Shown one piece after another: positions 1 to 43,635 of a stretch of DNA of 43,635 nucleotides. A program made the position numbers and the translations under genes. Source of the stretch: Candidatus Omnitrophota bacterium (GTDB lineage Bacteria; Omnitrophota; Gorgyraeia; Zapsychrales; JAHFFX01). The notes under the pieces are model-generated. The model was not told the origin of the DNA. It saw only the letters and a program-made list of their open reading frames with translations, and did not search any database. Positions within the stretch are counted from its first letter, which is position 1; each line of letters opens with the position of its first letter. The stretch lies in contig JAHFFW010000020.1 of NCBI GenBank assembly GCA_023247725.1, positions 1 through 43,635 of the forward strand, given 5' to 3'.

Positions 1-1
1 G

Positions 2-79
2 AACGAGTCTACGGTTCAAAAGTATATTCAGGAGCAAGGGAAAGAGAAAGAATATCAAAAAATATATCAACAACATTAA
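2..79 (+). CDS. C-terminal fragment of a CDS cut by the window edge; tail NESTVQKYIQEQGKEKEYQKIYQQH resembles the end of IS200/IS605 TnpA-type transposases
   Basis: Open frame from base 2 to TAA at 77-79; S/T-V-x-K-Y-I-x-x-Q-G motif is typical of IS200-like transposase C-termini. Confidence 0.35.
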   Translation, partial: NESTVQKYIQEQGKEKEYQKIYQQH

Positions 80-90
80 CGCTTTTCTAA

Positions 91-115
91 TACCCCGTCA
101 GCTTGCTGCGGGGTA
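91..115. terminator. Strong hairpin between convergent genes
   Basis: TACCCCGTCAGC TT GCTGCGGGGTA; near-perfect stem, lies between the end of the partial + CDS and the 3' end of the - strand glycosyltransferase. Confidence 0.55.
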
Positions 116-142
116 GTTTAATAAAAAAATTTTGGAAGGACA

Positions 143-1147
143 TTACAGGATGGTTTGAAAGAAATTCTTGAACCACTGAATCGACTTTGGTAAAGACAAT
201 TCTTCCGCGCGTTGTCGGGCATTCTTGCCCATATTCTGGCAGGCATCCTTATTCTGGCTTAAGAAGCGAATGGCTTTGACATAGTCATCCGGATCCTGGC
301 AAAAAAAAGAATTCTCTTTCGAACAGTAATCCCGGATCGAGCCAACGTCCGACACGATCTGTGGTAATCCGCAGGCCAATCCAGCGACAATGGAATTGCT
401 GCCCACCGTATCCTCCAGGACCGACAAGCTGGCGTCGGCTTCTTGAAGTTTATTTAAAAGTTCAGGTTCTGGCATATACTCGTGCAGGACAACGTTGGGA
501 AGCCCTTGAAAGGTCGATTTTAAGTCCGCCATCCCGGCGCAGATATGAAAATTGACCTGGGGACATTGCAAAACGATCTGTTTTAAAACCGGCGTATTCC
601 TTAATAGCATTCCAAAAACGATCACCTTGAGTGGTTGGTCTGTCAGAGGTTTTTCTTTGGGATGATAATAATCCGTGTCCACATAATGAAAAGTTTGTTT
701 GAGTTTAGCCCCGTATCCCAATCGATCAAGGAATTTGGCCAAACTGCTGCCGTAGACCACAATGTGATCGATCAAGTCCAATGCCGAACGAATGTGATCC
801 ATTGTCCAATATTTCAAGAGAAGCCCTTCTGGCAAATGGACCAACCCCACCATGGGTTGATGCACCTTGCGCTTGCGTAAATTCAATACCAATTCTTCCT
901 GATTCGCGTTGCCAATAGGAGACAGATATTCCATCAAAAACAGACCATCGGTCCAGGGGGAGGTGAAATACGCATAATATTTGGCAAGGTCGACCGGCTT
1001 TGGGTAGTCTTTCGGCAAATTGCAAAAGCAAAAGAAGGGAAACCCCAAATTTTTTTGCAGGCATTTGGCAAAATAGCCCATTCCGGCGTGATTGTTCGCC
1101 GTGCCCGGCCAAAGATAATAAAATGCCCGAATGCGTGGACTTCTCAT
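143..1147 (-). CDS. Glycosyltransferase, family 1/4-like (GT-B)
   Basis: Long ORF; C-terminal pattern ADASLSVLEDTVGSNSIVAGLACGLPQIVSDVGSIRDYC typical of GT-B transferases. Start moved from 1261 to MRSPRIR at 1147 because the upstream part overlaps a palindromic repeat. Confidence 0.75.
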   Translation of the reverse strand: MRSPRIRAFYYLWPGTANNHAGMGYFAKCLQKNLGFPFFCFCNLPKDYPKPVDLAKYYAYFTSPWTDGLFLMEYLSPIGNANQEELVLNLRKRKVHQPMVGLVHLPEGLLLKYWTMDHIRSALDLIDHIVVYGSSLAKFLDRLGYGAKLKQTFHYVDTDYYHPKEKPLTDQPLKVIVFGMLLRNTPVLKQIVLQCPQVNFHICAGMADLKSTFQGLPNVVLHEYMPEPELLNKLQEADASLSVLEDTVGSNSIVAGLACGLPQIVSDVGSIRDYCSKENSFFCQDPDDYVKAIRFLSQNKDACQNMGKNARQRAEELSLPKSIQWFKNFFQTIL

Positions 1148-1205
1148 AATGCGTAAAATATACCTTATGTTCGGCGGGATTGCAATCGCCGCCCTTTGTA
1201 TCTCT

Positions 1206-1226
1206 CTCTCACCCCGGGGGTGAGAG
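1206..1226. repeat. Palindromic repeat, solitary copy (CTCTCACCCC G GGGGTGAGAG)
   Basis: Perfect 10-bp arms; same core as the pair at 4471-4539. Confidence 0.8.
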
Positions 1227-1348
1227 GTGGCCATTTTTATTGTTATGAAAATCGCTATCAAAACCCAACCCGAAGATTTTCGTGTTCAAGAAATCGTTAA
1301 TTTTTTTAGCTTTAGATCGTCATTCGGCGTTTTTGGTGATAAATCCTG

Positions 1349-1378
1349 TTGACTTGGATGGTGCGGCCAGCTTAGAAT
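1349..1378 (+). promoter_or_regulatory. Candidate sigma70-type promoter for pilT-like gene
   Basis: TTGACT-N18-TAGAAT, 27 bp upstream of ATG 1405. Confidence 0.45.
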
Positions 1379-1404
1379 AGAATCCCTTTTAAAAAAGAAT
1401 TTTT

Positions 1405-2457
1405 ATGATCCGTTCCGATTTTATCCAAATCCTTGAAGCGGCAATCCAGGCGGATGCCTCCGATGTGCATCTGGTGGCTTACCATCCTCCCATTTTCCGC
1501 ATTCACGGCGAATTGATTCCTGATCATTCCGATCCACTTGAGCCTCTGGAAATGCAGAGGCTGCTTTATTCCATTCTCACGGATAAACAAAAAGCAACCT
1601 TTGAAGAAACTTGGGAAGTGGAATTTTCCTATTTTGTTTCGAAGGATTTTCATTACCGCGTCAACATTCATCGGGAAAAAGGTCACGCGGCAGCCACCGT
1701 GCGCATCATGCCGACGCAGATTCGCACGACCCTCGAATTGGGTTTGCCACCCAGCGTCGTGCAGCTGGCCCGTAAACGCAATGGGCTCATCATGGTGACC
1801 GGCACTGCTGGCAGTGGAAAGACAACGTCCTTGACCGCGATGGTCAACATCATCAATAATGAGCGCAAATGCAAGATCATAACGATCGAAGATCCCATTG
1901 AATACGTTTATAAATCCAACAAGAGTCTCATTATCCAAAGGGAAGTTGGCTCCGATACCTTGTCGTTTACCAACGCCCTGAAATTTGCGTTGCGCCAGGA
2001 TCCGGATGTGGTCGTGATCGGTGAAATCCGTGACCTCGAATCGATTTCCATGGCCTTGACAACGGCGGAGACCGGCCATTTGGTACTGACGACGTTGCAC
2101 GCCGCGAGTGCCGTCGAATCGATCAACCGGATCATTGACGTTTATCCCGCTGGCAAACAGGAGCAGATCCGGGTTCAATTGGCTGATTGCCTTTTGGCCG
2201 TCATTGGTCAAAACCTTCTTCCCCGGCGAGAAATGCTGGGCCGGGTCTTGACGTGCGAGATTTTGGTGGGAACCCTTTCGGTCCGCAACATGATCCGCCG
2301 CGGCGCTTTATCCGAAATCCGAGGTCATATGGAGGCCGGCGCGGATGAAGGCATGCAAACATTGGAACAATCTCTTTCAGCGCTTGTGCATGAGGGTCTC
2401 GTCACCAAAGAAACGGCCTTGAAATACGCCCGCCATTCCAAATTGCTGCAGTGCTAA
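1405..2457 (+). CDS. pilT: PilT/PilU-like type IV pilus twitching ATPase (GspE/PilT superfamily)
   Basis: Walker A GTAGSGKTTS, Asp box ITIEDPIEYVY, Walker B/His box region RQDPDVVVIGEIRDLESISMALTTAETGHLVLTTLH. Confidence 0.9.
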   Translation: MIRSDFIQILEAAIQADASDVHLVAYHPPIFRIHGELIPDHSDPLEPLEMQRLLYSILTDKQKATFEETWEVEFSYFVSKDFHYRVNIHREKGHAAATVRIMPTQIRTTLELGLPPSVVQLARKRNGLIMVTGTAGSGKTTSLTAMVNIINNERKCKIITIEDPIEYVYKSNKSLIIQREVGSDTLSFTNALKFALRQDPDVVVIGEIRDLESISMALTTAETGHLVLTTLHAASAVESINRIIDVYPAGKQEQIRVQLADCLLAVIGQNLLPRREMLGRVLTCEILVGTLSVRNMIRRGALSEIRGHMEAGADEGMQTLEQSLSALVHEGLVTKETALKYARHSKLLQC

Positions 2458-2472
2458 GGATCTTCATTCAAA

Positions 2473-2973
2473 ATGATTTGGATCATCCTTTTGTTAGCGA
2501 CGATCCCGGTCGTCCACGTCATCCAGAGTGGCATCATTAAGGAACGGCTCACGAAGGTCAATCAAGTGTTGGCCCCAATGGACGCCCAGTTCCAAAGGCG
2601 ATTAAATTTGATACCGGATTTGGTTGCCTTGCTCAGTATCCCCTTGCAATCGGCGGATCTTTTGGCGGAATTGACGAAGCTCCGCAATAAATCGATTTCG
2701 CCTTTTCTGGCCGAAGAAGAGAAGATCAGTTTGGATAAAAAGCTTTCGCAGGTCTTAAAGGAAACCCTGGAGGCGGCTGATCAAGTCCCCGCGATTACCA
2801 CCCACTCGCGTTTTCGGCAGCTGCACAACCTTTTCTATGACATCGAGGCTCAACTTGGCCAATTGCGATCAGCCTATAATGAAGCGGCGAAAGAATTCAA
2901 CGCCTCTTTTCGAAATTTTCCAACCAATGTCTTCGTATCGCTGATGAATTTGAAGGAAAAGGTGCTTTTTTGA
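2473..2973 (+). CDS. LemA family protein
   Basis: N-terminal TM, LDAQFQRR-xx-LIPDLV-like motif and C-terminal AYNEAAKEFNASFRNFPTN. Confidence 0.75.
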   Translation: MIWIILLLATIPVVHVIQSGIIKERLTKVNQVLAPMDAQFQRRLNLIPDLVALLSIPLQSADLLAELTKLRNKSISPFLAEEEKISLDKKLSQVLKETLEAADQVPAITTHSRFRQLHNLFYDIEAQLGQLRSAYNEAAKEFNASFRNFPTNVFVSLMNLKEKVLF

Positions 2974-3010
2974 CATTCGCGTGTCGTAAAGGCAAACCTT
3001 ATCTTTTCAA

Positions 3011-3952
3011 ATGAAGAATCTGATTCGAAATACCCGGAATGTTCTGCTATTAAAAAAGATCACCTTCATTCTGCTTTTTACTTGTTTTGTTTCGGTCATT
3101 GGCAATCTGACCATCCTGTTCGTTGAGGCCACGCCGTTTCGTCGCGTTATCTTAGTCAGTTTTGTCGTTTGTTTGCTCTGCCTTTATATTGTTCTGCGGA
3201 AAATCCTTTTCGATCTTCCCCGGCACTTCTTTAAAGAATCCAGGGTAAGCCCGTCGGCCCAATTGGCCTTGAACAATGCCGTCGGACCAGCACCATGGTA
3301 TTGGAAAACATTTCCTTCGATCCAAGGAAGCCAAAAGAATAAATATGGATGGAATTACCACGGCAGTCGTGGCAAGCATGCTTACCTGGTTTCGTTGTCC
3401 TGCCCCGGCGATTCCGAAAACATCAAATTGGTCGTCAATACTTACACCCGGGCTTTTTTTGTCCCACCGCACTACGTCGGTTTATGGTTCATGGATAAGA
3501 CCAACATCAAAATCCTTTGTTTCGATCCAGATAAAATGCCGAGCTTTATTTTGGAGGAACTCCCGGAGGATTTTCGCCGGTCGAAAGAGGCTTTTTATAG
3601 CCTGGGTACGCCCGTGTGTTCTGTGGGAATCCCTCGATCTTTGCAGGAGGGCGAGCATGAATTGCGTTTTCCCGTCCCATTGCAACTTTTGGAGGAAATT
3701 TTTTTGGTTATTCCTTACGCTCAAGGCCAAGCGGCCTACGCAAATTTTGCGATTTATCCGCAAAATGGCAAAGTCATGGTGATGCCGCAAAAGTGGTTTA
3801 CCAAAGAAAGTTTTGATTTAGGATATGAATGGATCACCCGCATCACCCGCGATCCTCAAACCGGAATCCTGTATGGGGATGGAGTTCGGATTGGAATCTT
3901 TGAATTGACGCCAGATGGTTGTCAGATCGCGCGGTGGGTGGGGGTTTCCTAA
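3011..3952 (+). CDS. Hypothetical membrane-anchored protein (two N-terminal TM helices, large soluble domain)
   Basis: Long ORF closely following lemA; no family recognised. Confidence 0.7.
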   Translation: MKNLIRNTRNVLLLKKITFILLFTCFVSVIGNLTILFVEATPFRRVILVSFVVCLLCLYIVLRKILFDLPRHFFKESRVSPSAQLALNNAVGPAPWYWKTFPSIQGSQKNKYGWNYHGSRGKHAYLVSLSCPGDSENIKLVVNTYTRAFFVPPHYVGLWFMDKTNIKILCFDPDKMPSFILEELPEDFRRSKEAFYSLGTPVCSVGIPRSLQEGEHELRFPVPLQLLEEIFLVIPYAQGQAAYANFAIYPQNGKVMVMPQKWFTKESFDLGYEWITRITRDPQTGILYGDGVRIGIFELTPDGCQIARWVGVS

Positions 3953-3981
3953 AAATTGTAAGATGAGATAAGGAGGTCAAG

Positions 3982-4443
3982 ATGTTCAAGGGATTTAAAA
4001 GAAGCGGACTGATGGCGGGATTGGGGATTTTATTTTGGGTGTCTTTAGTATCGGCGAAAACTTACCTGACCGATTCCAATCGCCTGGCGCTCAAAGGCTA
4101 TGATCCGGTCGTGTATTTTGAGGAAAACCGGACGAGTCCCGGCAGTGAATATTATCAATATGAATGGAGCGGGGCGAAATGGTACTTTACCAGCGCCGGA
4201 AATAAACAAAAATTTTTGGCGAGCCCCGAGAAGTATGCCCCCCAATATGGCGGTTATTGCGCCTACGATATGCGGCAGGGAACAAAAACCGAAACCGATC
4301 CGGAGGCCTGGGTTATTGCGGACGACAAGCTGTATTTATTTCACAATAGCACCGTCAAGGCAGAGTGGGATAAAAACCGTGAGGACAATATCAAATCCGC
4401 CAATGAGAAATGGCTTGCCATGACCAAAGAGGGAAAGACTTAA
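3982..4443 (+). CDS. Secreted YHS-domain protein
   Basis: Signal peptide; LKGYDPVVYFEENR...YEWSGAKWYFTSAGNKQKFLASPEKYAPQYGGYCAYDM; AAGGAGG Shine-Dalgarno upstream. Confidence 0.85.
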   Translation: MFKGFKRSGLMAGLGILFWVSLVSAKTYLTDSNRLALKGYDPVVYFEENRTSPGSEYYQYEWSGAKWYFTSAGNKQKFLASPEKYAPQYGGYCAYDMRQGTKTETDPEAWVIADDKLYLFHNSTVKAEWDKNREDNIKSANEKWLAMTKEGKT

Positions 4444-4470
4444 AACAGTCTGAAGGGGACAGTCGCTTTG

Positions 4471-4539
4471 TCCACCTCTCACCCCGGGGGTGAGAGAAGG
4501 GCCTAAAAAGATCCTCTCACCCCCGGGGTGAGAGGTGGA
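4471..4539. repeat. Pair of palindromic repeats in head-to-head inversion; probably also a bidirectional terminator
   Basis: TCCACCTCTCACCCCGGGGGTGAGAG (4471-4496) and its exact reverse complement CTCTCACCCCCGGGGTGAGAGGTGGA (4514-4539); each arm is itself palindromic; lies between convergent genes. Confidence 0.9.
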
Positions 4540-4549
4540 CCCATTGATT

Positions 4550-5305
4550 TTATGATGAAGCGTTCCGTCGATGGCGAAAGAATTCAACCAACCCCGGCAC
4601 CAGTGATAGGACGATGATCGCGAGGATGACAAAAGAGAAATTCTTTTTGACAATTGGTAGATTACCAAAGAAATATCCACCCATAATGAAGATTAAGACC
4701 CACAATCCTCCTCCGATCACATTATAGAGAAGGAATCGTCTGTAGTTCATGCTTCCTGCCCCTGCCAAAAAAGGCGCGAAGGTCCGGATGATGGGCAGAA
4801 AACGCGCCAGGATAATTGTCTTGCCACCATGCCTCTCAAAGAACTGATGGGTCCTTTCTAAGTATTCTGGTTTTAAAAAACGGATCCTTTCTCCGCGAAA
4901 GATCCGGGGCGCCAATAAATGCCCGATTCCATAATTGAGGGTATCGCCCAAGATCGCCGCGCCACTTAATAAAAGGATGACCCAGGTATGCTCCAGCGAA
5001 CCCTTGGCGCACAGCGTCCCAGCGACAAAGAGCAAGGAATCTCCGGGCAGAAAGGGAGTGATGACCAAACCGGTTTCGAAGAAGACAATGAGGAAAAGAA
5101 AAAGATAAGTCCATGTCCCGTAGTTTTGGATGGCCGCGCTTAAGTGGTCATCCAGATGCAGAAAAGATTGTCCCAGCTGAATAATGAAGTCCAAAGAGAT
5201 CCTGGTTATGGACGATTCTTCCTCTAATTTTTTTCGCCCTGCCGTGAGCGGGGCTTCGCAGCAATATTCTCGAGCAGAATAATTGCTCCGAAGCAAAAGC
5301 AACAT
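4550..5305 (-). CDS. DedA/SNARE-associated family membrane protein (real start may be TTG at 5194)
   Basis: ETGLVITPFLPGDSLLFVAGTL, GDTLNYGIG, FFERHGGKTIILARFLPIIRTFAPFLAGAGSMNYRRFLLYNVIGGGLW; N-terminal ~37 residues are encoded by a hairpin repeat region. Confidence 0.85.
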   Translation of the reverse strand: MLLLLRSNYSAREYCCEAPLTAGRKKLEEESSITRISLDFIIQLGQSFLHLDDHLSAAIQNYGTWTYLFLFLIVFFETGLVITPFLPGDSLLFVAGTLCAKGSLEHTWVILLLSGAAILGDTLNYGIGHLLAPRIFRGERIRFLKPEYLERTHQFFERHGGKTIILARFLPIIRTFAPFLAGAGSMNYRRFLLYNVIGGGLWVLIFIMGGYFFGNLPIVKKNFSFVILAIIVLSLVPGLVEFFRHRRNASS

Positions 5306-5319
5306 TCCTATTGCTTTTG
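5236..5319. repeat. Cluster of three consecutive hairpins (REP-like)
   Basis: GCCCTGC/GCGGGGC (one mismatch); GCTTCGCAGCAATATTCT/AGAATAATTGCTCCGAAGC (5253-5270/5276-5294, one mismatch plus bulge); CAAAAGCAA/TTGCTTTTG (5294-5302/5311-5319). Confidence 0.75.
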
Positions 5320-5404
5320 TGCAGGAGAATAATGTGAATACACAGATTATTTTGACTTATGTTATCATTCGAAGGTATCATGTCCATCAAAAAGTGGACT
5401 TCTT

Positions 5405-6178
5405 ATGGAATATTTTTTTATTCCCTTAACGGCATTATTGGCTTCGGGCCTGACGCTTTTTTCGGGTTTTGGGCTGGGCACTATTTTAATGCCAGTCTTT
5501 GCAGTTTTCTTCCCGGTGGAAGTGGCGGTAGCGTTAACGGCGATTGTGCATTTTTTGAATAATCTGTTTAAACTGTGGCTGGTAGGCAGACAAGCAAAAA
5601 GGATCATCATCATTCAATTTGGTTTACCCGCCATGGTCGCGGCGATTCTGGGAGCGATGGCGCTTCATCGTTTGGAAGGCCTGTCAGATTGGGGGAGGTA
5701 TCATCTTGGATCCCGGGAGTTTCATATGACTCCCATCAAGGTCATCATGGCCGTTCTGATCATGGCCTTTGTTGTCCTGGAGCTGAGCTCTCGCTGGCGA
5801 AAACTGGCGTTTGACCGAAGGCATCTGCTCTGGGGAGGCCTTTTAAGCGGGTTCTTCGGTGGACTTTCTGGTCATCAGGGAGCGTTACGCAGCGCATTTT
5901 TGATTAAGTGGGGGCTCACCAAGGAAGAGTTTATCTCGACGGGCGTGGTCATCGCCTGCCTCGTTGACGTGGCGCGAATGTTTGTTTACGCTCATAATTT
6001 TCCGAGTATTGAATGGAAACTTCAAACCCCCTTGCTCAGTCTATCGGTTTTGGCTGCATTTTTGGGTGCTTGGATTGGGAATCAATTGGTTAAGAAGGTG
6101 ACGTTGCGGTGGATCCATATCCTCGTTTCTTTTCTTTTAAGTGTGATTGCCTTAGGGTTGGGTTTTGGTTTGATTTAA
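5405..6178 (+). CDS. TSUP family transporter (TauE/SafE-like)
   Basis: Repeated TM segments with TALVHFxNN-type motif, GGLLSGFFGGLSGHQGALRSAFL; ~257 aa. Confidence 0.85.
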   Translation: MEYFFIPLTALLASGLTLFSGFGLGTILMPVFAVFFPVEVAVALTAIVHFLNNLFKLWLVGRQAKRIIIIQFGLPAMVAAILGAMALHRLEGLSDWGRYHLGSREFHMTPIKVIMAVLIMAFVVLELSSRWRKLAFDRRHLLWGGLLSGFFGGLSGHQGALRSAFLIKWGLTKEEFISTGVVIACLVDVARMFVYAHNFPSIEWKLQTPLLSLSVLAAFLGAWIGNQLVKKVTLRWIHILVSFLLSVIALGLGFGLI

Positions 6179-6191
6179 GTCGATTCCCCAT

Positions 6192-6220
6192 TTGACACTG
6201 CCGGAGGCTTCGATTATGAT
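6192..6220 (+). promoter_or_regulatory. Candidate sigma70-type promoter
   Basis: TTGACA-N17-TATGAT upstream of ATG 6266. Confidence 0.6.
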
Positions 6221-6265
6221 ACTTTCCACTTAACTTTTGGGTGTCTTTATTGAGGAGGAAATCAC

Positions 6266-6697
6266 ATGGCCCAATCGGTCTCACCGAATCCGGAAGAATG
6301 GTCAAAAGAACAAAAGGAATTATGGCAGGAATTGGACCGGCACTGGGAACTCTTGACGCAGGCCAAGGTCAATGAATTTCTAGAGTATATCCATCCGGAA
6401 TTTCGTGGATTCGGCCATGAAAGTCCATTGATGATTGACAAGAAATGGCTGGCGAAGTGGGTCGGGTTTTGGTGCGAAACAACCCGTTTCCCTATCCATT
6501 ATGTGAGTCCCATCAGCTGTGGGATTTTTGGCAACATCGGCATCCTGCAATATTATTTGTTCACGATCGAGAAAAATGTGGAAGGCGCCGGCCGGTCGGT
6601 GCGCCGCTACACCATGACCTGGATGAAGGAAAACGGCCGATGGCACGTCATTGCCAGCCATAATAATGTGGCCACCGAACAGGTCAGAGGCCGATAG
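6266..6697 (+). CDS. NTF2-like / SnoaL-DUF4440-type protein
   Basis: 143 aa, ...LDRHWELLTQAKVNEFLEYIHPEFRGFGHE...MTWMKENGRWHVIASHNN; GAGGAGG upstream. Confidence 0.7.
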   Translation: MAQSVSPNPEEWSKEQKELWQELDRHWELLTQAKVNEFLEYIHPEFRGFGHESPLMIDKKWLAKWVGFWCETTRFPIHYVSPISCGIFGNIGILQYYLFTIEKNVEGAGRSVRRYTMTWMKENGRWHVIASHNNVATEQVRGR

Positions 6698-6787
6698 TCC
6701 AATTTTGTTTGCAAATTTATCTTGTCTTGGCAATACCTCTCTCCCTTTTGACGCCTCCCCTTGAAATTGAAAGGAGAAGTAATCGCT

Positions 6788-7570
6788 ATGGAACCATTTC
6801 AAGCGTTCATTCTGGGAGTGGTCGAGGGCGTGACCGAATTCTTGCCCATTTCTTCGACGGGTCATCTTATTTTAGTCTCCAGGCTGTTAGGAATCGAACC
6901 CACCGAATTTCTTAAGACATTTGAAATCTCCATCCAATTGGGCGCCATTCTGGCGGTGGTGGTGCTTTATGGACGCTCGCGTTTGTGTCAGGGGCCGATC
7001 CTGGGACGGGTCTTGGCCGCTTTCTTGCCGACGGCAATCCTGGGATTTTTGTTATACCGCCTCATCAAGAAATACCTTTTGGCGGATTATATCCTGGTGA
7101 CGTGGACTTTATGTCTGGGAGGTTTATTGCTGATCTTCTTTGAAATTTGGCATCGCGAAAGAAATGAAACGATTGAAGAGATCCGACAAATGACTTTCAA
7201 GCAGGCCATCGGAATTGGTTTTTTTCAGGCCCTCGCCCTGATCCCCGGCGTCTCTCGCGCTGCGGCAACCATCGTCGGAGGTTTATTGCTGGGAATGAAA
7301 CGAAAAACGATCGTCGAATTTTCCTTCCTCTTGGCAGTTCCCACCATGGCCGCAGCGACAGGCCTCGATCTGTATAAGAACTGGAATCTATTGAACTACC
7401 ACCAAATTTTTATCTTGGCATTGGGCGCCGTCACCGCTTTTGTGATGGCTATCCTTAGTATCAAATTCTTGCTGTATTTTGTCCGGAATCACACCTTTAT
7501 TTCTTTTGGTATTTACCGGATTCTGGCCGCTGCCTTGTTCGCCTATTTATTTGGATCGGCACTAAAATGA
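6788..7570 (+). CDS. uppP: Undecaprenyl-diphosphatase
   Basis: GVVEGVTEFLPISSTGHLIL and PGVSRAAATIVGGLLLGM motifs; start set at ATG 6788 after AAGGAGA. Confidence 0.9.
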   Translation: MEPFQAFILGVVEGVTEFLPISSTGHLILVSRLLGIEPTEFLKTFEISIQLGAILAVVVLYGRSRLCQGPILGRVLAAFLPTAILGFLLYRLIKKYLLADYILVTWTLCLGGLLLIFFEIWHRERNETIEEIRQMTFKQAIGIGFFQALALIPGVSRAAATIVGGLLLGMKRKTIVEFSFLLAVPTMAAATGLDLYKNWNLLNYHQIFILALGAVTAFVMAILSIKFLLYFVRNHTFISFGIYRILAAALFAYLFGSALK

Positions 7571-8871
7571 ATCGCTGGAAAAAGGCCCTGGGGCTTTTAT
7601 CGCTCATTTTGTTTCTGCCGTGGGGGATTGAAGCCAAATCATTGGACGAAGAATCCGAACCACCCGTCGCTATGAAGGCGCCCCAAAACCAGCGGGCGTT
7701 GACCTTAAAAGAATGTTACGATCTGGCCTTGATCCAAAGCGAGACGATCGGTCTTCAGACGGAATTGATTGAAGAAGCCCGCGCTCATTTTCTGCAGGCA
7801 ATCAATGGTTTTATGCCCACCATCAGCTATTCCTACGCCGACCGTTACCAGCACGGTCCGGGCACATCGAATTTTTCTCTGCGGGAGATTCCGGAAGAAA
7901 AGTTTGTTTTAAGCCAGCCTTTATTTGCCGGATTTAAGGAATTTGCGGCTATCACCGCCGGCCGGGCACAGCGCCGGCAAAGGGAAGAAGAACTTCATCG
8001 CGCGCGGCAATTATTATTCACGGATGTTTCGGATGCCTTTTATCTTACCCTCAGCTACGAGGAGGAAAAAGCGGCCCTCGAAAATATTCGTTCAGCGCTG
8101 GAAACAAGGATTGACGAATTGCAAAAACGCGTGGATCTGGGCAGGTCGCGGTTAAGCGAGGTCGCAAGCGCCGAGGCCAGGCTGCGTTTTGTGGAAGCGG
8201 ACTTGCAAACCTTGCTGAGCGAAGAGGAAATCGCCCGGCAGATGCTGGAGTTTTTGACCGGGAAAACGGTCACCGCCTTGGACGATTCCCCATTCCAACC
8301 AGAGGTCGTCGCAGAATCAGAATATTTAGCGAAGGCGAACGAGCGTCCGGATGTGCAGGCGGCTCGGGAAGCGCTCACCGCAGCCAAGAAATTCATCGTG
8401 GTCCAGCGAGCAGAATTCTTTCCTACGGCCGCGCTCAACGGGAATTATTACATCAAACGAGTTGGCAACGCCGCTGATGTGGATTGGGACCTCACCATCA
8501 ATGTCGATGTCCCGTTGGTTCAAGGGACGGGACCTTGGGGCAATGTGAAACTCGCCCGCTCGCAGGCCAACCAGGCCGAGTTGCAGTGGCGCAAGGCCCA
8601 GAGAACTGCTCTCTTAGAAATCCGCAACGCCTATACCCGATATACCTCGGCTCTTCTGCGCACGAAGGCCTTGGAAAAGGCGGTCACAGCCGCGGAAAAA
8701 AATCTTTCTCTGCAATCGGAAGATTATCAATTGAATTTGGTCAATAACCTCGAAGTCCTTCAGGCCTTGGAAGACGTTCAAAACCAACGAAGAGAGTATG
8801 TCCGTTCTAAAAATGCGATGAAGCAGGCGTATTGGAATCTGCAGGTCGCCACCGGGATGATCAACCCATGA
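7567..8871 (+). CDS. TolC family outer-membrane efflux protein
   Basis: Signal peptide; two TolC-like repeats (LTLKECYDLALIQSE..., paired AxxALEKAVTAAEKNLSLQSEDYQLNLVNNLEVLQALEDV). Confidence 0.9.
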   Translation: MNRWKKALGLLSLILFLPWGIEAKSLDEESEPPVAMKAPQNQRALTLKECYDLALIQSETIGLQTELIEEARAHFLQAINGFMPTISYSYADRYQHGPGTSNFSLREIPEEKFVLSQPLFAGFKEFAAITAGRAQRRQREEELHRARQLLFTDVSDAFYLTLSYEEEKAALENIRSALETRIDELQKRVDLGRSRLSEVASAEARLRFVEADLQTLLSEEEIARQMLEFLTGKTVTALDDSPFQPEVVAESEYLAKANERPDVQAAREALTAAKKFIVVQRAEFFPTAALNGNYYIKRVGNAADVDWDLTINVDVPLVQGTGPWGNVKLARSQANQAELQWRKAQRTALLEIRNAYTRYTSALLRTKALEKAVTAAEKNLSLQSEDYQLNLVNNLEVLQALEDVQNQRREYVRSKNAMKQAYWNLQVATGMINP

Positions 8872-11800
8872 CCCTTTCGGATCTTTCCATCCGCCGCCCG
8901 GTTTTTTCTTGGATGCTGATGCTCGGCCTCATTATCTTTGGAATCATTTGCATGTTCCGTCTGGGGGTCGCGCGCTTGCCGAATGTGGATTTTCCCTTCG
9001 TCAACATTCGTCTCACCTGGGAAGGCGCCTCCCCCGAGGTGATGGAATCGGATGTCGTCGATGTCGTGGAAGAAGCGATGACCAGCATTCAGGGAATCCG
9101 CGAGATCACCTCTTCGGTCCGTCAGGGCCAGGCCAACGTGACGATCGAATTGGAACTCGATAAAAATATTGACGTCGTGGTTCAAGATGTCCAGACCCGG
9201 CTCTCCCAGGCCCAGCGACAACTTCCGCGCGATTTGGATCCACCGGTTGTCACCAAAACCAATCCCGAGGATCAGCCCATCCTCTGGATCGCGGTGCGCG
9301 GCAGCGTTCCGTTGCGATTCATGATGGATTATGTTCAGAATTATTTGGAAGACCGATTTGCCACGATCAGCGGCGTGGGGGAGGTTTTCTTGGGCGGTTT
9401 CCTGGAAAGAAATTTGCGGGTCTGGATTGATGCGAAGAAACTGGATCTTTATCAGCTAACGGTCCTCGATGTCATCAATGCGATTCAACAAGGGCATTCG
9501 GAGGTTCCGGCCGGCCGTATTGAAACGCCCACCACCGAAATGAATGTCCGTTCGATGGGCGAGGCGATCAATACCGAGGAATTCGGCAATATTGTTATCC
9601 CCCTCCGGGGAGGACAGCCGGTTTACAAACCGATTTACTTAAAAGACGTCGCGACCATTGAAGATGGCCTGGCGGATTTGCGCCGTATCTCGCGGTTTAA
9701 TGGCGAGCCGGCGGTGGGGTTAGGGATCCGCAAACAACGCGGCGTCAATGAAGTGCAGGTGGCCGCTCGTGTCTTGAAACGCCTGGAAGAAATCAAAAAG
9801 GAAATTCCGCCTGGAATCCATGTGGATCTGTCGGTTGACCGAACCAAATTCACCCGGGCCGCGGTGCAGGAACTTGGATTCACCATGGGACTTTCCGCCC
9901 TGGTGACGTCCTTGGTTTGCTGGATCTTTTTAGGATCCATCAGTGCCACGCTCAATGTCTTGATCGCGATCCCGACCTCGATTCTCGGCGCTTTCATCGT
10001 CATGTACTTTCTGGGATTTACTTTAAATACCTTTACGATGATGGGGCTTTCCTTGGCCATTGGCATTGTGGTCGATGACGCGATTATGGTTTTGGAAAAC
10101 ATCGTTCGTCATCGGGAAATGGGTTTGCCCCGTCTAGAGGCAGCCCGCGTAGGCGCCAACCAGATTGCCTTTGCCGCGATGGCAACAACCCTGTCTGTTA
10201 TCGCTATCTTTCTGCCGGTGACCATGATGTCGGGCGTGATTGGAAAATTTTTTTACGAATTCGGAATCACTTTATCGATCGCGGTTGCGATCTCACTTTT
10301 GGAGGCCCTGACCTTGACGCCCATGCGCTGTTCCCAATTCCTTTCCATGGGACAGCGCCAGACATCCTTTGGCCAATTCGTCGAGCGCACCTTCAAAAGA
10401 CTTTCCATATCTTATCATGACCGATTGGCCTGGGTGCTCAATCACCGGGTATTGATTTTGCTTGCTTCTTTCGCCATCTTTGTCGGTTCTCTCTTTTTAT
10501 GGAAAACCTTGGCCAAAGAATTTATTCCACCCCAGGATCAAAGCATGTTCCTGGTCCGGCTGCAGACGCCGCCGGGTTCTTCGATCGAATTCACCGATGA
10601 GAAATTCAAGCAGGCGGAAAAGTTTATTCTGTCCCGGCCCGAAGTCAATGGCTATTTTTGCTTCATCGGAGGATTCGGCGGAGGAGAGGTCAATAGCGGC
10701 CAGATTTTTATTACCTTGAAGGAGTCGGGAAAACGTCCGGTACAGCCGCCTTATCAAAAGCCCCCGACGCAAAAGGATGTGATGAATTATTTTCGTAAGG
10801 AGTTAAGTAAGATTCCTCAGATTAAGGCCGCCATCCAGGATTTGTCCCAAAGTGGTTTATCTGCCCAACGAGGGTTTCCGGTTGAGATGACCATCTTAGG
10901 ACCGGATTGGGATCAACTGATCGAATATTCACAAGAGATTGTCAGACGGATGCAACAAACAGATTTGCTGGCTGATGTGGATACCAATTATGAATCGGGA
11001 GTCTCCGAGGTGCGGGTCATTCCGGATCGGGCAAAGGCTAGTGAACGAGGCGTTTCGATCGATGCGATTGGCCAAACCATCAATGCGCTCATCGCCGGAG
11101 AGCGGGTGGCCCGTTACACGCAGGGTGGCCGACGATATGACGTGCGCATTCGGCTGGTTCCGGAAGAACGCACGGCCGCGGAAAATATCAATGACCTCTG
11201 GGTTTGGAATAATCACGGGGAGCTTGTTCAACTGCGAGACGTCATGACCCTGACCCAAAAACAGACGGTGCAATCGATTACCCGTTCCAATCGGGAACGG
11301 GCGATCCAGGTTCGTGCCAATGTCGCCAGCGGAAAATCCCAGGCCGATGCCCTCGAGACAACCCGTCGGATCGTTCAAGAAGTGTTGCCGGCAGGCTACC
11401 GGCTGGAATCCGGAGGCAACACCAAAACTTTCCAAGAATCCTTCAGCGGTTTGTGGTTTGTTCTCTGGCTGGGCATTCTCGTTGCCTACATGGTGTTGGC
11501 TTCTCAATTCAATAGTTTCAAAGATCCGCTGACGATTTTGTTGGCGCTTCCTTTTAGTATCACCGGCGCTTTATTGGCCTTAAAAATTGCCAACCAGTCG
11601 ATCAACATTTACAGTTTTATCGGCATTGTGCTCTTGATGGGAATCGTGAAGAAAAATTCTATCCTCTTGGTCGAGTTCACGAATCAAATCAAGGAGCAGG
11701 GAAAATCGGTCAAAGAATCCCTTTTAGTGGCTTGTCCCATTCGTTTGCGTCCGATTTTGATGACGTCGTTAGCCACGGTGGCGGCGGCCATCCCGCCGGC

Positions 11801-11930
11801 CCTGGCGTGGGGGCCTGGGTCCGAGGTCCTCATCCCGATGGCGGCGGCGGTCATTGGCGGTGTCATCGTATCGACGTTCTTCACTCTTTTTATTATTCCG
11901 TGTGTTTATAGTTTGATCAGCCTCAGATAA
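8868..11930 (+). CDS. RND (HAE1/AcrB-like) efflux transporter permease
   Basis: MTLSDLSIRRPVFSWMLMLGLIIFG start, ~1020 aa, GLSLAIGIVVDDAIMVLENI; ATGA overlap with the tolC-like gene. Confidence 0.95.
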   Translation: MTLSDLSIRRPVFSWMLMLGLIIFGIICMFRLGVARLPNVDFPFVNIRLTWEGASPEVMESDVVDVVEEAMTSIQGIREITSSVRQGQANVTIELELDKNIDVVVQDVQTRLSQAQRQLPRDLDPPVVTKTNPEDQPILWIAVRGSVPLRFMMDYVQNYLEDRFATISGVGEVFLGGFLERNLRVWIDAKKLDLYQLTVLDVINAIQQGHSEVPAGRIETPTTEMNVRSMGEAINTEEFGNIVIPLRGGQPVYKPIYLKDVATIEDGLADLRRISRFNGEPAVGLGIRKQRGVNEVQVAARVLKRLEEIKKEIPPGIHVDLSVDRTKFTRAAVQELGFTMGLSALVTSLVCWIFLGSISATLNVLIAIPTSILGAFIVMYFLGFTLNTFTMMGLSLAIGIVVDDAIMVLENIVRHREMGLPRLEAARVGANQIAFAAMATTLSVIAIFLPVTMMSGVIGKFFYEFGITLSIAVAISLLEALTLTPMRCSQFLSMGQRQTSFGQFVERTFKRLSISYHDRLAWVLNHRVLILLASFAIFVGSLFLWKTLAKEFIPPQDQSMFLVRLQTPPGSSIEFTDEKFKQAEKFILSRPEVNGYFCFIGGFGGGEVNSGQIFITLKESGKRPVQPPYQKPPTQKDVMNYFRKELSKIPQIKAAIQDLSQSGLSAQRGFPVEMTILGPDWDQLIEYSQEIVRRMQQTDLLADVDTNYESGVSEVRVIPDRAKASERGVSIDAIGQTINALIAGERVARYTQGGRRYDVRIRLVPEERTAAENINDLWVWNNHGELVQLRDVMTLTQKQTVQSITRSNRERAIQVRANVASGKSQADALETTRRIVQEVLPAGYRLESGGNTKTFQESFSGLWFVLWLGILVAYMVLASQFNSFKDPLTILLALPFSITGALLALKIANQSINIYSFIGIVLLMGIVKKNSILLVEFTNQIKEQGKSVKESLLVACPIRLRPILMTSLATVAAAIPPALAWGPGSEVLIPMAAAVIGGVIVSTFFTLFIIPCVYSLISLR

Positions 11931-11965
11931 AAAAGGTCGACTCTTTGAGAAGAATCGATTTTGCA

Positions 11966-11994
11966 TTGATGGATAGAACCGCGAACGGTATAAT
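11966..11994 (+). promoter_or_regulatory. Candidate sigma70-type promoter for the double-REC gene
   Basis: TTGATG-N17-TATAAT, 35 bp upstream of ATG 12030. Confidence 0.6.
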
Positions 11995-12029
11995 ACCAAC
12001 ACGATATTTTCCATCTAGAAAGGACCTCC

Positions 12030-12779
12030 ATGTCGAAACGAATATTGATTATTGAGGAGAAGGAGGGCTATAGTCAAGGTCTTCTGCCGGCCCTTAATGA
12101 ACACGGTTACCTGGCCTTAACGGTCAATGATCCTGTAACCGGTATCCGCCAGGCCGAGGAGTTCAAACCCGACTTAGTGATCATTGATTTGGTTCATCCT
12201 AGTGATTCAGGCTTTGCTATCGTCGAACGATTGAAGCTTTCTGAGGAAACCCGACCGATTCCGATTATTGTGGTGAGCGGGTCTGGTTTTCCGGAGGACA
12301 AAAAGCGGATTTCTCAAGTGGGGGTTGTTGCGTTTATTGAACGGCCTACCGACAACAAATTTATCTTGGAAGCGATCCGCAAGGTTTTCCATGGAAAAAA
12401 ATCGGCCGCCAAAATCGTGGTTGTCGATGATGATCCTATATTAGTCCGGCTGCTTCAGGCGCGCCTGAGTGCGAATGGGTTTGAGGTCATCCCCATCACG
12501 AACAGCGAGGAGGCCCTCAAAACGATTGCCACCGAAGATCCCGATTTGGTCATTACCGATATCATTATGCCGAATGTTTCCGGTTGGAAAATCACCCAAG
12601 AGCTCAAAAGCAACGAGGCCTTGAAGAACATCCCGGTTATTCTTTTAAGTTCACTCATCGAAAAAGAAGGCAAGGCGGAACGTCACGAGGTGGGCGACTA
12701 TTTTCTCTCGAAGCCCGTCATGGTGGAAAAATTGATCGCGAAGATCAATGACATGCTCAAGACAAAACCATCCACTTAA
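12030..12779 (+). CDS. Tandem receiver-domain protein (REC-REC) without output domain
   Basis: Second REC canonical (VVDDDP, LVITDIIMPNVSGW, SKP); first REC divergent (IIEEKEG, VIIDLVHPSDSG, IERP). Confidence 0.85.
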   Translation: MSKRILIIEEKEGYSQGLLPALNEHGYLALTVNDPVTGIRQAEEFKPDLVIIDLVHPSDSGFAIVERLKLSEETRPIPIIVVSGSGFPEDKKRISQVGVVAFIERPTDNKFILEAIRKVFHGKKSAAKIVVVDDDPILVRLLQARLSANGFEVIPITNSEEALKTIATEDPDLVITDIIMPNVSGWKITQELKSNEALKNIPVILLSSLIEKEGKAERHEVGDYFLSKPVMVEKLIAKINDMLKTKPST

Positions 12780-12785
12780 ATTCCA

Positions 12786-12906
12786 TTTTTACTGGTCTTT
12801 TCCCATCCAAAAGCAGAGTGGAAGCCAGTATTAGACCTTTCTTTTCTTCGGGAAAAGGCAGTATTGACTTCCATAGCAATGCTTTTAATGGAAGAAAGGT
12901 CAATAA
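12786..12906. repeat. ~120-bp structured repeat, intergenic copy
   Basis: About 117/121 identical to 21303-21423; interleaved inverted repeats. Confidence 0.95.
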
Positions 12907-12914
12907 GTCAAGGA

Positions 12915-13610
12915 ATGCGAAATAAAATTTTTTACCATAGTTCATCATTTTTTTTAAAGATGACATTCCTTGTGCTGGGGGTTCTGTTTTCGTGCATGGG
13001 GCTAGCCTTTGGCACCGATCAAAAGCCGACGGAGATCTCTCTGCAAGAGCTGCAACAGAAATATGTCCCGCAAGAAACTCCACTCGATTCATTTCATTTG
13101 GAATTGGACATGATGCGACAAGAGATGTATGCCTACGATGTGCCTTTATTCGACCCGATCTGGCGGAAAAAAGATTCCCAGGTTCATCATTCTTCCCAAT
13201 TTAAAATAACGGCTCAGGAAGTCGATCAACCCTTGTCCACGCTGAGCAAAGCCGACCGAGCGATTCTTTATTATCCCCCAACTTCCAATCTGGCACCGGT
13301 TTTCCTTTTTCATAATGAGCAAGGCTGGGTCCTGGACCGAACCAGCATGCAAAATAGCATTGTCTTCGTTGGGCTCCGTTGGGTCGTTTTGGAAAATGAC
13401 AATCCTTATCTTCCGCTGCTTTTTGACGTTTACGATTTGGAGCGGACGATGGTGGCGGAAAGAATGAGCGGTTATCGCCTTCGCGTAAGTAAACCAAGTC
13501 CCTTACACTCCTTCTATGGAACAATGCACCGGCGTTGGCAAGACACTGAGGCGCGCGATGATCAGTTCCCACCGAAAGAACCTCCAGCAAGCAAAACGAG
13601 GGAAGAATGA
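12915..13610 (+). CDS. Secreted hypothetical protein
   Basis: MRNKIFYHSSSFFLKMTFLVLGVLFSCMGLAFG signal-peptide-like N-terminus; start revised from 12864, which lies inside the repeat. Confidence 0.6.
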   Translation: MRNKIFYHSSSFFLKMTFLVLGVLFSCMGLAFGTDQKPTEISLQELQQKYVPQETPLDSFHLELDMMRQEMYAYDVPLFDPIWRKKDSQVHHSSQFKITAQEVDQPLSTLSKADRAILYYPPTSNLAPVFLFHNEQGWVLDRTSMQNSIVFVGLRWVVLENDNPYLPLLFDVYDLERTMVAERMSGYRLRVSKPSPLHSFYGTMHRRWQDTEARDDQFPPKEPPASKTREE

Positions 13611-14572
13611 AAAAAATTTTGACCGTATTCGGGATTATCCTGGCGGTCTTGCTGGTGCTGGGATTTTTAAAAGACCAGCTCATCAAGACGGCGGTCACTA
13701 CGGTTTTTTCCCGTATGACCGGTGCGCCCTTGAAGATCGATCATCTGAGTTTAGGGATCTTTAGCCAGTCCATTAAAATCGAGGGATTGCGGCTTTATAA
13801 TCCTCCCGGATTTCCGTCGGAAGTGATGCTGGATGCCCCTTTGATCTTTGCCCAAATGGAGGTCCCGGCCCTGCTGAAAAATCAGATTCATCTGTTTTCC
13901 CTGGATATCAAACTGAAGGAAATGGTCATTATCGAGAATAAAGAGGGCAAGCTCAATGTGGATTCACTCAAGGTGGTCGAATCCCAAAAAAAAGAAGGCA
14001 CCCCCGGACCGGAAAAGCCCTCCAAGGCCAGGCCCTCGTTCTTAATTGACGTGGCCAGGTTTGATTTAGGCCGCGTGGTGCACAAGCGTTACAAGTCCGG
14101 GGAGCAATACACCACCGAGGCCTTTGACTTGAATGTCAAAAACAAGGTTTATAAAAATATCACGAGTCCCGAACAGCTGGTTTTGCTGATTTTGGTTGAA
14201 CATCTCAAAAGAACGGCCATCAAGAATGCCGCGATCTATGGCGCAGCGAACCTGGTGGGCGTTGCTTTTCTTCCGGCGGGTGTGGCGGCCGCCTTCCTGG
14301 GGGAGGCCAATGCCTCGGCGGATTTCAATGTCAGTTTTGACAAAGCTTATCAAACCAGTCTCCAATTCTTGTCGAAATCAGGTAAGATTCTGACCGAAGA
14401 CCGCCAGCAAGGGTTGATCAAGGCCAAATATGAAGGCTATGATATTGTTGTGCGGGTTGTGACCAACCCCGATCAATCCACCAAAATCGATGTCCAAGCG
14501 AAAAAGATGCTTCTTCCCAAGGCCCAAATTGCCGGAGGGATCTTGCATGAAATTTCCCGCCAATTGCCGTAA
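13607..14572 (+). CDS. AsmA-like membrane-anchored protein
   Basis: N-terminal TM followed by TGAPLKIDHLSLGIFSQSIKIEGLRLYNPPGFPSEVMLDAPLI, typical of AsmA/DUF748-type proteins; ATGA overlap with previous gene. Confidence 0.65.
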   Translation: MKKILTVFGIILAVLLVLGFLKDQLIKTAVTTVFSRMTGAPLKIDHLSLGIFSQSIKIEGLRLYNPPGFPSEVMLDAPLIFAQMEVPALLKNQIHLFSLDIKLKEMVIIENKEGKLNVDSLKVVESQKKEGTPGPEKPSKARPSFLIDVARFDLGRVVHKRYKSGEQYTTEAFDLNVKNKVYKNITSPEQLVLLILVEHLKRTAIKNAAIYGAANLVGVAFLPAGVAAAFLGEANASADFNVSFDKAYQTSLQFLSKSGKILTEDRQQGLIKAKYEGYDIVVRVVTNPDQSTKIDVQAKKMLLPKAQIAGGILHEISRQLP

Positions 14573-14613
14573 ACCTCTTTTTGCTTTATCGTTTCGCAGG
14601 GATTGCCCGGGCC

Positions 14614-15129
14614 ATGTTTGACCCCCCCATGCCCAATCGGCCCTCACTTTTTCAACGAAGTAAAAATTTTTTCTTGGACCTTTGGCAGAAGTTATCAAGG
14701 ATTGACGATACGCCGGAAAAAATCGCCGCCGGATTTGGTTTGGGTGTCTTTGCCGGTATTTTGCCAGGCATTGGTCCGGTCGCTGCCACCCTCATGGCGA
14801 TCCTTTTGAGAGTCAACAAAATTGCCGCATTCTTTGGAGCCTTGTTGACGAATACCTGGCTTAGTTTTATCACCCTTATCTTGTCGATCAAAATTGGTTC
14901 CCTGTTAACCGGCTCGGATTGGCAGAGGGTCTATGCCCATTTCAAAGATTTATTTAAGGATTTCCATTTTAAAAAATTATGGGATACCTCGATTGATGAA
15001 GTCCTTGTTCCAACAGCCATTGGTTTTTTCATTGTGGGTTTAACGGCAGGGCTCTTGTCTGCCCTGGGGGTTTTATTTTTTTTGAAACAGTATAAGAAAA
15101 AAACCTCTTCGACTCCTTCATCGGAATAG
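14614..15129 (+). CDS. DUF2062 domain membrane protein
   Basis: GFGLGVFAGILPGIGPVAATLMAILLRVNKIAAFFGALLTNTW pattern; start among several candidates (14581-14630). Confidence 0.75.
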   Translation: MFDPPMPNRPSLFQRSKNFFLDLWQKLSRIDDTPEKIAAGFGLGVFAGILPGIGPVAATLMAILLRVNKIAAFFGALLTNTWLSFITLILSIKIGSLLTGSDWQRVYAHFKDLFKDFHFKKLWDTSIDEVLVPTAIGFFIVGLTAGLLSALGVLFFLKQYKKKTSSTPSSE

Positions 15130-15302
15130 CTCCCCGCCCTTTAAGGCCAGCGTATAAGTATTTTTCTTTGAATAGGATAAAACTTAAAGCCTATTTGATT
15201 TAAATAATGCACTGGTCAATCTTTATTATTTACATTTAGGGGTTCTTTTGCTAGAGTAGTGCCGCATTTTTCTTTGTGGCTCGCCCCTTTTAAAAAAATT
15301 TT

Positions 15303-16463
15303 ATGCGAATTGCCATTTTTGCCTGGGAATCTATCCATTCGATTAGCGTCGGCGGTATTGCCATCCATGTGACGGAATTGGCCTGCGCCTTGGAGCGCAA
15401 GGGCCAGGAGGTGCATGTTTTTACCCGAATGGGTCGAGAGGACCATCCGGCCTATGAGCGGATCCACGGAGTTCATTACCACCGCTGCCCATATGCCTCT
15501 TCCCAGAATTTCATCGAAGAAGTCCATAACATGTGCCGGTCTCTGGTGAATGCCTTTTTTGCGACGGAGAATTACATTGGCCCCTTTGATGTCATCCATG
15601 CCCATGACTGGCTGACTTCCAATGCCGTTCTCTGGATCAAACAGGTGCAATCTATTCGAACTATTTTTACGATTCATTCCACGGAATATGGCCGGTGCGG
15701 GAATAATTTCTGGGAAGGTCAGTCCGCTGTGATTCGCCAACAGGAACGGCAGGCCACACAGGGTGTGGATAAGGTGATCGCGGTGTCCAAAGCTTTAAGG
15801 AATGAAATCAACTGGATGTACAACACTCCAGAGGAAAAAACCTCTGTCGTTTATAACGGGGTTAATCCATGGACCTATGGAGGGTGGGTCGATGCGGGAG
15901 CGATCCGGCGCTTGTATGGCATTGGTCCTATGGATCCGACGATTTTATTTGTGGGACGCATGGTTTATCAAAAAGGCCCGGATCTTTTGGTGGAGGCCAT
16001 TCCCTGCATCTTGCGGTATTATAACAACGCCAAGTTCGTTTTTGTCGGCGAAGGCGGGATGCGTTGGAGTGTGCAAGACCGCGCCCGGGAAATTGGCGTT
16101 GAGGATGCCTGCCGATTCCTGGGCTGGCAGGATGGCTGGAGATTGACGGATCTTTACAAATCAGTGGATGTGGTTTGCGTTCCGAGTCGCAATGAACCCT
16201 TTGGCATTGTGATTCTGGAGGCCTGGAGCTCGGGAAAGCCTGTCGTCACGACTTCCGTCGGTGGCCCGAATGAAATCGTCTGGCACGATGTCACCGGCCT
16301 TAAAATCAATCCCCATCCAGAATCGGTGGCATGGGGGATTGGCACATGCCTCGAGGATTTTGATCATTGCCAGTGGATGGGGGCCAATGGCCGAACCGCC
16401 GTGGAAACCGCCTTTTCTTGGGATGTGATTGCTGATCACGTTTTAGATGTTTATACAACGTAG
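15303..16463 (+). CDS. GT4 glycosyltransferase (glycogen-synthase-like)
   Basis: SVGGIAIHVTELACALERKGQEVHVFTR, VIHAHDW, FVGRMVYQKGPDLLVEAIP, SRNEPFGIVILEAWSSGKPVV. Confidence 0.9.
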   Translation: MRIAIFAWESIHSISVGGIAIHVTELACALERKGQEVHVFTRMGREDHPAYERIHGVHYHRCPYASSQNFIEEVHNMCRSLVNAFFATENYIGPFDVIHAHDWLTSNAVLWIKQVQSIRTIFTIHSTEYGRCGNNFWEGQSAVIRQQERQATQGVDKVIAVSKALRNEINWMYNTPEEKTSVVYNGVNPWTYGGWVDAGAIRRLYGIGPMDPTILFVGRMVYQKGPDLLVEAIPCILRYYNNAKFVFVGEGGMRWSVQDRAREIGVEDACRFLGWQDGWRLTDLYKSVDVVCVPSRNEPFGIVILEAWSSGKPVVTTSVGGPNEIVWHDVTGLKINPHPESVAWGIGTCLEDFDHCQWMGANGRTAVETAFSWDVIADHVLDVYTT

Positions 16464-16472
16464 GCAAAATTT

Positions 16473-17825
16473 ATGGCCCATAGAGAATTGGATAGATCGG
16501 AGGAAAAAAATGAAAGCTCCGAACTCGGCTTAAGCCCGCAAGCCATCCGTCGCAAGGGCCGAATTGGCAAAAAAGCCGACACCACGAAGAAATTGAGCAA
16601 AAAATTTTTCCTCAAAGAGAAAAAGAAAAATCTCGCCTTGCCTTCACTTAAGGAAATTAAAGAATTCTCCCGCCAGCAAGCCGCAACCAATGTCTTTTCG
16701 CAAGCTTCCCAAACGCCCGCGCCGACAAAGGGCTCCGTTGAGGAAATTCAACTTCCGCAGAGTTATGATGCCACGCGTTTAGGGTTATTGGTCAGAGACC
16801 CGCATTGGATTTATGCGATCTGGACGATTTCTCCTGCGGATGGGGATAAGATCGAGGAAGGGCACAGGACAAAGGACCAGCACCTGATTCTGCGAGTTTA
16901 TGATGTGACCTTGGTGGATTTTAACGGTTCCAATGCGAATCATTCATTTGATATTGAGGTAGGGCAGGCGGACAACTGGTATATCAATTTATGGACGTCC
17001 CATGTGATGATTTGCGCCGAGCTGGGTTTGAAATCTTCCCGGGGAGAATTTGTTCCTTTGACGCGTTCGAATTTTGTGCAAACACCGCCGCACGGGGCCT
17101 CCTGGCGAACTGATCTTATCTGGATGCAGGTTGATCCACAACAACGCAAGGACGAACGCATTTACATTGAAGGCTACAAGTATGATCCCCGTTTTGACGC
17201 TGACGGTAATTTTTCATCGGCGAAGATGGGTCCTTCCTTTAAAAAAAGAAAGTATTCTCTGACCCGTTCGGAAATTCGGCTTTACTACGAAAGGCTTCTG
17301 CCGCGATTGCGGGAAGCCATCCTGGCGAGACTGCGCGGCATCCTAAAAAGAGGACGGATGGCGCTCACGGGAGAAACCTTGTCGGATCAAAAACGGATCC
17401 GGAGATTGATTCCGCGGTTACGCCAATGGCGAACCGGGGCTTCTGAATCTTTTTTGGATTTTGAGTCTCTCGAAGAGATGCGGTTGGGCAAAAAATTTTT
17501 CCTTCCCGGGGCGAGCGAACAGCTGGGTGCCAGTGCGTCCTTGCAGATCCAACCGCCGAAGCGAGAATTCTTTTTTGAGATTTGGGCCGACCTCATTGTT
17601 TATGGTCGGACCCAACCCGATGCGCATGTTTCTTTGCATGGCCAGCCTGTTTCCTTACGGCCCGATGGAACCTTCACCCTGCGCTACACCCTTCCCGATG
17701 GCCAATTCCCCTTTGATTTTAAAGCCGTGGCCGCTGATCAGAAAGAAAGCCGATCGATTAATACCCAAGTCCAGCGTTCGACGAACGTGATGCCTCCGGT
17801 GATGCTGAAGGGAAAAGTAGAATGA
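16473..17825 (+). CDS. DUF4912 domain protein
   Basis: LGLLVRDPHWIYAIWTISPAD...LILRVYDVT...SFDIEVGQADNWYINL followed by a second beta-rich part (WADLIVYGRTQPDAHVSLHGQPVSLRPDGTF). Confidence 0.8.
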   Translation: MAHRELDRSEEKNESSELGLSPQAIRRKGRIGKKADTTKKLSKKFFLKEKKKNLALPSLKEIKEFSRQQAATNVFSQASQTPAPTKGSVEEIQLPQSYDATRLGLLVRDPHWIYAIWTISPADGDKIEEGHRTKDQHLILRVYDVTLVDFNGSNANHSFDIEVGQADNWYINLWTSHVMICAELGLKSSRGEFVPLTRSNFVQTPPHGASWRTDLIWMQVDPQQRKDERIYIEGYKYDPRFDADGNFSSAKMGPSFKKRKYSLTRSEIRLYYERLLPRLREAILARLRGILKRGRMALTGETLSDQKRIRRLIPRLRQWRTGASESFLDFESLEEMRLGKKFFLPGASEQLGASASLQIQPPKREFFFEIWADLIVYGRTQPDAHVSLHGQPVSLRPDGTFTLRYTLPDGQFPFDFKAVAADQKESRSINTQVQRSTNVMPPVMLKGKVE

Positions 17826-17859
17826 TCCGTTGTGATGCGTGGAGCGCTGAAGAAATAAA

Positions 17860-19602
17860 ATGATGGCTCAAGGTTATTTTTGTTTAGTCCTGCATGCCCA
17901 TTTGCCGTTTGTCCGGCACCCGGAGGAGGAATATTTTCTCGAGGAGAACTGGCTTTATGAAGCCATCACCGAAACCTACATTCCGCTGATTAAGGTTTTG
18001 GAAGGATTATGGAAAGATCGCGTCCATGTTCGCGTGACCATGTCTTTGACGCCGACCCTGGTTTCCATGCTGCAGGATCCATTACTCCAGGACCGTTACC
18101 TGCGCCATTTGGATAAACTGATTGAACTGGCCGGCAAAGAGATTGAACGCACCGGTTTTATTCCCCATTATCACGGCCTGGCCCTCATGTATCACCACAA
18201 CCTCCTGTCGGCCAGAGAGGTTTTCCTGCATCGATTTCACAAAGACCTTGTTGCTGCCTTTCGATTTTTCCAAGAGCAGGGAGTTGTCGAGATCCTGGCT
18301 TCGAGCGCCACGCATGGATTTTCTCCGCTTCTTAATGTCGAACCGCAAGCCGTCAGGGCACAGATCAAGCTCGGTGTCGAACACTACCGAAAAACATTTG
18401 GCCGCCAGCCCAAAGGATTTTGGCTGCCGGAATGCGGCTTTTATCCTGGGCTTGACGAGGTGCTCAAGGAAGCCGGTATCCAATATTTTTTCGTGGATTC
18501 GCATGCCATCATCCATGCGGACCCGGTTCCCGCTTACAGCGTGTATGCCCCGGTTTATTGTCCGTCGGGAGTGGCGGCTTTTGGTCGGGATTGGGAATCC
18601 TCCAAACAGGTTTGGAGTTCCAAGGAAGGCTATCCCGGCGATCCCGATTACCGGGAATATTACCGCGATATCGGCCACGAATTGGAATTCGATTATATCA
18701 AGCCGTATATTCATCCCATGGGAATTAGAGTCAATACGGGGCTCAAATATTGGCGAATCACCGGCAATACTCCTTACAAAGAAGCCTACCGTCCGGATTG
18801 GGCCAGGGAAAAGGCCGCGATGCACGCTGGCAATTTTCTTTTCAATCGAGAAAAGCAGGTGGAGCATTTATCCGCTCATATGGATCGAAAGCCCATGGTG
18901 GTGGCTCCTTACGATGCCGAGCTCTTTGGTCACTGGTGGTACGAGGGACCGCAATGGATTGATCTGCTTTTTCGGAAAATGCATTTCGACCAAAGCCGGG
19001 TTAAGGCCATTACCCCGTCGGAATATTTGCAAGAGTATCCCACGAATCAACTGTCCATGCCTTCGGCCTCGAGCTGGGGATATAAAGGATACAATGAGTT
19101 CTGGGTGGAGGGCACTAACGACTGGATCTGGCGGCACCTCATGTTGAGTTCCCGGCGGATGATCGATCTGGCCAAACAATTTTATCAACCGATCAAGGCC
19201 AACTGTGCGAACCTGGAGCAGCGGGCCCTGCAGCAGGCCGCCCGGGAATTGCTTTTGGCGCAAGCGAGCGACTGGCCTTTCATCATGAAAACCGGAACCA
19301 TGGTCGCCTATGCGCATAAACGTTTCAATCTGCATATCACGCGTTTTAATCGGATTTACCAGGCCCTCATGAATTCTTCCCTTGATGAGAATTGGCTTGC
19401 GCAAGTGGAGTGGCGCGATCATATCTTTGCAGACATGGATTGCGCCCGATTTTTTCTTCCTTCGGGAAAAAAAGAGAAGGCCGGTGGCCGTCGTTCTCAT
19501 CGATCGCCGGGCGGGCCTGCCCGCCTCGGGATCGAAGAGGCAGGCGGGCAGGCCCGCCCGCGTCGAAGGATCAAGGTTGAACATGCCCGAAACTCTGTCT
19601 AA
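17860..19602 (+). CDS. GH57 glycoside hydrolase, probable 1,4-alpha-glucan branching enzyme
   Basis: LVLHAHLPFVRHPE, GFWLPECGFYPG and PYDAELFGHWWYEGPQW motifs of GH57 branching enzymes; C-terminal tail partly encoded by a palindromic repeat. Confidence 0.9.
   Translation: MMAQGYFCLVLHAHLPFVRHPEEEYFLEENWLYEAITETYIPLIKVLEGLWKDRVHVRVTMSLTPTLVSMLQDPLLQDRYLRHLDKLIELAGKEIERTGFIPHYHGLALMYHHNLLSAREVFLHRFHKDLVAAFRFFQEQGVVEILASSATHGFSPLLNVEPQAVRAQIKLGVEHYRKTFGRQPKGFWLPECGFYPGLDEVLKEAGIQYFFVDSHAIIHADPVPAYSVYAPVYCPSGVAAFGRDWESSKQVWSSKEGYPGDPDYREYYRDIGHELEFDYIKPYIHPMGIRVNTGLKYWRITGNTPYKEAYRPDWAREKAAMHAGNFLFNREKQVEHLSAHMDRKPMVVAPYDAELFGHWWYEGPQWIDLLFRKMHFDQSRVKAITPSEYLQEYPTNQLSMPSASSWGYKGYNEFWVEGTNDWIWRHLMLSSRRMIDLAKQFYQPIKANCANLEQRALQQAARELLLAQASDWPFIMKTGTMVAYAHKRFNLHITRFNRIYQALMNSSLDENWLAQVEWRDHIFADMDCARFFLPSGKKEKAGGRRSHRSPGGPARLGIEEAGGQARPRRRIKVEHARNSV
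19508..19560. repeat. Large palindromic repeat within the 3' end of the GH57 gene
   Basis: CGGGCGGGCCTGCCCGCCT (19508-19526), 15-nt loop, AGGCGGGCAGGCCCGCCCG (19542-19560): perfect 19-bp stem. Confidence 0.95.
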
Positions 19603-21067
19603 TCGTTTGCCTCCGATTGTTTTTGAGGAAAAATCCATGCGTCGTTTGCGCGGCGTAAGAAAGAGCTTTTATGCCAATCGATCTCCCTATCATTTTGAGA
19701 AGGTGAGTGCGGCCTTCGGCATCGCACTGCACATGCACCAGCCCACCATTCCTGCCTCGAATGCCGATTTATCCTCGGCGGAATTGATTAGCAATCTGCG
19801 TTACATGATGGAGCATCAGGAAATTCATGACAACCACAATGCCCCGGTTTTTTTTCAATGTTATCAACGCATGGCCGACTTGATTGCGCAACTGGTCGAC
19901 CGAGGAAAGAATCCCAGGATTATGCTGGATTATTCGGGCAATCTCTTGTGGGCGCTGAGCGAAATGGAAAACGGCCGCGCCATCGAAAAATTACGAACGA
20001 TCGCGAGCCAAGCCAAATATCAACCGCACGTCGAGTGGCTGGGAACCATGTGGTCGCATGCGGTGGTGTCCTCCACGCCTGTTCCGGACATCGATCTGCA
20101 TATGAAGGCCTGGTTGCAGCATTTCGCCAATCTTTTTGGAGAAGAGGCCTGCCAAAGAGTAAAAGGTTTTTCGGCTCCGGAAATGCATCTTCCCATCGAT
20201 CCGGATGTTTGTTACGAATATGTTCGGGCCTTGCGGGAGAATGGTTATGAATGGCTGCTCGTCCAGGAGCATACCATTCAACAGCCCGACGGCAAGCCCA
20301 TTCAACGACCGAATTATCCGCACCGATTGGTGGCAAAAAATTCTTCTGGCCAGACGGCTGAGATCATCGTTCTCATCAAGACCCAAGGTTCCGATACAAA
20401 GTTAGTTGGACAAATGCAGCCATATTATGAGGCGAAGAGCAAGACCCCGCAAGATTACCAGGGCAAGGTTTTGCCGCCCTATGTGGTGCAGATCGGCGAC
20501 GGAGAAAATGGCGGGGTCATGATGAATGAATTCCCTCCCGCATACTTCAAGGCCTTTGAAGAAATCGGATCTAACCCAGAAGGAACAGTGGCCATGAATG
20601 GTTCCGAATATCTGGAGTTTGTTCAAGAAACTGGTTTAAAGACCAGTGATTTTTTGCCGGTTCAACCGATCATGCAGAATCACATCTGGGAATTTTTCTC
20701 CGGACGTGGACGCGCGGATATGGAAAAGGCCATTCTCGCGTCACAAAAGAAATATCCAGGTTTCCATCTGGAAAAGGCCTCTTGGACCAACAACCTCAAT
20801 TGGATTGAAGGTTATGAGAATGTCCTCGATCCGATGCGCCGCTTAAGCGCGGAATTCCATAAAAAATTTGACCAGCAAGCAGCCCCCTCACCGAATTCTT
20901 ACCACCAAGCTCTTCTTTATTTATTATTATCCCAAACCAGCTGTTTTCGCTATTGGGGCCAGGGGATCTGGACCCAGTATGCCCAGGAAATCTGCCGTCG
21001 AGGAATGCAGGTCCTGCAAGCGGTTTATTCTGCTACGCCCCGCCGTGGCGGGGCTTCGCAGCAATAA
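19583..21067 (+). CDS. Second GH57-family glycoside hydrolase-like protein
   Basis: AFGIALHMHQPTIPA, HVEWLGTMWSHAVV, GFSAPEMHLPIDPDVCYEYVRALRENGYEWLLVQEHT; start set at ATG 19583 (overlaps previous stop). Confidence 0.8.
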   Translation: MPETLSNRLPPIVFEEKSMRRLRGVRKSFYANRSPYHFEKVSAAFGIALHMHQPTIPASNADLSSAELISNLRYMMEHQEIHDNHNAPVFFQCYQRMADLIAQLVDRGKNPRIMLDYSGNLLWALSEMENGRAIEKLRTIASQAKYQPHVEWLGTMWSHAVVSSTPVPDIDLHMKAWLQHFANLFGEEACQRVKGFSAPEMHLPIDPDVCYEYVRALRENGYEWLLVQEHTIQQPDGKPIQRPNYPHRLVAKNSSGQTAEIIVLIKTQGSDTKLVGQMQPYYEAKSKTPQDYQGKVLPPYVVQIGDGENGGVMMNEFPPAYFKAFEEIGSNPEGTVAMNGSEYLEFVQETGLKTSDFLPVQPIMQNHIWEFFSGRGRADMEKAILASQKKYPGFHLEKASWTNNLNWIEGYENVLDPMRRLSAEFHKKFDQQAAPSPNSYHQALLYLLLSQTSCFRYWGQGIWTQYAQEICRRGMQVLQAVYSATPRRGGASQQ

Positions 21068-21074
21068 TAGAATA
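21026..21074. repeat. Palindromic repeat overlapping the stop codon of the second GH57 gene
   Basis: GCCCCGCC GT GGCGGGGC core (21037-21054), outer TATTC/GAATA and TGCT/AGCA; shares 19 nt GCGGGGCTTCGCAGCAATA with 5248-5266. Confidence 0.85.
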
Positions 21075-22051
21075 TGCCCAAGCCAAAATTGGCGGTCCTA
21101 GGTGTTGGCATCATGGGACGGCCGATCGCCGAACAATTTTTAAGGGCAAAGTATCCCGTAGCAGTTTATAATCGCACCTTTGTGAAGGTCGCACCATTAA
21201 AGAAAATCGGCGCTTTGGTCTTCCGATCACCGGCCGAAGCGATTGCGTTTGGCGACATCATTTTATTGTTACTGAGCGACGCGGCGGCTATTAAGGAAAC
21301 GCTTTTTACTGGCCTTTTCCCATCCAAAAGCAGAGTGGAAGCCAGTATTAGACCTTTCTTCTCTTCGGGAAAAGGCAGTATTGACTTCCACAGCCATGCT
21401 TTTAATGGAAGAAAGGTCAATAATCGGGATGCGCCTTTGGAGTTCAAAGAGAAACTGGTTCTTCAGATGGGAACGATCGCGCCCGAAGAAAGTCAAGATT
21501 TAGAAAGAAGAATTAAAATCCTAGGCGGCCAATACGCCGAATGCCCAGTCCTCGGCAGCATGGCCGAGGCGCGCGAAGGTCGGCTGATCCTTATGCTGGG
21601 TGCAAACACAGCGCAATCGAAGCGCTTGCAACCGTTATTGCGTGTTTTGGGTTCCCCTTTGGATGTTGGACCAGTTGGTTCGGCAGCCCTTTTGAAATTA
21701 TGTTTGAATCAGTTGATCGCTTTGCATATCGTGGCCTTCACCCAAAGCCTAGCCCTGATAGAGAAAAATCATCTTAAGGTGAAACTTTTCATGCAGGTTT
21801 TACGACAGAGTTCACTGTACGCGCCGATGTTCGACAAGAAACTCGCCCGACTCTTGAATCACGATTACGCGAATCCCAATTTTTCAACGGCGCATATGCT
21901 CAAAGACGTGCGTTTGTTCATCCGTGAGGCTCAATCCCATGGCATCGAGACGGGAGTTTTAAAAAGCATCCGTAAAATTTTGGAGAAGACGATGGAGCAA
22001 GGCTTTGCTCAAAGTGATTACTGCGCCCTGGCAGAAATTGTTAGGGGATGA
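21074..22051 (+). CDS. NAD(P)-dependent oxidoreductase, 3-hydroxyisobutyrate dehydrogenase / 6-phosphogluconate dehydrogenase-like, with repeat-encoded insertion
   Basis: LGVGIMGRPIAEQFLRAKYPVAVYNRT, LQMGTIAPEESQDLERRIKILGGQYAECPVLGS; ~40-aa insertion TGLFPSKSRVEASIRPFFSSGKGSIDFHSHAFNGRKVNN. Confidence 0.85.
   Translation: MPKPKLAVLGVGIMGRPIAEQFLRAKYPVAVYNRTFVKVAPLKKIGALVFRSPAEAIAFGDIILLLLSDAAAIKETLFTGLFPSKSRVEASIRPFFSSGKGSIDFHSHAFNGRKVNNRDAPLEFKEKLVLQMGTIAPEESQDLERRIKILGGQYAECPVLGSMAEAREGRLILMLGANTAQSKRLQPLLRVLGSPLDVGPVGSAALLKLCLNQLIALHIVAFTQSLALIEKNHLKVKLFMQVLRQSSLYAPMFDKKLARLLNHDYANPNFSTAHMLKDVRLFIREAQSHGIETGVLKSIRKILEKTMEQGFAQSDYCALAEIVRG
21303..21423. repeat. ~120-bp structured repeat, in-frame copy within the dehydrogenase gene
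   Basis: About 117/121 identical to 12786-12906, no stop in the gene frame. Confidence 0.95.
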
Positions 22052-22058
22052 AAATCGT

Positions 22059-22107
22059 AACGATCAATTGATATCTGGCCCTAACATCAAGCGTTTCATT
22101 GATCGTT
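22059..22107. terminator. Candidate hairpin downstream of the dehydrogenase gene
   Basis: AACGATCAAT (22059-22068) / ATTGATCGTT (22098-22107), followed by TTTTG; long loop. Confidence 0.3.
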
Positions 22108-22127
22108 TTGTAAACGGAGGAGCCTTT

Positions 22128-22610
22128 ATGATCCGACGAACCCTTCTTTTGTGGATTTTCTGGATTTGCGCCGCAACCCTGGCCTGGTCGCAAGAAGAAT
22201 TGAGCCCCCTCGAATTCAAATTTGTTTGCGAGAAAGACAAGGAGCGATGCTCGGCTTATACCATTTTTGAAAGCGGCAAGACGATTTACATCCCGCAGAA
22301 GGTGGCTATGGGGATCGATGATATTGCTTCGGTGAAGGTTGTCCCGGTGAGCGAATCAAGTCCCTATGATTTACCGGTGCCGCTGTTGCGTTTTCAGTTC
22401 ACCGAAGATGGCCGGTATAAGCTGGAGGAACTTTCCAAGGTGAATGTGAATAAGCAGATGGTCATCTTTGTTCATGGCCAGTTCTTATCCGCTCCCTATA
22501 TTAGAGAAGCGATCTCAAATGGACTGCTGGATATCCCCATCGCCTCAGAGGAAAAGGCCCGGGCGCTCGCCCAAGAAACCAATCAGGCGAAAGGATCCCA
22601 AACTCCCTAG
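22128..22610 (+). CDS. Secreted hypothetical protein
   Basis: ATG 22128 after GGAGGAG; MIRRTLLLWIFWICAATLAWSQ signal peptide; start revised from 22005. Confidence 0.7.
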   Translation: MIRRTLLLWIFWICAATLAWSQEELSPLEFKFVCEKDKERCSAYTIFESGKTIYIPQKVAMGIDDIASVKVVPVSESSPYDLPVPLLRFQFTEDGRYKLEELSKVNVNKQMVIFVHGQFLSAPYIREAISNGLLDIPIASEEKARALAQETNQAKGSQTP

Positions 22611-22621
22611 AGAAGAAGAGG

Positions 22622-24973
22622 TCAAAAAGACCGAAAAAATTTTCTTCTTGGGAAAAGCAAGATTCCAACCATAATGAGTGAAACCAGGCTCACCCACCGT
22701 CCCAAATAAAATGATAACGGACAAAAAGTAAATTCCACCCGGTGTTTTCCATTGAGCAAGAAAACCGATCGGATCAAATTGTCGGTTAAATAAACGTGAC
22801 CAGGCTTTCCATTGACCCTCACCCGCCAATCCGGATGAAACGCGTCACTGAAAACCAGAAATCCGGGAGATTTCAGATCCGCTTCAATGACCACATCGTT
22901 GGGGGTGTAACGAATAATCCGGGCGGAGGAATCATCAACGAGGGGGGTTTCTTGGAGAAGCCCCAGAATTTTTTGATCGGGCCGTTCGTTGACCACAATG
23001 CCTTCGCGCAGATGGGCGTGTAACAATTTCAGGATTCTAAATGCCTTTTGCCCGTCGGCTTCAAAAGTAACTTTATGGACGACAAAGACGCGGGGGAAGG
23101 CATTGGGTCGGGTATAAATATCAACCTCATGTTGATAGACTAGCTCTAACGGTTCTTTTTTCATCCGGGCATCGAGAGCCCCTCCCCGTTTGGCCAAAAA
23201 ATCATAAGGGGGGGTAATATAGTATTGAATTCCGAGAAGATTCGCAAAGTCCTGATTTTTCGAGCGAGGCAGGCGGCTGCGTAACGTCGTGGGACGAAAA
23301 TCCGGAGCGAATTGATCTGGCACTAACAATTCATTCACAAAGTGGACAAAACGCTGGGGAAGCAGGCCAAAAAATATTCCCAAATCATCGACGCCGAAGG
23401 CACTGGCGGTATTCGGACTCAAGGCCCCGGAGTAGCCGTAGGCGCGCGTCCTTTCCGGAGAACTTTGCAGAAATTCGATATAATTCGTGCGGGGAAAAGA
23501 ATCCAGTTTCCGGGGATGGACCGGATTAATGTATAGCGACAATTCCACTGTCACCAAGGTGAGCAAAAAGAGGGCAACCGTGCGGCGATTAAGATAATTC
23601 TTTTCTTTTAACCATAATAAGAAATGAAATACAGCCAAGATCACCGCGGCCAATATACTTGCTTTGATCGACTGCCCAAAATGGTTTGCCTCCTTATAGC
23701 GCAGAAGTTGACTCAGCGTCACCAGAGCGAGGGCTGTGCTAAAGACCAATGCCTTGCGAAAAGTATTTTTGCTTAGAAGAATCATTCGAGCGCCCATGCC
23801 GGAGGCCACGGCGGTCGAAAAGGCAGTCAAATGCGTCGTATGCGCGGTAAACCGGCAAACATTCAGTAAGGGCAGATAGCCAATCCAATTGATGAACCAA
23901 AGGCCGTAGGCCTTGGCCAGAAGCAGAAAGGCCATCCCGGCAAAAAAATAATTCATTCCTTTTTTTTGTTTTTGCCACAAACTCAAAATGGCCAATCCCA
24001 ATGGCAAGACCCCCAAATACCCGCCCCACCAACCGGCAAAGGTCCAATCCCGCGTGACCGCCTGTTGTTGAAAGAAATGGGGCAAGGCCAAGGTGATAAA
24101 ACGCTCCAGTTGCTCTTCGCTGATGATTCCCGTATGCGGAGGGTGCCCGCTCCAAAATTCAGTTCCCAGGTTGCGCAAGAATGGAAAAAGTGCGATGGCG
24201 GATAATCCGAGGCCTAAAGAATAAGCGGTGACGAGCCGGAACAGATTTTTTCCCCATCGCCCCTTTTGAGAAGATCCGCATAGGCGAACCACAAAAAATA
24301 AGAACCCGTAAAGGTTCACGAATAAAATGTGTTCCGGATGGCCGCCTAAAACGGTCAGGCCGACACACAAAGCGGAAAAACCGATGGCACGAAGGCTGGG
24401 CTTGTGAATCAAATTTTCAAAACTGATCAGCAATAACGGTGTTAGGATTTCCACGTTGGCGAACCAATACTGCAAAAGCACCATGGGGCCGCTTAACATG
24501 TAAGCGCTGCCCGCAATGAGTGAGGGAATCTTTTTAAAACCCAACCGTCGCATAAAAAGATAGGTGAGAAGACCAGCCAGAAAAAATCGCGAGACGATCA
24601 AAATATCCCAACTGTATACCTGCGGGCAAAGATACATGATCAGAGTTAGAGGAAAAAACATTCCGGCCTCCAACATGCCAGTGAGGGGAAATCCGCAGGC
24701 CTGGTGAGGATTCCACAAAGGAAAAATTCCCCGGTGGAGATTGCTTTTAATAAACTCGTACATCGGTTCTTCCAGGATGGCCGAGTCATTGCCATTGGTC
24801 GGTATGAAAGGGAGGCGGTTCCATTCTTGTCCGACGGGGCCGGTGTGGAGCGCCTGAGCCGAGGTGGTTGTGACCTTAAAGGTCTTTCCCAGAAAAAAGA
24901 TATCGAAAAAAGTGAGGCAAAGAATAAGAAACAGGGCCGCGCTTATGACAAGAATTTCCTTAAATCGGGCCAT
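22622..24973 (-). CDS. YfhO-like multi-pass membrane protein
   Basis: 783 aa, many TM segments; FPLWNPHQACGFPLTGMLEAGMFFPLTLIMYL and C-terminal LVFSDAFHPDWRVRVNGKPGHVYLTDNLIRSVFLLNGKHRVEFTF. Confidence 0.8.
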   Translation of the reverse strand: MARFKEILVISAALFLILCLTFFDIFFLGKTFKVTTTSAQALHTGPVGQEWNRLPFIPTNGNDSAILEEPMYEFIKSNLHRGIFPLWNPHQACGFPLTGMLEAGMFFPLTLIMYLCPQVYSWDILIVSRFFLAGLLTYLFMRRLGFKKIPSLIAGSAYMLSGPMVLLQYWFANVEILTPLLLISFENLIHKPSLRAIGFSALCVGLTVLGGHPEHILFVNLYGFLFFVVRLCGSSQKGRWGKNLFRLVTAYSLGLGLSAIALFPFLRNLGTEFWSGHPPHTGIISEEQLERFITLALPHFFQQQAVTRDWTFAGWWGGYLGVLPLGLAILSLWQKQKKGMNYFFAGMAFLLLAKAYGLWFINWIGYLPLLNVCRFTAHTTHLTAFSTAVASGMGARMILLSKNTFRKALVFSTALALVTLSQLLRYKEANHFGQSIKASILAAVILAVFHFLLWLKEKNYLNRRTVALFLLTLVTVELSLYINPVHPRKLDSFPRTNYIEFLQSSPERTRAYGYSGALSPNTASAFGVDDLGIFFGLLPQRFVHFVNELLVPDQFAPDFRPTTLRSRLPRSKNQDFANLLGIQYYITPPYDFLAKRGGALDARMKKEPLELVYQHEVDIYTRPNAFPRVFVVHKVTFEADGQKAFRILKLLHAHLREGIVVNERPDQKILGLLQETPLVDDSSARIIRYTPNDVVIEADLKSPGFLVFSDAFHPDWRVRVNGKPGHVYLTDNLIRSVFLLNGKHRVEFTFCPLSFYLGRWVSLVSLIMVGILLFPRRKFFRSF

Positions 24974-25301
24974 AAAGAATTCCTTTGCTTTGCGCAGTGC
25001 AACCGAATTCGACAGTGAAGGGAATCAGGCGTTGATCCATATTAAAATGGGTTATTGGACAACGTCAAATCAATTGTAGGAAAGTTTCCCAACTTCAAGG
25101 CAAGCCAGGCGCTAAGCTAATGGGAATAATTTCGAAATTTTTTGCAGTTTTTAGGATTTTGACGCTTGCTTTTCTTTAGAACTCGTTTTATCCTAAGGGA
25201 AGTTTTTTCTTAAGTTAGGCAAAATGGATCCATGGCAAAAGCCTTGCCGGTCTTAAAAGTTCAAATTCTTTGGGAAAACGTTAGCGAGCCCTCATCTACT
25301 T

Positions 25302-27707
25302 ATGTTTAGTCGTTTAGAGATTTTCCGCCGACGTTTTCGGCGGTTATTCAACCGGAGTTTATGGTCGATTCGACTCCTGGGTCTTTCTACGACCAAGGCT
25401 TCGGTCGAAGATCCGGGTCTAGTCATGGTCCAGATCGATGGTTTTTCCCACACGCAATTTCAAAGAGCCTTAAAAGACCACCGCCTTCCTTTTTTAAAGC
25501 ATTTGATCGACAAGGAACATTATCGCGTGCATCAATGGTATTCGGGTTTGCCTTCCACCACACCGGGGATTCAGGGAGAATTGTTTTATGGAGTCAAGGG
25601 CTGTGTTCCCTCTTTTTGCTTTAAGGATCATGCGAGTCAACAGGCCGTCTGGATGATGGATTCGGATTTTGTGGGAACTTTTGAAGCCAAGCTCAAAAGA
25701 CAGGGTGAAGGCCTATTGGCTGGCGGTAGCGCCTACAGCAATATCTTCACCGGCGGGGCAAAGGAACCGCATTTTTGTTTCGGAGACCTGGGTTGGAAAG
25801 GCATCTGGCATGCGATCAATCCTTTCATACTGCCTTTACTGATTCTTTTGTACATCGATATTTTTTTGCGGACTCTGTTTCTGTTGGTGATCGAATTTTT
25901 TCTTGCCGTCTTTGAATGCATTCGCGGAACGATCAAAGGTCAATTATTCATGCGCGAACTGGAATTGGTGTGGCTTCGGGTCCTGGTCTGTGTCTTTTTG
26001 CGGGAAATCATTGTCGCCGGGGCTTGCATTGATATCATGCGCGGGCTGCCCATCATTCACCTCAATTTTTTAGGATATGACGAACAGGCGCACGGGCGCG
26101 GACCGGCATCCAATTTTGCGCACTGGTCCTTGCGCGGCATTGATGATTGCGTTGGTCGTATCCAACACGCGATTCATCATAGCCCCGCCAGAAGCTACGA
26201 TCTGTGGATTTATTCTGACCATGGTCAGCAAAAGACGTCGCCTTACTTGGTGAAATATGGCCGATCCGTCGGAGAAGCAATCGTGGAATTATTTGAAAAG
26301 ACCTCTGCCTTTCTGCACACGCCCTTCCCCAAATCCAGCCGGATCAAAAGCCGGGCTAGTTTATTAAGATCTCGCAAAGGTGGTGCGCAAGGGGTTCCAC
26401 TCAAGGTCGCTTCTTTTTCTTCCAAGGTCATCGTCACCGCCATTGGGCCAGAGGGGCAGATTTATTTGCAAGAGCCTTTTTCCGACGAGCAATTGGATTT
26501 GATGGCACAAAAATTGGTCAACGAAGTCAAAATTCCTCTGGTGATGGCCAGAAAAGGAAACAACGAATTGATCGCCTGGACGCCGCGGGGAAGATTCCTG
26601 TTGCCCCGAGATATTCAGGAAATTATCGGCGAAGACCATCCGTTTATCCAAGACATCAAAGAGGACCTCATCCGCATGTGTTACCACCCGAGTGCGGGCG
26701 ATCTCATTTTCAGCGGTTGGAGTTGGGGGCAGGCTCCCATAAGCTTTCCTTTGGAATATGGGTCGCATGGGGGACTCGGCGTTGAGGAAACGCGTGCGTT
26801 TGCGCTTTTGCCCCTGGATGCGCCTGTGCCCGTACCGGAAAAAGGTTATTTGCGGCCGCTCGATTTGCGGCAGGCGGCGCTGCGTTTTCTCAAAAAAGAA
26901 CCGTATCGGTTCTGCATTTGGCCTCCCCGAGGCCAAGCACCCAAAACCCTGCGGCTGATCAGTTACAATGTGCATGGCTGTCTGGGGATGGATGGCGCCA
27001 TCACGACGGATCGAATCGCGCGGGTCATTGCCCGGCATGACCCGGACTTTGTCGCTTTGCAAGAATTGGATATGGGCCGCCCGCGCTCATCCGGTATGGA
27101 TCAATCCGAGCGCATTGCGCGTAAATTGGAGATGAAATATCATTTTCATCCGGTTTTCAGCGTCGAGGATGAACATTTTGGCAATGCGATTCTTAGCCGT
27201 TATCCCATGACGCTCATCAAAATGGCCGCGTTGCCCCAACTGGCCCAACGCAAACATTATGAACCGCGCGGGGCGTTATGGGTAGCCGCTCAGATTGAGG
27301 GGCAAACGATTCAAATCATCAATACGCACCTGAGTTATTGGCCGCTAGAACGACTCGCGCAAGTGGACTGCCTGCTCGGAGACCAGTGGCTCGCCAGCCA
27401 AGAGGCGCAAGGTCCGATCATCTTGTGCGGAGATTTGAATTTGTTTCCGGGTTCATCTTTCTATAAAAAAATTTGCCGACGCCTCAATGATAGCCAAATC
27501 CAATTGAATAAAAAGCGACCATATCAAACCTGGTCGAGCAGTTATCCGATTGGCCGAATCGATTATGCCTTTATGTCTCCAGAATTCCGCGTGCAAACCG
27601 TCACTGTTCCCAGGACTTCGTTGGACAAAATTGCGTCCGACCATCTTCCCTTGGTGGTAGAATTTGTTTTCAATAATCCCGCTCCTAAAGAAGAAGTCAT
27701 TTCCTAA
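25302..27707 (+). CDS. Fusion protein: type I phosphodiesterase/nucleotide pyrophosphatase-like (alkaline phosphatase superfamily) with internal TM segments plus C-terminal endonuclease/exonuclease/phosphatase (EEP) domain
   Basis: VQIDGFSHTQF, GLPSTTPGIQGELFYG, LGYDEQAHGRG, IYSDHGQ (phosphodiesterase metal/nucleophile motifs); LRLISYNVHGCLG, VALQELD, NTHLSYW, LCGDLNLFPG, RIDYAFMS, ASDHLPLVVEF (EEP). Confidence 0.85.
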   Translation: MFSRLEIFRRRFRRLFNRSLWSIRLLGLSTTKASVEDPGLVMVQIDGFSHTQFQRALKDHRLPFLKHLIDKEHYRVHQWYSGLPSTTPGIQGELFYGVKGCVPSFCFKDHASQQAVWMMDSDFVGTFEAKLKRQGEGLLAGGSAYSNIFTGGAKEPHFCFGDLGWKGIWHAINPFILPLLILLYIDIFLRTLFLLVIEFFLAVFECIRGTIKGQLFMRELELVWLRVLVCVFLREIIVAGACIDIMRGLPIIHLNFLGYDEQAHGRGPASNFAHWSLRGIDDCVGRIQHAIHHSPARSYDLWIYSDHGQQKTSPYLVKYGRSVGEAIVELFEKTSAFLHTPFPKSSRIKSRASLLRSRKGGAQGVPLKVASFSSKVIVTAIGPEGQIYLQEPFSDEQLDLMAQKLVNEVKIPLVMARKGNNELIAWTPRGRFLLPRDIQEIIGEDHPFIQDIKEDLIRMCYHPSAGDLIFSGWSWGQAPISFPLEYGSHGGLGVEETRAFALLPLDAPVPVPEKGYLRPLDLRQAALRFLKKEPYRFCIWPPRGQAPKTLRLISYNVHGCLGMDGAITTDRIARVIARHDPDFVALQELDMGRPRSSGMDQSERIARKLEMKYHFHPVFSVEDEHFGNAILSRYPMTLIKMAALPQLAQRKHYEPRGALWVAAQIEGQTIQIINTHLSYWPLERLAQVDCLLGDQWLASQEAQGPIILCGDLNLFPGSSFYKKICRRLNDSQIQLNKKRPYQTWSSSYPIGRIDYAFMSPEFRVQTVTVPRTSLDKIASDHLPLVVEFVFNNPAPKEEVIS

Positions 27708-27744
27708 AAAGGAAAAAGACATTTGAATTGGTTTAACGAGGAAA

Positions 27745-29487
27745 TTATCCGGAGACCTGCGTGTCGGTGATGGGAGAGTCTGGCGTGGGTGTCGGCTTGA
27801 TTCTTTTCGCTGTGTCGGGCGGGCGTTGGAAAAAGATTTTGGAGCCTTCCGCCAGCAAAAAGGCGGTCAGGATGAACAACGCAAGACAGGTGATCCCCAC
27901 GGGATCAGCGGTGAAGTGGCCTTCGCAAAGCTGCGCAAGCCAGGGCCGGATGATGAGAAACAAAGAACCAATAGCAATGAGCACCATGAACAAGGAAGGC
28001 CACAGCGCCACTTTAAATTTTAGACGGAGTTTGAATAACCAGACCGCCAGCCCAAAGAGAACCATCGCTGCCAAGAGTTGATTGCTCGCGCCAAATACTG
28101 TCCAGAACATTTTCCAGCCTGGGATTCGATTCCCATGCCCATCGGTGAATTGCTTAGTCAAAAACCATAAGGGCAGGATCAAGGTCGCTAGAGTTGCCAC
28201 ATAAGCGCTTTTCGGGCTTCGCCACCCAGTTAATTCCTGAAAAATATATCGCCCTAGACGAGTGGCGACATCCAGGGTGTCATAGACAAAGGTGGCAAAG
28301 GCCAACAGGGCAAAATTGAGCGCGAAGGTTCGGTTGATTCCCAAAACATTAAGGAAGCTGGCAACGCCGTTAGCGTAAATTTGATTGGGTTCTTTGAGCC
28401 CCGCTAATTGCTCATTATTTAAAATCATTAAAGTTCCCAACGCCATGACCGCTACAAAGCTTTCCATGAGCATGCCGCCATAGCCGACGAACTGCGCGTC
28501 AGTTTCTTTATTCAATTGTTTGGAAGTCGTTCCGGAAGCAATCAGGCAATGAAATCCCGAGCAGGCCCCGCAAGCGACCGTGGTAAAAAGGATGGGCAAT
28601 AGTGGCAGGCCTTGCGGATTGACCGCGGCCACAAACGCCGGGTAATGAATGGGAAATTTTCCGCCGCTGATCGTGCCAACGATGATCCCCAGCAAACTTA
28701 CGCCCGCGGTTAGAATCAGAAAAAATCCGCCGAGGTATCCGCGCGGTTGCAAAAGCAGCCATACTGGAATAATGGCGGCAATAAAACAATAACCCAGGAG
28801 AAAAACATTCCAGGTCATCCGAAGGTCCAATCTCCCTAACGCGGGTAAATACAAAGGGATTTGCGGTCCCAGCCATATGCACAAAAAAACTAAGGGAAGA
28901 AAGATGAAGGTCGTCAGGGTCAAAGGGGGATTAAAGAACCGGATGACCAGTCCCATGACAAAGGCCAGGGCCAGATACAACATCGAGGCCGAGGCAATGC
29001 CAGCCCCGTGAGTGGGTTCCGCAAAGGTGCTGGCGGTTACATCGGTAAAGGCCGCGATGATGTAAATGAGAGAAAACCAAAGAAACAAAAGGAAGATGAC
29101 GAAGGCCTTTTGTCCCATGGTGTCTTTAATGATCTCCGCGATGGAGCGTCCTTGATGCCGTGCCGATGCGACGAGGGTGAGCATATCATGAACGCCGCCC
29201 ACGAAGATTCCGCCGAGGATAATCCACACAAAGGTTGGCAACCAGCCGAACCACATTCCGGCAAGGATGGGTCCGACGATGGGTCCTGCGGCAGCGATGG
29301 CGGAGAGATGCTGATTCACTAAATAAAATTTTCCGGCGGGGACAAAATCCTGAGTGTCGCGCAGGGTGTGGGCAGGAGTGGATAGGTCACGGCGAAGGTT
29401 AAGCCATTTGGAAACCCAGGTGCCGTAGGTTGCATAACCGCAGAATAACAGGGCAATGGAAAGAAGGATTAATAGTAACAGATCCAT
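27745..29487 (-). CDS. cstA: Carbon starvation protein CstA family transporter
   Basis: AIAAAGPIVGPILAGMWFGWLPTFVWIILGGIFVGGVHDM and ~15 TM segments. Confidence 0.9.
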   Translation of the reverse strand: MDLLLLILLSIALLFCGYATYGTWVSKWLNLRRDLSTPAHTLRDTQDFVPAGKFYLVNQHLSAIAAAGPIVGPILAGMWFGWLPTFVWIILGGIFVGGVHDMLTLVASARHQGRSIAEIIKDTMGQKAFVIFLLFLWFSLIYIIAAFTDVTASTFAEPTHGAGIASASMLYLALAFVMGLVIRFFNPPLTLTTFIFLPLVFLCIWLGPQIPLYLPALGRLDLRMTWNVFLLGYCFIAAIIPVWLLLQPRGYLGGFFLILTAGVSLLGIIVGTISGGKFPIHYPAFVAAVNPQGLPLLPILFTTVACGACSGFHCLIASGTTSKQLNKETDAQFVGYGGMLMESFVAVMALGTLMILNNEQLAGLKEPNQIYANGVASFLNVLGINRTFALNFALLAFATFVYDTLDVATRLGRYIFQELTGWRSPKSAYVATLATLILPLWFLTKQFTDGHGNRIPGWKMFWTVFGASNQLLAAMVLFGLAVWLFKLRLKFKVALWPSLFMVLIAIGSLFLIIRPWLAQLCEGHFTADPVGITCLALFILTAFLLAEGSKIFFQRPPDTAKRIKPTPTPDSPITDTQVSG

Positions 29488-29660
29488 GGGATCTCATCAT
29501 AATATAGAGAAGGGGGAACCGGCAACAGAAAAAACATCCAGGGAGTGGAGTCTAGACCCTTCACCCTTGACCAATCAAAATGAAGCCAATTCTCTGAAAT
29601 CCAAATCATCAAAACACCAATCATTCGTGGGCCTTAAGTCGAAGGGTTCCGTAATCCATA

Positions 29661-29689
29661 TTGCCCGCGGTGGGCTTTTAAGCTACAAT
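29661..29689 (+). promoter_or_regulatory. Candidate sigma70-type promoter for exbB/exbD
   Basis: TTGCCC-N17-TACAAT. Confidence 0.45.
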
Positions 29690-29698
29690 GGTGCTGTT

Positions 29699-29732
29699 TA
29701 TCCTGCGCCCCGCCACGGCGGGGTGAAGGATA
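29699..29732. repeat. Palindromic repeat/hairpin just downstream of the candidate promoter
   Basis: TATCCT...CCCCGCC AC GGCGGGG...AGGATA. Confidence 0.8.
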
Positions 29733-29810
29733 ATCGATTGAAGATTTTTTTATCAAAGCGGGAATTTTTAAAATCCAACCACTGACATACGTCTTTAAGG
29801 AGAATGCTTC

Positions 29811-30428
29811 ATGACATTTGCAGAATTGATCCGCGCTGGCGGATACACCTTATACGTCCTGGTTTTTTGTTCCATTATTTCTTTTGCCATCATCTTAGAA
29901 CGTTTTCTTTATTTTTCCCGACGGTCAAGCAGTTCGCGGATGGAATTCATGCGCCGGCTTCGTTCTCTCTTGGATAAAGGCCAAATGCAGCAAGCCTTGG
30001 AAGAGTGCCGGCAGTCCAAGGCCGCGTTTGCTGCGGTTGCCTATAGCGGATTAAACCTCCTCGGCCGCACAGAAAAAGACATCGCCCACGCAATGGAACG
30101 CGAAACTCTCCTGGAAACTTCCCGTCTGGAAAAATTCACCAACATTGTCGGTACGATCGGGTCGACGGCGGTTTACATCGGATTGTTTGGGACCATTCTG
30201 GGCATCATGAGGGCCTTCCGGGATATTGCCGCCTCCGGTGCGGGAGGAATCACGGTCGTTATCAATGGCATTTCGGAAGCCTTGGTTTGCACAGCGGCAG
30301 GTTTATTGGTTGCAGTCCCGGCGGTCATTGCCTACAATTATTTTGTCAAAAAAATCGATACGATTGTTTTGGACATGGAATTGTGCGCCTCCGAAATCCT
30401 TGACCTAACCACGGCCCGGCAAAAATGA
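29811..30428 (+). CDS. exbB: MotA/TolQ/ExbB proton channel family protein
   Basis: TNIVGTIGSTAVYIGLFGTILGIMRAFRDIAASGAGGITVVINGISEALVCTAAGLLVAVPAVIAYN. Confidence 0.9.
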   Translation: MTFAELIRAGGYTLYVLVFCSIISFAIILERFLYFSRRSSSSRMEFMRRLRSLLDKGQMQQALEECRQSKAAFAAVAYSGLNLLGRTEKDIAHAMERETLLETSRLEKFTNIVGTIGSTAVYIGLFGTILGIMRAFRDIAASGAGGITVVINGISEALVCTAAGLLVAVPAVIAYNYFVKKIDTIVLDMELCASEILDLTTARQK

Positions 30429-30832
30429 ACCGCCGTTCGCATCGCCCGCGTCCAATCACCGATATCAATATCACGCCGTTTACGGATGTGATCCTCGTTC
30501 TTCTCATCATCTTTATGGTCGCTACGCCGCTCATCCTGCAGGCTTCCATCAATATCAAACTGCCGGAGGCCTCGACCGCTGTGCCTTTAAAAAATTTGAG
30601 TCAGCGTTATATCACGATCACTGCCGAAGGCGTCGTTTACTTAGATAAGGAAATTGTGACTCGCAAAGAACTTAAAAGAAAGATGGAATCGTTTCAAAAG
30701 GAAAATCCGGATCTGAGCGTAGTTTTGCGGGTGGACAAGGCGGTTCGCTTCAATGAAGTGGTCAGCATTCTCGATACCCTGACAGAATTGCAAATCCATA
30801 ACCTGAGTATTGCGGCTCTCACCACCCAATAG
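30425..30832 (+). CDS. exbD: ExbD/TolR family protein
   Basis: ITDINITPFTDVILVLLIIFMVATP; ATGA overlap with exbB-like gene. Confidence 0.9.
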   Translation: MNRRSHRPRPITDINITPFTDVILVLLIIFMVATPLILQASINIKLPEASTAVPLKNLSQRYITITAEGVVYLDKEIVTRKELKRKMESFQKENPDLSVVLRVDKAVRFNEVVSILDTLTELQIHNLSIAALTTQ

Positions 30833-30856
30833 GGAAGGCCCAAGGAACAACTTGCC

Positions 30857-32182
30857 ATGATCGGAAAATGCCTCGCCGACTTAAGCAACCTTGTTTGGGG
30901 ACCGCCGATGTTGTTGCTTTTATTCGGCACGCATCTTTTTTTGACCTTCCGGCTTCGGTTTATCCAACGCCACATTGTCCGTGCAATCAAAATTTCATTG
31001 GAACGTTCCCGGGAAGGTGAAGGGGATGTCAGCCATTTTGGCGCGCTCACGACGGCCCTGGCCGCGACGATTGGGACCGGCAATATTGTCGGCGTTGCGA
31101 CGGCGGTGGCCGCCGGAGGACCGGGGGCCGTGTTATGGATGTGGTTGACCGGCGTGTTCGGGATTGCCACGAAATATTCGGAGGCCTTGCTTTCGGTCAA
31201 ATTTCGAATTAAGACCCCATCCGGTTTCATGGCCGGCGGCCCGATGTATGTTCTGGAACGAGGCATGAATCAAAAATGGTTGGGGATCCTCTTTGCCTTT
31301 TTTACAACCGTCGCCGCCTTCGGTATCGGCAATATGGTTCAGGCCAATTCCATTTCTTGTTTGGTTAAAGAAACCTTGCATATATCGCCCTGGATAACCG
31401 GAGTCCTCATTACCGGCTTAACGGCCGTTGTCATCCTTGGCGGAATCAAATCCATTGCCCACTGGTGTGAAAAACTGGTTCCCTTTATGGCGATTTTTTA
31501 TGTCCTAGGATGCTTAATTATCTTGGCTATCGGATGGAGAACCATTCCGGTGACCCTCGTGTTAATTTGTAAGAGCGCTTTTAGCGGGCAAGCGGCCGTT
31601 GGCGCTTTCGCCGGCGTGAGTATCCGGGAGGCCATGCGTTTTGGGATCGCTCGAGGACTTTTTTCCAATGAATCGGGTTTGGGCAGCGCGCCCATTGTTG
31701 CCGCCGCGGCGCAAACCAAAAATCCCGTGCGGCAGGCCTTGGTTTCTTCGACGGGAACTTTTTGGGATACGGTCGTGGTCTGTCTTTTGACGGGGCTGGT
31801 TGTTGTCAATTCCATGGAATGGACCAAAGGTCTCAATGGGGCGACCCTGACCAAAGAGGCCTTTGCCGATATCCCTATCGTTGGCCCCATCGTTTTGACT
31901 TTGGGTCTTTTGACATTTGTCTATTCGACTATTCTAGGCTGGTCATATTACGGTGAGAAAGCGGCCGAATATCTTTGGGGGCCGAAAGCGATTCTTCCGT
32001 ATCGCTGGGCTTGGGTCGGCGCCGTGATGGTGGGTGCGGTCGTATCAGTGCCCGTTGTTTGGGCGTTTGCCGATGTCACGAACGCGCTCATGGCCATCCC
32101 CAATCTTGTGTCTTTGTTGGCTTTAAATGGTATGATAGTGCAGGATACCCGTCGGCACCTTGTTGAGGAGATAAACGTTTAA
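30857..32182 (+). CDS. AGCS family sodium:alanine/glycine symporter
   Basis: LAATIGTGNIVGVATAVAAGGPGAVLWMWLTGVFGIATKYSEALLSVKFR, FSNESGLGSAPI. Confidence 0.95.
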   Translation: MIGKCLADLSNLVWGPPMLLLLFGTHLFLTFRLRFIQRHIVRAIKISLERSREGEGDVSHFGALTTALAATIGTGNIVGVATAVAAGGPGAVLWMWLTGVFGIATKYSEALLSVKFRIKTPSGFMAGGPMYVLERGMNQKWLGILFAFFTTVAAFGIGNMVQANSISCLVKETLHISPWITGVLITGLTAVVILGGIKSIAHWCEKLVPFMAIFYVLGCLIILAIGWRTIPVTLVLICKSAFSGQAAVGAFAGVSIREAMRFGIARGLFSNESGLGSAPIVAAAAQTKNPVRQALVSSTGTFWDTVVVCLLTGLVVVNSMEWTKGLNGATLTKEAFADIPIVGPIVLTLGLLTFVYSTILGWSYYGEKAAEYLWGPKAILPYRWAWVGAVMVGAVVSVPVVWAFADVTNALMAIPNLVSLLALNGMIVQDTRRHLVEEINV

Positions 32183-32200
32183 CTTCGAAAGGAGTTTCCA

Positions 32201-32341
32201 ATGAACTGGACCACAATTATTGCCGTTGTTATTGCCTTGGGATTATTGTTTTTGATCATGAAAAAGAAAGGCGGCTGCTGCGGGGGAATGAAGGGAAGCT
32301 GCTCTGACCAGGAAACCCAATCAAAAAAAGAAAACAAATGA
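32201..32341 (+). CDS. Small single-TM cysteine-rich protein (46 aa)
   Basis: MNWTTIIAVVIALGLLFLIMKKKGGCCGGMKGSCSDQETQSKKENK; AAAGGAG Shine-Dalgarno; stop overlaps start of the next gene (ATGA). Absent from the ORF track because of size. Confidence 0.8.
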   Translation: MNWTTIIAVVIALGLLFLIMKKKGGCCGGMKGSCSDQETQSKKENK

Positions 32342-32913
32342 CACCCAAGATTCTTGCATTCGCCGGCAGCACTCGCCAGGATTCCTATAACAAGAAATTA
32401 ATTCGAATCGCCGTCCAAGGCGCTCAAAATGCGGGGGCCGAGGTGACCTTGATTGATTTGAGGGATTTTCTCTTCCCCATATATGATGGCGATCTCGAAA
32501 TGCGCGAAGGAATCCCTGCCCTCGCCCAAAAATTAAAACAAATCTTTCTCGCGCATCACGGACTTTTGATTTCTGCTCCTGAATATAACAGTTCGATTTC
32601 GGGAGTGCTAAAAAATACCATTGACTGGGTCTCGCGTTCTGCGCCGGGAGAAGAATCGCTCGCTTGTTTTAAAAGCAAGGTGGCTGGATTGATGAGCGCC
32701 TCGCCGGGAGCCTTGGGCGGCTTGCGCGGTTTAGTGACCGTTCGTTCTATTCTGAGTAACATTCACGTCCTGGTTTTGTCGGAGCAAGTGGCTGTTCCGA
32801 AAGCGCATGAGGCCTTTGGTGCGGATGGAAACCTCAAGGATTCTAAACAACAGCAGTCCATTCTAAATTTGGGAAACCGTTTGGCTGAAGTCATTCAAAA
32901 GCTTCAGTCCTGA
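32338..32913 (+). CDS. NADPH-dependent FMN reductase family protein
   Basis: ILAFAGSTRQDSYNKKL, PEYNSSISGVLKNTIDWVSR, SASPGALGGLRGL. Confidence 0.9.
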   Translation: MTPKILAFAGSTRQDSYNKKLIRIAVQGAQNAGAEVTLIDLRDFLFPIYDGDLEMREGIPALAQKLKQIFLAHHGLLISAPEYNSSISGVLKNTIDWVSRSAPGEESLACFKSKVAGLMSASPGALGGLRGLVTVRSILSNIHVLVLSEQVAVPKAHEAFGADGNLKDSKQQQSILNLGNRLAEVIQKLQS

Positions 32914-32940
32914 TCGAAAATTTTTTGAAGGAGTTTTGCA

Positions 32941-33984
32941 ATGGAAAATATTACGCCCATTTTTGCTTCCAGCGGATTATCCAATGAAGGCCCCAAAGAA
33001 TCGGGTGCTTCCCTCATCAACGATGCCGAGCTTTTGGATATCTATTCTCAGACGGTCATGGCCGTCGCCGAAAAGATCAATCACTCGGTTGTCAACGTGG
33101 AAATCAAGAAGAAGATTTTGCAGCGAGGCGAGGCGGAAAAAACGGTGGCGGCAGGTTCCGGCTCTGGATTTATTTTTGCCTCGGATGGATTCATTTTAAC
33201 CAATAGTCATGTGGTTCACGGTGCTAGCGAGATTGAAACCATTCTCAATGATGGACGCCGCTTTGAAGCGGACTTGATTGGCGATGATCCAGCGACGGAT
33301 TTGGCGGTCGTTCGCATCCACGCGACTCATTTGGTTTCAGCGCCGTTGGGCCATTCTGAAAATCTTCGGGTCGGCCAATCGGTCGTCGCCGTTGGAAACC
33401 CGTACGGCTTTCAATGCACCTTAACCGCTGGAGTGATTAGTGCGCTGGGTCGGTCGCTGCGTTCACAAAGCGGACGGCTTATTGATAATATTATTCAAAC
33501 CGATGCCGCGCTTAATCCGGGGAATTCCGGCGGGCCGCTTATGAATTCGAAGGGTGAAGTGATCGGCGTCAACACGGCGATCATCTCCGGAGCGCAGGGA
33601 TTATGTTTCGCGATCCCCATTTCCACCGCGAAATTTGTCGCCGGGTGGCTCATCCGCGATGGAAAAATTCACCGAGGATATATCGGCATTGGCGGACAAG
33701 AAGTCAGCTTGCACACCAAGATTGTTCGATTCTATGGGTTGCCTTTTGCCAAAGGCGTATTGGTTGTTTCCGTCGAACCCGCGAGTCCGGCTGCGCGCGC
33801 CGGCATTTTGGTCGGAGATGTGATCATCCAATTTCAGGAAACCCCGGTTTCCTCCATTGATGATCTTCACCGGAGGTTAACGGAAATAATTCCCGGGATT
33901 CCCGTCACTCTAACCTTGGTCCGGGGAGTGGAAAAGATCGTCGAGGAAATTACCCCGATTGAATTAAATGAAGCCACGCCCTAA
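32941..33984 (+). CDS. HtrA/DegP-like trypsin-type serine protease with PDZ domain, no obvious signal peptide
   Basis: GSGSGFIFASDGFILTNSHVV (His), DDPATDLAVVRI (Asp), DAALNPGNSGGPLMN (Ser), C-terminal PDZ VVSVEPASPAARAGILVGDVIIQF. Confidence 0.9.
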   Translation: MENITPIFASSGLSNEGPKESGASLINDAELLDIYSQTVMAVAEKINHSVVNVEIKKKILQRGEAEKTVAAGSGSGFIFASDGFILTNSHVVHGASEIETILNDGRRFEADLIGDDPATDLAVVRIHATHLVSAPLGHSENLRVGQSVVAVGNPYGFQCTLTAGVISALGRSLRSQSGRLIDNIIQTDAALNPGNSGGPLMNSKGEVIGVNTAIISGAQGLCFAIPISTAKFVAGWLIRDGKIHRGYIGIGGQEVSLHTKIVRFYGLPFAKGVLVVSVEPASPAARAGILVGDVIIQFQETPVSSIDDLHRRLTEIIPGIPVTLTLVRGVEKIVEEITPIELNEATP

Positions 33985-33987
33985 GCG

Positions 33988-35328
33988 ATGTCATTGACCG
34001 CCTTTCTCATCATTGGTTTGATGATGATGGCAAACGCAATCTTTGCCGCCTATGAAATGGCCCTGGCGTCCATTTCTCGTGCGCGCTTAACGGTCTTGGT
34101 TCACCGCAAGCGCAAAGGCGCCGAGGAAGCGGCCTTTATGAAGGACCGCATGGAATCGAGTCTGGCGGTCGTGCAGGTTGGCATTACTCTGGTCGGAGCC
34201 ATTGCCGCCGCTGCAGGCGGCGTGGGCGTGAGTGAATCTTTAACGCCGTATTTGCAAGCGCACTGGGGATATTCCAAAGGCTTCGCCAATTTTATTGCCT
34301 TGGTCGTTTTGATTGTTCCTTTAAGTGCCCTGACGATCATCTTCGCCGAATTGATTCCGAAAATGTTTGCTTTGAATAACCGGGAACGGATTTGTCTGCA
34401 GTTATCTCCGGTTATGAAAATCCTGTCTCTCATCGCCTATCCCGTTATCACGGTCATGGAACGGATCGTGAAGTGGACCATCCTTCAGGGGCAAAAAAGT
34501 AAACGGCTAAAGCCGCGTCATGAAGATGAGCCAGGTCTCCACGAATTAACCGCCGCGGCCAGTCTCGCTCGGGCCGCGCGTTTGATTGGCACGCGGGAAG
34601 AAAAAATTGTTTTGTCCGCGGCGCATCTTTCCATTCGTCCGGTCAAAGAGATCATGTCGCCTGCGGCAGATATTTCCATGATTCCGCTGGAATGCACCTT
34701 AACCGATGCCCTCATCCGGGCTCACCTGGATATGCACACGCGGTTTCCCGTGTGTGCCAAAGAAGATGATCCTCAAACCATTGCGGGCTACATCAATTTT
34801 AAAGACATCATCATGGCCTTGAAATTGAATCCCGCCGACCCTAGCATCCGCGGCATTGTCCGGCCCATCAAATCCGTTCAAAGCGAAACTCCCATTTCCC
34901 AGGTGCTGGAAATCATGATGCAAGAAAAGCTTCATATTGCCCTGGTGAACTCTTTGGAAAAGACGGTTGTTGGGATGGTGACACTGGAGGACATCATCGA
35001 AGAACTCGTGGGAGAGATCGAGGATGAATTTGATCGTCTTCCGACGTACATCCATCCTTACGGTTCCGGCTGGATCATGGGGGGAGGCGTTCCCATGAAT
35101 GTGGTGGTCCAGACCTCCGGGATCTCTTTGCCCGAACATTCCGAAGACGCATCGTTAAAATTGGCGGAATGGTTTTCTAAAAAAATTGGAAGATCCTTGA
35201 AGGGAGGAGAAATTTTGCAAAGTGAGGGACTCTATGTGGTGGCTCGTAAACTGCGGCGCAAAAAATTGGGCGAAGCCATTGTCAGTGCAGGCAGCAAATC
35301 CATCAAACCTCCGGAGGCGGCCGAATGA
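33988..35328 (+). CDS. CNNM/HlyC-CorC-type transporter (DUF21, CBS pair, CorC/HlyC)
   Basis: NAIFAAYEMALASISRARL, IMSPAADISMIPLE...FPVCAKED, TLEDIIEELVGEIEDEFD. Confidence 0.9.
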   Translation: MSLTAFLIIGLMMMANAIFAAYEMALASISRARLTVLVHRKRKGAEEAAFMKDRMESSLAVVQVGITLVGAIAAAAGGVGVSESLTPYLQAHWGYSKGFANFIALVVLIVPLSALTIIFAELIPKMFALNNRERICLQLSPVMKILSLIAYPVITVMERIVKWTILQGQKSKRLKPRHEDEPGLHELTAAASLARAARLIGTREEKIVLSAAHLSIRPVKEIMSPAADISMIPLECTLTDALIRAHLDMHTRFPVCAKEDDPQTIAGYINFKDIIMALKLNPADPSIRGIVRPIKSVQSETPISQVLEIMMQEKLHIALVNSLEKTVVGMVTLEDIIEELVGEIEDEFDRLPTYIHPYGSGWIMGGGVPMNVVVQTSGISLPEHSEDASLKLAEWFSKKIGRSLKGGEILQSEGLYVVARKLRRKKLGEAIVSAGSKSIKPPEAAE

Positions 35329-36947
35329 GTTTTGATGATCATTCTAAAATTCCGGAGACATCGGGAAGCATGGAATCAACAAAACTATCTAAGGCTCGGG
35401 ACACGTGGGGATCGCGGTTGGGGGTCATTATGGCGGTTGCCGGGTCAGCCATCGGATTAGGAAATTTTTTGCGCTTTCCGGCGAAGGTCGCGGCCAATAG
35501 CGGCGGTGCCTTTATGATTCCATATTTTATTTCCCTGTTACTGTTAGGAATTCCCCTCATGTGGATTGAGTGGACGCTCGGCCGTTTTGGCGGGGGATTT
35601 GGCCACGGAACGGCACCCGGAGTTTTTCATTCGGTCTGGCAAAAAAATCGTTTCATCAAATATTTTGGCATCATCGGAATCTTTGGCCCGATGGTGATTT
35701 TTATCTATTACACGTACATTGAATCCTGGACGCTGGCCTATAGTTTCTTTTCTTTAATGGGCAAGTACGATCGGCTGGTCGATCAGACCGGGATGAAAAG
35801 TTTTTTGAGCGCCTTTCAGGGATTGGAATCGAACGAATATTTTCACAACCTCGGTTGGGCCTATGGATTTTTTCTGCTGACGTTCGTGGCGAATGCCTGG
35901 GTTATCTATCACGGTATTAAAGGAGGGATTGAACGGTTTTGCAAATGGGCCTTGCCCTTGTTGTTTTTCTTTGCCTTCGTTCTTTTCTTTCGGGTTTTGT
36001 CCTTGGGCGCACCGGATCCGGCCAAACCTGATTGGAATATTTTTCATGGATTCGGTTTTGTCTGGAATCCGGATTTCTCCAAACTTTTATCGGCCAAAGT
36101 CTGGCTCGAGGCGGCCGGCCAAATATTTTTTACGTTAAGCGTCGGGATCGGCGTCATCCTGACTTATGCCAGCTATCTGAAAAAAGGCGATGACGTCGTT
36201 CTCTCCGGGACAACCGCCGCGGCAACCAACGAACTGGCCGAAGTGATTTTGGGAGGGAGCATCATTCTGCCGGCCGCCTTTGTCTTTTTTGGTCCGGTGG
36301 AGATTCAATCGGTCGCTCATTCCGGAGTTTTTAATTTGGGATTTGTAACGATGCCGCTCATCTTGAACCATTTGCCTTTATCGCATGGGATGGGTTTCTT
36401 CTGGTTTTTTTTGCTTTTTCTGGCCGGCATCACCTCTTCGGTGTCCTTGGCTCAGCCAGCGGTCGCTTTTCTCGAGGATGAATTTAACCTCAAGCGCAAT
36501 AAGGCTGTCGCCATCTTTACGGTGGCGGCTTTTATCCTTTGCCAGCCGGCGATCTTCTTTCTTAAAAACGGCGTCGTCGATGAATTGGATTTCTGGGGAG
36601 GGACCTTCTTCCTGGTTGTTTTTGCAACCGTAGAGGTCATCTTGTTCAGCTGGGTTTTCGGAATGAATAAGGCCTGGGATGAAATCCATCACGGCGCCGA
36701 CCTGCAGGTCCCGATCATTTACAAATTCATTATCAAATATATCACGCCGTTGTTTCTTTTTTTCATTCTCGGGATGTGGTTTTTTCAGGAATGGATCCCG
36801 ATCATTTTTATGCGTAACGTTGCGCCCGAGAATCAACCCTATATTTTGGGGACTCGGATTGGTTTACTGGCGATGTTTGTGGCCTTAGCGGTGCTGGTGA
36901 AGATTGCCTGGCGAGGGAAGTCGCTTCCTAAGGCGGTGAAACAATGA
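35325..36947 (+). CDS. Neurotransmitter:sodium symporter (NSS) family transporter
   Basis: WGSRLGVIMAVAGSAIGLGNFLRFPAKVAANSGGAFMIPYF; ATGA overlap with previous gene. Confidence 0.95.
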   Translation: MSFDDHSKIPETSGSMESTKLSKARDTWGSRLGVIMAVAGSAIGLGNFLRFPAKVAANSGGAFMIPYFISLLLLGIPLMWIEWTLGRFGGGFGHGTAPGVFHSVWQKNRFIKYFGIIGIFGPMVIFIYYTYIESWTLAYSFFSLMGKYDRLVDQTGMKSFLSAFQGLESNEYFHNLGWAYGFFLLTFVANAWVIYHGIKGGIERFCKWALPLLFFFAFVLFFRVLSLGAPDPAKPDWNIFHGFGFVWNPDFSKLLSAKVWLEAAGQIFFTLSVGIGVILTYASYLKKGDDVVLSGTTAAATNELAEVILGGSIILPAAFVFFGPVEIQSVAHSGVFNLGFVTMPLILNHLPLSHGMGFFWFFLLFLAGITSSVSLAQPAVAFLEDEFNLKRNKAVAIFTVAAFILCQPAIFFLKNGVVDELDFWGGTFFLVVFATVEVILFSWVFGMNKAWDEIHHGADLQVPIIYKFIIKYITPLFLFFILGMWFFQEWIPIIFMRNVAPENQPYILGTRIGLLAMFVALAVLVKIAWRGKSLPKAVKQ

Positions 36948-37051
36948 ATCTTTATGGATGGATTTTTATCTTGCTGTCCTGGGGTTTTATTCTGGGGTTA
37001 ACCGGTTTTTGTTTCTACCGAATTTTATTCAAAAAGACGGACACCAAATAA
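36944..37051 (+). CDS. Small single-TM protein (35 aa), possible NSS accessory subunit (MetS-like position)
   Basis: MNLYGWIFILLSWGFILGLTGFCFYRILFKKTDTK; ATGA overlap with the NSS gene. Confidence 0.6.
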   Translation: MNLYGWIFILLSWGFILGLTGFCFYRILFKKTDTK

Positions 37052-37052
37052 T

Positions 37053-37181
37053 ATGAATTCTTTACAGATCAGGATGCTTTTATTGCTGGCCACCTTATTC
37101 GGCATTATGGATACGGTTGTTGTCATGATCGGTACGGCCATGGGCATAGGAAATTGTTTAAAGGAGTTTTTATATGAATAA
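37053..37181 (+). CDS. Small hydrophobic ORF (42 aa)
   Basis: MNSLQIRMLLLLATLFGIMDTVVVMIGTAMGIGNCLKEFLYE; starts 1 nt after previous stop, overlaps next start by 8 nt. Confidence 0.45.
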   Translation: MNSLQIRMLLLLATLFGIMDTVVVMIGTAMGIGNCLKEFLYE

Positions 37182-38160
37182 TCAAAGTCTAGGGCGAAGA
37201 TCGCGGCTATTATGGATTAGTTCCATTGGTTTAGTTCAACCAGCTTTGGCTCAAACCGAACCTGTAAGCAATGCCACATGGACCTCCGATATGAATATAC
37301 CGACGGGTGTGCAGAGGGTTGCGGTCTCTCATATGGATACGGTAACGAAAATTTTTAATATGATTGTCGAAGGGATCGTGAAGTACAGCTTTCAGGTTCT
37401 CGCCGGAATCATCATTCTTTTGGCGGGGTGGCTGATCGCCCGATTCCTCGCTCGTTTGGTTCACCGGTTTTTGGTGAAATATGCCGTCGATGTGACCGTG
37501 GCGAAATTCATTGTGGGAACGGTCAAATTGGCGGTCATGGCCATGGCGGGATTGATCGCACTGGGAAAATTTGGAATCGAGATTGCCCCTTTTATTGCGG
37601 GTTTAAGCGTGATCGGTTTCGGTACCAGTTTTGCCTTGCAAGGCCCCTTATCGAATTATGCCTCTGGCGCCTCGCTCATTTTTACCAAGCCCTTCAAGGT
37701 CGGTGATATCATTGAGGTCATTGGTCAAATGGGCGAGGTGGAGGACATCACGCTTCCCCGGACGATCATCAAAACCGTTGATGGGACCAAGATCATCATT
37801 CCCAATAAACATATTATTGGGGAGGTGATCCATAATTATTCTGAACTGAAACGCGTGGACATCAATGTCAGCGTCAGTTATACCGCCGATTTGGATCAGG
37901 TGATCAATCTGATTAGATCCGTCGTGAAAAAAGATCCCCGCGTGATTGGACGCGAGCAGCAAAAAATCGGGGTCTCCCGCTTTGACGACTCGGGGATTAA
38001 TATTTCTGCTAGACTATGGTGCAAGCAGGAAGATTACTGGGATACCCTATTTGCCCTTCATAAAAGCATCTTCGATGAATTTAAGGCCCATGGCATCGTC
38101 ATTCCATTCCCGCAAAGAGAAGTTCACATCATAGAAAGCGCAAAGAAAAAAACAGCATGA
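37174..38160 (+). CDS. MscS family mechanosensitive ion channel
   Basis: TM region then ALGKFGIEIAPFIAGLSVIGFGTSFALQGPLSNYASGASLIFTKPFKVGDIIEVIGQMGEVEDITLPRTIIKTVDGTKIIIPN; AAAGGAG upstream. Confidence 0.9.
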   Translation: MNNQSLGRRSRLLWISSIGLVQPALAQTEPVSNATWTSDMNIPTGVQRVAVSHMDTVTKIFNMIVEGIVKYSFQVLAGIIILLAGWLIARFLARLVHRFLVKYAVDVTVAKFIVGTVKLAVMAMAGLIALGKFGIEIAPFIAGLSVIGFGTSFALQGPLSNYASGASLIFTKPFKVGDIIEVIGQMGEVEDITLPRTIIKTVDGTKIIIPNKHIIGEVIHNYSELKRVDINVSVSYTADLDQVINLIRSVVKKDPRVIGREQQKIGVSRFDDSGINISARLWCKQEDYWDTLFALHKSIFDEFKAHGIVIPFPQREVHIIESAKKKTA

Positions 38161-39560
38161 GTCGAGTCTCTTCAAAATTTCCATCCACTCAACAAGTTTT
38201 CTTCCTTTCCCTTCCAATCTGGATCCTGATCTTTATCCTGCCAACGATCGCCCACGCCGTTTTAAATTTGAATGCCACTCCCCTGGATGGAAGCAGTAGC
38301 CTGCGGCTTGGAAGGGTGGATACCAAAACTTCGGCCAGTCAAGAAGTCCGTCTGCGGATAAACTCGTCGGAGGGAAAACAATTTCAGATATTTCAGCGCG
38401 TGGTTCAACCGCTGACCAATGAGCGAGGAAATGAGCTTAATTCCCTCGCGCTCAAATCCTATGCCTTATCCGGTTCCAACGCCCAAGGAACGCTTTACGG
38501 CGTTGATCCTTCCCCGTTAGGCTACGCTGATCAATTGCTGTATACCTCCAGTCCAAACGGCGATAGTGATGCCTTCACTATAATATATTCGGTCAATGGC
38601 CAGGATGTGGAAGGTTCTGGTTCCTATTTGGGGCAAATTCTTTACACAGTTCGAGCCATCGGCGGGGGTGCCCAGCAAGAGGTGTTCTTAAGTGTGACAT
38701 TGGAGGCGGCGAGCGGCCTGGTCTTCAGCGTCGAAGGGTCTTCGGGAAAAGATTTGGTTCGCCTTAAATGTTTGCGCGAGGACAATCAGTCAGAGGGTTA
38801 TGCAAAGATTTCATTTTCAGGGAATACCGGGCAGGAGATCAGGATTTATCAGGATATGGATAAATTTTTAAGAGATGAGCTCAATAGTTTTCTCGGCCTT
38901 CAAGTCTTACAATTTGAAACCTCCGGCAATGCCCAAGGACAAATTGCCTTTCCCTCACCGAGCGTTTTAGAAAGGAAAAAAGTTCTGCTTTATTCGTCCA
39001 AAGCCGAGGCGGATTCATTCACCATCCGCTATTTGGTTAGTCCAGAACGATTCAACGATCAAAAGGCCGGGCGATATCAGGGGCAGCTGCACTTCTGGCT
39101 TGAAAGTGATGCGACACAAGAAAGGCGAGACCTGAATTTGGAATTGGAGGTTGCATCGATTTTTAAACTCGAGGTCAAATATCCCGAGGAGGGAGTGCAT
39201 TTTTCAAATCTTTTACCCAATTTACCGCCGCAGACGAAAGCGGTGCTGGTCCAGGTTCGTTCGAATTTAGGGAAACCTTACCTTGTCATTCAACAGGTCC
39301 CCGATCAAATGACCAATGAACGGCAAGAGAAGTTGCCACAAGGACATTTCGTCATGAAACTGGAACCCATAGAAAACTCTTCCGGAAAAACCAACTTTTC
39401 TGATTTCGTCCCGGTGCCTCTGGGCGACACGCCCATTTTTTCCTCGGATGCAAAGGGATCTTCTTCCCAATTCAAGGTTCACTACCGCCTGACGGCATTT
39501 CCGGAAATTCAGCCCGGAGATTATGCCGCGCCCATAATTTATTCTTTACAAGAGAAATAA
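38157..39560 (+). CDS. Secreted hypothetical protein with three tandem beta-rich repeats
   Basis: Signal peptide; repeats share F.I.Q...NER/RDE, PLG...L.YSS...DSFTI.Y, G.Y.GQ..Y patterns; ATGA overlap with mscS-like gene. Confidence 0.75.
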   Translation: MSRVSSKFPSTQQVFFLSLPIWILIFILPTIAHAVLNLNATPLDGSSSLRLGRVDTKTSASQEVRLRINSSEGKQFQIFQRVVQPLTNERGNELNSLALKSYALSGSNAQGTLYGVDPSPLGYADQLLYTSSPNGDSDAFTIIYSVNGQDVEGSGSYLGQILYTVRAIGGGAQQEVFLSVTLEAASGLVFSVEGSSGKDLVRLKCLREDNQSEGYAKISFSGNTGQEIRIYQDMDKFLRDELNSFLGLQVLQFETSGNAQGQIAFPSPSVLERKKVLLYSSKAEADSFTIRYLVSPERFNDQKAGRYQGQLHFWLESDATQERRDLNLELEVASIFKLEVKYPEEGVHFSNLLPNLPPQTKAVLVQVRSNLGKPYLVIQQVPDQMTNERQEKLPQGHFVMKLEPIENSSGKTNFSDFVPVPLGDTPIFSSDAKGSSSQFKVHYRLTAFPEIQPGDYAAPIIYSLQEK

Positions 39561-39615
39561 ATTAAGCTAACGTAGTAGCGTAGTTGTTTTATCATCCTTG
39601 CGAAAGGAGGTCAGT

Positions 39616-40247
39616 ATGAAAAATCAGTTTGGTTCTTTCATGTTTGGATTAGCAATTTTGCTTCTAATCCCTGCGGTCAGTTTGGCGCAAACCAGCAAAA
39701 CCTTCGTAGTTTCGGCAACCGTTCCCAGCGCAACGAGTGTCAGCATCATCGCCAATTCGGTGAATTCCTCGACGGGGGCCTTTACTTTGGCTCCCGGGAC
39801 GGCCTTGAGTTTCAACCCCCTGACCTTTAATTCCACAGCCGGGGCGTATTTCCCCGATCACTTCTTTGCCGTGGATGTGGTGGCCTCGGGAGGAGCTGGC
39901 AGCCCTAGTGCAACGGTCACCTACACCGAAGGCACCAATCCCAATAGCCCCGCACATGGGTTGGGATGGAAATCGACCGCGACTTTTGTCAAAACAACCG
40001 GTAGCGGCACGAGCACGACGGATACACCCATGGCAGCCCACGGTCCGAAAAAACTTTTAAAGGACGTCGGTGGAGAATCCATTACCTCAGCGGAGACAAC
40101 CGGAGGATGGTTGAGGGTTATCTAGGGATTGTGACCAAAGATCCGGCCGCAGCGATTCCAGATCCGGCCAGCGGCGAATTATTCACCAACGCTGATAAGC
40201 CAGGCACGTATGATGGCACCTTGCTCATTTCGGCGACGGCTCTATAA
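39616..40247 (+). pseudogene. Fimbrial-subunit-like secreted protein with an apparent frameshift near 40117-40122
   Basis: Signal peptide MKNQFGSFMFGLAILLLIPAVSLAQ; frame ends GGWLRVI* at 40125; the next frame continues YLGIVTKDPAAAIPDPASGELFTNADKPGTYDGTLLISATAL* to 40247; one extra T would join them. Confidence 0.65.
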
Positions 40248-40327
40248 TCGGGATCAGCTTTAGGAAGGGCTTTAAAGAGGGGTGTCGCGATTTGATCGGG
40301 ACATCCCTCTTATCATATCAGGAAAAA

Positions 40328-41128
40328 ATGCAGAGACTTCTTCCGTTATTCATCCTGTGCGCGTTTGTTTTTTTCCCGCGACCTGCCGGTGCACAGCTTC
40401 TCATTGAAGAGGGCAAGGTCAAGTTGAGCGTTTCGCCCGCCGAAAATATCGTCAATTCCATCACCGTCCATAATACCTCCAACGAGGAAATCGCCGTCAA
40501 GGTTTACTGGCAGGATTTCAATTATGTCGAACCCTTCGACGGAAAAAAAGCCTTTCTCCCTCCGGGTTCAATCCAAAATTCCATGACGAAATGGATCACT
40601 TTTTCACCCCAGGAATTCGTTCTCGCCCCCTTAAGCAAACGAAAAGTGACCTATACGATCAATGTGCCCAAAGACGCGCAAGGGGGGCATTACGGCGTTC
40701 TTTTTTTTGAAAAGGGAGCGAAACAAACATTAGATCGGACGGCGGTGCGTCTCATTGCCCGCGTGGGTTGTCTTTTTTTTCTAGAATCCAAGGATAAAAA
40801 AAAGACGGCGACCGTTGAGGCCCTCAAGGTTGCGGGCCAAAGGATTTTAGGCGATCTGCACAATACCGGAGATGTTATACTTCTGGCTCAGGGCATTTAC
40901 TACATCATGGATAAGGAGGGTTTGGTCGTTCATCGCGGAGAAACCGATAAAATGTATCTTCCTCCCGGAGCAAAATCAGGTTTTTCGGCCTCCGTGGCTG
41001 TGCAGATCCCATCTGGAACCTATACTCTGGTTTTGACCTTTGATTTGGAAGACGGCGATACGCTGGTCAAAGAAATCGATTTTGCCAAACAGAATGAAGC
41101 GATCAACATGCTTCAGGTGAGAGATTGA
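40328..41128 (+). CDS. Periplasmic pilus-chaperone-like (PapD-type fold) protein
   Basis: Signal peptide; LLIEEGKVKLSVSPAENIVNSITVHNTSNEEIAVKVYWQDF...FSPQEFVLAPLSKRKVTYTINVPKDAQGGHYGVLFFE. Confidence 0.7.
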   Translation: MQRLLPLFILCAFVFFPRPAGAQLLIEEGKVKLSVSPAENIVNSITVHNTSNEEIAVKVYWQDFNYVEPFDGKKAFLPPGSIQNSMTKWITFSPQEFVLAPLSKRKVTYTINVPKDAQGGHYGVLFFEKGAKQTLDRTAVRLIARVGCLFFLESKDKKKTATVEALKVAGQRILGDLHNTGDVILLAQGIYYIMDKEGLVVHRGETDKMYLPPGAKSGFSASVAVQIPSGTYTLVLTFDLEDGDTLVKEIDFAKQNEAINMLQVRD

Positions 41129-41185
41129 TGTCTTTAGAGTCGGTTTTGCGGCAAACGGCGAATCACTCGATGGGTGTGACAGCTT

Positions 41186-43545
41186 ATGTTCAAATTCTTC
41201 TTTGCGCTCTTCCTGTTTGTTGTTTGCCTTTTGCCGATTGACGCGAAACCAGTCTGGGGTGACGAATACCTCACTTACGAAAAATTAATCAGTCAGGGGA
41301 AACAAGCGCTCAATCGGGGAGATGCCCATCGGGCGCTTTTTTATTTTCATTTGGCCCGTTTGGCCAGACCTTCGTCTCAGGAAGCCCTCAACTTTATAAA
41401 TTTGGCTAAACGGGTTCAAGAGGGTCGAGTCTTAGTGGTCGAAGTCAAAAAGAGGCCAAAGACCGCAGAGACAAAAAAAATATTGTTCAAACATCTCCTC
41501 AAGAACCTAGACCTCCTCCACCCATCAGGGCCCCAATCTCGGCAAGAATCAGCGAACGTCTGGTACCAAAGCGGGCCGTGGCCGAACAAAGAAAAGATTT
41601 ACAGCCAATTGTTCAATCAATCCCTCGCGTCGTGTATACTCCGAGTTCTTCCCGTGAACCGACCAAAACTTCTGTCCGTAAGAAGCCGGTTCCAACCGCC
41701 ATCGAGGAGCTCATTCTTAATGATGAACTCTGGTCCAAACAGCCACGCACGCAGTTGAACATCGAACTGAATCGTTCGATCATCGTCCGAGGATCCCATA
41801 TCGAGCGTTTTTTGGTTTTAACGCCGGGAACGATCAGCGTCGAGCGCGTGGATAAAGATCGGGTGCGCCTGACGGGGCTCAATCGAGGAACAACGCATCT
41901 GCATTTTTGGGATGACCGCGGTCGCTGGACATTTTATGTCGAGACCATATTTCTCCTTCCGGAAGAAAAGCCAATCGTTGAACCCAAAGATACGGACATC
42001 GAGTCGGTTGAGCCATTTCATTTCGATTATTCCAATGATTGGAATGCCTATTACCTTGGTGATAGCATGCGGAATTTACAACGGCGAACCTTGAATTTTG
42101 TCCAAAACACCGCGGTCCATGGCCCTACACCCTATGGGTATTTTGATACCTTTGCTCGATTTACCAAGTTTGATCAGTCCACGGAAGTGACCGGTTATGG
42201 TGTGGGATTAACCGGTGCCAATGTCGATGATATTCATGACATCGCCATCCGCGGCTTCGATGTATCGAAGCGATTTTCCGATTTATCGCTTCCCGGAAAA
42301 TATCTGCGCGGGTTTCTCTTTAGTTCAAAAATTCTCGATAAGGATTTGGGAATTGATTATATTCGTGGAAAAGACCGATCAGTTTTTGATTTTATTTCTC
42401 CCGGCGTCACCAAAGTACGGGAATCGTTTGTTGAAGGGGCAAGGCTCACCTTATTTCCCGAGGAGGATCACCAATATGGTTTGAATTTCGCCCGGGGTTA
42501 CGGCCCTGCCCGAGAATCTTTCCTTAAAAAACGAGTCGTATCGGTGGATACGCGGCAGCGGTTTGAGGAGTTCCTTTTGCAAGGGGAAGTCGGCTACGAC
42601 GAAGAGGCTTTAGGAAAGTTATTCAGCACAACTTTTGGCGATCAGCGCCATTATCTTCGGCTCAATTTTCGTGATATTGAAAAAGACTATGTGACCATCT
42701 CGAACATTCCGGCCGATCAAGGAGAGATCGGTGGACAAATCATTTACAATTTGAACCGAGAGAGTGTCGATGTGTATTCCTTCCTCGATATTTATCGCGA
42801 CCGCGCGTTCTTTAATCCGAATGAGCCGGACGCGCTGAATTTCGATTATTCTGGAACCGTCGAGATTCCCTTTAATCCTTATTCCAGTTGGAGGCCCGCG
42901 TTATTTTACAGTGATACGCCGGAGCTTCTGTCTCCCCGACGCAACGCCCAAATCAGTAACACCTATTCTCGCCGTTTTAATCTTTCTTTTGACCGCGCCT
43001 TGGCGACGTTTCTCACTCATTCTTCTCAGCGCAGCCGTTTTGCCTTTTCGCCGTCTTCCGAATTCGACCGTCAGTCGGTCATGGCCGGTTTCAGCATTCC
43101 GATCATTCGCAGCCTGACGTATTTTGCCAATTACGAATATTCCTGGGTCAAAGAAACGCAAATCGGTAATATGTCGAACCCAAGCGTTTTAAATACAGGT
43201 TTTGGTTACAGTAAACGGATTACGGACTCTTGGTCGGGAAATTTAGGATTGACCTATCGGGACGAGGAGCAGACCGAAGGGCTTCACAGTTTTCTCGCTG
43301 GTGAAGATAGTGTCACCGGAAATATCGGCCTTTCCTTTCATCCGACGAGTGATTTCGAATTTTTTGTGGATGGCCGGATCCGCAATATCTGGCGCGAAAA
43401 TACCGAACGAGCGGCCTTTAATGAGGGGGAAATCCGTTTTGGTGTCCGGTCCTCGTGGGATCTGCCGTTTCGTTGGAATCCCGAAGGGTATGTCACCGGA
43501 TTTGTTTTTAAGGATCTTATTGAAATTTTCTCTTCCAACGATTGA
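41186..43545 (+). pseudogene. Signal peptide/TPR-like N-terminus, Pro-rich linker, secretin-N-like (pilus assembly N) domain and beta-barrel; interrupted in the reference by an apparent -1/+1 frame change at an A8 run
   Basis: ORFs 41186..41758 and 41578..43545 abut; an extra A in 41473-41480 joins TAETKK to NIVQTSPQEPRPPPPIRAPISARISERLVPKRAVAEQRKDLQP...; RGSHIERFLVLTPGTISVERVDKDRVRLTGLNRGTTHLHFWDDRGRW pattern; alternating beta-strand barrel C-terminus. Confidence 0.65.
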
Positions 43546-43635
43546 TTTAGTAGGATATCGTAATATGTATGAGACCAAATGGAAGCCAAGAAGAGATAGC
43601 GAAGCGAAGACAGCTGGCGATAAAGTTGTTGAAGC

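Follow-up and report, generated by a model that had tools for sequence, protein, structure and literature searches.

A gene cassette in Omnitrophota that resembles a distant cousin of the chaperone-usher pilus machinery

The window analysed here is a stretch of 43,635 nucleotides from a Candidatus Omnitrophota bacterium (contig JAHFFW010000020.1, assembly GCA_023247725.1). At 38157–43545 it carries four adjacent genes on the + strand whose products, judged from the sequence and the list of open reading frames (ORFs), are exported and rich in beta structure, in agreement with the run of secreted genes reported there in a preliminary description. A mechanosensitive channel gene upstream (37174–38160) overlaps the first of them by four bases; it was left out of the cassette, being absent from this position in most relatives. 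The features, each with its evidence, are:

38157–39560, + strand: putative tip protein, a signal peptide and three fused pilin-like beta-sandwich domains (ORF, hhalign, AF2, fold match)
38673–38708, + strand: extra last strand of tip domain 1 (residues 173–184), candidate built-in donor strand (AF2 model)
39117–39152, + strand: extra last strand of tip domain 2 (residues 321–332), candidate built-in donor strand (AF2 model)
39616–40247, + strand: pilin-like subunit gene, ATG at 39616 with AAAGGAGG upstream (sequence; homologues at the same place in relatives)
39691–39726, + strand: TSKTFVVSATVP, an extension at the N-terminus of the mature pilin and a candidate donor strand (conserved FxVxAxVP motif, pilin alignment)
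40328–41128, + strand: two-domain PapD-like periplasmic chaperone, ATG at 40328, with a longer start possible at 40292 (EcpB match, hhalign)
41186–41758, + strand: N-terminal part of the barrel protein, signal peptide and TPR helices (ORF; N-terminal match to intact relatives; three-frame translation)
41518–43522, + strand: barrel protein in a second frame, with the linker, the pil_N domain and the barrel (matched by profile to model positions 130–783)
41749–41925, + strand: T2SS-T3SS_pil_N (secretin N-type) domain (Pfam PF13629, E 4.4e-6, above the gathering score)
42013–43458, + strand: barrel region (AF2 of the relative L028; coordinates transferred by alignment)
43523–43635, no strand assigned: end of an insertion element present in 18 copies, which disrupts the barrel gene (C-terminal remainder of the gene at locus L078 on contig C47)

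The protein starting at 41186 had been described as a single large product with a TPR-like region, a linker, a secretin-N-like domain and a beta-barrel. The TPR helices, the disordered linker, the T2SS-T3SS_pil_N domain and, as judged from an intact relative, the barrel all stand, but the one continuous frame does not. The gene consists of two overlapping frames, 41186–41758 and another open from ~41410 to 43545. The first departs from the conserved barrel protein at about 41,450–41,518, where three-frame translation locates a frameshift that splits the gene; a single protein had been seen because the two frames were joined across it. The C-terminal ~180 residues are also missing, because the end of the window (43523–43635) is the end of a repeat, an insertion element, present at 18 contig ends of the same genome; a profile search placed the remainder of the gene on contig C47. 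The pilin ORF (39598–40125) likewise stops early, through a frameshift near 40,100–40,120 found by three-frame translation, and its conserved C-terminal segment resumes in another frame and runs to 40247. In relatives, a profile search found a small convergent gene downstream of the barrel gene; this fifth gene was invisible to the earlier reader because the contig ends here.

The copy of the cassette in the window is probably decaying, with intact copies in relatives. It is also conceivable, if somewhat unlikely, that both frameshifts are assembly or sequencing errors and that the insertion element, perhaps not present in all cells, is all that breaks this copy. The barrel frameshift zone does hold an A8 run, which is prone to indels in cells as well as in sequencing, but the same gene is interrupted by the insertion element too, and the remaining 38 kb of the window show no evident frameshift.

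The order and strand of the tip, pilin, chaperone and barrel genes are identical in 19 of the 20 loci from relatives; in the twentieth (L040) the contig ends within the pilin gene. Across 54 related genomes, the barrel protein occurs in 27, the chaperone in the same 27 and the tip protein in 26 of those, with none of them elsewhere. Co-occurrence, which the preliminary description had proposed as a check, is thus all-or-none, and the cassette is not a chance arrangement because it is conserved in many genomes.

The third protein had been called PapD-like, and profile comparisons bear this out. Its best match in the PDB is EcpB (E 2e-4), and hhalign against E. coli chaperones gave 93–95% over both domains, compared with 0.5% for a reversed control. 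Pro60 of EcpB is the invariant proline of the chaperone-usher (CU) chaperone superfamily (PMC4654587); a proline is kept at the aligned position in 29 of 33 chaperones, and an R-[IV]-G motif in strand G1 is common to the chaperone and EcpB. Arg89, super-conserved in archaic and alternative chaperones (PMC4654587), is missing, the aligned position being Gly in both alignments. The register of the invariant chaperone Arg relative to Lys112 of PapD differs between the two alignments. The chaperone also resembles WxL-interacting proteins, with sub-threshold scores.

The triple repeat noted earlier in the first protein is confirmed by hhalign, which relates its domains (residues 34–184, 186–332 and 334–467) with pairwise profile-profile probabilities of 98.7–99.7%. 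The AlphaFold model has three beta-sandwich domains (pLDDT 90), and its best Foldseek match in the PDB is an artificial homotrimer fusion of CfaB (E 5e-17), followed by CfaE-CfaB and a CfaB dimer. The extra last strand predicted in domains 1 and 2 has no counterpart after domain 3 in any of the 30 homologues (alignment, hhalign and AF2). In distant loci the tip protein is split into single-domain pilins, one with an N-terminal strand and one without. Searches of PDB sequences with the tip and pilin profiles returned nothing significant, Pfam gave nothing usable for either protein, and the tip protein had no matches in a search of plasmids. The second protein, as had been proposed from its likeness to fimbrial subunits, is pilin-like. 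As read from the alignments and models, the distribution of strands (extra in tip domains 1 and 2, lacking in tip domain 3 and the pilin, supplied by the start of the pilin) fits donor-strand complementation.

The fold of the barrel was predicted by AF2 from the intact relative L028, not from the broken copy in the window. The model is of high confidence and has 26 strands, in line with the barrel that had been postulated; in 40 members the barrel region spans 488–532 residues. TPR repeats and the secretin-type N domain lie in front of it, and behind it are two beta-sandwich domains of the SdrD-B family, which differ in sequence from the C-terminal domains of known ushers. The plug domain that the preliminary description suggested looking for is absent, the longest segment between strands being 17 residues. 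Pfam detected PF13629 only, with no secretin domain after it.

Foldseek placed FimD/PapC structures in all of the top 15 matches to the barrel model (E 9e-20 to 4e-10), aligned over most of the protein. TM-scores were low (about 0.25–0.30 by query length) and TonB receptors came next (E 7e-10), which suggests that the usher match is in part a generic similarity among large barrels. No Pfam usher match was found in 18 barrel proteins, and PF00577 was detected in none of the 54 genomes, with a positive E. coli control; the earlier remark that no canonical usher is present therefore holds. We make no claim of sequence homology to ushers: an initial comparison of profiles gave 74%, and another gap and match-column setting gave 4%. 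Profile comparison of the barrel alone with ushers, and comparison with single ushers, yielded no sequence match, and scores just as low came from FhuA, LptD and BtuB, barrels that are not ushers.

We consider it likely that the cassette encodes a divergent pathway of chaperone-usher type in which donor-strand complementation builds a surface fibre. The genes are linked and co-occur, and chaperone homology, the strand pattern and the predicted folds of barrel and tip point the same way; from these we infer that a fibre exists, that its subunits pass out through the barrel and undergo donor-strand exchange, and that the first protein sits at the tip. In such a pathway the periplasmic chaperone would hold each incomplete-Ig pilin, its strand G1 filling the pilin groove, and the outer-membrane barrel would stand in for the usher. 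The TPR and pil_N domains of the barrel protein may recruit chaperone-subunit complexes, the fibre would pass through the wide pore, and the two C-terminal beta-sandwich domains could behave like those of ushers. The first gene would supply the tip, three pilin-like domains in covalent fusion, where each inter-domain strand fills out the domain before it. The third domain, left open, would receive the N-terminal strand of the pilin added first, with later pilins joining at the base. That the barrel takes the usher role, as first proposed, is supported by ushers being the nearest solved structures, and it would then both secrete and polymerise the pilins.

A narrower proposal, which we hold tentatively, is that the cassette represents a separate CU lineage of Omnitrophota and Deinococcota. 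Its usher would be a barrel of 26 strands and no plug, equipped with TPR and secretin-type periplasmic domains, its tip a naturally fused pilin trimer, and the small convergent protein, scarcely more than a donor strand, would cap or anchor the fibre. The rival classification, compatible with the chaperone-usher-type reading itself, places the cassette, highly diverged, within clades already described, either the alternative ones (alpha, CFA/I and ECP) or the archaic ones. The closeness of the chaperone to EcpB, with its shared G1 motif and retained proline, and that of the tip fold to CfaB and CfaE would suit it. We nonetheless judge it unlikely: usher-specific domains were not found, the plug is absent, the N-terminal domains differ, the strands number 26 and the chaperone lacks Arg89; moreover, the published range of alternative systems is β- and γ-proteobacteria (PMC4654587).

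Improbable by comparison is that the barrel serves generically as a porin or exporter of the outer membrane (BBP2 or PEP-CTERM-associated) beside PapD-like and Ig-like proteins of a surface adhesin layer, with no polymerisation through it: a weak NCBIfam match to TIGR03016, the PEP-CTERM-associated outer membrane protein family (66 residues aligned, E 2e-6, well short of the cut-off), BBP2_2 in 2 of 18 barrel members, the TonB neighbours and the WxL-like scores lean that way, but ushers outrank every other barrel structure over most of the protein, the barrel strictly co-occurs with chaperone and tip, and the pilins share a conserved missing-strand pattern.

Few bacterial fibres are as well understood as chaperone-usher pili, whose ushers are gated by an internal plug. 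If the chaperone-usher-type reading is true, a widespread plugless relative would imply another way of closing the pore, and this type of fibre assembly would reach into an uncultured phylum in which predators and epibionts are suspected. The gene set looks like a previously unrecognised distant cousin, in Omnitrophota, of the adhesive-pilus machinery of E. coli. A survey of 421 Omnitrophota genomes described type IVa and Tad pili, with ushers, chaperones and fimbriae unmentioned (PMC10066038).

Among known systems, the alternative (alpha) pathway, with EcpB/EcpA/EcpC of the E. coli common pilus and CfaA/CfaB/CfaE of CFA/I, shares with the cassette a two-domain Ig chaperone of detectable EcpB homology, a CfaB-type fold and a tip-type protein ending in a pilin-like domain without its last strand. 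Unlike that pathway, the cassette has no recognisable usher, its plugless barrel bears other periplasmic domains, its tip fuses three pilin-like domains and its chaperone has Gly for Arg89. The classical ushers FimD and PapC, with 24 strands and an internal plug, share the overall plan (an N-terminal part in the periplasm, then a large barrel, then a pair of beta-sandwich domains at the C-terminus) and are the best structural matches. The cassette barrel differs in its 26 strands, its lack of a plug or Pfam Usher match, its TPR and pil_N domains in place of the usher N-terminal domain, and its SdrD-B domains at the C-terminus; to our knowledge, all known ushers have a plug domain. The Pseudomonas P-usher is a recognised usher, whereas the cassette barrel has no usher match of any kind. 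As cited in PMC4793230, the P-usher (Ruer et al. 2008) is a precedent for an usher with an extra transport-related domain. Secretins of the CpaC/RcpA type share the pil_N domain (PF13629), but the cassette protein has no secretin domain and forms a single large barrel rather than a multimer.

The cassette is apparently also carried by some cultured Deinococcus: related, uncharacterised cassettes lie on plasmids of NW-56, D7000, D. psychrotolerans and D. deserti. Type V (Mfa/Fim) pili, suggested by the annotation of one Deinococcus chaperone as FimB/Mfa2, were rejected given the PapD-like chaperone together with a large SdrD-bearing protein. In these cassettes TPR and pil_N are replaced by Ig/NEW3-like domains at the start of the large protein, the middle of that protein matches nothing convincingly in sequence, and there is no three-domain tip. 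They nevertheless share a homologous chaperone (E 7e-33 to 1e-24), pilin-like neighbours and, directly downstream or one gene on, a large protein with SdrD-B or carboxypeptidase-like C-terminal domains, and such relatives would open the question to testing in culture.

The cassette near the end of the window is best read as a divergent chaperone-usher-type system, an assignment we consider probable. The window is an entire contig, C10, of a 2.19-Mb genome in 52 contigs, whose named relatives place it in the phylum Omnitrophota, and the cassette occupies:

38157-43545, + strand: four genes side by side, for a putative tip protein, a pilin-like subunit, a chaperone-like protein and a large barrel protein

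The tip protein comprises 467 residues in three repeats and the chaperone-like protein 266-278 residues. Against Pfam, the cassette proteins gave a T2SS-T3SS_pil_N domain in the large protein, sub-threshold Ig matches in the chaperone, and nothing further. All four genes of the preliminary description, including the triple-repeat, pilin-like and chaperone-like proteins, are present, and its secretin-N-like domain is the pil_N match; its single large gene, however, lies in two frames, switching within about 41,450-41,518, with the remainder (model positions 783-961) on another contig of the genome, C47, and absent from the window. The pilin reading frame is also broken, near 40,100-40,120, and the barrel gene is interrupted by the end of an insertion element (43523-43635), of which this genome carries 18 copies at the ends of contigs. 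No further frameshifts were evident in the remaining window. Sequencing error is a possible source of the two frameshifts; decay of the cassette in this population is the simplest reading.

Because the window copy is damaged, the barrel structure was studied in an intact relative, L028 (950 residues; 40 sequences; pLDDT 85).

Parts of the large protein in the L028 AlphaFold2 model
N-terminal part: signal peptide, then TPR-like helices (32-79) and a disordered linker
166-246: beta domain (pil_N)
270-751: 26 long strands
C-terminal part: two beta-rich domains

The 26 strands agree with the barrel predicted earlier, and in 17 of 18 members the C-terminal domains belong to SdrD-B. The usher plug domain (FimD/CS1 type), which the preliminary description proposed looking for, is absent: no stretch between strands exceeds 17 residues, and all 40 members have a barrel region of 488-532 residues, which therefore leaves no plug. 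In a Foldseek search of the PDB, ranks 1-15 were all FimD/PapC (E 9e-20 to 4e-10), followed by TonB receptors from E 7e-10; TM-scores were low, about 0.25-0.30, so the usher likeness is an argument from ranking. Comparison with usher profiles gave 74% in one setting and 4% in another, the barrel alone matched no usher sequence profile, and kinship is not settled at the level of sequence profiles. The usher family PF00577 was found in none of 54 relatives, with a positive E. coli control, so the absence of a canonical usher stands. By the tests applied, the barrel falls outside the usher family; we infer that it works like an usher.

The barrel was found in 27 of the 54 relatives. The chaperone profile matched in the same 27 and the tip profile in 26, with no match to either outside them, in line with the proposed co-occurrence; in the one genome lacking a tip match, the locus is cut by a contig end. 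The order tip-pilin-chaperone-barrel, on one strand, was seen in 20 flanked loci, the exception being L040, whose contig ends within the pilin gene; L032 has a shortened chaperone ORF. Across the phylum, about 94 of 384 genomes matched over the barrel proper (manual count from the search table), the total of 252 including those that matched SdrD domains only. The chaperone was recovered at E < 1e-19 in 17 of 19 more distant loci. One locus encodes a 568-residue chaperone, about twice the usual length, whose C-terminal domains look repeated (L088 5887-7590). Two others carry two additional pilin-like genes 3' of the barrel (L089 10566-12717, L090 10424-12495), one product having about 490-510 residues and a pilin-type match; these are possibly larger adhesins.

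A plasmid search with the chaperone matched four Deinococcus plasmids. Each encodes a chaperone (E 7e-33 to 1e-24 against the Omnitrophota profile) and proteins resembling pilins, together with a protein of 839-1058 residues whose C-terminal domains are of SdrD-B or carboxypeptidase-like type; most of these are annotated as hypothetical, and in D. deserti the chaperone bears the name FimB/Mfa2. Similarity of the large protein is convincing only in the SdrD part, and in D. deserti even that part fell below threshold. These cassettes of cultured bacteria appear to be related to the Omnitrophota cassette.

Tip domains 1 and 2 (model pLDDT 90) each close with an additional strand of 12 residues. 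Domain 3 lacks such a strand and stops at one shared alignment column in 30/30 homologues. The pilin also has no extra last strand, and starts with a conserved FxVxAxVP strand. In two distant loci (L091, L093) a pair of single-domain genes makes up the tip; one has the N-terminal strand, and the other, without it, is presumably tip-most. Judged from sequence, the missing and supplied strands match the prediction of donor-strand complementation, as a pattern and not a demonstration.

Just beyond the barrel, 33 of 40 loci carry a convergent gene (in this genome on C47, L078 662-986) whose secreted product, 76-115 residues long, combines an N-terminal strand resembling that of the pilin with a variable linker and a C-terminal segment that is conserved. 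After signal peptide removal, 7 of the 33 matched the pilin strand profile at E < 0.01, against an average of 0.03 such matches in shuffles. It may be a fifth component, and our guess is a cap or anchor that gives a strand without a pilin body. In L097 its place is occupied by a gene on the strand opposite to the barrel (10545-11498), which encodes a complete pilin-like domain with the strand motif in front of it.

The best PDB match of the chaperone was EcpB (E 2e-4), and hhalign aligned both of its domains with eight E. coli chaperones at 93-95%, against 0.5% for a reversed control. Among residues of described function (PMC4654587), the invariant chaperone-usher proline is present in 29 of 33 aligned chaperones and Tyr169 aligns with Tyr; the G1 strand has an invariant Arg followed by [VIL]-[GA], the EcpB counterpart being R-I-G. 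These matches, scores and residues place the chaperone, by homology, in the PapD-like superfamily, as first proposed. Most close homologues (alignment A2; window 40328-41128) share a conserved tail ending in Arg-Asp, possibly a docking peptide for the barrel TPR domain.

Compared with the archaic/alternative clades, the chaperone is without one defining feature, Gly standing at the Arg89 position. The tip fold resembles CfaB of the CFA/I pilus: its nearest structural match is the engineered covalent CfaB trimer, followed by CfaE-CfaB and CfaB dimers, with integrin Ig domains ranking after these.
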